Assembly (NCBI GenBank): GCA_963457665.1
Contig: OY735220.1
Span: 34,967,694-35,031,693 of the forward strand
Length of the DNA: 64,000 bases
Source of the DNA: Thysanoteuthis rhombus
Lineage: Eukaryota; Mollusca; Cephalopoda; Oegopsida; Thysanoteuthidae
Reading direction: 5' to 3'
Shown here: positions 1 to 64,000 of the stretch, piece by piece
Layout: each line of letters starts with the position of its first letter
Numbering within the stretch: position 1 is the stretch's first letter
The notes under the pieces: model-generated
The model's database searches: none
What the model saw: only the letters and a program-made list of their open reading frames with translations
Told to the model about the DNA's origin: nothing
Made by a program: the position numbers and the translations under genes

Positions 1-790
1 TTTCAACTTATTTTTCTCTACAGCAATAGCGTGGCAGATGGACAGACAAACAAACAGACTGGACAAAAATACAGGGTTCTCGACCGACCATACATTGAGT
101 TGAGGTCCCAATTCTTCCAATGTTATCCACTGGGGAGGCTGACACCACCACCACCACCGCCACCACTACTACTACTACTACTACTACTAGTACTAGTACA
201 ACTACTACTACTACTACTACTATGATCACTACGGTGACTACTGAAAGAATGAAAGCTACTACTTTTACTACGACTAGCAAAGCTGTAACTGGGAGAAAAA
301 AAAAGACTATTACTATTATTAATACTGCTGCTACTTACTTACTTACTTACTTACTTACTAACTTACTACTGGCATCTCGCCTTCGGTTTGTAGAGCAAAT
401 CAGGGGGGGGGACTCTGCCTCCTCAGAAAAACCGTACCACTGTGACTACTACCACTTCTGTTACTGTGGAATAATAAATATCCTCTCTTGTAGTAATTAC
501 TTCATCAACTCCTACGAAAAATTCTGCTACTACTACTATTACTACCACTTGAACCTACTTAATGTTACTACTTACTATTTTACTTACTACATATTCGAAT
601 AGGTGCATGCCATACAACAGTGTTCTAGTTTTTCTGTTTTGCAAAAGTCATTTGTGTCTGGTTGGGGCAGAAAAAGAGAGAGAGAGAGAGAGATTGAGCA
701 AGCAAGAAAAAAAAAAGAAGTTTCGCTGACAAGGCAAGCGGCGAAAGAAGGGTCGTGGTGTACATTCGAGTAAAAAAGTTACGAATTTAT
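1..790. repeat. Microsatellite-rich stretch (ACC/ACT, CTTA, AG)
   Basis: (ACC)n and (ACT)n at about 143-222, (CTTA)n near 335-366, (AG)n at 675-693. Long reading frames here are low-complexity (poly-Val, poly-Thr, poly-Leu). No gene recognised. Confidence 0.8.
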
Positions 791-803
791 TGATCACAGG
801 CAA

Positions 804-869
804 GAGATGATGATGATGATGATTATGATGATGATGATGATGATGGAGAGAAAGGTGTTGATGGAGAAA

Positions 870-932
<63 letters not shown>

Positions 933-953
933 AGAAAGGTGTTGATGGAGAAA

Positions 954-991
<38 letters not shown>

Positions 992-1180
992 ACAGAGGAC
1001 GATGATAAAGATGATGATGAAGCTGATGATGATGATGACGTTGATTATGATAATGAAGATGTCATTGATGATGATGATGATGATGATGATGACGAAGAAG
1101 ATGTAGATGAAAAATGATGATAATGATGATGATGATGAAGCTGAAGATGATGACAAAGAAGAAGATGACGATTGTGATGA
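804..1180. repeat. (GAT)n compound microsatellite with duplicated 36-40 base insert
   Basis: Long (GATGAT)n run interrupted twice by the same segment (GGAGAGAAAGGTGTTGATGG then AGAAA; about 844-868 and 929-953). This shows duplication of a block including the repeats. Not coding in any credible frame. Confidence 0.85.
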
Positions 1181-1716
1181 TGCTGAAAAAGAAGATGATG
1201 ATTACATTCCAGCTGAGATGAGAGCAGATAATTAATATGAGGTCGTTAGATTCAAACTGAAGGAGTCCAGAACACCCCTCGCCAAAAGTACAAATAATAT
1301 CAAGAACTTTGCCTAAAAGGGACCAAGAAATTACAATATAATGATGATGATGATGATGAGAAATAATGATATGAAGACATTAGATCCAACCAGATGGAGT
1401 AATGTGATATTTTCTGATTGCTCATGCGCGAAAAGTGTACAAAACGTCAATTATTCCCTTGAAACTTCAATTTTGTGACCAGGACAGAAATAACCTGATA
1501 TCTACTTATTTCCAATTGGACAACGGAAGAATTTGCACATTTTTAATCACGTTAAGTGAGCAAAACAATTATATAACGAATATCAATGCCCGTAAAAGCG
1601 AATTTTAAAGAGAATGAGATTTTCCACACTTTATACACATGAGAAGTCAGAACATAACACTCATTACCCAGGAACAAAAACTGTGTCATAATTACAATGA
1701 AAACAGAATATGAATA

Positions 1717-1720
1717 TGTG

Positions 1721-1752
<32 letters not shown>

Positions 1753-2035
1753 GTGTCATTCAAAGACAGCTGTCTCGACTTATTACATCGCTTCAATGTG
1801 GCTAAAGACTTTCGATTATTCCATCCAGTACTGTGAGGCAGAATTGAAACCTCCACTTCAAATCCGGAGGCCGATATCCTACCTCTGGACTACGGAACTG
1901 GGCGGTCAATAAGGCTGAATTTAAGCGATATATGTATTCATACAGAAATTCCTCATCCACCAGAGTGCTCCATTCCTATGAAAAAACATTGCATAAGCTT
2001 ACAATGGATGAGTTACCTCACTTAAAGAGTGCTCA

Positions 2036-2107
<72 letters not shown>

Positions 2108-2365
2108 GAACTATAAGAAGTGAGACACACTCAGGAGTGAAAGTGTATGGAAACTAAGTTTAATTATCTGTAAATATTTTCATTGATGGTCTGGGTATGT
2201 TTCGGGAGGTATTCCCATCTTCAGTAGTGTGTGCTTTGTGTGTGTATCATTTAATGGTTATAAGTTTGCTGTGGATCATAAGTCCACCAGCAGCAGCTTT
2301 GCTTTGTGAGCAAAAAATAGGATCCCATCTGCTAGGGTCATCCCGTTGTGTGGGACTTTGATCAG

Positions 2366-2433
<68 letters not shown>

Positions 2434-2678
2434 ATACTCTTACAACTTTGGAATAGAGCACTCTGGTGGATGGGGAATTGTGCATAAGTAAATATATCGC
2501 TGAAATTCAACCTTACTGACCGTCCAGTTCTGCGTAGGGCAGAGGTAAAATGCCAGCCTCTGATTCTGAAGCGGAGATTTAGGTCTTACTTCGTGGTTCT
2601 GGATGGGATAATGGATTGTCTCAAGCCACACTGAAGAGTTGCAATACAACAGCTGTCTGTGGATGACTCAATTATTTA

Positions 2679-2735
<57 letters not shown>
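1717..2735. repeat. Inverted pair of dispersed repeats bounded by (TA)n tracts
   Basis: Segments about 1754-1985 and 2445-2680 are diverged reverse complements. (TA)n tracts lie at 1717-1752, 2040-2103, 2369-2430 and 2683-2735, so each arm has a (TA)n at its ends. The middle (2104-2368) carries the hammerhead-like remnant. A third copy of the arm is at 57460-57720, again ending in (TA)n. Confidence 0.7.
2187..2228 (-). ncRNA. Degenerate hammerhead-like motif
   Basis: On minus: CTGAAGA (2224-2218), GGGA/UCCC stem, then GAAAC followed by ATACC. The core fits CUGANGA and GAAA, but the ACGU palindrome has become ACAU and stem I is poor. Likely an old Penelope-like or SINE-tail remnant. Confidence 0.35.
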
Positions 2736-2737
<2 letters not shown>

Positions 2738-2739
2738 GC

Positions 2740-3600
2740 TTGATATATGTATATTTCGCTTAAGAAAATAATGATTAAACTCAGTATGTTCATACGACAC
2801 GTGTTTTTGTATACGTACGCTCGATATGTGATGAATCACAAAGGCAATTCAGACTTTCAGAAGAAACGGTAAATATCTTTACTAAAATCCGTCAGAAAAG
2901 AGATTTTGAAAACTGTTTAGGATCTATCGAGCTTGAATGAAGCAAATGATTTAAACAAATTAATTTTTTCTTCGACGTAGAGTTTTGTACACCAACGAAG
3001 AAATCGTAAAAGATGTATCAAGACTCTTCTAAGCGGTTTGATGAGCTGGATTTATTATTACATTATTTTCAAACAAGGCAATTTATGATTTGTTCTCGAA
3101 GATAAAGCAGCAGTGTGATTTTAATAACGTTGAAAAGGTATTAAAAATTGCCAAAAGTAGGACTTCCGACTTGTCCTTGTAAACAACAAGACATTATTTA
3201 CACTTTGTCTTGCACATGTAAATTTGTAAACTCAGAATACACAACACACAGAAAAAAAAACAAAAATGAAACGTACTTCATTGTATGAAAGCACACTACG
3301 AAATAATTTGACTCATGGGGCACACCAAGCGTAAAAATGAAGTGAATTGAACCAAAACATTTTGATAAACAATAAACGGAACTTTTTAATCATTATACCG
3401 CGAAACGTACAGAACACATCCAGTATCGTTTCATTTGTTGCGTGTCAAAAAAAAAACCTCCTGATAACAGCAGGGAGCAGACAAAATATCGATTTCATAC
3501 ATGTCGTTATCTTTGACGGCACAGGTACACAGGTATATAAAGGAATATAAAATGGTATGAATAAATGATGAGTTATTATTAATAGTAGAACTATAAATGA
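2740..3600. other. No recognised feature
   Basis: AT-rich, short frames only. Nothing resembling a domain, tRNA or splice-linked exon was found. Confidence 0.5.
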
Positions 3601-3644
3601 GTAACAAAACGGATTTATCTTAACTAGCACGAGAGGACAAAAAG

Positions 3645-4023
3645 AAGAGGACGATGATGATGATGATGATGAGGAGGAGGAGGAGGAACAAGATGATGAG
3701 GATGATGATGAAAAGATGATGATGACGAAGAAGAAAAAGATGATGATGATGATGATGACGTAGAAAACATTGACGACGAAGAAGAAGATGATTATATTCC
3801 AGCCATGATGATGATGACAATGATGATTTCCAACCCATGATGAGATAGAATAATTAATAAAATAATGCTGATGAAGATCAAGAAGAAGAAGAAGAAGAAG
3901 ATGATGATGATGATGATGATGAAGAAGATACTGAAAAGGTTGATAATTATTGAAGAAGAAGAAGAAGAAGATGATGATGATGATGATGATGATGACGAAG
4001 AAGATGCAGAAAAAGTTGATAAT

Positions 4024-4054
<31 letters not shown>

Positions 4055-4090
4055 AAGAAGAAGAAGAAGAAGAAGAAGAAGAAGAAGCTC
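3645..4090. repeat. (GAT)n/(GAA)n microsatellite block
   Basis: Alternating GATGAT and GAAGAA runs, ending in a pure (GAA)n from about 4025 to 4087. It explains the poly-Phe/His/Leu/Ser minus-strand frames in 3445-4246, which are not genes. Confidence 0.85.
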
Positions 4091-4149
4091 AACTTCCACC
4101 CCTCGATCCAACCTGACGGAAAGTAAGACTTTCAAGCCCGACACCCCCA

Positions 4150-4205
4150 CCGAAATACCACACGAGGAAGGTCGGAGGGTATACGGCCGAAAAACTGTCA
4201 AAGAA
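4150..4205 (+). repeat. Decayed hammerhead-SINE tail
   Basis: CACGAGGAAGGTCGGAGGG then TATACGGCCGAAAAACTGTC aligns by eye with the ribozyme segment at 9216-9256, but the core is broken (GAGGA for GATGA, AAAAAC for AAACG). It directly follows a long GAA/GAT tract. Confidence 0.4.
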
Positions 4206-4209
4206 ATCA

Positions 4210-5510
4210 CAGCATAAGCAAGGAGAAGTTCAACTATACTACACACTATGATTATTAGAACAACATATCAATCCACCATCATCATCATCTTCTTCATCAT
4301 CATCTTCATCATCATCTTTATAATCATCATTTACTACAGAGTTTCTCAACCTTTCTTTAACTCTCTTCCCCATCTGGTTATTTTTAAATCTATCGCCCTC
4401 CCCAGCTCAACTTTCGCCCCCTTGTTACAAAATTTCCCCCCTTTGACAATGACTACTTTACATCACTTAATGCCTTCAGTATACATTTTTCAAGAGGAAC
4501 ATTGGTTTCCGTTGATGCTTTGTCTTGGCTGAGTCGAGAAAATTTCAAAATTAAATTTCACAGCGGATATTTGGAACTTCAGGACGACCTACGCGTGTTT
4601 GTATATCAAAATAAGATGATAACGGAAACGGAAATGGATGACTGAAACATCATTTTCAAAATTCATATTTTGTAATTCAGCAGGTGAGAATAGCTACCTC
4701 TTATTTCTTTACTCTTTTTTTCTTTTTTTTTTTTTTGAGAAAATTGCATTTGTATGTAACAATTTATCGCCCTTTCCCCCTCGGCTCAATCTTTCGTTAC
4801 CCAGGGGACGATATTTCACCAACTGAGAATGACCGATCTACTACGATGGCATTTATTTCTGTCCTTCATTTTTTTTCTTTACTTGAACTACAACTACAAG
4901 AAAAATCAATCTCAGCAAATAGACCAGATATAGTCATCGTTAACCATGAAAGGAAGACGTCAGATAATGAATGTAGCAATGAAGATCTTGTCGATAAATC
5001 TGCGAAGGGTTGAGGGTCGTTAACTTTCAGAGAGTTTTTTTCGGGACAATTGAACTCTTTCTTGTGATTCGTGTTGCTAACACGGCGTTTCACACATTAC
5101 CCCTGTAAAAGGCCGAAGAAGAAATCGGCTGGAACGTCGTGTATTCAACAAGTAGGAGTTGTAATTGTCCGGAAAGTTCTTTGAACGAATGTGGCTGTTC
5201 AGGCAGAACACTGACTAAAATAAAAAAGAAAGTGAAAAGCCGAACAGTACGTTGACCCTTTCCAGAGAACAGAAAAAATTGTGGAATATGAGGTGACGAT
5301 TGCACAATTGTAAGTGTACTTGGAACAGTCTCGGAGAATCCCCCGTTGGGATTGGAATAATAGAAAAACCTGGACATCAGGGGGAAAACAGGAACATCCA
5401 TTATTACTAAAACCAGCAAGAATAAGAGAAGAATATTGAAGACTTGTTGTAATATGCTCCCGAGTTAAACCCACCAGATAATATTGATACTAAAATTTTA
5501 CAACAAATGT
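4210..5510. other. No recognised gene; (ATC)n near 4270-4330
   Basis: A short ATC microsatellite and T-rich runs. Frames up to 109 codons exist on both strands, but none shows a domain or family motif. Confidence 0.5.
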
Positions 5511-5516
5511 AAACAG

Positions 5517-5778
5517 GTCTGGTTAGTTACTCAATAGAAACTGTCAATTGACCAACATCTTTTGACAGCATGTCGTGTTAGGAGGTGCTCAATTAGAAAA
5601 AAAATTTTGAAAGGGTGATCAATGGAAAGTTACTTCTCTTGCCTTTTGTTGGACAATAAATACCAAAAAAGTCCGAATTTAAAAAAAATAAATAAATAAA
5701 TAAACAAGCACGAACATTGATGGACACAGACTAAGGGAGCAATTTAGCATAAAATTGCATTGTAAATTTGGGAAATCC
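5517..5778 (+). mobile_element. MITE-like family A, partial copy
   Basis: Begins GGTTAGTTACTCAATAGAAA, CTGTCAATTGACCAACATC and shares GACACAGACTAAGGGAGCAA with other family A copies. Full copies (about 430 bases) end TTGACAGTTTCTAATAA, the reverse complement of the start, so the family has short terminal inverted repeats. No coding capacity. Confidence 0.65.
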
Positions 5779-6243
5779 GGGCCTGACGAAGAATAGAAAA
5801 CACCCGAATCCTGTGTTATAGTCATTGCTATCATTGGAAAGGAAAAATTCCATCTACCACCATCACGTTTGGATAGTACACCAGAGGGAAGCCGGAAAAT
5901 GGATCAGGCGAAACGTTGTGCCAACGACACAATCATCAAGAAGGGATTAAATCGCCCGAAAAACTGGTTGAATATATTTTCCTTATTCCTAACAACTTCT
6001 GGTTTCTTTACAAGGTTGGAGTAGTCTGTCTGGATCTCAAAGTCCCAGTGTATTAAAATTATATATCATTTTTAATTTAAATTCCCTGGATTGTATGCAT
6101 TCCATTTGTTTATATGACTGAACCCAAGTCATTTGCACAGTTCCCCGCGAATCACTGTTCCTACTTTGGCATGTCTGTTTTGATTTTTTTAATCTTTTAA
6201 CTAATCTATTGGATTCACTTACAATATGATTTGACGGCTTTAG

Positions 6244-6672
6244 AATATTGGAAACCGTCGATCAAAATGTCATTGAAACTATCAACATAGGTTTCTTCGG
6301 TTTTCAAGTGAGTCTGGTTGGTTATCTACGTATGTGTCAACGCGTTTAGGGGGTGTCAACGAAGCTAGAGGAAAATTCCTTTCGTCTTGAAAAAACTTTA
6401 TTTTGTTTGTTTGTTTTTTTAGAATCCCGCCAGTAAGCATTCAGTTCGAGGTTCAATTTGCAATGTAGTTATATGCTAAATTGGTCCCTTAGTTTTTGTC
6501 CGGTAGCACACGCAGTTTTTGTTGTTTTTTTCTATAAAAAAAATCCATTTTTTTAGTAATCATCCCTCAACAAAAAGGTAACTTATTTTTTTTTTGAATT
6601 TTTTAATTTATCACCCCACAATACGATATGCTGCCAGAAGACGTTGGTGAGCTTGTGGTTTCTATTAGGAGA
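6244..6672 (-). mobile_element. MITE-like family A, near full-length, inverted to the 5517 copy
   Basis: Reverse-complement match: TATGCTAAATTGGTCCCTTAG and GGTTTCTTCGGTTTTCAAGT on plus. Together with the 5517 copy it forms a wide inverted pair around about 5780-6240, which holds a decayed GGCGAAACGTTGTGCC segment (near 5920). Confidence 0.6.
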
Positions 6673-6679
6673 CTTGCCA

Positions 6680-7544
6680 GATCTGTTTTTTTATGTGTGT
6701 TTTATCAGTCTATGCCTTGATGTAATTGTGCCCGATGCATTTGTTCTGTGATAAGAGATATTGCTTCTCTTCTTAGATGTCCTCTGCGCAACCATGACCC
6801 GTCCATAATCTCTATTAGTATTTTTCATTTTTCATTTTTTCTCTGTCTTTCTCATTTCTTTTTATTGTGTCCTTCGCTGTTTTCCGTGTTTGTCGTTCGA
6901 TTAATTGATTTACGAGTGGTTACGATTCTTTTGCACATTTAGTGTATTTCGCAAGTTCTATCATTGCTAATTTCAATACTGATGGGTCCTCTTCTTTTCT
7001 CTTTATAGAAGGTCTGTCAGTATCATCTGTACAAGAAAGAAACCCTGTGAAACGTTGCTAGTTTCTTTGTCTACCTATCGATCAATTTGATCCAACCTCT
7101 TGTCCAGAAAAGAAGAGTCTGAATACCTCACTATTGATACTACTCGTGTATACATCCATACTATTAGAATATTGATCTTTCTTCTAAGATATTTCTTAAT
7201 GTTTCACATATATTCAATGTTGATCTATTCTATTACTCCTTCCTGTTCCATGTAATTGCATTGAATTGTTCTAAGGCAGTTGCAGTGGCCACATGTGCAG
7301 AATCTTTTGTTTGTTTGTATCCATCATCAGACAATTCAATTCCATTTGTTGTCATGGGCTTTCTTCTAGGCATTGTTGACTCATCATGTTTTTCCATACT
7401 TAATTCCATTCCTACGTCTTGGCCAAACAATCTGAATGTTTGAACAAATGCCTCAGTTTTGTTTTTGTTTTTTGTTCTTGGTGGTTAATTTGAGAACATC
7501 CGAACTGTCCCAGCGGCAGTTTGAATCAACTACAGCTGACAATG

Positions 7545-7545
<1 letters not shown>
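6680..7545. other. No recognised gene
   Basis: T-rich with short frames. CATTGAATTGTTCTAAGGC.. frames near 7261-7443 on both strands have no known motif. Confidence 0.5.

Positions 7546-7548
<3 letters not shown>

Positions 7549-7612
<64 letters not shown>
7549..7612. repeat. (TA)n microsatellite
   Basis: Pure AT dinucleotide run; explains the Tyr-Ile frames. Confidence 0.95.
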
Positions 7613-7617
<5 letters not shown>

Positions 7618-8184
7618 AAAGCGTTGTCCGTTGCTTTATTACGCACAAAACACATCACACTATGTTTTTGTTCATATTTAAGAATATGCACAAAATATTT
7701 TGCATACATAACCCGAAAATATGTCCATATAAAATAGCATAATCTTTATATTGTTCATCTCAAATAGGTAAGCATTAAAAACAGTTCAAATCGTAGCAAT
7801 GACCACGGGCTTTTATAAGTTTGAACTCTGGCTGCGACAGTTTGCACCCAATTCACTCTAATGCTCTTTGGAAAGGCATGAATCCATTTTGTCTTTTCGG
7901 CAATATTAATAAATCTTTGGATTTTCTTTTTTTGAAATCCGAAATTTCAAGTTGAAGAAGCTGCACTCCAGTTTCCCAAGACGAAGAAAAAGTTACATTC
8001 AAACCAACGTGTATTTGATATTTCGCAGAGCAATTTGTCAAAATCTTGGGAGCCTACTTGGTATACCTTTCTTGACATGCCCAGACTTGAAGTGCACTTT
8101 TCAGAAAATTCACGCATTTTGAAGGTTTGCAGATTTTATAAGAACCAGTCTATGCTAGTAACTGAATCGAAACCATTTAGTGAC

Positions 8185-8617
8185 TTTTTGGCAGTATGCT
8201 ATGCTTGGGGTGATCAATTGAAAAATTGGAAAAAAGGGGGATTAATGAATAAGAGACACCTCTTGTCTTTTGTTGGGTGGTGATGACTAAAAAAAAGTTC
8301 GAATTTGAAAAAAAAAACAAGTACGAGAGTGAACACTGCTGGACACAAACTAAGGGACAAATATAGCAAAAAATTACATCATAAATTATAGTCAAATTAG
8401 AACCTATTTTTGGAAACGGAATTTTCAAGAACACAGACGTTTTTTCAAGACATGATAGGAGTAAATGTTAAGTTTTCAGTAAGTTTTCAGTCTCTGGTGC
8501 GACCTTAGCACGTGACACATCCAAAGATACCCAGCCAGCTTGAGTTCACTTGTAAAACTGAAGAAACCTATGTTGACGCTTTTGGAGACAGTTCTGGTTT
8601 ACAGTTTCTAATAAATT
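8185..8617 (+). mobile_element. MITE-like family A, near full-length copy
   Basis: Shares GGGGTGATCAATTGAAAAAT, CTGGACACAAACTAAGGGAC and CTGAAGAAACCTATGTTGAC with copies at 58851, 61195 and 62440. Ends ACAGTTTCTAATAA. Confidence 0.65.
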
Positions 8618-8793
8618 TTAGAAATGATTGGTGTGGAAATAAAAATCCATCTCGATATCCACCCAATCACTGATTTCGTAAAAAAGTGTTTGAACCGAAA
8701 CTATGGTGGATATTTCAATTCCAAAGCGTTGATTTTACAAGGTGAGGAATGTATTTATTGTAGTATATCTCTGAGTTTTTGAGACGAGGTATT

Positions 8794-9307
8794 ATTATTA
8801 TTTCTATTAATATTCGGACCATCCTCATCTTGGTTGTTTTTCATACAACGTTTTGGCCATTGCACTCTACGGCCTTCATCAGGTATCATCTGGTAGATTT
8901 GGGGAAGTAACGAACTTTATTTATCCGACAGGGGTATATTGACCGCACTCCCCTCTTAGCATTAGTAGTATTATTATTGTCACACTAGGATTGAACCTAG
9001 AACCATCAGATTACTTGCAGTAATTTTGTCTGATTCTGTAACCACATGGACACAGCGTAGACAAAATTACTGCAAGTAATCTGATGGTTCTAGGTTCAAT
9101 CCCAGTGTGAGACAATAATAATACTACTAATGCTAAGAGGGAAGTGCGGTCAATATACCCCCGTCGGTTAAATAAAGGGTTCTGTTCGTTACTTCCCCCA
9201 CACCTACCAGATGATACCTGATGAAGGCCGTAGGGTACAACGGCCGAAACGTTGTATTAAAAACAACCAAGATGAGGATGGTCCGAATAATAACAGAAAT
9301 AGTATTT
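8794..9307. repeat. Half-kb palindrome of two head-to-head SINE-like units carrying hammerhead motifs
   Basis: Left arm about 8794-9030 and right arm 9060-9307 are near-perfect reverse complements around a 29-base spacer. Read outward from the centre each unit has a tRNA-like part (box-B-like GGTTCAATCC), a body, the hammerhead-like motif, then CAACCAAGATGAGGATGGTC and an AAT-rich tail. The left copy of the ribozyme has AAAA for GAAA and should be dead. The right copy keeps the core. No coding sequence. Confidence 0.8.
9213..9258 (+). ncRNA. Hammerhead-like motif lacking stem III (dimer type)
   Basis: CTGATGA (9218-9224), stem II GGCCGT with ACGGCC (9226-9231, 9240-9245), then GAAACGTT and GTAT, which pairs with ATAC before the core to give a 4-bp stem I. 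There is no loop in stem III; instead ACGT is self-complementary, so two copies could supply stem III to each other. Such variants are known with Penelope-like elements. An extra unpaired A sits at the base of stem II. It lies in the right arm of a large palindrome. Confidence 0.6.
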
Positions 9308-9779
9308 ATTGTAGATGTAGAATGATTGATTGATTCAATACGTTCATGGTTGCTTTCGGGTTTGTTTTTTTTTCCTGGTCATACAATAATTTCTATTGCA
9401 ATGAATGCTTGTTTCAAACTCCGTAGAGAAGTCGCCTTTTGCTCGATAGTCACGTGCCACATGACGTCACTGTGGCTTTAACGAAGACAGGTAGTGATGC
9501 GAGAATTGAGAAATGCTACATATCAAATCCCAAAATCTCGCTTGGCCAGGGCAATTCTGGGGTGATACAGAGGTCGTCAGATTCATGACCCCAGGTTTTC
9601 CCTATTAGACTATTTGTTAAGCATAAGCTTGCAACTTCACAACACTGGGTAATGTTATTATTTTTATTTGTTTTTTTTACATGGTGGGGATCGAGATTGC
9701 TATCCCTACGCCAAACTCTTCCCTCTTTCGTCTTTGCTTGGGACCAGGGGGTGGCTTTTTAAAAATTAAAACATAGCTG

Positions 9780-9915
9780 GGAGAGAGAAGTAGATTCATA
9801 CCTTTCCCGAGGTCATTCGTTCGACATGAATGCAAGCAGCCTTGGTCGAAACTCGAACTCGTTCTCTAAGTTCTTTTCCCGTGTTGGTAACCGTTACACC
9901 ACTCATCCCCACTCT
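9780..9915 (-). mobile_element. tRNA-derived SINE fragment
   Basis: Minus strand has the box-A-like TGGTGTAACGGTTACC and box-B-like GAGTTCGAGTTTC about 40 bases apart. Related copies lie at 19105-19240, 61020-61150 (minus) and 35965-36130 (plus). It lacks the folded arms of a working tRNA. Confidence 0.6.
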
Positions 9916-10117
9916 TTAATCACAACGCATTTTCTCAGAGTGAGTGAGTGTGTGTCTATGTGTGTGTGAGAGACACACAGAGATAGAGACAGAGATCTGG
10001 ATGCTGCAGTGTCAAACCCCACCCCTGCTTTTTTCCTAATCGAAGATTATTTCAACTTTTGTATTGTAAATAAAATCAAAATGAATTAAAACACACATTT
10101 TCATAGTTATGTAGGAC

Positions 10118-10322
10118 TTGTTTGTTTGGCTCAGTCGGTAAGAGTGTCTGCCTACCGATCACTTGGTCACGATTTCAAATCACTGTGGGGAAATGCTATT
10201 TTTATCTATCAGTTTGGTTTAAGATGACATCCTGAAGATTTCGGGTTGGATTCTCTATATGAGCGAGGACTGGAAAAAACTCTTCGAACTACTAACTGCA
10301 CGATTAATGAACTGTACCACCA
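10118..10322 (+). mobile_element. tRNA-derived SINE ending in (TA)n
   Basis: Box A TGGCTCAGTCGGTAAGAG and box-B-like CGATTTCAAATC, then a body reaching the giant (TA)n. A partial relative (GGTTTCAAATCACGGTAAGG) is at about 11680-11820. Confidence 0.6.
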
Positions 10323-10478
<156 letters not shown>

Positions 10479-10589
10479 TTGTGCAATTCTTTTCCAAAAT
10501 TGTCTCGTTTCATTATTTAAACCTATTTAAACTGCAAAGATGAAAGCAGTAATACACGTTGAAATTTGCATTTATTCATGTATTCTTTA

Positions 10590-11046
10590 CAAGGAGAATT
10601 TAAATCATTGTTGACCTCAAGAGACTTCGGGTTAATCTCAAGCAAACTTGACCTCATCCTACCCAAGGATTGCGGCATTACCTTTAAGGACTTCATCTCT
10701 CCTACTGCAGTCTCAATTTAAACTCATGTATAGTAGTAATAGGTCTATAATCAAACATGTCACTCATGCTGTTGAATTCGCTTGTCCAATTTTGTAATCT
10801 TGGAATCTGGTGACGATTTTAGCCCAGGGAAAAGGTACCGAGTCGAAATTTATCCGAAAGATACTTCCCTAATTCCAAAAAGAAGTGGGTGTGTCATGTA
10901 GTAGTGTATTCAAGGTAAAGAAGTCTTTAAAGGACATGCTAGTTCGACTCAGGTAAAACTATTACCCTTGGATAGGATGAGGTCAAATTTACCTGAGGTC
11001 AACTTCAGATCACATGAAGTCAACAATCGTTTAAATTTTCCTTGTG
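10590..11046. repeat. Foldback element with about 95-base arms
   Basis: Arm 10590-10685 (CAAGGAGAATTTAAATCATT, GTTGACCTC..) is the reverse complement, with few changes, of 10952-11046. The interior (about 265 bases) has no open frame of note. Confidence 0.65.
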
Positions 11047-11059
11047 CAGAATACAAAGA

Positions 11060-14000
11060 TGGACGCACAAGCCAACATGCATAAGAAAACATATCCCTGT
11101 TAACATCTTTGTAGTTAGAATGGGGTTTATCAATGAAGTAGGTCAATTTTTGTAAAAAAAAAGTGCACAATAATTTTGCAATACTACACTTCCGACGGAC
11201 TTGTTTCCTGCAAATAGAATGGACAAACTTCCAAGATTAAAGTCCTGGTCTCGACCCGTCGTGAGACTTGCAATGATCACTAAGCTAACGCATGCAATAG
11301 ATACCATTTCGTGGATGCTGATTTTCAAAGGAAGCCCCTCCTCTATTTAAACTATTATATCACAACACACTCTTACTAATTTTCACATTTCTCTACTGAC
11401 CTTGAGCCAGACAAAGCTAAGCTTTATAAGTATCCATACTAGTCGTTGTGTGTTTCACGCCAGCCCAAAATAGCTGGTTTTCGAGTACACGATTTTTCAA
11501 GGCGGATAGGTAGGTCTTCTCCGCTTGGAATACTGGCGCAACATAGTCTTCTAACCCCATTCACCCAATGAACAATCGAAATCTAGATATTTTACAATCA
11601 TCCGAAATTTAGAATATTGTTATAAAAGCCTGGCTGCTGCGGGATTAAGCTTCACTCTAAGTTCTATTCCAACAGAAGTTGATCAATTGGTCATGGTTTC
11701 AAATCACGGTAAGGATTTTTCAATTTTATGTATGGGCTTGACTTAACGTGACACGAGAGAGAAGCAATGAAGAGTTTACTCTCCAAAATTGGGCGAGGAT
11801 TCTACTTGTTCTTCTTATTCTTGTCGCAACGATTGAAAAAAAAATGCAACTCTAGCCTCTGACTTGGAGTTTGAAAACAAGGTCTTCTCGGTCGACTCGG
11901 GATGATCGGAGATTTTTTTATGAAAAGAAAATCGTAGTGCTTCCCTTCTTTCTCATCCTCAAATGCAATGAGATCCTGAGCAACCTTACAAGAATCTCGG
12001 GTAATGTTTAATTTATCGTGGCTAAGTGAATCATCCCTAGGGCTCACAGTGTTATCTACCATGAACCACCAAATTTTCCCGGGAAATTATGATAGATTGG
12101 GTGTACACACCATTCACGGGTTAGGGTTAGAGTTAGGAACAGGAAGGATTCCATCTACATTCACAATACTTCAGGTGAAACTTGGAGTAAAAAGTTTAGA
12201 TTTTGGGGTCAGTGTTATCAACTGGAAGGATTTAAACTACATTCTCAATAGTTCGTGTTGAAGTCCAAGTAAAGAGGAGATAACTCTGGATTAACCTCTA
12301 TAGACTCGATCATTACCGAGTATCTTTTCATTCTTGGGTCTCAATTTAAGCGAGAAATTTTTTTTCAAGGCTTACTTTACACGTAGATGAAAATGGGGAA
12401 TTGAAAAATGTGTATTCATTTAGTACCACGTCTCAAACTTTCCATTTCAAAGAATTGGTTAATAGCCAAAGAATCCAGCAGCCACTCGATATTCAAAAGA
12501 GAAGAATACTCATCGTCCATTGCCACGAACTGATTAAACCAGAACGGGGCAGTTGCTTATGTTATAAAGGCGCCCTAAATATGTTTCTTAATTGAAATTC
12601 TACTTAATTCATTGAAAGTATTAATTATTTCATAACCATGAATGAAAATGAAACAATCACATTCTAGCATTTTCTGACATCTAGACGCCATTAAAACATC
12701 TCGGTTCCGATTAAAGAAAACCATCTAAATTAGCTACATTGAAGAAAAAGGGGGTAATTCACTGTTCTATATTAGCAACATTGATCAAGGGACGTAACAC
12801 ATATTTCGGTACGTCAGTCAGTAGTTGTGATCATTGCTTCATTTTGGAACACTAAATGTTCTACTTGAAGGATGAAGACCTTTTTTTCGTTTGCTATACT
12901 GCCAGATGATACGACAAATATGTCTGACAATTCAGTAATAGTATTATTTCATTTTCGTCTAGATCTTTGTGCAGCAGCTATGACTTCAGCGTCAAACACC
13001 CTCGTATTTATGCGGATCTATGTATCACATAGATACCACGATACCATTCATTACTATGTTAGAACAATAATCCCAATTAATGGTGATAATTGGTTATAAT
13101 CGTTAACCCTAAACACGAAAGTGATCATATAAATTGAAGGCAGTATATTTTAATGGTAATAGAGCAAGGGTAGAATCACTGTATCGGAATTGATAGCTAG
13201 TAAAGATTTAGTGCAGGGGGGGGGCTTGAAAATGGTGGGGTAGTATATTCTACATTCAGTACCATCGCTGCTTCTACTACCACAAGGGGAAAAATCTAAT
13301 TCATTACGTTGCTGAGATTTCGCTTTCAAGTATCTGCGAACGTGATGATCAAGGGGAAGTAATTGATAAGGAGTTTAGAGTCGCCTCCCTTTGATCAAGT
13401 TCAATATTCACAGTAAACTCTCGGTTTAACGGACTCCAGTGTAGCGGTTTTTAGCGGGAATAAAAAATTCGCTTCCAGTGTTGTCAACTTGAATATTTTA
13501 TTCCTTAATTTAAATATTGTTGCATTTAGATATTAGAAATTGTTTTTAGACATTGTATATCAGTTCAGATATTTTATAATGAAGTTCAGGTATTTTAAAT
13601 TTTTTTTTTTTTTTTTTGCAAAATTTCAATGTATTTAGATTTGGGGGCAAAATCTTGATATTTTAGATATTTGATGAAGTTCAGACCCTGAACATTTACG
13701 AATCATTCAAAATATCAAAATTTAGCCACGTCCCCAGTATGGCACTCGTTTGTTGTGCTGCCGTTTGTTTCTGTACTTTACATCACTTACAAGTAAAATA
13801 GTGAGAGAAAAACAAAATCAATGTCTTCTCTTAACTAACTTGTAAGTATACCTTGAGACAAACTAAAAAATTTATGTGTTACAAATTAGAATATATTTTT
13901 TGTAAGTTGGTCTACTTGACATTTTTTACAGTGTATTTGGGCTCAGAAACTGGAAATTATTTGTCCCTTTGAGTCGTTTACTTATTTGTTTCATGACAAA

Positions 14001-14300
14001 TAATGCTTCCCCTTTAACGAATTTTGTTTTACTGTTTAAGAAAAACTTTAAATTTTTCACTCGTTTTTACCATTTTGAATTTGCTACAAAATGGTGGATT
14101 ACACTGAAAAAATGTTAAGTAACCAACCAACTCTGAAAAATACTCTAATTTCATGTATGTAAATCTATTAGTTTGTCTCAAAGAATATTTACTCGTAGAT
14201 ATACTTTGAAATTTGGTTATGTTTCAAAAGTTCGTCTACGCAGCATCTTTTTTTTTTTTTCAGTGTAAGATTCGTTTCTCGGTGGAAAAATTTCTTTCTC
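11060..14300. other. No recognised gene
   Basis: Includes a SINE-like piece near 11655-11820, a short interstitial telomere-like GGGTTAGGGTTAG at 12119-12131, a poly-G run at 13215-13223 and poly-T near 13600. Reading frames here match nothing I know. Confidence 0.5.
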
Positions 14301-14704
14301 TCTCTCTCAGGTGCTATCAATCTATTACACCATAGAAACTAAAAAGAAAAATGTCAATCTTTTACCAAAAAAAAAGAAGTCTTTTAAAAGGTTTACCGTG
14401 GTATGGTCTGTTTACAATGTTACTGAAACATGGTTAAACTGGACTCTGCCATTTTTACGGAGGTTCGGCTTACCTGAATCATCTTTAGTTTGTTTTGTTT
14501 TTTGGGGTTTTTTTTTTTTTCTGATAACCGTATTTCGACATCCTGTCGCTAAATCGATCTTGCCTCACACCTTTCTCTCGTGGGGGTTGAGGTAAATAGG
14601 AACTAGAGAAGTCAGCCAAAAAGACGACAGGAAATTCCCATCGTTTATATACATTTATCAACCCTTGATAGATTTTGACATTTTCCTGTTTCTCGAGATG
14701 AGGT

Positions 14705-14711
14705 GGTAGTG

Positions 14712-14746
<35 letters not shown>

Positions 14747-14985
14747 GGTTGTTTTTCATACAATGTTTCGGCCTTTGTACTCTACAGGCTCCAGGAGGTA
14801 TCAGCTGGTAGGTGTGGGGGAAGTAACAAACCGAACCCTTTATTTAATATAGATTGCACTACCCTGGAGTAGTAGTATTTCGTATTATTATTGTCTCATT
14901 GGATTGAACCTAGAACCATTAGATTAGTTGCAGTAATTCTGTCTGATTCCCTAACCCCTACGCTATGTGTCCATGTGGATAACCG
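14705..14985 (-). repeat. Single, decayed copy of the hammerhead-SINE family
   Basis: Same order as one arm of the 8794 palindrome, read on minus: tRNA-like region with GGTTCAATCC, body, decayed ribozyme (GCCGAAACATTGTATG kept, CTGATGA lost), CAACCAATAAT and a long (AAT)n tail (14716-14745 as ATT on plus). Confidence 0.65.
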
Positions 14986-14989
14986 GTGC

Positions 14990-15990
14990 TAATTTTTAGG
15001 AGCCTTAAATCTCCGGTGGCAGTTTTTGACATTTTTTCTTGATATCAGCCGTTATTTAAAAAGCCGTTGTTAGTGAGTATTGAACTCATTAGATGCCCGT
15101 GAATCAAATTCAGCTAATCGAATACTGATTTGAATTAGACTTCCATCAATTCCATAACCCGAAAAAGCATTGAAGTTTCTTTTTCTGTAATCAAGTTAGT
15201 GCGCTGAACCCTTACGCTGGCTACCGCTTCAGCCATCTCTGCTTAGTCAATACACAATACATTACTGCTTACCGACTTCGTTCTACATCCCGTCACCCAC
15301 AGCGGAAATAACTCCACAAATTAAATTTTCTATTTCCTGTAATTGTAAAAAAAAAAAAAAAATGAATAAATAAATAATGAATAAAAATGAAAAAAGAGAA
15401 GATAAATGATCAGAAAATATCGATAAATATTTTATTTGATTTTGTGTTCAGAGCAGAGAATAAGACAATTTGTTGAGTGATGACCGGAGATGAGGACTGG
15501 TTAAAATGTGGGAATAGCCAGTGGCCATAGTTCCCTCTGAGCGAGCACACACGTTTTTGCAACCAGCGCACAAAGGAAATTTTAATGTGCACAAAATATT
15601 TCAAATTTTGTAGATAACTTACTGATTTTTATTGAATATCGAATTCAAAATTGCGCACATATTTTTGTCACAGAAAAAAAAAAAACTCGCACAACGTGAC
15701 ATTTTTGCGCTCACTGTATACAAAAAAAAGGGAACGTTACCAGGGGCTACTTTGGATAAAAAATAAGGCCAGACTTTGAAGGGTCCAGTTAGTCATCAGG
15801 GCTGACCCGTCGATTGAGCGAAGCTAGATGGTTGCCTCGGGTAGAGAGGTCCTTGGGGCGCACTCCGGAATGAAAAAAAAGGTCGTTAAAACAGTCGTTA
15901 AAATCCAACGGGGTTGCGATTTTCAAGTTTTGTCTCGGGTGTATTAAACCTTTGCACAAATTCTAAATCTCATCCGAGACGCATGAAACC
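14990..15990. other. 3' flank of the mucin-like gene with SINE-like pieces
   Basis: About 15000-15245 resembles a minus-strand tRNA-like SINE (AAGCCGTTGTTAGTGAG, AACCCTTACGCTGGCTACCG). The rest has poly-A runs and no coding signal; it may include the 3' untranslated region. Confidence 0.4.
15628..15633 (-). terminator. Candidate poly(A) signal of the mucin-like gene
   Basis: AATAAA on the minus strand (TTTATT on plus), about 390 bases after the stop. It is the nearest perfect hexamer I noticed. AT-rich DNA makes chance matches common. Confidence 0.3.
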
Positions 15991-16020
15991 CTTGCACCAG
16001 TCCTGTTAGTAATCAAGGTC

Positions 16021-16400
16021 TCATATGTGCTGTTCGTAACCCTCACTAGCGGGCGAAGAACAACAACAGCGGACCAAGAGAAGAATTAGAACGGCGATGG
16101 CGATGCCGGCACCAATACCACCGCCAAAGGAAGCGCCATCAAATGATTGAGTAGCTGCCGGGGTGGAGGGCGGACGATTGGTAGTGGGAGAAGATGGGTG
16201 ACTGGTACCGGGAGAAGATGGAAGATGACTGGTTACAGAAGACGGAAGATCGGTAGTGGGAGAAGACGGAAGATCGGTGGTGGGAGAAGACGGAAGATCG
16301 GTGGTGGGAGAAGACGGAAGATCGGTGTTGGTGTTGGTCTCCGCTGAATCCGTCGATGTAACTGTCTTTGAATCATACTGATTAGTTGTCATAGGCGTCT
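16021..16400 (-). CDS. Exon 3 of the mucin-like gene: mucin repeats, transmembrane helix, tail and stop
   Basis: The acceptor ATTTTTCAG at 16402-16401 joins in phase 1 (G|AG, Glu96). The stalk holds about four near-identical units of TDLPSSPT plus weaker ones, dense in Ser, Thr and Pro and suited to O-glycosylation. The juxtamembrane [13 protein letters not shown] leads into [11 protein letters not shown] and then RCCC, which is a candidate palmitoylation site. The tail ends EGYEQHI. The FD-x-ASF-x-GGI entry to the membrane and a short tail ending in a tyrosine motif resemble CD164/endolyn. In endolyn a YxxPhi motif sends the protein to lysosomes; here the hydrophobic residue is one position further out, so sorting is uncertain. 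Confidence 0.82.
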
Positions 16401-17991
16401 CTGAAAAATAGAATCATCGAGTTAAAGAAAGTAGCTATTTGGTCGATTAACAGAGAGAGAAATTGATCTGGAAGAGGTAAGTATTAGCCTCGTATGGAAC
16501 TAGTTGAGACCCGCTCCATCAGACGGTTTCCAGATAGTGCATGTATGTTTATAGGTATATCGAAGAGAAAGTAAGGGTTCGGTTTTGCATTATAGTTACA
16601 TTGTGAATAGGAACCGCTCTCTAAAACCCTCAGAAAATGCTTTTTTCCTTCTGAAGCTCTTACTTTAAAACATTCATGCCGGATTTCAGCGAAATTTGAT
16701 TGAACTGCACCAATGTTTAGGGAGCACGGTACTTCAGTAAAACGAAAATCATGTGCAATAATCATATTGAGAATAAGAACATAACCGTCAAGATAGAAGA
16801 TGCAAAACTCGGCAAGTTAGACCCTTACATCTACGTGGAACAACGAATCTCCATGAGATCCTAAAAAGAGAAGGAAATCATGCGAAGAATCATTCTGGGA
16901 TGACAAGCCTTCGCCAGGGTAAGTTCATCTTTCAAAAACCAGATGATCCCAATAATCCTAAAAAGAAGAGTATACAACCAATGCATTCTCCTGATAGCCA
17001 CTTATGGAGCTGAAACATGGAAACTTACCAAGAGACAGACCTACAAACTGAGAAGCATGCAACACGTGCATGAGAGAATCATGCTCAACCTCACATGGAG
17101 AGATCACAAGACAGCACAGTACATAAGGAAGAAAACAGGAGTCCACGACATCATAGAAACTATTCAAAAAAACTCAAATAGCAATGGGCAGGCCATGCTG
17201 CAAGAATGAAAGATAACCGAAAGATAACTACTCACAACATGGATCCCTAAAGATCACAAGCGAAATCGAGGCCGACAGAACACAAGATGGAGAGATGAAC
17301 TAAACAAATTCAGGAAATACTGACTCTGCTACGCCCATGATAGAATTGTGGCGAATCATGGGGAAGGTCTATGTCCAAAGACGGACGTTAAAAGACTGAT
17401 GATGATGAAGCTAACAGAGCCTATTGTTCTATTCAATAGAGATATAAGTAACTGATTCATATTTATCGAAATTCCTATTGAAAATCAACTCAATAATCCA
17501 AATATAGATGTACTAAAGATAACTATCATAGATATCTTACTTGCATAGCCACCTTAAAGAATAGTCCAATCAACATTGTCACCTTAGATGTGAGGAAATA
17601 GACCAAACCCAACATAATACCCACTAAATTCATATAAAAGGGATCCTATCATTGGAAAATAGATTAAAGTGAAAATAAGATACTCTCAGAGAGGAAGCAT
17701 ACAACAAATGGACTGATTGAACAACCACTTACTGATAACGTAAACACTCATAATTTACCCCCCTGGTTTGTAATTTGTGACCACTAACAGACATGCATCC
17801 CCATTAAATCAAACAAAAACTAAACTAAAACGATAAAGATAAAAGAAAGACCCTACCACCTAGACTAATAGACACACACACACCCAAAAATGTCCCAAAT
17901 AGGAGTCTAAAATAAACCAAATCATTCGCTTGAAGAAGCCCATACAGGGCAGAAACATAAACGTGCTTGTGTAGCGAATCCTCATTCCATT

Positions 17992-18064
<73 letters not shown>

Positions 18065-21000
18065 TATAAATATAATGATAAATAAGAAAAAGTGAGAGAG
18101 AGAATAAGAAAAAAAAGGATGAAGACAGTGATTGAGGAGAATCGGATAGACAATGAATATAGAAGAAATAGAAGTCTGGGAAACTTGAGAAATAAAGAAG
18201 AAAGTCAAGGAGGGAGAGATTTTTAAAAAAGATAGATAGATAGACGAATATGAACAGACGAGGGTATACGAGGATAGATCAATAAGTCCGTAGTCTGGTT
18301 CGTAGCTGAATTTCCATCTGAAATTTTTACTGTATGATATTCAAACTGTATGATTGAAATTCAACACCAAATTGGGTTCATTGACTCCGACAGAGATTAT
18401 GTTGTAAAATTATTTTTCACTGAGTAAAATAGATACTTATTAGGCTACAGACTTATTGATGTACCTATGTAGATATGAAGAGACTTAAATAAATAGATAG
18501 ATATATAGATTCGTCTATTCATCAATACATAAATTATCAGAGTATTCCTGTATCAAATTATTGTCTTTAATTTTCTCTAGAGACGTCAAAAAGTGAATTG
18601 ATTTGAAAAAAAAACAAGAACCGTAAGTTCAACGATGCTATAGTGGTAGCAGGAAGAAACGGGGTAGGGGAAAGAGAGAAATGTAGATGGTTCACCTGAA
18701 GGTCTGAACTAAGTTCCATATCAATCCAAAATGATACGCTAGAAAAACAAATGATATCTAACATATTAGAGACCGACCGAAAAGTGCCTTATAGAGATGC
18801 ATGAATTAGGTACATTGACTAAGAAAGGGATTATGTTGAAAAATTATTTTTTACTGAGTGAAATAAATACTCTTTTCCTTATTAGGCTACGGTGGAGAAA
18901 ACTGTTGTCCTTGCTTCTCTTTTTCAACATAAACATGAGGCAGGAGTTTGTAAGTAGTGCCCTTACGCAGGCTATGTCCCCAACCATCTCTGCGTGGGCT
19001 GCACATATAACATTGCTACTTACTCGGCGGTACGAAACAGACTTAAAGGCAACAAGCACCAGAAATGGCGTCTCTCAATTCATCTTGCCCTATTTCACCC
19101 GTAGCTACAAAGGAGAGGTGGATTCATACTTTTCAAAAGGGTCTTAGTGTAAAGTGAACATGAACTGTCCTGACCGGGGTTTGAACTCGGTTCGCCGAGT
19201 CTTTCCTCCACGCCTTGACACCCTCGGCCATAGAAAGGACGATTTTGAAGTCAAGGAAATAACTCCAGAACAGAAATGATTTCACAATTCAAACTTCCCG
19301 TAGAAAAATAGAATTTACCTTGAATTACAACCACACGAAAACCCAAATCGAGAGCACAGATCTGAGAAAAGTAGACCGCGGCATCTACCTAAGGCCACGA
19401 ATTTCCGTGAAATCCCCAAGAGGAGAATCGAAAAATGGTAGAACAAGCACAACCTTTAAGAACAAGAAAATCCCTTTAATTCTAAAAAGAAGGGTGTATA
19501 ACCAATGCATCCTCCCGATAGTCACCTATTGAGCTGAAACATGGAACCTAATCAAACTGAGAACCATACAACGTGCAAATGAGAGGATCATGCTCAGTAT
19601 AACATGGAGAGATCACAAAACAGTGCAGTATATTAGAGAAAAAAAATAGGAGTCTGGGATATCATAGAACCCATGGAAAAAACTCAAATGGGAATAGGCT
19701 GGTAATGTTTCAAGAATGTCAGGCAAGGGACGGATATCACGACTCACAACGTGGATCCACACAGATCATGTGCAAAACTGTGTCCGGCAAAATATAAGAT
19801 GGCGTGATGAAATAGACAAGTTCTGAAAGTATTGGCTCTGCAACGCCCTTGATAGAGAGGTCTGGCGAATCCTGGGGAAGGTTTATGTCCAACGATGTAC
19901 GTTAAAAGTTGATGGTGATGATGGTAATGATGATGATGAAAACCAAAAAATATAACAAATATTACAGAGGCTTTGTATAATACCCTATGTATATGGTGAA
20001 TATATCTAAATTCTACTCTTTATTTATAGCTAAACGTAAAATTTGCTACATTTGAATTGTTTTCTCCTTAGCATATCTAATAAAAGACGAATATATTTAG
20101 AGTTGTCAGGCCATAATCAATGCCTGGTCGACAAATGCGTCCAGATTTTATAAATCAGTTAGATATTATTTTTGAAAACCCCAAAGAGCAATAACTATAC
20201 GTGACAGTCTTGGATTAACAACAACGAAAGTTGCTGTGGTTGAGAACAATCACGTAATCTGCTGTACTCAAAATTCCATAATCTCAGGTGATATCATTGG
20301 AACTATATTAATGGAGGATCCCAACTTGACCTTCCAGTAGTTTTCGCGCTATCTAGGTACTTGACGTTGCATTCATCCAAGAATGCGAATGCTACGTGCA
20401 TTTAGAGCCTTTGGACTTATCCTTAGGCTCTTCCACTATTACTCAGCCCACCTGCGGGGGAATCCATTGCCCCGGGGCAGCACTATCCCATTGCACATAA
20501 AGGGACAAGTCGGGATTGTCCTGACGCTCTCATGACTGCGATTGTTTTAGCAATCACCAAAGTCGCGTCGGCTGGAGCTATTTTTGATGGGTTGCTCGTT
20601 TTTCCCCACGTAAATCCCTGACCATGTGTCGCATTTTGCTCTGGTACGAGAGTGAATAAAGACATGATTCGCGGAACTTCAGGGCTCGTGTGAATAAACG
20701 GAGGAGTTCACTTGCATAGTGTCAGGGTAGCGACTAACAATTGTTTTGTTTAGACCATTCATTTTTTTTTACCTAATTCTTGCAATAGACATTGATTGAA
20801 GCTTACCTGCAATATATAGATCTTAATTTCAAATAAACAACGCGCTAAGCCACCTCAGTAAACTTTTGGATAGTTTTTTCTTTGCTACGTATGCATGAAA
20901 ATATCATTTTACCATTTTCATTCGTTTTATTTGTTACAATTTCATGAACAGAGAAATTTGACATTTTATAGAGTAGTTATATGAAGCGACCTAATGCGGC

Positions 21001-22696
21001 ATTTCATCTGAAATTTACTTGAACGGATTCACTAGCAATTATTTTTGCTGTGAAATTACAGCATTGCTTTTCCCACGATTTTGCTGAAAACAGAAATAAC
21101 AGCGAAACTGAAGCTGGGGGGGGGGGGGTAATTTCAGGGGAGTTAACTCTTACCATCGTGGACACATGAGTGAATGGTTTGATTCCACACTGTGTTGTTT
21201 TGGCAGTACTGGGGGTATAATTCGCCATTGTCGCATTGGTAGAACATGCTCGAATCATTTGGATAAGGGGCATAAGACCCTGGAGTGCATTTGGTGCAGT
21301 TCTTGTCAGTGACGTTCACAATACAAGGGTTTTCCAAAACGAAGATATCTAGGGAAAGAGAGAGAAAAGAACAAATATGTGTACATTTCTGCTTTTGCTG
21401 ATGGACAGTTTAAATTCTACCACAAGGGCATCTTCATGGAGCGCACTGCATGAAACAAACTTTATGAAAATCGGATTGGGTAGTCCGATTGTAAATTAGG
21501 ATCCGTGTTACTTCAAGCACCTTATTTGGTAATTGTAATTCTTGGTCTAATGGGTGTAAATTAAGGTAGTTGAACGCACCATACAAATTGTAATTCTTGG
21601 TCTTATGGGTGTAAATTAAGGTAGTTGAACGCACCATACAAATTGTAATTCTTGGTCTTATGGGTGTAAATTAAGGTAGTCGAACACAGCATGCAAATGC
21701 CCTAAAAGTCATACAAAGGCTCCAGACGGTATAAACGTACAACGTATTGATCAGGTATTAACACAATGATAAATCTAAAAGCTGTTAATTAATGCAGCTT
21801 TTATGAACTTTCTTTCTTTCTTTGTTATTTGACTTCCAGTTTCCGAAGCGTGAAGACGGTCTCGACAACATGCAAGGTCTAATCAGGGTCATCAGATTAT
21901 GTCAAAAGGGAAGATAATCTTAGCTTTATCTCAGAGACTTACTCAACATGTGTGCACTACGGGTGCACTTGTACGAATATAAATCTGAATGATAAGCTGA
22001 AGGTCGTAGTGCTTGATCAGCACTGCTGGGTGGGGGGCATGTTAAAACAACAGTTTTGTTTTTAAATCCTTGAAACAGTTCTATCAAAAACAATTATAGT
22101 ACTGTAAGATCTAATTCTAAGAAAAAAATAAATCCCTTAGAACATCTTTTGGTTGTCAGTTATTCGTGAATAATTAATTTATATAGCATGAATAAAGTTG
22201 ATTAATAAACAGAAACAAAAATATTCTATAGGTAAGATCTTTAGTTAGAATCCATCTTAAGACAGAAAAAAATTTCTATACTAATAAAAGAAAGAGAATT
22301 TTCAACGACATCTTCAGTGCTTCAAGTTAAAAAGCTTTCCGTATGTTATTACGAAACGGATATATGATCCGACAAAATTATTATAGATTGCATTATATTG
22401 TATTGAAACTCTTTCTTTAATTGATCTCCGTCCTTACACGGATAACGTATCATTTCGCCCAGACAGCGCAAATCGAATAAACAATTGAAGAAAATGGGGC
22501 TGCAGCAGGAATCAATGCTAAGAGCAACGCTACGGTAAAGCGGCTGCCCAATCGGTCGCAGGTTCGATTCCTGCTGCAGCCCCATTTTCTTTGATTGGTT
22601 ATTCTATTTATTTTGTCTAGGCCAAATGATATCTTATGCATGTAATACCGGGACATCATTTCGAGTAAGAGTTTCAATACAATATAATGCAATTAC

Positions 22697-22761
<65 letters not shown>

Positions 22762-22816
22762 TGCATTATATTGTATTGAAACTCTCACTCAAAATGATCT
22801 CCCGGTGTTATATATA

Positions 22817-22889
<73 letters not shown>

Positions 22890-23248
22890 TGTTTAATTCA
22901 AAATACTTATCGTTTGTGCTCACGTGATATATTACGTGACATTATTTTATTATTATTATTATTTATTTTAAAAAATGGTCTCATATGTATATTGCGAAGA
23001 CTCATACTCTGTGGATGGAATAGTTGTCTTTTTTTTCCCTCCAGCGCTTCTCTGGGTTCATTCCTTGAGTTTGGTATGTGTATGTTTTCTCAGTCGGGTT
23101 CGAAAATAGAACAATAAAACCTAGAGAACTATTTATGCATTCTGAATAGAATTTCACCTGACGAATGCGGACGGCTTTTAAGCCGTTCGCATGAAACTAA
23201 TAATCGTTGCGAAATAAATTTCTATTCAACTTGTATTACTATCATTTT

Positions 23249-23325
<77 letters not shown>

Positions 23326-23335
23326 TACTTTCTCG

Positions 23336-23377
<42 letters not shown>

Positions 23378-26300
23378 ACACACACACACACACATATATT
23401 ATTTAACAGATTGATGCAATAAGTCAGTGTTTTCCAAATTGGGTCCTGCAGAATCCCAGGATTCCACGAAAAAAATTCAGGGTTCCACGAAATAAGGAGT
23501 CTTGGAATGAAAGTTAATAAGAAATCATTTTACAAAAAAAATGGTATTCGCCATTTTCAAAATAATCAGTCAGAAAACGTCAAGTATCGAATTCAGTTGA
23601 AAGCATGCACCTCAGTCATCCTTGATTCAATGCCTTATCAAAATTATGGTGACAAGGGCTATCTTAAAAATCTAGGTATACGGGTTTCACGATTTTTTAA
23701 AAATGGTATTGGAGGTCCGTGACTAAATAAGTTTGGGAACCATTGCAAGTTACTCAAAATAGCATTGTTTGACATAATACGTTCAAATAGAGTGAAAAGA
23801 TGTGTTTATACGTCAGCTTCTAATCGGGTGTTATTCTTGGGAAACCCTGTATATATGAATGCTCGTAACGTTCATGCGTGTGAGTTTAATGATAGAATCT
23901 TTTCTTTAAATCCATGTAGCTAGCTACATATATAGTCAAACACACGAAAGCAATACCTTGAATGGTGCTGTTTTGATTATTATAGGTTCGCTTGAAGATT
24001 TAGATGTTGTTACATAAACTGATGTGAAAAATATCGGTAAATAGACAATTCATATCCAACAGAAAATTCCATGTAATGATAATAGAATAAATTCTATTTA
24101 TGACATCACAGGCGTTTATAATCTTTTTTTCTAAATATTTTTTGAGAAAAAGCTTCTTCAACCTTTTGGGGATTTATTTCAACGGTTCATTTAATACAAC
24201 TGGATTCTCAAAAATCTAAACGTTTCTAGATGTTTTTTTTACTCTATTCTAGATCTTTTCAATTGGAAAATGTCAGTAATGTCATAAAATAGAATCTATG
24301 CTGGACACGTTTATTATTTGATGGATTTTACATGACATCAATTTTTGACGCTACGGTTGTTCAATTATAATCTGTGATGACGAGCCACTTCTTTTAAAAT
24401 GTTGTGTCACGTATGATTAAATTTCTGTGTCAATTCATGCTTCAAACACTATTTGAGGATCTTAGCATATTTGACGATATCAAAGATAAACATTATTTTT
24501 TTACCTTTCATCGTTTATTATAAAACTCATGACTGAACATGACTCCTTCAGTAGCAATCAGAAAACAACAACTTACGACTGCGGACGTGTAGAAATTAAA
24601 AATACGAACTTTAAGATCTTTAGGACCTGGGGAGTCCAGAACCCCACTCCATGCTCGAAATCCTGAACCCACCCATGAACTTAGTAGTGCTTTTTGTCTT
24701 GAGACAACAAAAACACTACATTTTGCGTTGCAGAATCATAGTGAATCTCGCACAGGTCATTGTGACATGACATACAAAAACCCAAGCCCTCACTAGCACT
24801 AGCTATGACTACGGGATTGTCGTAAAATGACACCCATTGACAAAAGGCAAGAACCCAAAGTTCAATGGGACGTACACTATCAAGTTTAAACGCCATTATT
24901 GCCAGATCACGAGACACTGAGAAGATAATTTCAGACAAGAAAGATCTTATCAAGGAACAATTTTCTATCAAGCTTCAAGTGAAACATAAAGTTTAAACTT
25001 TTCTCAGAACGAGGTAAAAATACATCAGATGAAGTACTGTCAAACATCGTTATTTTCGAATTAGTATTGTTTTCATCTGACATTATCATCGAACAACCGT
25101 AGCCACCAAAGGTGGCAAATGGTTCTATCCCTTTCTATAAGTGCTTGTGTTTGCGTGTTTATGTGTTCGTGTGTTCAAGCACTCCTGGACGCACCGCTTT
25201 GTCTACAGACTTGAAAATTGACATCAGTACTCCACTAAACCCTTCTAAAAAAATTTTTTTTTAATTTTTTCTTGAGGCAAAAAGGCTTTTTTTTAGGGAG
25301 GGGCTCATTCTGACGAGTTTTTATTATTAACATCTTGATTCTCCAGAATCTAGATATTTCTAAATGTTTTTTTTAAAACTCTATTCTTGATGTTTTCCAG
25401 TAGAAAACGCCAATGATGTCATATTTAGAATTTATTCCGTCCATTTGATGGAATGTTTTACATAACTTCAAATTTTGCTGCTTCAGTTGATTGTCTGGGA
25501 TGGCGAGTTAGTCTTTGCTCCTCATCGCAACTACTTGGGCCGTCAGTCTACGGTAGCGAGTAAAGAGTTCCGATCGGACATGAAGAATTAGCTTCGGCGA
25601 GACTCGAACCCACATCTCTTTTGTCTCAATGAAACCTAGTTACCCCTACCAGATGACCTGCCCCTTGGGCAACAAGAACTTCAACAAAAACCGACGGAAA
25701 GTTTAATCTAAACTCTAGAATTTACCCTTTTATTTTCCCTGACCGATTGACGCCACATTTGTTATTGTTTCTACTTAAACTAGTTGTATTGTTAGCAGTA
25801 ATATTATCTTTTTATTTTATTAGATGAAGCATTGATTAATTGATGAATAAGACGAAAGAAAATACAATTAAAAAATAATAATAATTTTTTTTAAATTCTT
25901 GTGGAAAAAATTATGCTCCAAAAAAATGTCAGTCAAAAATTAAAAGACACACTATGTAGTCATTATATTAGCAATTCTAAATGGAAAAGAATGGCTAGAT
26001 TTTTTTTAAAAATAACTAGATTTAGTTACCGTGCATCCGTGTAGATTTCATTTTTTTGTATTAAAGTTAATTTTGAATATTAAAAGTGACCAATAAAATT
26101 ATCTAAGTGTCACATCACATTTATAATGTACATGTGTGAATTTTTAAACTCATTTGATTCAAATAAAAGATTTTGATACATCAATTCTTCGAATTTCTTC
26201 AGATTTTTACGGTGATTCAATTTTCTACAATATACTGATTCTTCAATTTTCCTTTGTACACGGATTCTTATATTGATCTGATTTTATATTTTATTATATA

Positions 26301-27149
26301 AAATAAAGCGAAAAACAAACAAACAAATTAATGATTTTTATATTTCATTATTGTCTTCTAGTCAGAAGATTGCCTAAAACTGTATTTTTTTTAGTACGAG
26401 ATGAAGGTTATTTGAATAACGGTAAAATTATAGCCACTTTTTTGCCATTTCAAATTTAGAATTTAAAATTGGCAATATAAAATGACCTGTATTAAAATGG
26501 CAACATGATGCGTCTTTGAAAAGATAGCTGAAACTGTTGGTTAAAAAACAATAATAATAATAATAATAATGAATCAATAATGATCCCCCACTTATAGAAT
26601 GAGTGCGGGCACTGTTTCTCAAATCTTTTAGTTTTAGGAGTCAGTTTTCGAGTTTTAGCAGTCAGTATATTTACGCTTAAGTCGTTTTTACTTACCTTTT
26701 GATGCTCCATCATTTGGCAGAAACATATTAAAATTTGAAAGCACTCGGAGAGCGCTTACTTCTGCCCAACCCAATTGTTGCTAAAAACTGAACGAAAAAC
26801 AGTTGTAAAATGGTCATGATGCAGGGCAGGTGACAGTGAAAAATATGCCTGGATCCTCCCGAAAATCTAATCAGTTCTTTTTTAGCTCAGTTCCTACCCT
26901 GTTACAAAATGTCATCGGAATTCATTGATAACTTATGGAGATAGTGTGTGGGAAATCCTGAGTGAATACATAAATGTATAGAATCAAATAATCAAGCGAA
27001 ATCTGCCTCTTTGTTAGAAGTTTAAAAAAAAATGAATTAGTTAACTTGATTAACTTACCTGTCTCATCCGAAAAAATTGGGGAAGAGCTTGTTGTGCAGA
27101 CAAAAAGAAAAAGACATAATCCAATCGAGAACATAGTTTTCAATACCAT
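16021..27149 (-). CDS. Signal peptide - CBM14 - mucin stalk - CD164-like membrane protein (3 exons, complete)
   Basis: Joined from exons 27149-27059, 21348-21154 and 16400-16021. Both introns are phase 1, have GT..AG ends, and the reading frame continues without a stop to TGA at 16023-16021, giving 221 residues. Order: signal peptide (about 1-23), one chitin-binding peritrophin-A-like module (39-92), Ser/Thr/Pro-rich stalk with repeats (about 97-180), transmembrane helix (about 187-205), and a 16-residue tail starting with Arg and three Cys. The likely role is a heavily glycosylated surface or endolysosomal membrane mucin that may bind chitin or another glycan. That role is inference; the domain order is seen in the sequence. 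I do not recognise a named orthologue. The introns (5710 and 4753 bp) are full of repeats, and no second gene was seen inside them. Confidence 0.82.
16164..16335 (-). repeat. 24-bp coding tandem repeats in the mucin stalk
   Basis: On the plus strand units such as GAAGACGGAAGATCGGTGG recur every 24 bases. They encode TDLPSSPT four times with few changes, then degenerate units ([16 protein letters not shown]). High identity at the DNA level suggests recent expansion and probable length variation between individuals. Confidence 0.85.
16731..17409 (+). mobile_element. RTE-like LINE, 3' fragment (reverse transcriptase C-terminus)
   Basis: Plus-strand frames read [19 protein letters not shown] then [20 protein letters not shown], the region after the catalytic reverse transcriptase motifs in RTE-clade non-LTR elements. 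Starts at the position ACTTCAGTAAAACGAAAATC (residues FSKTK), has stops and frameshifts, and ends TTAAAAGACTGATGATGATG. It lies in the last intron of the mucin-like gene, antisense to it. Confidence 0.8.
17924..17979 (+). ncRNA. Degenerate hammerhead-like motif beside (TA)n
   Basis: ATTCGC/GCGAAT (17924-17929 with 17974-17979) forms stem I. The core reads CTTGAAGA, one U more than CUGAAGA. Stem II is GCCC/GGGC with loop ATACA, followed by A and GAAAC. The triplet at the cleavage position is GTG, where H17 should not be G. It is probably a decayed relative of the motif at 23144; a (TA)n tract follows here too. Confidence 0.42.
17996..18072. repeat. (TA)n microsatellite
   Basis: Long AT run following the degenerate hammerhead-like motif. 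Confidence 0.95.
19105..19240 (-). mobile_element. tRNA-derived SINE fragment
   Basis: Minus strand: GGCCGAGGGTGTCAAGGCG ... GAGTTCAAACCCCGGTC. The box-B-like end and spacing suggest a tRNA-derived head; the fold is incomplete. Confidence 0.5.
19325..19940 (+). mobile_element. RTE-like LINE, 3' fragment, second copy
   Basis: Same region: [15 protein letters not shown] then a stop at TATTGAGC, AACATGGAGAGATCACAAAA, and the 3' tail GTTAAAAGTTGATGGTGATG with TGA repeats. Several frameshifts. Same intron and orientation as the copy at 16731. Confidence 0.75.
21154..21348 (-). CDS. Exon 2 of the mucin-like gene: CBM14/peritrophin-A-like module
   Basis: The acceptor TTTCCCTAG is followed by 195 bases, and the donor is G|GTAAGA, so the exon is symmetric (phase 1-1) and carries one whole module. 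Cysteines fall at protein positions 39, 48, 51, 69, 79 and 92. The core [21 protein letters not shown], then W85 and C92, matches the CBM14 pattern aromatic-aromatic-x-C-x(9)-C-x(12)-C. The Cys usually placed six residues before the FYQC Cys is Ser, and no final sixth CBM14 Cys follows C92, so one of the three family disulfides appears to be absent as a pair. Five N-glycosylation sequons are visible (NVT, NCT, NDS, NNT, NQT). Chitin binding is likely from the family but unproven here. Confidence 0.82.
21531..21695. repeat. Three tandem 55-base repeats in intron 1 of the mucin-like gene
   Basis: Units start at 21531, 21586 and 21641 (AATTGTAATTCTTGGTCT, ATGGGTGTAAATTAAGGTAG, TTGAACGCACCATACA). 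The first two differ by about one base; the third is more diverged at its end. They lie about 180 bases upstream of exon 2. Confidence 0.9.
22385..22695. mobile_element. Head-to-head palindrome of tRNA-derived SINE (family S1)
   Basis: Outer arms ATTGCATTATATTGTATTG (22388-22406) and CAATACAATATAATGCAAT (22675-22693) are reverse complements. The centre has GGGGCTGCAGCAGG facing CCTGCTGCAGCCCC and a tRNA-like GCTAAGAGCAACGC ... GGTCGCAGGTTCGATTCC. The tail GTCTAGGCCAAATGATA also occurs at 58560. A third tail copy follows at 22757-22810 after (GT)n. Confidence 0.7.
22696..22887. repeat. (TA)n, (GT)n and (TA)n with SINE tail between
   Basis: (AT)n 22697-22718, (GT)n about 22719-22758, SINE tail fragment 22757-22810, then (TA)n 22809-22887. 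Confidence 0.9.
23144..23227 (+). ncRNA. Type I hammerhead-ribozyme-like motif
   Basis: Core CTGACGA at 23158-23164 fits CUGANGA. Stem II is 11 bp (23165-23175 with 23182-23192, one G-U pair) closed by TTTTAA. GAAA follows at 23193-23196. A minimal stem III (A-C with G-U) encloses TAATAATC and leads to the cleavage triplet GTT at 23206-23208. Stem I then forms between 23144-23157 and 23209-23227: C57-G09, a mismatch, five pairs, a five-base bulge, then seven pairs (GAATAGA with TCTATTC). The bulged stem I and tiny stem III are typical of retroelement hammerheads. A (TA)n tract starts 24 bases later. Folded by hand; activity untested. Confidence 0.68.
23251..23395. repeat. (TA)n, (CT)n, (TA)n, (CA)n compound repeat
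   Basis: Follows the hammerhead-like motif at 23144. (TA)n 23251-23321, CTCTCT near 23333-23346, (TA)n 23347-23375, (CA)n 23380-23393. Confidence 0.9.
24185..24380 (+). mobile_element. MITE-like family C, 3' half
   Basis: GGATTCTCAAAAATCTAAACG through GACGCTACGGTTGTTCA matches the right halves at 25340, 33150 and 56620. The end is the reverse complement of the family start (GAACAACCGTAG). Confidence 0.6.
24450..24980. repeat. Duplicated segment, copy 1 (pairs with 27362-28400)
   Basis: GAGGATCTTAGCATATTTGA, GATATCAAAGATAAACATTA and CACAGGTCATTGTGACATGA recur in the same order at 27368, 27388 and 28316. The copies lie on the two sides of exon 1 of the mucin-like gene. No credible frame. Confidence 0.55.
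25090..25500 (+). mobile_element. MITE-like family C, near full-length
   Basis: Starts GAACAACCGTAGCCACCAAA and has GTCTACAGACTTGAAAATTG and GTCATATTTAGAATTTATTC in the family order. The right terminus is eroded (CTTCAGTTGATTG). Confidence 0.65.
25495..25690 (-). mobile_element. tRNA-like SINE fragment (family S4)
   Basis: Minus strand: TCATCTGGTAGGGGTAACTA ... TGTGGGTTCGAGTC, then a body matching 40550-40700 (CAACTNCTNNGNCNGTCAGTCTAC on plus). Not a functional tRNA. Confidence 0.5.
25700..26920. other. AT-rich intronic DNA, no recognised feature
   Basis: Part of intron 1 of the mucin-like gene. Poly-A/T runs and (AAT)n near 26550. No exon with fitting phase and homology was seen. Confidence 0.5.
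27059..27149 (-). CDS. Exon 1 of the mucin-like gene: start codon and signal peptide
   Basis: The ATG at 27149-27147 has a good context (AACATGG). It opens 30 codons, starting [18 protein letters not shown], which form a basic N-terminus, a hydrophobic core and small residues (TTSSS) before PIFSDET, as in a cleaved signal peptide. The exon ends with one extra base (phase 1) at the donor G|GTAAGT (27058 downward). An in-frame GTG nine bases upstream could open a longer reading frame, but ATG is the sensible eukaryotic start. Any untranslated first exon was not identified. Confidence 0.82.
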
Positions 27150-27300
27150 GTTGCTCACTGCGAGAGATTTCTTCGCGTTTAGATCTTTGTTTGTTTGTTA
27201 GTTTCAAATCTTAGTGAGATCTCGTACCCTGTGCTTAGTACTTAGCGCCTATTGGTCCGTTCAGAGCGAGCCAAATAGATGAAATGGACGTACACACAGC
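27150..27300 (-). promoter_or_regulatory. Candidate promoter and 5' leader of the mucin-like gene
   Basis: On the minus strand a CCAAT box (GGACCAATAGG; ATTGG on plus at 27251-27255) lies about 100 bases upstream of the ATG. No clear TATA box was seen. The leader just before ATG is A-rich with (ACAA)n. The transcription start is not determined. Confidence 0.35.
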
Positions 27301-27361
27301 AGATTTTCAGTTATAGAGGACAAAGGAGATCATGACGGCTTTTCGTCCGCGTTGAACATTG

Positions 27362-28400
27362 TTCGAGGATCTTTGCTTATCAGATGATATCAAAGATAAA
27401 TATCATTTTAATTCCCTATTCATTGTTTATAATTAACCTTATGACTGCGTCCTTCACCAGTAACTGGAAAACAAAAACTTACTAGTGTGAATGTTTTGTG
27501 GGTAGAAATTATAAACAATAACTTCAGGCGCGGATCCAGATGGCCAGACGCCCTTGTATCAACTCAGGTGAAGCACAATTAAAATGTTGTTTATTTTTTT
27601 TCAAATATTCAAAAAAAGGAATTTTATGAATATTTTTTTCATTCATGAAATTTTTTTATTCAGACACTAATTTGAATAATAAAAATGATCATTAACTAAC
27701 CATAAAAAAAGAACAAAATATATCATGTAAGTACGTCGGACGAGTGAAATTGCCTGATTGGCGAAGATTCAACATTTTTTATAAGAATAAATAAATACGT
27801 AATCTTAATTTGATCAAAAGTACATTTTATCAAAATGAGGATATGGAACAGGTATATTATTTTTTCACAATCAAAAGTTTGTGAAATCCATTTTTTTTTT
27901 ACAAAAAATATGTAATTATATAGCTTTTAGAGCCTTTTGTGCGATGAATAAATACGTAGTTTTAACTTGATTAAAGGTTTATTTAATCAAAACAAGGATA
28001 TAAAAAACTATTTTTTACAATCAAAAGTTAAAATAATCAAACTGAAATCATTTTTTTTTTTCGCAAAAAGTTAATTTCGTCCATTAGGCAGAGTCACCGA
28101 TTTAACGTAACATATACATTGTCCAATTAGACCAATGGGGTAAAAAAATATATTTATAAATATATATATTGACCTTCCCACATCCCCTGCTCAAAAACCT
28201 GGGCCGACCAGGGAACATTGTGTTTTGTTTTCGCTTTTTTTTTTTGCTTTTTATCTCGGGTGGGCAAAACAACATTTTCTCATCAAAGGAAATGAGATCA
28301 AATAGTGAATATAGAACAGGTCACGGTGACATGCAAAAGACCAGGAGGCGCATATAGTCAAGCATTATGATTACAGGATTGTCATAAAATGATATACATT
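27362..28400. repeat. Duplicated segment, copy 2 with an inserted 157-base tandem pair
   Basis: Matches 24450-24980 in order but is interrupted by a tandem duplication (27786-28098: AATACGTAATCTTAATTTGA and AATACGTAGTTTTAACTTGA start 157 bases apart). Confidence 0.5.
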
Positions 28401-28902
28401 GACAAAAACAAACTATCCAAGCATAACGGTTTAATCAATTTTCATAAAATTTATTTCATAAAAAATAAGAATCTGAGAAATATTAGATATAAAAAAAAAT
28501 ATCCCCCAATTAGATGAAAAAGCTTGAACATTCCATTCCAAAAGGGAATTCATATTCGTTGTCGCCAAAACTGGGAATGAGTCATGCACTTTATTGGATA
28601 TTTTCTCATCAAAGGAAATAAGATCAAAGTTTGATTGAACTGATTATTTGTTTGACAAGATTATCGCACAAGACCAGTGTTGAGGGGGAGGAATTGAGAG
28701 ATAACAATTGGGTTGTCTCAGATGATATTGATAACAGAATTCTACAAACATTTGCTGAAATACCGTGTTCTCACAAAAGCTTGAGATTCGGTTTTACTGC
28801 ACACATCGAGGATGCTTGTGTGTTGGAGAACACTTGGCGAACCACTTTATAAACCCAGATAACGATCATGTTAACAGATCATCTTGAAAGACGGATATCC
28901 TC

Positions 28903-29478
28903 GTACAGGTGAACTTCAGGTAAACGAAAGTCATGTGCAATCGTCACATCGAGAATAAGAACATAACAGTCAAGATAGAAGATGCAAAACTGAGGAGAGT
29001 AGACGACTACATCAACCAATCAAAATGAAACCCATAAAAGAAGAAGAAATCAAGTGGAGAATCACCCTAGGATGGCAAGCCTTTACCAGAGCAAGCTGAA
29101 TTTTCAAAAACCAGACGATCCCAATAATCCTAAAAAGAAGGGTATACAACCAATGCATTCTCCCGATAGTCACTTACGGAGCTGAAACATGGAACCTAAC
29201 CAAGAGACAGACCTGCAAACTGAGAGGTATGCAACGTGCGCATGAGAGAATCATGCTCAACATCACATGGAGAGACCACAAGACAGCACAGTGTATCAGG
29301 AAGAAAACGGGAGTCCGAGACGTCATAAAATCTATTAAAAAACTTAAATGGCAATGGGCTGGTCATGTTGCAAGAATGGCAGACAACAGATGGACATCAC
29401 GACTCACAACATGAATCCCCAAAGATCACATGCGAAACTGAGGCCGACAAAATACAAGATTGGGAGATGAACTGAAAT
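28903..29478 (+). mobile_element. RTE-like LINE, reverse transcriptase C-terminal half
   Basis: Starts CGTACAGGTGAACTTCAGG (VHMNFS equivalent), continues [71 protein letters not shown], and stops at AGATGAACTGAAATTC. The sequence that ends other copies (GGCGAATCCTGGGGAAGG and the TGA tail) is missing. It abuts the inverted half that follows. Confidence 0.8.
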
Positions 29479-30077
29479 TCATGTGTACGCCGACTGTTTT
29501 GCTTTCTTCATTTAGTCCATCTTGCATTAGTTGGAGGTCGTGTAGGTCCTCTGCGAAAAGGACGACGCCGTCTGCAAATCTGTGGTTGCTTAGATATTCT
29601 CCGTCTATTTTGATTCCTCTATTCTCCCGGTTCAGCTTATGGAAGATCATCCCGAGGTAGGCTATGAAGAGTTTGGGTGAGCTGGTATCACCTTGTCTTA
29701 CCCTTTTTTTGGAGCTGGAAGGGTTCAAAATCTTTATGTGGCCTGATAAAGGAGTTGCTGTGATTGTATATATGTTGCAGTACTTCGAATTATACGGGGT
29801 GTACACATTGTAGAGTGATGGCCTTCATGACCATGAGAATTCCTACAGAGTTGAATACCTCTTGAAGTCTATACATGCTATAGCGAGCGGCATTTTATAT
29901 TCTGCTGCATTCTCTTTCAGCTGATCTATTGAATGGAGATGGTTCATGGTCGAGTAGCTTCTTCTAAATCCAGCCTGTTCCCGTGGTTGTTTTTCATCTA
30001 GTGTTTTAGTGATCCGGTTGGTGATGACTTTTGTGAAAAGTCTATTGATGCAGTTGAGTGGGCTTATAGGCCTTACT
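29473..30077 (-). mobile_element. RTE-like LINE, reverse transcriptase core, inverted
   Basis: Minus strand gives NCINRLFTKVITNRITKTLD, EQAGFRRSYSTMNHLHSIDQ, ACIDFKR (motif A region), then after a frameshift and stop, VRQGDTSSPKLF (motif B) and HRFADGVVLFAE (motif C). Motif C has ADG where active enzymes have ADD, so it is dead. It ends at the same element position at which the plus-strand half begins. Confidence 0.85.
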
Positions 30078-30225
30078 CACTAAATGTTGGAAAGGGGCCT
30101 CTGGGGGAACCAAAGAGTACCAAATCTGTAGCTGTGTGCAATATGGATCTTATTTTGTCCCAAAATTCTGTGCCTCCGAGAGTCAAGACATCGTTTTTTT
30201 CCCACAGGGCTTTTTTTTTACATTT

Positions 30226-30350
30226 GGTAGCTGCTGTGGATTTCATGAGAGCGGCAACCTATCAGTTGCTGGTTCGATTCCCACAGCAGCCTCATTTTAT
30301 TCAATTGATTACTCTACTTATGCTCTTTTGGCTAAGTGACACATTCTCCG
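30226..30350 (+). mobile_element. tRNA-derived SINE (family S1)
   Basis: GTTGCTGGTTCGATTCCCAC (box B), AGCAGCCTCATTTTATTCAA and TCTTTTGGCTAAGTGACACA match the S1 head and tail at 22500-22640 and 58441-58580. Confidence 0.6.
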
Positions 30351-30699
30351 TGTAAAAACGAGAGGTTTAAATAACAAGACACGTTCATACTTATTCTGTC
30401 GGATCATACATCCATTTCTTAATAATAGATATGTTTAGAGCGATGTTTTAAATAGAGACTAAAATGTCGTACCCAGACATGCATACGAACTGTTTATAGT
30501 TATGTAGATGGTTAGATAGGAAGATTGTGTTGCGCTAATTGCATAACTCGATAACTGTCTTTAGAAAAAAAAATGGTGCATTAAATCTTGTTTTTTTTAT
30601 TTGATCTCGCACACGAATCCTTCTGGACCAGAATATTTCATGTGTCTAGCTCAAGTCTCAAAAAGTGGAGCATCCAGTGAAGCTCACTAGGCAAGTAGT

Positions 30700-30840
30700 G
30701 ATCTAGCGAGATAAGCTGGGAAACTATCGCTCAACGCATATTGGGATAACCTGTGAGGATCGAACCTACGAGACAAAGCTTTTTTCCTAAGGTTGATAAA
30801 AACTCTCCCCACCTCCGAGTCACATTGCCGTTCTCGTGAA
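30700..30840 (-). mobile_element. SINE-like tRNA-derived fragment
   Basis: Plus strand GTGAGGATCGAACCTACGAG then about 60 bases later TCCGAGTCACATTGCC reads on minus as a weak tRNA-like head with box B CGTAGGTTCGATCC. Confidence 0.4.
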
Positions 30841-30900
30841 ATATAAAATCTCCCCAGGAGTTAACGGGAGAAGAGCGTTATTCGATATTGCGCTTATAAG

Positions 30901-31301
30901 AATATGGAACCTAGCCAAGAGACAGATTCGCCAACTGAGAAGCATGCAACGCACACATGAGAGAATCATGCTCAACCTTACATGGAGAGATCACAAGACA
31001 GCACAGTAAATCTGGAAGAAAACAGGAGTCCGAGACATCATAAAAATCTATTAGAAAACTTAAATGGCAATGGGCAGGCCATGTTGCAAGAATGACAGAC
31101 AACCGATGGACATCACGACTCACAACATGAATCCCCAGAGATCACATGCGAAACTGAGACCGAAAGAATACAAGATGGAGAGATGAACTCGAAAAACTTA
31201 GAAAATACTGGCTCTGCAACGCCCACGATAGAGAAATGCGGCGAATCCTGGGGAAGGTCTGTGTCCAACGATGGTCGTTAAAATACTGATGATGATGATG
31301 G
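30901..31301 (+). mobile_element. RTE-like LINE, 3' fragment, third copy
   Basis: Begins inside the reverse transcriptase C-terminus (ATATGGAACCTAGCCAAGAG), includes AACGCCCACGATAGAGAAAT and ends GTTAAAATACTGATGATGATG. Internal TAA stops. Confidence 0.75.
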
Positions 31302-31309
31302 ATCAGTGG

Positions 31310-32920
31310 CGTAGCTAGAGGTATGGTTGTCAGCTAGGGGCAGGGATGCAAACTGGACCCAGGCCTTCTCAACGAGAAAATGGTTGAAAGCAAGAACCTT
31401 ACAGAGAGCTTGGGATCCATGAGTCTCCATGAACAAAAACAGGACAAATCACAGCTTAGACTCTCTCTATTCATTTAACTGACCCGTATACGATCCCTAC
31501 CTCAATGTGTCTATAGCAGCCCCCCCCCCCCAGCTTGCCCAGAGAAGGACACTCCTGACAAACCGACTCCTGTTCATGCCACACCGGTGGACCATAGGAA
31601 GCTAACCCTTCTTTTAAAGAGTCGGGTTGGCCCTTGGCAAGCTGGCCTCACCTTAAAAATCCATTGCTTAGGCTGGATGGATCTTCTGCTCACAGACCAT
31701 CAATGGTCTCCTGTTATAAGTATCACCCCAAAACTATCTTCGCTTGCAGAGGCGAGCCATTCATTCATTCATTCTTTCATTCATTCATATACTACTACCC
31801 TACCATCTGGAATAGGTATATTTTGCCTCTCCCTTGAAAAGCGGGTACCCGTGGCTAGAAGAGGAGCTGGGGATCGGTCGCTACCCTTTAGGAGTGGTGC
31901 CTTTTCAACAATCTTTTTAATCTCTAGTGTCCTTGAGTGAAAGTCCAATCTCATTTATTACGCGTTAAGATAACAAAAAAAACAGCAAATGATTATACAC
32001 TTCCTTTATAGCTGTATCTTCCTCGTCTTTTGATTTTGAATACAAAATAAAAATGAACAATGATTTCAAAATTATGTGGAACGTTTCTAGCTGATTCTTC
32101 CGCTTCCTCTATCTATAGGTAGGTGAAAATTCACATAATGCTCGGATGTTCGAAGGAAAAACCAGATTTTTTTTAAAACCATGATTCACATTGCTTCCTG
32201 AGTCAAGAAAGAAAGATTTCCTTCGTGGAAATGTCTTTTTTGGTGTAATTTACAGATTGGATCTTTTCGGTGTACATTTCAAGCATTTCCTTAGCGAAGG
32301 ATGGACGAAAATGCCAAAATTGACCTTTTTCGAGATTGTCAAAATTAACCTTTTTGAAAATGCCAAAATTGACCTTGTTGAAAATGTTAAAAGAAGATCG
32401 ACACAAGGCCACAGTATTCAGACACAAACTTACTACACCAGCGAATAAGTCTGTGAAATAAGCCTGTGACTGACCATCACATCACGTCATGTACCCAATG
32501 ATAGGATGGTATTATATACACCAATGTATTTAAAATCAATGGTTACTAAATGCATAACAATGTCCACCACCGATTTCTCGATAACTAATAATCTGGTACA
32601 TCTTTTAATCCGAACAAAATTACAATCAGACACGTGGATTTCTCGTACTAGTTCACTGAGTGGCCACAGGTAGTGTTGTGTATGGAGCGACCTTTTAATT
32701 GTTTATACTGCAGTGATTGTTACTTCATTGATTTTTATAACATTCCTAGCTTAATTTGCTTACAATTACCCCTAGTAATGGGTTCCAAGCAAAGTGTCAT
32801 TGTTGATACAAACTGCAAACAAGAGTCTATATCAAAGCAAAAAAAAAAAAAAAAGACATGTTGAGAATATTCGCTGCAGTGATTCAACGCAGGAACTTTA
32901 TAAGACGTATGCCTCTAGCT
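31310..32920. other. No recognised gene; short 25-base repeats at 32309-32395
   Basis: A poly-C run at 31522-31532. A plus-strand frame 31587-31940 (117 codons) has no known domain. 32309-32395 has three imperfect units like GAAAATGCCAAAATTGACCT. Nothing else supportable. Confidence 0.5.
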
Positions 32921-32927
32921 CATCATC

Positions 32928-33316
32928 TGTTGGAAAACTGTAGCCTCTAAAGGTAGCAAAGGACTCTATCCTTTTTTTTCTTTTATATTGACGTGTGTTT
33001 GTTTGTTCGTGTGTTCATGCGCTCCTAGCCGTATGATTTTGTCTACAGCCTTGAGAATTGGCAACAGTACTCCACTAAACCCTCTCAGAAAAGTTTCTTT
33101 CTTTTTTTGTTCTTTATTTATGGTAAAAAAATTTTTTTTGAACTTTGGGGGTCCTTATTCTGACGGGTTAATAAATAGATTCTAGAAAAACTAAATGTTT
33201 TTTTTTCTACGTTTTTGTGGATGTCATAAAAAGAATTTATCCTGACCATATTTATTCTTCAATAAATTTTTTTTTTTTTTTTACATGACTTCAAATTCGA
33301 CGCTACGGTTGTTCAT
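32928..33316 (+). mobile_element. MITE-like family C, near full-length
   Basis: GTAGCCTCTAAAGGTAGCAA at the start, GTCTACAGCCTTGAGAATTG, and the terminus GACGCTACGGTTGTTCATT. Confidence 0.65.
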
Positions 33317-33812
33317 TTACTGACTATGGATGTTCAATTTAAGTTTTAGTACAACATACGACGAGAAATCATTTATTGGTACTTTTTGGGGTGGCAAAGT
33401 CTATTAGTATTTTTTTTTGTAATCTTCCCCGTGATTGTGACTTATTGTGATAAGATAGCCTTCGCAAAGTAAGAGCTCAGTGGTAGATACCGTGACTTTT
33501 ATACCCATACCCAAGGACAGGCGTCTGGAACAATGAAAATGTCTCTCTACACTATATCTCCCAAAGTTCTCAATGAATTTCTATGGCATTTAGTAGAAGG
33601 ATAGATAATAGGCTATGGAAGAAGTGCTGAGATTTGGGGGCGAGTCTACGTGCAGTAGTTCTGTGTCCTCACCACATAATTTCACCAGTCGTGTGTTCTT
33701 CTATCCTCCCACGATATCTAAAAAATAATCCATGAATGTCAATGAAATTTTGTGGAACTTGAAAGATAATATACACCCAAATCTCTTCATTTCTATGTCA
33801 TCAAAAGTGTGT

Positions 33813-33826
33813 ATGTGAGAGAGAGA

Positions 33827-33860
<34 letters not shown>

Positions 33861-33900
33861 CAGAGACAGACAGAGACAGAGACAGAGAGACAGAGAGAGA
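33813..33900. repeat. (AG)n/(CAGAGA)n microsatellite
   Basis: GAGAGA run with CAGAGA interruptions; explains the minus-strand Ser-Leu frame at 33801-33983. Confidence 0.95.
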
Positions 33901-34847
33901 AATAAGGCGTATGCCTGCTTGAGGCTCAGGAAGAAAATTGTGTTAAGCCTGATTCTCGAAGACGGGGGCGGGTGTCTAATCACCTCTAAAAATCAACATT
34001 TGAAAATTTAGCTTTTACCCACAGGGAAATCATCTACTTCGGTCACTAACAAGGCTCTTTTGGAGTATTTTCCAGGCTGGGAGTCTCTTTATGAAATTTA
34101 TCATCTAAAAAGTTCTGTTTCTCAAAGTTAATTATGTTTTTGAGCCATTTTCTTCCACAATCGCATCGTTTTTATTCAGATTTGAGTGAAAGTTCTGAGT
34201 TTAAAGTACTGAACGGGTTTTCTATGCATCATACGTTCTATAAAAAAAGTAAAGCAGGAAGGAAAATTCCTGTTTAAAGTAAGCGATTAAAACCCATCTT
34301 CAGCGGCTTATAACCTCAATAGCCGCTTCCTTTTATAGAAATTGCGCTACAAGTGCTCCGCCCGTTCCAAAGGTTCATATTGGGAAGGGTAAGACTTTAT
34401 CGACTGTAGAACAGCCAGCTATAATTCCCGTGTAAAATTATTTCTACTGAAATACTTGTGTGTAACCATCATTAGTAATTAGCAGTAAGTAACGATCAAT
34501 GCACAATGTATTCTAAAGAGTGAATGCAAGGGAAAAACTATAAAGGTATTTTCGGAGTCCTACAAAGGGGGCTGGGGATCCGGTCGTGACTTCAAAACCT
34601 ATTTCTCCATTCAATGTCCGACACGAAGTTTCAGAGACTTGCTGCTCCAGTGACGGTAGGAAAGACAGAGCATCGTGTTTCCGTTAAATAACCGACATGA
34701 AGCTAGCATTTTAGAAATATATTTACTTTTTATCAGATTCGAGAACCACTCCCCAAACTTTAAACTAATACTACAATGGCTAGTGTGCTGATTAATATAT
34801 CTGGCGAATATCAACTTCGTGCAATGGCCAATTGTGGAGTAATCGTG

Positions 34848-34849
<2 letters not shown>

Positions 34850-34880
<31 letters not shown>
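34850..34880. repeat. (CA)n microsatellite
   Basis: About 15 CA units. Confidence 0.95.
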
Positions 34881-34882
<2 letters not shown>

Positions 34883-34946
34883 TTTCTTCACTTGTAGTGA
34901 GATAAAATTATTTGGTTAGCCTCTTATTCTATTCAATGGAACCGTA

Positions 34947-34986
34947 AGGGAAGTAACTCTGATATACCTGGAGTTACTTCCCTTGG
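34947..34986. repeat. Short palindrome with SINE-like GTAACTCC motif
   Basis: AAGGGAAGTAACTC and GAGTTACTTCCCTT separated by 11 bases. The GGAGTTATCTCCC-type motif recurs at 35270, 53925 and 53965, as in family B elements. Confidence 0.55.
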
Positions 34987-34989
34987 TCA

Positions 34990-36830
34990 TAATTTTTTTT
35001 CTCAGTCAATTTATACTTCAACTGAACGCAATGAAAGAAATCCGTCTCTATGAATGTACCAACAAATATTCAATAACTCCAGATATATTTGACTATACAA
35101 ATCAGATTAGCATCAATGTCAATAAAGGATTGCAATATGAACTCCTTCAATTCGTCCACAGTGTGGGGCTTCTTCTCAAAAGATCCTCATTTATTACGCA
35201 CCCCCCCTCCATAAGAAGTCCAATGCCGTAACATCTCATAAGAAATACTCATCCAGAATTATCGGAAGATAACTCCAGGAATTACTTCCTTATATTACAA
35301 TTAACCTTTTTTTTTCTTATCGAATCTTCGTATGATAACTCTAGGGTTTATTGTCAAGATCAGTCATTCTAGTTTTAAATCCATGGAATCAATTCTAATT
35401 TTCAATAGTGGAACTGCCAAGAAAGAGAGATAGTCCAAGATTCATCTTGGAGACTTAGTCAAAACAGACATTGGAATAGCATTTAATTTGGGAATGGAAC
35501 GAGCCTGGGGACAGAAGTTTGAGGCAAGCTCTGTGCGGCAAGCCAACTGTAGGGGGCTAACATTGAACCTCTGCCTCCAGAGTTACTCAATTTTTAAATT
35601 CTAATGTCTGTGTAAGGTAAGTCTAACATAAATCTCAGATCATCTCCTTTTCTGACCAACTCTTGCAACCCTGCCTCGACCATTATCTGATAGACCAACA
35701 GGGTCAAAACATTAATTCAGCTTCTCCAGGTTACTTCTCGGGATTGAACCTTAGAACCTACGATGTCCACATCAACCCTAACCACTTCATTTTCATTCCA
35801 TTCTTTATGGTGAAATATTTGACTGTGTTCACATCAAAACCCCAGCTTTTTAGATCAGTTTTATATTTTGGAAGTTATGGCACCAGTGCCTTGTGGGCAG
35901 TAGTTAGATACTCTTACTATAGGAGTGTTTTTGTTTCGTTTCTGTTAACTTTATTGAAGAAAGTGTAGATGGTCAATTGGTTAACAGCGTAGGAAATGAA
36001 CTCAGTCTGCTGAGTTCAAACTCTGACTGGCTTGATGGCCCTTGGGAAAAGCATGGATCTGTCTCTTCTCCCCCACTCCACAGCTATGGCTGATGCTACT
36101 TCAGGTGCATGTCACTTTTGAGTCCATTTCACTTACAGCAAACCTTTGAAAACTAACTGAAACAGAGAAATTTGTGATATATAGTCCAGGCAAGGTTGAT
36201 TGTTGGGTTTTAAGTTGCCCCTCCCCACACTTTTTTTCTTAAATACATATCGATTTTGAAAAAGCTTTCTTCATCAAGAATGGTTGTTACAGAGAAGGTC
36301 TTCCTTCTGTTTGAACCAAGCATGAATTTACTTTTTCTTCCAAGAGAGTTGATATTTACTAATTCAATTCTAATACAGAGAATTGGGCCATAAGCAATTC
36401 TGTAACCCAAATGAGTTTTCTAGCTAAAGAGCTTAAAGCTGAATTTCAATTTCTTTCTTTCACAAACACCGAAATAAAACAGAAAGAAAACGAAGAACCA
36501 AGAAATGTTAAGTCTTTATTTTTCAGTAACATTGTCATTTTCATATCAATAATAATAATAATATTCATCATCATCATCATAGTAATAATAATAATATACA
36601 GACATTCACAAAAAAAGAGACAAGATAATTTTAGATGTTAATTTGAGGATACAGGAGGACATTGAAAAGTCCATGGGGTGAATTTGGTCACAAGAGACAT
36701 ATTGAACAAATGTGGGTGAGAAGAACCCTTTGGACGGCAATTGACAGTGAACAGTTGATGGCACGAGGCAAAACACACACACATACATACAAACATACAT
36801 ACAAACTGAGGCTTAAGAACAGAGATTGAC
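34990..36830. other. No recognised gene; one SINE-like fragment
   Basis: 35965-36130 (plus) has GGTCAATTGGTTAACAGCG ... GAGTTCAAACTCTGACTGG, a tRNA-like head related to 9780 and 61020. (AAT)n and (ATC)n near 36548-36595. Frames of up to 101 codons lack known motifs. Confidence 0.45.
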
Positions 36831-36935
36831 TCATATTCATACAAAGAAAATAAAATATTGAATTCAAGAGAAATAACTCCTGATTGAAATTATCTCCCTT
36901 GGTTCGTAAAGGTGGGTGGAAAAGATGCAGTATTT
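36826..36935 (+). mobile_element. MITE-like family B, left part
   Basis: CATACAAAGAAAATAAAATA, GAGAAATAACTCCTGATTG, AAATTATCTCCCTTGG match the left half of the family. Confidence 0.5.
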
Positions 36936-37036
36936 CTTCTGCTCACTTCATGTGTCTGAGTCTCATTTGTTTCTAGCAATAAAGTATTCCTTAATTAAGA
37001 TGTGTTCATTATCTCCAGACCTAATGCTACAGCACC

Positions 37037-37233
37037 CTTAACTTTTAAATTTGTACAAAGAAAATAGAATGTTAATTTCAAGATCAATAAGTTCATCTCC
37101 CTTTGAACATTTGGCGAATTAAAGAAAAAGATTTTTCCTTTTCAGTAAACAGAAAAGATCCTTTATATTTCTTGCTATTCATTGGAGAGTTCTACTGTTG
37201 ATTACAAGTGGTTTATGAATTAAAGAGTTAACG
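37037..37233 (+). mobile_element. MITE-like family B (TTAA type)
   Basis: Left end CCTTAACTTTTAAATTTGTA and right end TTTATGAATTAAAGAGTTAA are inverted repeats. The interior has AGTTCTACTGTTGATTACAA, shared by the family. Confidence 0.65.
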
Positions 37234-37379
37234 TGCAGAAAATGCTGGAGAGATCAAAGTCCTTAAAGAGTGCCACCAACTCACAAATGAAATTTCTTCA
37301 TATTTCTAATAATTTGTAAAACTGATTTTAGCTTAACACATTGGATCTTATCTATAATTTGAGAATTTTTTTTTTTTTT

Positions 37380-37600
37380 TCTAATAATTTAACTCTTGTT
37401 TATTACTTGATGTTTTGGACCATTCATTCTTCAGCCTTCTTCAGTTGTAATATGTAAAGTAGAAAGAGACAAGAAAAAGAGGTTCTCTTCCCTTACAAAT
37501 ATTACATGTCAAACCTGAAAAAGGCCAGAGAATGAATCAACCGAAATATTGGGTATACATCATTAACAACAAAAAGGACTTAGATTGTCAGAAAAAACTT
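37380..37600. repeat. Degenerate inverted repeat of Penelope-tail type
   Basis: TTGATGTTTTGGACCATTC and CTTCTTCAGTTG at 37405-37450 face CCTGAAAAAGGCC and CCGAAATATTG at 37515-37555. A related fragment is at 40005-40060. These look like old hammerhead-bearing hairpins; no intact core. Confidence 0.4.
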
Positions 37601-37999
37601 TTTGAATGAACAGTTTGGACCTCTTTTTGATACAGGCAAAAAGTTAGTGTCACACATTTGTCTACTGAGTTCAGTAACTGAATCAGCAGCTATAATGAAA
37701 CCAGGGAACACGGAAAGTGATTATATGAATGGTACACTCTAAATTGCAAGCATCCCACAAAAGGGGACAAACAATCATCTGCTTTATAGGAGTAGGGAGA
37801 TTCAAGGTAAAGTCCAGATTCTGCCCCCACCCAGACACACGAACAAAAACACACATACTTGGGCAAAGCACAATTTCAGATTATTTTTAGATATCTAGAT
37901 TGAGAAATTTTATTAAAAAAAAAAGGAAATCAAACAAACAATCCCAGGTTATCAAGAATTGACCTTAAAAACATTTTCACATATTTAATCAAAAAATTG

Positions 38000-40200
38000 A
38001 ATTTTTCCAATTGGAAAACTCAAGAACCTGGATCCGCCCATGACATATTGGAAACCTGCTTCTCCCCATAAGGATAGATAGTGGAGATAAGGAGTTGGTG
38101 GCTTTCTAGATAAACAGTAAAAAAAGACATAACAGATCCCAACATTCTTCATTAAAAACTCTTCATTAAAACATTTAAAAGATTCTTCATTAAAAAAAAA
38201 AAAAAAGAAAGCCATTCATTAACCAATACAATAATTAATCATTTAAAATAAATCACACAAAACTGAGATATGGAACAAAGAAAAGATAGAAAGTCCCCCA
38301 CCTTTAAAAATAAAATGTTTAGAATATAAATATCAATCAATATTGTGACTGTCATCAATTGTGACCAGGTTTATATTTTGTGGGAAGGAAACAAAATCAT
38401 TTTCCTCCTCATCTAAAAGAAACAAAACAAAACAAAAAAAAAAGAAAGCAAATCATTTTATTCAAAAAGAAATAAAAATGAATCCTGTAGAATGTGTAAA
38501 AAATTTTAAAAACACCCAAATGAGAAAAAAAAAAATTTCAAAATAAAAATACAAAGAATAAAATTTGGTTCACATCAATTTAATTTCCTCTTGCATAACT
38601 ATCGAACCAGCTGATTTAAAGTTGAGCAACACTATGCTCGGCCAGTATGAATCAAGTGACTGGAGAGGGCTGAAGATTATAGCTGAAACCACCATTTTTT
38701 CGGAGAGTTTTGTTCACTGAACAGCCATCAAGATTGTTCAGGGCTGCGTAGTTGAGGTTCATCATCCTTTTATCAAAGTCGAATTTCTGCTCTTTGACAG
38801 AATGCAACAGTGAGTGGCAAAATCTATGTCAACCCTCTCACAAATTTGGATGAAAAAATAACCTGACAACTCTCTTGAAACGATATCGGGCAAAAGATCT
38901 AAATTAACTTTTACTTGTCATGAATAACATGACAAAAGCAATTTCAGTTACTGCTGATTTCCAATATACATACCTTCTCAATCATTCAATAGAGTGTCAA
39001 GATGACAGGCTACAAATGAGTTCATGCCTTTGCATTAAAACATCATTGGAATTATTGGAATAGCAGGTAACTGATGTACCTACCTTCCCGATCAGTAATC
39101 ATGGTATCTTAAGATGACAAGATACAGGGATTGTTGGGTTCATGCCTTTGCATCAAAATGATTTCAGTGAGCCACATAAAATAATTTGAACTTGGTTTAT
39201 CAATTCAACTTTTAAAGTTGCAACTGACCCCACACCAATTTGGGACTTCATTTGATGTGAAAACAAAATATTAAAACATAAGCATTCAAAACGAAAATCA
39301 AAATTGCTCAAATACCTGAGGTTACAGTAAGTGAAATTTGAAAGAAAGATAAATAAAATATTTTCTGGAAGTTAAAAGTCGTTGTGACCAGAAGCTTTTG
39401 AAGAAAAAAAAAAAAAAAAATTATATTGTGTGACTTTCCAGAATAGAAAAGTCCTAATACTTATCTTTGGTAAATCTTAAAATAAAATCAAACATAGCCA
39501 AAAATTCTAGTTTCCTGCCAATGACTGTTTGTGTATGTGGGGTTGTGAATGTACAGGGTGCCCTACCCACAAAAGAAAAAAAAAAAAAATGTACGCATAT
39601 TTTAACCATCAGCCCTTAACTTGATAGCATGTGATCTTTTTCATGAGAAAATCTATTTGAGAACAGGGTAACAACTGGAAGTTGTTCGGAAGAGATGCTG
39701 AAGGGAGACATTGAGATCCATCGATTGTAATAGTAGTGACTCTCCCCCTTAGATGTTTCCCCCCAACCTAATACCTACTAAAAAAATTTTATATACCAAC
39801 TTTTGATCGGAAAATTCAATCTATGCAAATATTATACTGCATCCAATGCTTTGGTATGACTTGTAGGCTGTCTACCCTGAAATCTACCAAAGCTTGATAT
39901 GGACAATTATTGGGCTTGGATGAGTTACAGTCAGTGGTAGTCCCCTATATATCCTTGTGAACCATTCATTTTACAGTCTAACCCATACAATAATTTGTGT
40001 TGTCCAACTTTTGTTTGGACAATTCATTTTACATCTTTCTTCAGGTGCAATATGTATTATCAAAGGAAAAAGAATCTCTTTCTCTTGTGGTGTAGAGTAA
40101 ATAAAATGGTATTAGATAGAAAATTTTAAAGTTAACTGCAATGCTTGTAAATTGTAAAGCGATTGAATATTCGGAACAGAAGTTGGAATTTTAATGACTC
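38000..40200. other. No recognised gene
   Basis: AT-rich with poly-A runs and short tandem CTTCATTAAAA units near 38145-38200. Two imperfect copies of TGATGTACCTACCTTC.. / CATACCTTCTCAATCATTC near 38970 and 39075 (about 110 apart) indicate a small local duplication. Confidence 0.45.
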
Positions 40201-40219
40201 TTTTTAAAGTTATAGACAA

Positions 40220-40440
40220 AAACATTTTAGTATATCTCTGAATTTTTGAGATGAGGTATTATTATTATTATTATGTCAATTATTATTCGGACTATCCTCA
40301 TCTTGGTTGTTTTTCATACAACGTTTCGGCCGTTGTACTCTATATGATGATACCTGATGAAGGCCGTAGAATACAACGGCCGAAACGTTGTATGAAAAAC
40401 AACCAAGATGAGGATAGTCCGAATAATATAAGAAATAAAA
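40220..40440. repeat. Hairpin version of the hammerhead-carrying repeat
   Basis: Arms 40282-40338 and 40371-40428 are almost perfect reverse complements of about 57 bases. The left flank (TATATCTCTGAATTTTTGAG) also precedes the 8794 palindrome. The left unit has lost its CTGATGA part, so only the right ribozyme motif is complete. Confidence 0.75.
40347..40396 (+). ncRNA. Hammerhead-like motif lacking stem III (second copy)
   Basis: CTGATGA (40354-40360), stem II GGCCGT/ACGGCC (40362-40367 with 40376-40381), GAAACGTT, then GTAT pairing with ATAC. The core is identical to the copy at 9213-9258, and only the stem II loop differs, which suggests the structure has been kept. It sits in the right half of a hairpin. 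Confidence 0.6.
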
Positions 40441-40535
40441 ACATTTTAGTTGCCAATAATGGCAGAGTTTAGTAATACTACCTTGATTTTTCTCTTAAAT
40501 GAAGCATTTTCAACCATTAATAATTTTTAATTAGT

Positions 40536-40860
40536 ATTTCTCGTCTTAGATTGCTTTTTATTGCAACTGCTCAGACAGCCAGTCTACAGCTTCTAATGGA
40601 AAACAGGATAAGCTCCTGGTGAGATTTGAACTTGCATTCTTTCTGCCTCATTCGGTTATGTGTATCAGCTTCTCCAACTCTTGAGCTACAAGAGCTTTTA
40701 CGGCTAGCAGAAGATCAAATCTAACCATTTAAAATCACCCTTCATTCTCCCCTGATTGCTGTGCACCATATTTATGGTCTGAGTAGTTGTAATGGAAAGC
40801 AACAAAAATTAAGATGAAAGCAACAACTAGTCAAAAATTAATAATGGCAACGTTAGTCTT
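40536..40860. mobile_element. Inverted-repeat element with SINE-like interior (family S4)
   Basis: TAGTATTTCTCGTCTTAGAT and TTGCAACTGCTCAGACAGCC on the left mirror GAGTAGTTGTAATGGAAAGC and AAATTAAGATGAAAGCAACA on the right. The interior matches 25495-25690. A related hairpin is at 47945-48110. Confidence 0.55.
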
Positions 40861-41663
40861 CTTTAAGTTGATCACCATATTATAATTCATCAAATGTTTG
40901 TCCGTTCTTCATCACAATACTCGCAGCCAGAGCTATGGCCACAAAATTTTCTCAGGTTAATACTGGGACTCCTGAGCAGGTTTTTGATGCGTCGGCTTTT
41001 GAAAATTTAAAAGAAAAAAAGTATGGGGGCTGTTTTGTTGATGATGAAAATCTGATTTTCATGTTATTGATCGATCTGGCGTGGGGTGGGTTTCAGCTAG
41101 TTTTTTTTTTTTTGATGCATAAAATGGAGCTAACTCTAGAAATGCATTAATCTTTACACGTTTATGGGCTCATAAAATGTGTAGACATTTATTGGCAGTT
41201 TGGGCGGTAGTTAATCTAAGTGTGTATTTAATTGTTTTGTGGATGAGGAGAAGAGACACTCTTTATAATAGGAAATAAGTTCAAATAATAGAGCACTGAG
41301 TAGGAGATTGAGGAATCGGGCACTGTCTATGAAAATGAACCAGAGACATTTGTTAACCTTACTTACTGAATAAAATGTCTGAACTGAATCTCTTTAAACA
41401 AAAAATTTTTTTATGAACTCAATTTTGTTATCATGAAAATAGATGAAACAAAACAAATGCCGAAGAATCCATGAACCAGTGGGATTTGACTTCATCATAT
41501 CAGAGCCACTAGGACAACCCAAATCAGAAATTTTACGTTCACAGAGACTTATCAATTCATTGAACATGAAAAATGATTTTACTCCTCATTTTTTAAAAAA
41601 TAGAGACACGTACATACTCACACACACACTAAACCCTTGATCAATTTGGCTAGTTGGGTTTTA

Positions 41664-41815
41664 ATTACTTAACTCTTAGATTCATAAAAAATATTATCAA
41701 AGGAAATAACTATTTATGAAAAGCATCTCCCTTTGACTATTCAGTGAATTTATTTTCTATTCAATTCATTCAAGAGTTCCACTGTCTATTATGAGCAGTT
41801 GCAAGATACATACCA
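41664..41815 (+). mobile_element. MITE-like family B
   Basis: TTAACTCTTAGATTCATAAA at the left and AGAGTTCCACTGTCTATTAT inside; right terminus eroded. Confidence 0.55.
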
Positions 41816-42155
41816 GTCAACTCATAACAGTTGGAGGTGATCTGATGGCTCCTCTTATGTTTGCAACTATCCTTTTTGAATTACACTGCTTAGGGTGTAC
41901 TCAGTTAGCTGCTGAGTGCAAAGGGGAATTTGTCCTATTGAAGAGTTTTCCACATTTTTGTTTCATACCAGAAAGAGAAGGAAATTTTTTCCTATTGCCA
42001 ACACAAGATAAGAGGAACAAAAAAAACATGCCCCTTCCATTTACAGCAATTCTGTGAGTTCATACCATTGGAGACAACAGAAATAGTCCAAATCAGATTT
42101 TAGACCGGTATTATTCATAATTGGTTACAAAATACAAACTGATAAATAAATAAGG

Positions 42156-42300
42156 GACTTAACTCTTAAAACGATACAAAGAAAAAGAAATTCTGAATAA
42201 AAATCATTTTCTTTTGCAAAAGTTCATTGAAGAGCTTCACTATTTATTATACTAATCATAAATGGTTCCACTGTCGGTTTCAAAATTTAGGAGTTAATTA
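42156..42300 (+). mobile_element. MITE-like family B
   Basis: Left ACTTAACTCTTAAAACGATA, right GGTTTCAAAATTTAGGAGTTAA. Confidence 0.55.
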
Positions 42301-42997
42301 GAATATTCTGGGGTTTGTTGTGAATAGAGTGAGATGATTCTTCAATAAAATCTAAAATATGAAAGAAAAAAAAAAGCTAATCTACTTAATCAGTGAGAGA
42401 TACATTATAAAAGTTCATCTTACGAAGCTTTGAAAAACAGACTAAACTCAGCCTTTATTTGACACAGAATGTATATCAACGCATTAGCTGCAGAGGACTG
42501 AAATTTCAGTCATTACAGTTCTATGGCTTGACTGCAAATAACAGTAATTCCCCACCACACAGTGGACTCTTCCACTCATTTCTATATCCATAACTTCAAG
42601 TGGTAGAGTTCAATTTTTGCAGAGAAAAAAAAACTGTTCTGTTCATTTTGTGCCATATCGTATCATCACTGCATCTAGATCTCAGCAACTGACCTGCTCC
42701 TGCTGCAGTTAATGGGTTAACTAAATATAAATAAAATTAGTTATATTATATAAAACTACACACACACACTAATACATATATACATACATCTATATAATTC
42801 AATAAACAAAAAAATAAGTAATATTTCCCCCCCAAGAAATATGTTTTGCACTTTTAATATACTTCTCAGTTGGGTAAAATATAAAAAATATGTATTTAAT
42901 AAGGTATGGACATAGAAATTAGTGAAAGAAAAACCCTGGTTTTGAAACACATCACATTAAATTTATAATTAATGACGTTATTTAACTTCACTTTTTC

Positions 42998-43183
42998 CTA
43001 ACTCTCAAATTCATATTAGAGAATTTAAATGTTCAATCAAGGGGATTACCACCCTTGCACTTTTTGGTGATAAAAAATTTTTTTGGTTCAAAATTCTGTT
43101 TGCAAAAGAGTTCTATCTTTCTGATTCTATTCATAGAAAAGTTTTACAGTTTAAGCTGTCCATGAATCTAAGATTTAAACAAA
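42998..43183 (+). mobile_element. MITE-like family B
   Basis: CTAACTCTCAAATTCATATT at the left and CATGAATCTAAGATTTAA at the right are inverted repeats. Confidence 0.55.
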
Positions 43184-43439
43184 GGAGTTTTCAAATCAAT
43201 CAAGAGTCATATGTTAATTATAATGGGAATTCTTGGAATCGAAAATTGTTAACATTTTTAAAAATCTGAACCTTTTGGGAAAAAACTTTGAGTTGAAGAT
43301 GAAAATGTCTATAAACATGTTACCTATATCACAAATGAAATTATAATGAATTTTCCACTCATAACCTGTGTAAGGCACCCCATACTCAAAGAACCTAAAT
43401 AGAAAGATCAACTCAAATTCCGCCCAGTAAAAGAAAGAA

Positions 43440-43595
43440 GTTAGGGGGGGGGGTAACTTCAGATTGAAGTTATCTCCCTTGCCTTTTTTAGTAATTTGCA
43501 AAGTATCTTTCTTTGATTCAGTGGACAAGTTCCATTTTCTAGAATACTATTCATTGAAGTGTTCCAAGTGGTGTATGAATCTAATAGTTAGATAA
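43440..43595 (+). mobile_element. MITE-like family B
   Basis: TTCAGATTGAAGTTATCTCC and CACTTAG-type right end GTATGAATCTAATAGTTAG; a poly-G run at 43445-43452. Confidence 0.5.
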
Positions 43596-44604
43596 AATGA
43601 GGGAAAGAGATATAATATTTTCTTGAACTTGTAATCTGAATGATCCATCTGTGGTTATTATTTGTCCGTTTGGCTTTTTTGACTACCATAAAACTAAAGG
43701 AGGTTTTTTTGCATAAGTTAAGCAAAGAAAAATCTTCAAAAATATTTCCCCCTTTTGTTACTGCAAAGTTCATTATTCCAAATGGATAGTTTTAAAATAT
43801 TTACAATGTATTGAATATATTTCCATTTTTTGTCTGTAAATGCTACTCATCTGTGAATTAAACTGGTGATTGTCTGCTCTTTACAGATTGTCTGCTCTTA
43901 TTTCTTGACAAAAGCCAAAAAAAGCTGTCAAACAAAAACGTGTCTTATTTGCACTTGAATATATTTGAAATGGACTTTTTTTTGACAGCAGTCAATTGTG
44001 TCATTAAGCCAGCTTCAGTTTATTTGGGATTGGTTTAACCTAATGAGAAAATTGGTATTCAGATTTGGTATATATATATTTTTTATAAATATTTTTTTTG
44101 AATATTGATATTCACAGATGTGATCATCTTTTGACTTGGGCCGTTTTTGTGTTTACTACTCCTGCCAAGAAGAGTTTTTTTTGACATTAATGGAGCTTTG
44201 AATTTGTGATGATTTCAATAGACATTGAATATTTCTATTTTATCGCCAAGTGAATATAACAAGGAAATCATACCTTTAACCGCAAAACAATTTTTAGATC
44301 TATTTTGGTCACATTTATACTGCAGAATAGGGTTTCACAAAAGGACACATAATTTTGAATGAAAATTGATTTAAACACTTCTGTGAATTTTATAAATAAA
44401 GTCTTAGAATTGAAAAATGTATCTTTTGAATATGCATCAGTAGATTACTTCTGATTATTTGCAATGAGGGAAAGCCGAGAAAAACAGAAAAAGGTTCACC
44501 CATGGGAGTTTTTATTAAATCTGCCGAGAAATTTCCTGAATCAGGATTTTCCTCAATCTCAACTTCAAAAATTGACTCTTCAAATTCATTTTTTTTTTAA
44601 AAGT

Positions 44605-44770
44605 GAAAGTAATTATCAAAGAAAATAACTCCTGATTGAAATCATCCTCTTTAGACCATGAAGTGGATTCTAATTTTTTTTTTTTCCAATTTAATTCATA
44701 GAAGAGTTCCATTGTTTTTAATTCTATTCACTGAAGAGTCCCACTGTCAATACCAATGGTCCTTGATTTC
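44605..44770 (+). mobile_element. MITE-like family B
   Basis: ATAACTCCTGATTGAAATCA, AGTTCCATTG and CTGAAGAGTCCCACTGTCAA are shared with the family; termini eroded. Confidence 0.5.
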
Positions 44771-44866
44771 AAGAATTTTTTCTTCAAGAAACACAAATTT
44801 TCCAATACAGCAAGGGGCATGTTCGAACATAGATTAGCATTTTGGGGATGATTTTTAAGACCACAT

Positions 44867-44870
<4 letters not shown>

Positions 44871-44911
<41 letters not shown>

Positions 44912-45089
44912 AATGTGTGTAGAGAGAGAGGAAGATAGATAGATGTATACAGATAGTATACAGAACAAGCAGACAGAAAGTGGTTTATTTATCATTTATA
45001 CATACATACCCATCCAAAGCCTCATGCCAAAACTGTCACTAACTTTGGTGACCAATCACAGATACAAAGGTTAACAAAAAATATTTTTG

Positions 45090-45137
<48 letters not shown>

Positions 45138-45377
45138 ATAATATTTCATAATAATTACATGTATTCTTCCATTTTGGGATAAGGACGATTTAATCATTGC
45201 AGCCAAATCTGTTTATTTTGACTGTTACACTCTTCCTTTGACCCTTTAAATACTGACCCCTTCACATGTATGACTCCCTCACACAGATATCCAGAAGCCT
45301 CGGCAACCAACACTCATAGTGCCACAACATTGCATTTAGATAAACGACCTGCAAATGTAATTACATCATACAATATA

Positions 45378-45435
<58 letters not shown>
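44871..45435. repeat. Three (TA)n tracts
   Basis: 44871-44908, 45093-45135 and 45379-45434; unique AT-rich DNA between them. Confidence 0.9.
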
Positions 45436-45438
<3 letters not shown>

Positions 45439-46743
45439 GGTATTTATACTAAGATGTCTGATCAATGTCCCCATGTAAGATTAGGGTCAGTGGGTCACAA
45501 TTTCCGGGGAATAAAAACATATCAATGTTTGTGAAAAGAAACGCACCTGTCAGTAACCGCTAAAGCAGCCACTCGTGTTTATGGAATTACAGAAGACAGC
45601 TCACTTTAGCGTGTTCCAAGAGTTGAAATGTTCCAAGTTCACTACATTTCCATAATGTGAGACTCAACAAAGCAAAGCAACATGTATTTAGGGTTTGTTT
45701 ATTGGAAAAACGATTCGATTAATTGTTCAAAGTTTTCTAAAGTATTTTTGGTAGAAGCCAAAGGTTTTAATGCAGAAAATAAAAGTTAGATTCTCTTAGT
45801 CTGCGGTCGATGCCTAGCTGCAATTTTAAAACTAAACCACAGTACGAACTTTCACCTCATTATTTTACACGTGCTTGGGTGGTACATAGTTATCCTAATT
45901 TTGCAGGAGGACAAACATTTAAGCTCTTTCATCAATTGCATATCATATATAAAAAAAAAGAAATGAAATGTAGTGAACTTAAAGAAAAGAAAAAAAATAA
46001 GGAAGAGTGTAACAGACTGAATAATTCAATTTCTGCCCATGATTAATTCCAAGAATATTTGGGGAAATTTGACAGAAAAAAAAAATTATTGTAAAATTCA
46101 CCCATATATAAATATACATACATAGATATATATATGGTGAGAGAAAGGAAAAAAATTGGAATAACATTGTATCACATTTGCCTTTTGTTCAGAACATCAA
46201 ACAGCATTTGTTTAATTAAATTACGTTTTAATTCATACCCCCCCCACTCAATATCCAAAGAGAGAAAAACTTGTTAAATTAATAAACTAGACTAATCTTT
46301 GCCTTTTTCTATTTTTTTCAAAATTTCACATATTAAGTTATAGTCATTTGTTTGACCTAACAGTTGTTGAATTTCTGGCACAAAATTTTAACTCAACTTT
46401 ATAGAACTTGAGGTGGAAAAAAAAAGTATGAATGCAGATAATAATCAGAACCCAATGCATTCAATCTGAAAAGATGAACTCATGAATCCTTGAAACCTTA
46501 AAATTTCAACACAATGGAATTGAGAGAAGAGAGGAAATCATATAAATTGTCAGAAGAGTAGTTACCCCCAAAGATTTCATATCAGATAGATTGGGAACAT
46601 TACAAACTAAAAAGCCACTGATCTTTATTCCTTTAAAGTTTTAATAATTGAAAAAAAAATTATTTCTATTATTACAAAAATGGTTTTTGATTATTTAAAA
46701 ATAAATCTCTGATTAAAATAATTTTGAAAATCAGATACAAATA

Positions 46744-46925
46744 GTTTAACTCTTAAATTCATACAAAGAAAATAAGATGTCTATTTCAATGGCAATAACT
46801 GCTGAATACAATTATCTTACATTTGACCACTTGGTGATTTCCTTCAGTTTTTAATGCTATTCACTGAGGAGTTCCACTGTCAATCACAAGTGGTCACAGG
46901 GAGTTTATGAATTTAAGATTTAATG
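46744..46925 (+). mobile_element. MITE-like family B, well preserved
   Basis: TTTAACTCTTAAATTCATAC at the left faces GTTTATGAATTTAAGATTTAA at the right; interior GAGGAGTTCCACTGTCAATC. Confidence 0.65.
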
Positions 46926-47125
46926 TACGAATGGGATGCTTGTGAAAATGGTGAATTGTATTAGGGCTGCTCAATTCAAACAAAAGGTAGAGAATGGAAA
47001 AAGAAAGGTAAAGATGCTGTATTATATTTTGCTCTATTTGTGTTTCAGCGTCATATTTTTCTAACAATGAAATATTTCCTTATTAGGGTATGCAAATCGC
47101 TTTTTTTCTTAGTCCTAATACTATT

Positions 47126-47344
47126 TCATACCAAGCTCTTAAATTCATACAAAGAAAATAGAATGCCAATTTCAAGGGAAATAACTTCTGATAAGAACTA
47201 TCTCTTCCTGATCATTCGGTGAATTTTTAAAATTTAAAAAAAATTTTTGAATTCAATTCACAAAAGGACTTCACAATTTTTTATGCTATTCATTGATAAG
47301 TTCCACTGTCGATTGCTAGCAGTTTATGAATTTAAGAGTTAATA
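47126..47344 (+). mobile_element. MITE-like family B, well preserved
   Basis: GCTCTTAAATTCATACAAAG at the left and TTTATGAATTTAAGAGTTAA at the right; interior AAGTTCCACTGTCGATTGC. Confidence 0.68.
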
Positions 47345-47944
47345 GACTACAGTGTAAATAAACCTTTATATGCACTAAGAAACAAAAGAATTCCTTTGAC
47401 TTGCTTCATGCAGTGGTCTGGAACCAAACCTACAATGAATCCTGGGTATGTATCTAATTCCTGATGTCGGGTGCTGTTTCTGCCTGAAGCTAGAATATTA
47501 AGCATAAAGTTTGTAAAATAAAAGTGGAATTCCCAGCCAGATCCTTGTATAATACAATTCAGTTATTTTTAATAATCTTTTTTATTACATAAGGTTTTCT
47601 TAACCATTTCAAGACTTCTGGAACATATATATCCCAAGGTTTCTATGTCTGCTGAGATATATATGTCCCATTGATTTTTTAGAAGCCTACTGGGACATCT
47701 TCATTCAGGCATTAAGCCCATTAATAGGTTAGTCTTGAAAGGATTAAATTAAAATCGTTTAAATCAGAATCCAAACCAGGATTTTGAGTTTTTATCATGG
47801 CATTAACTTACAACAATAAGACTGGAGAATTTCAAGTGTCTCCTTATCAATATAATTTCTTTTCATGTGACCTCAGTAATAATATTGTGACTCTGAAATT
47901 CTCTTGATTTGATTTTTTTTTCTTCCAGAAGAAGCATGATCAAA

Positions 47945-48110
47945 CATTATCAACTTTCAACTAGTACTTCTTCCATCTTAATTTCAGTTGCTTTTCATTG
48001 CAACTACTCAAACCATCAGTCTACATTCATCAGTAGTTGCAATTAAAGCCACCAAAATTAAGATGAGAGAAATACTAGTTAAAAACCAATAATGATCGAC
48101 AATGCTTCAT
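47945..48110. mobile_element. Hairpin MITE-like element
   Basis: TAGTACTTCTTCCATCTTAA, GTTGCTTTTCATTGCAACTA on the left face AGTAGTTGCAATTAAAGCCA and AATTAAGATGAGAGAAATAC on the right. Related to the 40536 element. Confidence 0.6.
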
Positions 48111-48534
48111 CGGACGAGAAAAAGCATTAAGAGAATATTACTACTACTAATATTACTGGTGTACATAAGAGAAAATAGCAAACCTGGCAGTGAGTGATCC
48201 GGGAAATGAAGAATGAGTTTAAGGGATTGATTTGATTTTCTGCAAACAGTTAAAGCGCTGGGTAGTCAATTAGTAGAGCAGCTGCTGTTTGTAATAACAT
48301 ACCAAGTGTATTTGTAAATATCTTTTTTTTTTTTTTAACCCAAAACCAATTAAATAGACATTATTACTAAAGGGACATAACCTACTTGATGATATAGAAG
48401 AGTTTCATCCCTTGCATATATTTTTTTATTATCTACATATAAAAAACACTATGTTTATCCACATTATTTAATATATGCCACTTTTTAACAACAAGGGTAT
48501 ACTAGTACAATCTATAAATATGATTTTAAGAGCA

Positions 48535-48735
48535 GCATAATTCAGCAAATTTATGGTGTAATAGTCAAGAAGCTGGGCTTGCTAATCATTACTATTGAGT
48601 AGTAAGTTTGATCCTCACTTGGTACCAAATTCTTGTGAACTAGTGGCAAAACTGTGCTAAGCTTAGTAAATAATAACTCAGCAAAGGGCCAATATCATTA
48701 CAATTGGAGCTTTTAAAAATCTGCATAGGCTTTGC
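48535..48735 (+). mobile_element. tRNA-derived SINE fragment
   Basis: TGGTGTAATAGTCAAGAAGC then GTAGTAAGTTTGATCCTCAC about 45 bases later resemble boxes A and B. A similar piece (GAGTGGATAAATTG ... CAAGTTTGATCACTGG) is at 50370-50440. Confidence 0.5.
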
Positions 48736-49455
48736 ATATATTCATATGACCTTGGTTGAACTAGGAAGAAAAATAGCAGTAAGTTGATCTCTGTTTCAAG
48801 TATATTTTTTGTCCCCTTCCCTAACTGAAGAGTAAGATTCTTAATAATCAATATTAGTGTTAAAAATAGATTGCTATAACAATTTTACTTCCAAGTCAAA
48901 AAACTTTCTATGTACATTACAAAAAAAACCAAAGTTGAAATCCTCAACCAAAGACCTTTTTTCCAGTTTTCCTTGTAAGTTTACAATGCACTTAATTTGA
49001 AACAATATCGGCTACATTCTTTATGTAAACTTCTTCTCTTAAATTCAGTGGAAAAAAAAATAAAAGAAATAGAAATAGATTTGTACAAGAAGAAAGAATA
49101 AGAGAAAAATGCTGTTTGGTGTATTTGCATCCCAGAAATTTGCTTCCGATTTAGAAGTGAATATTTTTCTTTTTCTTTTTTTCTTTTTTTTTCCCTTCGG
49201 AAAGCAGGAATCCATTTTGTGAAACGTCTTTGAGTCCTGGGAGCGGAGACGAACAGAAAGGCAGGCAGGCAGAGAGAAGAGTGCTGGCTCCCAGATGAAT
49301 ATCAATCATCTGGGTCCCGATGGTTAGTTTGTGACACAGTCTTTTCTCTACTGGTTATTCCCCCAAATTGAAATTCACAGGATAATGTCCGCTCACACAG
49401 TGAGGGCAGGAGAAAGGAGAACGCAATGCTTCCTCCGTCTCTCCAGGTAATTGCA

Positions 49456-49589
49456 TTATTCACACGCCAATTTGCTGTCAAAACTGCTGAGGGCAATACC
49501 AAATGCTTGAAGGGCACAGCAAGGATACTGAAAGTCCATTGTAAAAATATCTTCAGCCACTCGACCAAACTGCATCACAATATAATCGA
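49456..49589 (-). CDS. TUB: Tubby domain terminal exon G with stop
   Basis: Acceptor TTCCTTTCCAG completes Ile (A|TC). It encodes [19 protein letters not shown], then [20 protein letters not shown] and LACE-stop. The family ends at exactly [12 protein letters not shown] has Cys where most relatives have Leu (PLCALQAF). A LINE tail remnant lies just upstream of the polypyrimidine tract. No convincing nearby AATAAA was seen downstream. Confidence 0.96.
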
Positions 49590-50557
49590 CTGGAAAGGAA
49601 GAAGAAAGAATTGGAGTGAGGAATTTTCAGATTAGAACTGTGGCGGATCCTGGGGTAGGTCTATGATAAAAGACTGATGATAATGATGATTTTCAGATTT
49701 ACTTTAAGTAAAGAAGAGAAAAATTGAAAGGATTTCAAATATTCAAGAGAATGTCCAACAAATTCAGATTACACTGGTCAACAACAAATTTTCATCAGGT
49801 AACAGTTGCGGTATACTTCATGTAATTTTGGATGCTGATTCTAAAAATCTAACTCATTATTTTGTATAACATCTAGTTTTCATGAGATGAAAGCTGCATT
49901 TTAGCACATAACCCCTATACTGTACCGTAGGGGGTCCAAAGCTGACCATTTTTAGATTGTCCTTCTCCATAGTATCTTTTTTGTATATCTTACTCAGAGT
50001 AATTTTGATTTTTCTTCATTGAAAAGTTCTGACTGATACAAATCTTGTTTTCATTTAACCTCCAACTGTATTGCCTCATGTACAGGAGAACCAAGAACTG
50101 GACATGCTTGTAACAAAAATAAGAGTTGTGCTTGAGCGAAACTGACTCGAAATTTGTAATCTGCACTGGAAATAGGTCTTAAAATGTTGTGTGTGACTTT
50201 GATGAGAAAATCAAGTTAAACTTTGTTGACCAGTTTTATTATATACTAGTAGTGTCCTCGTTTTGGTTGCTATAAACACATTGTCTTGGACATTGTACCC
50301 TCTGGTGATGTCATAGTCAGTAACTTCGTCAGAATTTTTAACCAAACTTTTTATTCAATCTATGAAACAAATGGCAGAGTGGATAAATTGTATCTAGTAA
50401 CCTGTCTGGAGGTTGCAAGTTTGATCACTGGATCAGGTATTGCAGAAAAGTCATATATATATACTCATTCAGTGGAAGAGGCAGACAAGCAACATTGCAA
50501 GGATGAATTAACTGATACAAGCAAATACTCTCTGTGTGTTTATATACATATACATAT

Positions 50558-50620
<63 letters not shown>

Positions 50621-50887
50621 GATAAGGATATGAGATTATAGGTTACTTTAAATTCATTTCACAACAAGAAGTTTCTTGTGAACGGCTACAAGCAGTCCAC
50701 ATTTGACAGGTGAAATTCAATTCTGTAGTTATTATGACTATCCCCAGTTTGAGAACAATACATCAAAATTTTTTGACTAAAAAATAAAGAGTCTGTATGT
50801 GAGTATATATATATATATACATACACACACGCACAGACTCTTTCTCTTCATGTATACATATATAGACTTTCTCTGTTTATATATATT

Positions 50888-50941
<54 letters not shown>

Positions 50942-53900
50942 CTTTCTCCTTTTATAGATATATGTATATATATATATATATACACACTTTTTCAATTAGC
51001 ACATTTTCAGTAAGTAAAGGTCTTTTTTTCTAAAATCATTGAAACTTTGCAAAACTTACTGTCATTGTCGTGAACAATCTGAAAATTTTTCACTGAAGCT
51101 TGAGTCACTCGTCCATGAAAATTCAAAACATATGACTGGGTTTCTGTTTGGAGAGGAAAGAAAAATAAATTCAAAAGTCAGAAGCAAAAAGCTATACAGA
51201 AAAACAAAAAAATATTTAAAATGATTCTCCCCCCTCTGGAAAATGATAGCCTTGTTATCTTCATTCCTTAATTTTTGAAATTCTGAATTGATATTTACAG
51301 AATTATTTCAGTGGCATCTAACTCCTAAATTCATTTGAAAAAAAAAAATTAATGTTAATTCCAAGGGAAATAGCTCCAGATTGAAATTATCCCCCCTTTA
51401 AACATTAGGAGATTTTTTAAAACTTTCTGTTCAATTCAGAGAAGAGTGTCTCTTTAAAAAATTGATTCATACAAGAGCCCCACTGTCATGAACAGCATTC
51501 CATGAATTTAAGAGTCAAGATGTTTTCGGATGAAGTCTTCTACTCTTTTCCTATTGTACTCCCACTACTTCGACCAATTTGGTGTTTTTATCCTGAGAGA
51601 CAAAACTCAGGAATAAAACTTGATGCATGCAGTTAACTCATGGCGTCTGATAGGGCCGCACAGCAAATCTCCCATGGTGCCTCTGTTAATCCTCTTTGAA
51701 GACCATTTGCTACATTATGTGCCCCATCCAACACCCATCGGTAGTAAAACGATAAACCCATATCCTCTGGGAAAAAAAGATATAATTCAAACTAATGATA
51801 CAGCTCTCCTATGGATACACAAGTGGTGTGACAAATATGATGATGTTGATGACCTGAGATATCATTTGGGTCAAATACAAAGCCTAGAGATCTGCTTCCT
51901 CTCTTTTGATACCCCAAAGGCCTTACCAAGCAAGGTTACTGAATGAGGTCACATCCATATAACACCAAGTAAGGATAAAGTTCACGTTCAACAGCTTGTG
52001 AGATGAAGGCAATAACCCTTGCACTTTCATAAATGGTTGTTGAGAACTCTCCGAATAGCATACAAGGGAGATAAATCATGGATGAAGTTACATTTTCAAT
52101 CATCCGTTTCCCGAAATCACTTGCTATACAACGATGGACTGACTGTGATCTGGGGCCCCTGAGCCAAAAGGATTATTGAACCCTTAACCCATTCAACCCT
52201 CATCCATTCCATAATGATATGAACAATCTCAATCAAACATTTGTTCGTAAGGCTCCACGTCACCAATAGATATAATTTAGATTCATTTGAAGTTACTTAA
52301 AAAATGAGACAGCCTGGTTGTCTGATCGCTCAGTCCACCCTCCTCCTGTTACTATATTTAATTGAATACAAGATTTATAAAATAACAGATTTGATTTACC
52401 TTCATTCCACACAGGGGTCTTATTGTGAAGCTCTAACATATTATCCATATTCTTCCGCTTCCAACGTTCTATAAGGCCATCGTGATCCTTAGATAAAGGA
52501 AAAATATAAACAAATGTTTTATAGAAACCAAAACCAGACAATTGCAGAAAACAGAAAACTTCTTTACAACAGAGTGAAGTTATTCCTTGAGCAATGACAG
52601 GGTACAAATAGAAAAATAAATACATATTCAAATACAATTTCATTCTATCAAGATTTGATTCTACGATTATTTTCCAATGGATTTATAATGAAAATATCCC
52701 ATCTTTACAAAACTCTCAATTTCTAGGAACATCAAGCAACAGAATCGGTCAACAACTGTTGCCAGACCCTAAATCTCACAAATCACAGTAATTAAACTGA
52801 GGCGATTAGGATATGAAGTCTTCAAGCATACCCTATACTCACCGGACACATCCCCAACTGATTATCATCTTTTCAAACATTCTGAGCTTTTTATCTGAGA
52901 TAAAAGATTCAACAATCAGAGAGCAATTACTTTGTGATTATTTCCTAGCCTCTAAAAGTGCAGAATTTTGTAAAAAGAGGATATCTCTGTGATAAACCCG
53001 TGGGGTTAGATTCATGGAATCAAGCAAAGGAAATTTTAAAAGATATGTTTATGTTTAACTTTGCATAATCAGCCATTTTATGCAAAACAATATTTAAAAA
53101 AATCCCAGAAAAAAAAAAAAAATATCTAAAAACAACAAATATCAAAGTTCATTGCAAAGATAATTTGATGATACCAAACAAATTTTTGGGTTACTTGACA
53201 CATATATCAATCTGTAGTCTTTGCTGAGATGTTCAAAATGAGAGAAAACGACTAAAAAAATAATGGTAACTTTCAAATAACCAGAATCTGTTTCCATGAA
53301 ATATTAAGCAGTTTGTGTAAATAAAATGAAATTTACTTTTTAAGAAATGAACAAATCGCCTCACACAATTCCTTTGCAAAATGTCAAGTGAGAAAGTTCC
53401 AACGAGGTGGTAAGCTTTCTGCAGGGCAAACTTAACCTTAAAGAACATGAAAATTCTGCTAGTGCTAAAATGAAGGGTATAAAACCAATGCATCCTCCTG
53501 ATGATCCCTAATGGAGCTGAAACATAGAACCTGACGAAAAGATTAGCTCTTAAACTGTGAAGCATGCAATGTTCACAGGAGAGAATCACGCTCAACATCA
53601 CAAGGAGAGATCTCAAGGCAACACAATATATTAGGCATAAGACAGAAATCCGTAATCTCATAGAATCTATGAGAATACTTCAATGTCAATGAGCTGGTCA
53701 TGCTGTGAGAAAAGCAGACAACTGCTGGATATCATGACTCACAATATGGACCCCCAGAGATCACATGCAAAACTAGGGACGACAAAATATAAGATGGCGT
53801 GAAAAACTACATTAGTTTAGAAAATACTGGTTCCGTGACCCCCATGATAGAGAGGTCTGGCGAATCTTCGGGATGGTCTATGTCCAACGACAGGTGATTA

Positions 53901-56900
53901 TGATCAGTTTTTTTCATGGAGGAGTTATCTCCCTTACATTCATAAAGACCGATTTTTTTCAATGTAGGAGTTATCTCCCGTATGCTGTCATTTTCCCTCT
54001 CTCTTGAAATGCAAAATCTCTCGGAATATTGCTTCTGGAATCGGTCCAATCAAAATAAGGCTGGGAAATGCAAAGCTAGGAGTTTGACATTCAGTACTTG
54101 CTATTCATGAATGCAGACGATAATGAACAACTGAAAACCGACAAATTATTGAAAAGGCCTCGGTTATATGCAGTTGGGAGGGGGGGGTTGTAAGCCATGA
54201 TTAATATTTTCGCTGACATAAACACTCAAACAAATCAATAAAGGTCACAGAACCCCAACATAATATAGAACAATGATTATTAGAAGGAGATGAAAAATGT
54301 AGTCCTCTGCGGCTACAAAAAGCCGTAAAATCAATAAAGCTTAAAATAATAACACAGGGGGAGGATCATAATCTTGTTTCAAACACAAATCAAAATGGTG
54401 TTTATCAATTAGGATTTCATACAGCACGCTGGGTAGAGGAGATGAGAGAATAAATGATAAATAAAAGTTGAGTAAAGCAACTGAGTCACAGGAATTGAGC
54501 TTTGCTTTGAAATTAAATTAAATTTTTTTTTTTAAATTCCAATGAAATTAACCCCTTTACCCAATTGTCGGACTGAAATTGAAATTAAAAAGACTTACAT
54601 CTCGTGGAATTACTTCCACTCTGTCATGGCTCAGGTTCATTCCAGGAATGATTACAGTCATTTTTCGGGGACCTTTGAATCCAAGAACATTTGTATCCTA
54701 AGTAAAACGAAAAATTAATGTTAGATTCTTCCTTCCATGAAACAGGATTTCTGTTCAAATTGTACAACATAAACCTCTAGTACAAAAGAAATTAGAAACA
54801 TAACTTTACAAAATAGGTTACTTTTCACTTTTTTTTCATTAACTCTGCCAGCAATACTTCCTACCAGGCACCACTCTCCTTTGTTTCTTTGAAGGGTTCT
54901 CAGTTTCATTGAAACTGAAAAGACATTGCGGTCTTGAAAAAGGGAATGACATGATAATGTCAACCAGTTTGGTGATATACAAGGGATACTGCTCACAGAC
55001 AATTGACTATTTTCATTTCAGCAAATACAAACTTCAGTTTCTTTCTAACCCTTCTGAGGGAGAGATTTGGCTTGCGTCCTAAGGAGAGCTCTCCTTTGCA
55101 TCATTAAGTTCTCATCACTCTGTAGGTGAGATAGAAGGGAGAGGCACAAAAGATGAGCAAATGGCTTAGTGGATGTGATTGTCTTGGGGGGTGGTTTTTG
55201 CAACACAGATTTTTCCCACTGGTCAACTCCAGACTTTTTTGCCTTGTGGTTTGGTTTGTATCAGTATCTTTTGGTTTGTAATTTGAAGGGGACTAAGGCA
55301 TCATTGCTTCAGGTAGCCTCTTTTTGGTAATCTTGAATGACTAGATACTTTTGAGATAGATCTCGTATCTTTTCAAAAGGTTGTTTTTAAACACAACATT
55401 TCAACTGGTTAGTTCTCCAGTGTTAAACAGGAAAAAGTCTTAGACAAATCTCTTGGAGACAGAATCAAGGAAAAAAAAAACAAAAAATGTTTAAACATTA
55501 GAATCAACTAAAACTGGCGAGAAGATTAAATTTTTCAAAATTTGTCAAATTTTGAAAATCTCTCTGATCAAAATAAGAGACAATACAGCTAATTACAAAG
55601 CATCATTTTTTTCCTTTCAAATACTGTATCTTTCAGTGAATATGACAATACTTGAAGAATTGAAAATATAACACACACACACCCCGCAAAAAAAAAAAAA
55701 AAAAAAAATTGGTCAGATAAATGACTTAACAGTGAACTGAAACCAGGGAAATTCCGACAGAAATTGGTGTCATGTCCTATCTGAAGTTCACTTTATCTTC
55801 CCAAATATACGGTATATCTAATGTGATTTTCAGGAAGAAGCAAATGACAAAGAAACAAAATTTGACAATCAACATACATATACGATGCCCACTAACTCCC
55901 TCCGAGCGACTCCAGTTAGTTCTGGGGTTGCGATGCCAGCAGATTTCCTGGGATTTGTGCCTTTGTCGAATAACGTGAATTGAGTCCCCAATAAGTTGGA
56001 CCTGGGAAAAAAAAAAAACACACATCAATATCTCAAAAATAAAAAAAAATCAGTAAAGGGTAAAGGAAGATGTATTGAGCAAAACAAGTTGAATGAATGC
56101 CATCCACAATTTTCTGGGCTCAATTCTTCCCATTCAGGGTTTTCAGACAGAATTTTCAAATAAAGGATGTTTTACAGCGATTCTTGCTCCTGGGTAGTGA
56201 GTGTTATTTTCTAATTGCTTATGAGTAAGAGGTATAGGAAAGGGCTTCATACATATATAACCAGCTAAACTAACTTGAAAACTGAGGAAACCGATGCTGA
56301 CAGTTTTTTTCAACAGTTCTTTATAAATTGACATATGAAGAAGACTCAAAACGTGAATCTTAGAGACAGGCTCATCTTCAACATTGAACGACCCTAGTCA
56401 TCAAAGGCGTCAAAAGGTTCTATCCTTTTTAATATGTGCCTGTCTTTGTTTGTGTGTCCCAGTGCTCCTGGCCATACCGTTTTGTCAACAGACTTGAAAA
56501 TTGGCATCAGTGCTCTGTAAAATACCATCTAAAAGTTTGTTTGTTTTTTTTTTAAATCAATGGAAAAAAAACCAACTTTTTTTTACCTTTTTCAGGCCTT
56601 GTTCTAATTTACTCCTAACATCTGGATTCTCAAAAATTTAGATGTTTATTTACGCTATTCTATATATTTCCTTATGGAAAATGCCAGTGACGTCATAAAT
56701 AGAATTTATTCTGACCATATTTATTCTTTGATGAAATTTTTTTTTTTTTTTTTTTTTTTTACATGATTTCAAATTTTGACTCTACAGTTGTTCATTTTTT
56801 AAGGGGTTTGTTAGAACAATAAATGATATTCTTGCAAAAAATTACCCACAGTTATCCTGTCCATGGAAATCTCTGGAATAAAAATCTTGAAATGAAGGTC

Positions 56901-57716
56901 CTTGTTGGATTCAACTCACCTAAGTTTGCCAATGTATGCTTCCCCTCCTCGGGATAAATCTGTGGGGTCTGTCGAAATGAGATAGTTGGATGTTGTGCTT
57001 TTCTTTCTCTTCCTTCCAGCAAGGAGAAATTGCTGAGAAGACAAAACATTGAAACAGAATTAATAATAAACATTGCAACATATAATTAACATAGTATGAG
57101 TACAGTGTTGCCCATAAATGAGTACACCCTAATGCTTTTTTGTACGGAAAGTTAATTTTTTTTCTAAACCAAACATAGCAGGATTCCATTATTTCTAATA
57201 GGGCAATGCACTATCAAAATGGGTATCATCAAATTGATACACTAATCAATTCTTATTTAATCGAACATTTTTATGAGGCATTTGTTAAAAAACGTCTACT
57301 TCAAGGGATATTTAACAGCAAACTTATACTTGCCCTTGGGTCAATATACACCATACAGTTCATGCTGAGGTTTGACTTACATGAGCCAAGCCTCATCATT
57401 TAAAAGTCACACCTTACACACTATGAATATGTATATATATATATCATTATAATTAATGCTCCCTTCTTCAGGGTTGGGCAACTCGTCTATTATAAGCTAT
57501 ATCACAATGCTCTTCCACCTCTGGAACGTAAAAAAACATATTGCTTAAATTCGATCCAATTGACTGTCCAGTTCTGCATAGGGCAGGGGTAAAATGCAAG
57601 TCACTGGGTCTGGAGGTTTTGATCCTACCTCATGGTACTGGATAGGAATTTGGATAGTTTATAGCCATACTGAAGAGTTGTAATACAACGGAACAGCTGT
57701 CTATGGATGACTTAAT

Positions 57717-57775
<59 letters not shown>

Positions 57776-58082
57776 CTAAAAACTTGAAGAGACATCACCC
57801 AACACATGTTTTTTGGATCAACCATTTATCATGATAAATGGTTGAACCAAAAAACATGATGTTGGGAGATTTCAGAATCAAAAAAAACAACAGATGGCCA
57901 CTAGTTGAAGAGTGCAAGATGTACAAAATGTTAACATTCACAAGGTACGTATCCTTATAAATATTACTTTTTACATATTAATAGCTCTATTAACTGTAAT
58001 AAATATTGAGCACCGTAATTAAACATCTACAATGGATAAAATCTGTTTTCATGTGTTTTCAATTTTTCAATATATGCATTAA

Positions 58083-58137
<55 letters not shown>

Positions 58138-58676
58138 GTTGAGAAATGGATATATAATCCGCAAAAAATAATTATGAATTGCTTTATATTATTATTGAAC
58201 TCTATTTGAAATGATTGCCCGTTATCACACAGTGAATGTATTATCTGGCCAAGACAATATAAATAATATAAACTATCATAGTAATAATGAGAATACTATG
58301 GATGAACTAAATATAAATTGTATATTCATTTTTTAATAATGTGATTGTCCATGTTGAAAGGAACAAGTTGAGTAGATAAAGACAGTGAATGAATGATAAG
58401 ACAATTAGGAGTTGAAGCAGTTATTTGGGCCTTCGCATTACTGGTGGCTCTCTAGCTCAATGGTAAGAGCAATGCTACATTGAAGCCGCTATCCTATTGG
58501 CTGCAGGTTTGATTCTTGCAGCAGACCCATTTTCTTTAATTGTTTATTCTGTTTATGCTGTCTAGGCCAAATGATACATTCACTGAGTAATAAGAGAAAA
58601 TCATTTCTAACAGAGTTTCAAAATAATATAACAACTGATAATCATACATTCATATATATATATATGTGTGTGTGTG

Positions 58677-58757
<81 letters not shown>

Positions 58758-61700
58758 GAGGTAAATAGACATTGGAACAATAACACATTGGAATGTTAGA
58801 AGGTTAGAATGGAAAAAGTAAGTATAAGAAAAAAAGAAAAACAGGTCCAGTGAGTCACTCGATAAAAAAAGTCGTGTGACCAATGTCTTTTGGCAGCATG
58901 TCGCAAAGGGTGGCAAACAATGAAGGCTTTGGAAAAAAGTGGTGATCAATGAGTAACTCCCTTCTCAGGTATTTTGGTGGGCAGTGATCACTAAAAAAAA
59001 GTTAGAATTTTCAGAAAACAAGTGTGAATGCTGCTGGACATATACTAGTGATTAATTTAGCAAAAACTTACATTGCAAAATTGAATGCCCCACTACAAAC
59101 CTATTTGGTTGGGGGTATTTTCAACAAAAAAAAAAAGGTTTTTCCAGACTTGATAAGGAGTGAATGTTTAAATTTTCAGCCCTTTAGCTCCACTGGTGCG
59201 GCCTGTACACATAATACATAGCCAGCCAGCCAGACTAACTTGAAAACTGAAGAAACCTATGTTGACAGTCTTAGTTGACAGTTTCTAATAATAACTCAAG
59301 AAGAGTCTGAGTTGTCCCAATGTCCTGTCTGACATTGCTGTTATCAGACTGTGACTGCGCTCAAAAAAAAAATTAGAACAAGAAGTAGAAAAAAAAAAAA
59401 AGAGTCGAACCTAAAGAAAAAGAAATTCATTGATTGACAGGTTTTTTTCTTCCCCACTTGATCTGTTTTTTAGGAGGGGGGAAAGGGATTTGTCTCATGT
59501 GAAGAGGAAAAAGGCTGGAGGCCCAACATGCGTGCATTTCCATCTTTAATTAGGTTTCTTTGGCAATCAGTGGCACGGGAGGCATCAGCAGGCAGAAAAA
59601 GGAATCTCAATGTTCACAGAATTCATGGGCTGAGGACACAAGAACGTCTTATTTTCCCTTGTAGACAGGCAGGTAATTACATTAGGAAAAAAAAAAAAAA
59701 AAAAAAATGGCAATTGACCAAGTAAAGTCTCCTAAGTTCAGGCATCTGGGCACAAAGTTGACCTTGCCTCGTATTGAAGCAAGAGCATGGAACTAACACT
59801 TTAGACCCACTTGAGGTCTATGCATGATAGAGGCGGCCCACCTAAGCGATCAGCCTCCACCTCCCCGCAGCACAGGTGGAATATAAGAGAAAGGAAAGAA
59901 AGAATCCTACACTGAAGAGTCAACCAAAGACCCAACAGGCTTCTATTCAATCTTCCACTTCTGACTTCTACCTAGAGTGTTTTGAGAGTCAATTAGCAGT
60001 CAGTGCATTCTAGAAATGCCGCCAAACCATTGACAGTATGCATATCAGGTACTGAAGTCAAAGAAATCCTAATCTGCAGGAGTTCATATTTTGCAACCCA
60101 AAGTTGAAGCACCTTTATTCTCTCTTGCTATGAGCATTAAATTTGAAAAGAGAAGCAAAAACATAGTTGTTTCGAGTGGGAAATCAGGAGATATACATAG
60201 GTTGACATTTAGTATGTCATGCTCAGTCTGGCATGAGGCTACTATTACAGGGCAACTAGTTAGGATCAAACTCACTGGAAAAGCAACTGGTCTACAACAC
60301 CAACTTAATAACCACTGTTCAGTGTCCGACATTCAAGGAAACAAGTTTATGAAAGTGTATGTAAACATATACAGTAAACCCTTGCTATAACAGATCTCGA
60401 TATAGCGAATTCAGCCTCTAACAAACTTGTGGATCCATCCAAACTGAAGTTTGATACATATGGTGAACATATGGACCATATCAAACATGTGGCACAATAA
60501 CGTTTTCAGGGACACTAATATGATTCATCATCCAACAGATACATTTTGGGGTCTTTACCAGTAGTGAGCTTGAAGTGTCAAATGCTATATTGTTCATCTT
60601 TTAGTAGATTTCTATCTTTTTTTTTTTTTGCACAAAATAAGCGAGTATGTCATTTGAATTTAGTCAAAATCTAATCTAATCAAAACAAAGATACCACAAT
60701 AAAAATTTGGTAATCCTAAATAAGCTGTGTTGATTAGATTCCTATGTAAACCTCCTACATTTTGCTGCATAAATCATTTTGACTATAAAAATCTGTTCAT
60801 CTGAACATTTCAACACAAATACATTATAACTTTTCAATCTTTTCCAACCGACTCTTTTGTCTCGGCATTCAATTGTTTTAGGTTCACTTAAAATAAGTAA
60901 ATAAATAGCACCTTTTTTGTACAGTTAGTGAAGGATATTGCGAATGAATAATGATTAAAGAATTATAAGAAGATATCTTTGAATATGAATATAAAGAGTC
61001 TATTGACTTATAGCTGAGGAGGAGGAGGATTCATGCCTTTCCCAAAGGAATTAGTGTGAAATGAACATTAACAGCCTCAGAAAAAACTTGAACTTAGTCT
61101 GCTGATTCTATTTTCTGTGCTGGTAACTGTTACACCACTCCAAACTCCCTATCAACACAAAGAAATTATAAACAACCAAATAGATTAATAACTGGTCTGG
61201 TTGGTCACTCGTTGGAAACTGTCACATGACCAATGTCTTTTGGCAGCTAACCAAGTTGGGGGGGGTATTCAGTTGAAAAATTGGAAAAAAGGGTGATAAA
61301 TGAATGAATTTCGTCTCTCATCTTTTGTTGGTCTGTGATCACTAAAAAAGTTGGATTTTCAAAGGACACAACATAAACTTACATTGCAAATCAAAACCAT
61401 ACTAAAAACCCATCAGTTGGGGGGGGGGGGGGATTACAAAAAACAACAACAAAAAAAACCACTATTTTCTTCATGACATAAGAACAAGCAAATGTTCATC
61501 TTTTCAGCCCTCAGCTATATTGGTATGGTTAGTATGTGTGACACTTGAATAGATAGCCAGAATCACTCGAAAACTAAAGAAGCCTCTGCTGACAGTGTTG
61601 TTGGCAGTTTCTAATCATGATATCGATTTAAAGACCATATACATATTTGAGGTAGTGACAGATTATCTACCATGCAGGGCCCCACGCTTAGTTTTAGTTA

Positions 61701-63508
61701 GGTTCCCCCTGACCTGCCCCAACCGAACACCACCACACCCTTCATTCAATAGGAAGTGATATTTAGCCATATAGAAATACACATATTGTGGTACTATGTA
61801 CAATATCATGAAGTTATATGATTTAAATACAAAATACAAAACATTCACAATTACGCTCAATTAAACTGTTTTTCGCTCACACCCCACGACCCACACCTCA
61901 CTTCTGAGAGGGTGTGTGTGCACCCAATGAATCACACTACAACCAAGGGGCGAAGTGAGACACATAGCAAATTAAGGGACTCAAAAGTTTCTTGGGTAGA
62001 GCAGCATATCAAACCAATATATCTATCCATTAATGAAATAGGTTGACTCCATCGTTCACCGGTGGATGAATATGATATGTGGTGCAATAGGTTTATAGCA
62101 AATGAAAACAGGTTGGTTAAAAGACAAGGAAATCTGTAGTCTATGATGTGATAAATGGGTGGGTGGCAACTTTGCACTGCTTTATCAAGTTCCTTGTTGA
62201 GGCCCTGCCCTAGGCTTAACCCTCCAAAGCCTAATGGTTAATCTGCTATAACTTCTAAATAATATATATATTTGAGGGAAGAGGGGGACAAACAAATATT
62301 TTTTTGAAGAAGATTAAAAATGTCCGCAGTATTAGATAAATTCTCTTTCTGGAATCAATACTGAATTGATAAGCAAAGCGAAACAGAAATTTAATTTTGA
62401 ATTCAAAATAGCATGTCAATTGTCTCTTTGGACAGCGGGAGTGGGGCTGATTTGCATTGGGGATGATCAATTGAAAAAAAAATTGAAAATTGAAAAATGA
62501 ATGAGTAACTTCCCTCACCTTATATTAGATCACAAAAAATTTGAATTTTTGAAAAACAAATATAAACACAGCTGGATACAAACTAAGTGACCAATTTAGT
62601 ATTGTCTTATGTTGTAAATTGACCCCGCAAAAAAAACTAAATCGTTTTTTCAAGATAAAACAAGTGGATGTTTAAATTTTAAGCCCCATAGCTCCATTAG
62701 TGCAGTCTGTACGCATGGTACATATGTAGATAGCCAGCCAGCTAAACTAACTTAAAAACTGAAGAAACCTTTGTCGAAGATTTCTGAAAGCAGTGTTTTA
62801 TTCCGGGAAATAAAAGGTTTCTATTAATAATTATAAAGGATTCCAGCCATTTCCACTTAGAAATTTTCTTCAACAAAAAAAATATAAAGGATTCAACTTC
62901 ACATTTTTCATGAACCAACAGGAATTCTTTTTCTCCATTCAAACTCAATAGTAGAACGACTGGCTTGTTTAATTATAGATCCACGCATAATAAATGAATT
63001 CAAGCAGCGGATGTATGTCATGTGATGCGGTGGAAGGATTTGAATACAAAACAAAAAAACAAACAAGGAAATAAAAAACAATTAAGCAAAAAAAGATTAT
63101 CAAAAAAAAATAATCCTGGTGAGTAAACATTAAGCTTCCTTTCTCAAAACAATAAACAATACCAGTGAGCCAAATGAGAGCACTAAAAAGGCCCCGATCA
63201 AAAAATGACAGCCATGCCTTTATACCACTGAGCATTCAGCATTTCTGACTTCACAATGTACAAAAATAAAGCAAGTGTCCACTCCAAGAATTAAAAATAT
63301 GGAGGAACGACTTGAATAGAAAGTTGATACTTACTTTCTTACCATCTTCTCTTTCCATGTGTAGGTAATATGTGGGATAGACGCTACGGTCAACACCGCG
63401 TTTGTCCCTTGTTATTCGGCATTTAACAATAGTTCCTTGCGTGGCAGGTTTCAGCACAAACTCATCCAAACTCTCCCGAGTGTCCAAAGATATTATCCCA
63501 TGGATTTC
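49456..63508 (-). CDS. TUB: Tubby/TULP-family protein, complete C-terminal tubby domain (7 exons, 5' partial)
   Basis: Joined exons 63508-63335, 57032-56920, 56001-55878, 54697-54599, 52487-52400, 51143-51060 and 49589-49456 give 271 residues and the stop TAA at 49458-49456. Every junction is GT..AG and keeps the frame. The product reads from [17 protein letters not shown] through the beta-barrel and central helix to the family C-terminus [10 protein letters not shown]. Known family role: the domain binds phosphatidylinositol 4,5-bisphosphate, and the N-terminal part binds IFT-A and carries membrane receptors into cilia. The N-terminal exons lie beyond 64000. Whether it is closer to TUB or TULP3 cannot be settled by eye: EDTQ-type features are shared, and the central [11 protein letters not shown] and IVHDND resemble TULP3 somewhat. 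Molluscs commonly have few tubby genes. Family assignment is very secure; the exact symbol is not. Confidence 0.95.
49621..49694 (+). mobile_element. RTE-like LINE 3' remnant abutting the last tubby exon
   Basis: TGGCGGATCCTGGGGTAGGT, CTATG, AAAAGACTGATGATAATGAT matches the 3' ends at 17350, 19865, 31240 and 53865. It ends about 30 bases from the acceptor of the terminal tubby exon, next to its polypyrimidine tract. Confidence 0.65.
50255..50325 (-). repeat. Decayed hammerhead-SINE fragment in a tubby intron
   Basis: GTCCTCGTTTTGGTTGC then ACACATTGTCTTGGACATTG aligns by eye with the 8820-8880 arm. The ribozyme core is lost. It lies between tubby exons F and G. Confidence 0.35.
50560..50995. 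repeat. Cluster of (TA)n and (CA)n tracts in a tubby intron
   Basis: (TA)n 50567-50618, 50803-50818, 50897-50937 and 50965-50980 with repeated GACTCTTTCTC/ACTTTCTCTG words between. The last lies 80-90 bases from the donor of exon F. Confidence 0.85.
51060..51143 (-). CDS. TUB: Tubby domain exon F
   Basis: Acceptor CCAAACAG completes Glu (G|AA); donor A|GTAAGT. It encodes [20 protein letters not shown] then QIVHDND. The core is invariant across animals. Confidence 0.96.
51317..51513 (+). mobile_element. MITE-like family B in a tubby intron
   Basis: CTAACTCCTAAATTCATTTG and CATGAATTTAAGAGTCAAG are inverted termini; AGGGAAATAGCTCCAGATTG is the shared interior. It lies in the intron between exons E and F. 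Confidence 0.6.
52400..52487 (-). CDS. TUB: Tubby domain exon E
   Basis: Acceptor TTATCTAAG, donor G|GTAAAT (phase 1). It encodes [20 protein letters not shown] then HNKTPVWNE. The family pattern LLxRWxxxxxxxxxELxNKTPVWN is clear. Confidence 0.95.
53455..53906 (+). mobile_element. RTE-like LINE, 3' fragment, in a tubby intron
   Basis: AATGAAGGGTATAAAACCAA, GGAGCTGAAACATAGAACCT, AGATCACATGCAAAACTAGG and GGCGAATCTTCGGGATGGTC follow the order of the other copies with more changes, so it is older. It lies between exons D and E. Confidence 0.7.
54599..54697 (-). CDS. TUB: Tubby domain exon D
   Basis: Acceptor TTACTTAG, 33 codons, donor GAT|GTAAGT. It encodes [20 protein letters not shown] then [24 protein letters not shown] is one of the most conserved tubby signatures. 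Confidence 0.95.
55878..56001 (-). CDS. TUB: Tubby domain exon C
   Basis: Acceptor TTTTCCCAG completes Arg (AG|G); donor is TAT|GTATGT. It encodes [20 protein letters not shown], then a divergent linker [12 protein letters not shown] and RRELVGIVY. The linker is the usual variable loop of the family, so its divergence is not surprising. Confidence 0.94.
56225..56340 (+). mobile_element. MITE-like family A, right end fragment
   Basis: CAGCTAAACTAACTTGAAAA, CTGAGGAAACCGATGCTGAC matches the right ends at 59235 and 62745. It lies in the 918-bp intron between exons B and C. Confidence 0.55.
56388..56800 (+). mobile_element. MITE-like family C, near full-length
   Basis: GTCATCAAAGGCGTCAAAAG, GTCAACAGACTTGAAAATTG and GACTCTACAGTTGTTCATT in family order. 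With the family A fragment it makes up more than half of tubby intron B-C. Confidence 0.65.
56920..57032 (-). CDS. TUB: Tubby domain exon B with basic phosphoinositide-binding segment
   Basis: Acceptor TTCTCAG and donor AG|GTGAGT (phase 2), 37 codons plus two bases. It reads [20 protein letters not shown] then [17 protein letters not shown]. The AGRKRKK cluster and the following Arg lie where mouse tubby contacts PI(4,5)P2. The first residue is Gln where relatives usually have Val (KKVFLLAG). It follows exon A across a 6302-bp intron. Confidence 0.95.
57460..57766 (+). repeat. Dispersed repeat of the 1754/2445 family, ending in (TA)n
   Basis: GTCCAGTTCTGCATAGGGCA and CTGAAGAGTTGTAATACAAC match the 2445-2680 arm closely. 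It ends in (TA)n at 57720-57766. It lies in tubby intron A-B (57033-63334). Confidence 0.7.
57794..57870. repeat. Near-perfect palindrome, about 37-base arms
   Basis: CACCCAACACATGTTTTTTG, GATCAACCATTTATCAT on the left mirrors GATAAATGGTTGAACCAAAA, AACATGATGTTGGGAGAT on the right with almost no spacer. In a tubby intron. Confidence 0.8.
58178..58640. mobile_element. Head-to-head SINE pair (family S1)
   Basis: Plus copy 58441-58640: box A TAGCTCAATGGTAAGAGC, box-B-like GCAGGTTTGATTCTTGC, tail GTCTAGGCCAAATGATACAT. Minus tail copy 58178-58260: ATTGAACTCTATTTGAAATG ... TATCTGGCCAAGACAATAT. Same arrangement as 22385-22695. (TA)n tracts lie at 58083-58127 and 58646-58753. Confidence 0.65.
58646..58753. 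repeat. (TA)n/(TG)n compound repeat
   Basis: AT and GT dinucleotide runs, then a pure (TA)n. Confidence 0.95.
58851..59293 (+). mobile_element. MITE-like family A, full-length
   Basis: Starts GTCCAGTGAGTCACTCGATA, has CAATGTCTTTTGGCAGCATG, and ends GTTGACAGTTTCTAATAATA. Confidence 0.68.
59300..61000. other. Tubby intron A-B, no recognised gene
   Basis: Poly-A runs near 59390 and 59690. Frames at 59528-59725, 60084-60390 have no known motif. Confidence 0.45.
61020..61150 (-). mobile_element. tRNA-derived SINE fragment
   Basis: Minus: GGAGTGGTGTAACAGTTACC ... ACTAAGTTCAAGTTTTTTC, related to 9780-9915. Confidence 0.55.
61195..61617 (+). mobile_element. MITE-like family A, full-length
   Basis: Starts CTGGTTGGTCACTCGTTGGA, AACTGTCACATGACCAATG and ends GTTGGCAGTTTCTAATCATG; poly-G at 61421-61432. 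Confidence 0.68.
62440..62800 (+). mobile_element. MITE-like family A, left-truncated
   Basis: GGGGCTGATTTGCATTGGGG, ACAAACTAAGTGACCAATTT and CTTAAAAACTGAAGAAACCT match family A. Confidence 0.6.
63335..63508 (-). CDS. TUB: Tubby domain exon A (first visible exon)
   Basis: Acceptor CTTTCCCTGCAG, 58 full codons, donor GTAAGT (63334 down). It contains the domain entry [18 protein letters not shown], then TRDKRGVDR and [15 protein letters not shown], near-standard family motifs. It starts and ends in phase 0. The preceding exon was not found between 63509 and 64000. Confidence 0.95.
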
Positions 63509-64000
63509 CTGCAGGGAAAGAGAACATGGATCACATTGGCTCAGTACAGATGGATAGACAAGGAAAATGTCCTGGAATCGACAGATAAATCATATGATGA
63601 AAACAGGAATAAAAACAACAATTGAGATGGAAGAAATATTAACGGAAAATTGATAATAATGATTTAAAACGCTTCATCTGATGAGATAGATAAGAATAGA
63701 AATAGAATTTAAGACTTTTTCTTCCTTTTTTTTAATCAATTGTTTAATTCTTTTTCTTTCTTCTCTACTCTTCTCAGCCCTAACCATCAAAGAAGAAATT
63801 TGAGATTTTGCACATACACTCCTCTCAACGAGTAGTGAGATTTTTTTTTTTCCTTTGAAAGTTTGGCTGGTTCGTTGCATTCAAAGCAGACTTCAACAAG
63901 ATTGGCTGCTTCAGAATCCATCTTCTTTGACCTCATCCTAATTGTTGTCAGCATAACATTTCCAATGATCCATTATCAATGGAGACCAATTGGGTAAAAA
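63509..64000. other. Intron upstream of tubby exon A, no further exon seen
   Basis: Searched on the minus strand for a preceding tubby exon with a phase 0 donor; none recognised. The tubby N-terminal part is variable, so a missed exon is possible. Confidence 0.45.

Follow-up and report, generated by a model that had tools for sequence, protein, structure and literature searches.

A hammerhead-like motif in Thysanoteuthis rhombus appears to belong to the dispersed 3' end of a probable Penelope-like retroelement

The motif and its surroundings

The window analysed here is a stretch of 64,000 nucleotides from the genome of Thysanoteuthis rhombus (contig OY735220.1, positions 34,967,694 to 35,031,693). 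On its + strand it carries a hammerhead-like motif that ends close to a (TA)n array, and a relative of this motif lies on the - strand. The features discussed below are the following (R1 is the family model defined in the next section).

23144..23219, + strand: hammerhead-like motif, 3'-terminal part of a truncated retroelement copy (family model, letters)
23144-23151 / 23220-23227, + strand: outer stem I arm GAATAGAA / TTCTATTC, in which eight bases pair
23152-23157 / 23209-23214, + strand: stem I TTTCAC / GCGAAA, with one A.C mismatch
23158-23164, + strand: core CTGACGA (letters)
23165-23176 / 23181-23192, + strand: stem II, 12 pairs including one G.U
23193-23196, + strand: core GAAA (letters)
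23197..23208, + strand: helix III, loop and cleavage-site region ATC/GTT, in which 3 nt are inserted compared with the family
23206-23208, + strand: GTT at the cleavage position (letters)
23215-23219, + strand: stem I bulge TAAAT (letters)
23220..23253, + strand: tail of the retroelement copy, aligned with the family tail and including the copy-specific outer arm 23220-23227
23254..23321, no strand: (TA)n array after the element end (letters)
50652..50720, - strand: second hammerhead copy, core mutated to CTGTCAA (R1, 80.8 bits, E 1.3e-14)

The motif had been folded by hand as a type I hammerhead at 23144-23227 on the + strand, next to (TA)n, and all the parts named (CTGACGA, GAAA, a two-pair helix III, GTT and a bulged stem I) were found again in the letters, as was the adjoining array. 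Stem II is likewise present, although its length had been given as 11 bp and we count 12 pairs. The predicted cleavage after 23208 is retained in the register of the covariance family model, whereas a MAFFT alignment places the site after 23205 with the insertion inside stem I. The 3-nt insertion thus blurs the cleavage site and, depending on the register chosen, a pair is broken either in stem I or in helix III. The window copy itself fails a strict hammerhead descriptor.

The homology of the copy on the - strand, as judged from blastn and the letters, has 50758 as its 5' limit and continues on the 3' side up to a (TA)n array. The window holds this retroelement end twice, and the original prediction overlooked the second copy.

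Other features of this DNA deserve mention in their own right. A tRNA-like B box, GGTTCGATTCCTGC, lies at 22561-22574 within 22496-22589, possibly a tRNA-derived SINE; ARAGORN reported no tRNA at 22300-22800. A 126-aa open frame at 29426-29806 on the - strand resembles, by eye, a fragment of a LINE reverse transcriptase. Elsewhere in the genome, the haemocyanin domain PF14830 has 52 matches, including nine of equal score with a spacing of about 2.2 kb at C25:56607734-56625492, near other haemocyanin matches; this array could be an expanded haemocyanin gene.

A dispersed family with a hammerhead consensus

The window motif is one of many dispersed copies of a retroelement 3' end, a context that the original prediction missed. 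The genome contains 61 exact occurrences of a 17-mer that spans stem I, the core and the first bases of stem II, and none of its reversed control. A DNA search of the 2.73-Gb genome with positions 23100-23260 gave 142 candidates, 40 of which were scored, and 38 of the 39 scored matches outside the window start at 23139-23149, where the motif starts. Removal of the window and of four near-identical duplicates on contig C33 left 35 copies, which together with the window make up a 36-row alignment (A1). Thirty of the 35 copies (five were left out for indels or ragged ends) form the alignment A2, from which the family model R1 was built with the window excluded; R1 matches the window copy at 23147-23219 with 72.8 bits (E 6.8e-13). 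The duplicates belong to five near-identical matches about 46 kb apart at C33:41201116-41385851, a pattern that suggests a tandem segmental duplication.

The A1 consensus (35 copies plus window) reads TTGAATTTCAC-CTGACGA-ATGCGGACTGCTTTTAGCCGTTCGCAA-GAAAC-TAATA-GTC-GTGAAATAAAT. Its heart is TTTCAC-CTGACGA-stem II-GAAAC-TAATA-GTC-GTGAAA, in which three stems join at the core, the molecule ends in stem I and GTC occupies the cleavage site. The elements CUGANGA, GAAA and UH all lie at the three-way junction. Stem I comprises 7 pairs (ATTTCAC/GTGAAAT), stem II is interrupted (7 + 2 pairs) and helix III has 2 pairs. Judged by its letters, it comes closer to a clean type I hammerhead than the window copy does. 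Two features are unusual: a C at core position 7 (34 of 36 rows) and an unpaired A.A at positions 10.1/11.1 (29 of 36 rows). Helix III and its loop, ACUAAUAGU, are self-complementary except at the centre, and this sequence is found unchanged in 13 of the 35 copies.

All checked core bases are kept in 25 of the 36 rows; in 12 rows helix III also retains both its pairs, stem I at least 6 of its 7 and stem II at least 5 of 7. In the genome loci scanned, the strict descriptor recovers five distinct family copies (10 matches before duplicates were merged), while first-order Markov sequence yields 1 match in 3,512,400 strand-bases. Mean likeness is 0.969 over the 10 core columns against 0.892 over the 49 other non-CpG columns, a comparison to be read in the light of the copies having been picked by similarity. 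A dispersed repeat with a cleaner consensus and matches to the strict descriptor provides stronger evidence than folding.

The carrier element

Four long copies have about 0.75-1.0 kb in common, ending in the hammerhead. In longer copies, decayed reading-frame pieces are followed by non-coding DNA (about 0.9 kb), after which come the hammerhead and a short tail, in many cases with (TA)n behind it. At L069 and L072, pieces such as NRRRRSITQWFNPPFNEIVRSNIGKTFLAPVDKHF and DEIGQYRDDG lie upstream on the same strand; we take these two to be signatures of Penelope-like elements (PLEs), and presumed PLE motifs occur in the reading-frame pieces of L069, L072, L075 and L077. Searches of Pfam, PHROGs and PDB gave no support for a reverse transcriptase or GIY-YIG domain in the pieces. 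The same order is found at L064, where a LINE is inserted between piece and hammerhead, and, by coordinates only, at C8:50.49 Mb. The LINE in L064 (1194-3616), decayed and Dong/R4-like in appearance, as far as we can judge, was considered as the carrier of the hammerhead and rejected as a later insertion on account of its (TAA)n end and terminal repeat (303 bp at both ends, 93% alike).

The family is dispersed, with variable 5' ends, and the copies end in AT-rich DNA: a run of at least (TA)5 lies no more than 110 nt further on in 24 of the 36 copies, against 8.4% of 1000 random places in the analysed loci. Two R1 matches lie less than 5 kb apart in six of 37 distinct places (L005, L053, L058, L069, L072 and L073), and all six pairs are head-to-head; a same-strand pair was found in none of the 37. 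At L005 (1431-1575), two head-to-head hammerheads are separated by only 7 bases and form a long palindrome. Head-to-head ends, 5' truncation and AT-rich targets are together consistent with the architecture of PLEs, and head-to-head is described as the commonest inverted arrangement in the passages on rotifer Penelopes in PMC3846280. From the motifs and the architecture, we infer that the carrier is a PLE.

A search of the genome with a 66-aa reading-frame piece (150 matches scored of 1850 candidates) led to four loci, L074-L077, that belong to a better-kept group. Three of them (L074, L075 and L077) have a CTGATGA-GGCCC hammerhead downstream on the strand of the reading frame; L076 has no such hammerhead. 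The one in L074 is complete, with a stem I of 6 pairs; that in L075 gives way to (TA)n with its stem I still unclosed, and L075 has another hammerhead, inverted, upstream; that in L077 has a stem I mismatch and sits at the end of the locus. Like the family hammerheads, these follow a related reading frame on its own strand, and in L074 and L075 (TA)n comes next; unlike them, they have a CTGATGA core, a four-pair stem II and a longer helix III. The second stem I pair is G-C here and A-U in the family, a two-sided change seen in a single comparison. A type I hammerhead ancestry of the window motif is supported by the family consensus and by these related elements, whose textbook-like hammerhead follows the reading frame. 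A single genome carries hammerheads of two designs, both next to related reading frames of retroelements.

Folding, covariation and covariance models

The region 23138-23232 folds markedly better than shuffled sequence on the + strand (z -6.2) and almost equally well on the - strand (z -5.9), so that folding by itself cannot single out a + strand RNA. For the window copy, a fold that sequesters the core (-32.3 kcal/mol) is 7.2 kcal/mol better than the hand-made fold (-25.1 kcal/mol). The best fold of the consensus pairs the core GAC with GUC (-18.3 kcal/mol), against -13.7 kcal/mol when drawn as a hammerhead and -15.5 kcal/mol for the best fold with the core unpaired. With U at core position 7 this trap persists (-16.8 against -13.7 kcal/mol), and C7 therefore contributes only about 1.5 kcal/mol. 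The L074 hammerhead is almost free of such a trap (-14.0 against -13.6 kcal/mol).

With two strands, a double hammerhead of the consensus sharing helices I and III reaches -37.6 kcal/mol, compared with -27.4 kcal/mol for two monomer hammerheads (-31.0 with the best open-core fold) and a nearly equal -36.6 kcal/mol for two trapped monomers. At -42.1 kcal/mol, the most stable pairing of the two strands is another duplex. Since the computed energies leave out the hammerhead tertiary core, dimer energetics can serve as a plausibility argument only.

The original prediction had named two outcomes that would speak against a hammerhead, silence of the covariance models and stem changes among genomic copies that are not compensatory, and both were observed. 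At gathering score, Rfam has no family in the window; at E up to 10, six matches around the site include no hammerhead, nor do the 150 of 159 matches listed for 20 of 43 genome loci. Over the whole genome RF00163 has at least one match above its cut-off, elsewhere (73 of 299,496 candidates scored). Among family copies, 85.3% of stem cells are paired against 85.7% in shuffles, and pairs changed on both sides number 4 against 3.9, hence no covariation. Both tests are weak here. At gathering score Rfam also misses the textbook-like L074-type hammerheads of the same genome, and its silence on the window accordingly says little; copies of dead insertions drift freely, so that absent covariation neither supports nor refutes the assignment. 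More generally, covariation among dead transposon copies and Rfam silence make poor tests for a ribozyme of a mobile element.

Proposed explanation

The reading that we favour, with a probability of about 0.8, is that the stretch from 23144 to (TA)n represents a Penelope-like retroelement reduced by 5' truncation to its 3' end, with AT-rich simple repeats at or beside its insertion site. The element RNA would have carried a minimal type I hammerhead just ahead of its tail. In active master copies it would most likely have cleaved behind GUC. Two hammerheads would preferably have acted together, in tandem or paired transcripts, with a long helix III formed between their ACUAAUAGU strands, and cutting would have trimmed or separated the element transcripts. 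The window copy would have inherited the motif passively and then acquired the 3-nt insertion and the mismatch, leaving it inactive or slow. Catalysis, use of the dimer and a role in transcript processing are what we infer from this arrangement. The near-palindromic ACUAAUAGU would suit the dimeric cleavage cited for PLE hammerheads.

Several observations count against this explanation: the negative Pfam, PHROGs and PDB searches, the lack of covariation, the consensus fold with GAC and GUC paired, the other duplex as best two-strand fold and the A.A at 10.1/11.1. The same applies to the Anolis PLE, which, in the available text of PMC11167929, inserted in vitro without needing cleavage and gave no reads ending at the site.

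A stricter version would make the hammerhead depend on dimerization, the monomer being trapped by GAC/GUC pairing until two copies meet and ACUAAUAGU opens an active double hammerhead. Cutting would then report tandem or multiple element RNAs. This version, which is weakened by the persistence of the trap with U7 and by the better competing duplex, strikes us as unlikely.

Alternative readings

The conserved feature could instead be a mere imperfect terminal hairpin used for reverse transcription or priming, its core being coincidental or dead in the masters. Such a hairpin is indeed the best single-strand consensus fold, with GAC and GUC paired; moreover, the two strands fold about equally well, the copies show no covariation and, from what is given in PMC11167929, element RNA may serve uncut. 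Yet every core position of a hammerhead is in place with the stems abutting the core, matches to the strict descriptor seldom turn up in Markov sequence, and related elements possess, behind their reading frame, a hammerhead whose stems are very different in sequence. The greater likeness of the core columns points the same way, with the reservation on similarity made above. On balance we regard a mere hairpin as improbable.

It had further been proposed that the window copy is a complete, fast hammerhead with a loop contact, which would cut RNA antisense to the neighbouring gene. All its core bases are unaltered, and the family model agrees with the originally proposed register. Against this, stem I contains the A.C mismatch, the helix III loop is enlarged and the non-hammerhead fold is better by the margin given above. 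A fast hammerhead would be expected to show a conserved stem I bulge with a matching loop II, and the outer arm that closes the bulge is unconserved. The claim that the stem I strands pair beyond the bulge does hold for the window, where eight bases pair; this pairing is copy-specific and not a feature of the family. Over 36 copies the best run in the outer arm averages 4.81; when strands of different copies are matched, the value is 4.65 (sd 0.13). The observed mean is equalled or exceeded in 45 of 300 shuffles, and runs of at least 8 occur in 37 of 1260 cross-copy pairings. The outer arm was therefore rejected as a family trait. In addition, loop II lies behind a stem of 12 pairs, far longer than in contact-forming hammerheads. 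The description as complete and fast is thus not upheld; an active window copy seems very improbable to us, and the copy is probably a weak or dead relic.

Least credible of all, and rejected, is a metazoan retrozyme, i.e., a short non-autonomous tandem repeat spreading via circular RNA, for despite the type I hammerhead, the many AT-rich copies and the retrozymes reported from a mussel in PMC7229834, the direct tandems of 150-450 bp expected of a retrozyme are lacking, none of the 37 distinct places having two R1 matches on one strand, and copies extend about 0.9 kb upstream and on into reading-frame pieces.

Comparison with known systems

It is already published that PLEs contain hammerheads, that these are proposed to act as dimers and that mussels have hammerhead-bearing PLEs. 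PLEs are described as bearing minimal type I hammerheads (in the pertinent sections of PMC7761336 and PMC6155905), which may cleave as dimers and whose role is called unknown in that part of PMC7761336. For the giant squid genome, 235 Rfam Hammerhead_1 matches are reported in PMC6962438. Among the matches listed in searches of the open full-text literature there is no paper on the variant found here, which would add a dispersed and probably molluscan hammerhead lineage overlooked by curated models.

The hammerheads of newt and axolotl share with the family a weak helix III with a palindromic loop and work better as dimers, but are located in 330-350 bp tandem repeats (same part of PMC7229834). 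In PAc of Anolis, going by the available text of PMC11167929, the hammerhead lies at the element junction, insertions finish with a tail at AT-rich DNA and an ATG opens stem II, as in the family consensus; in the latter, the ATG frame closes after 19 codons and no long reading frame starts there. The closest likeness is to the minimal type I hammerheads of PLEs (Cervera and de la Pena 2014; Lunse et al. 2017), as far as the accessible descriptions go. The layout, the very short helix III, the absence of an evident loop contact, the retroelement with head-to-head ends at AT-rich sites and the proposed dimeric cleavage are all shared, whereas the squid family differs in the C at core position 7 and A.A at 10.1/11.1, in its stem II, with 7 + 2 consensus pairs and 12 pairs in the window, and in the tail of about 50 nt that precedes (TA)n.
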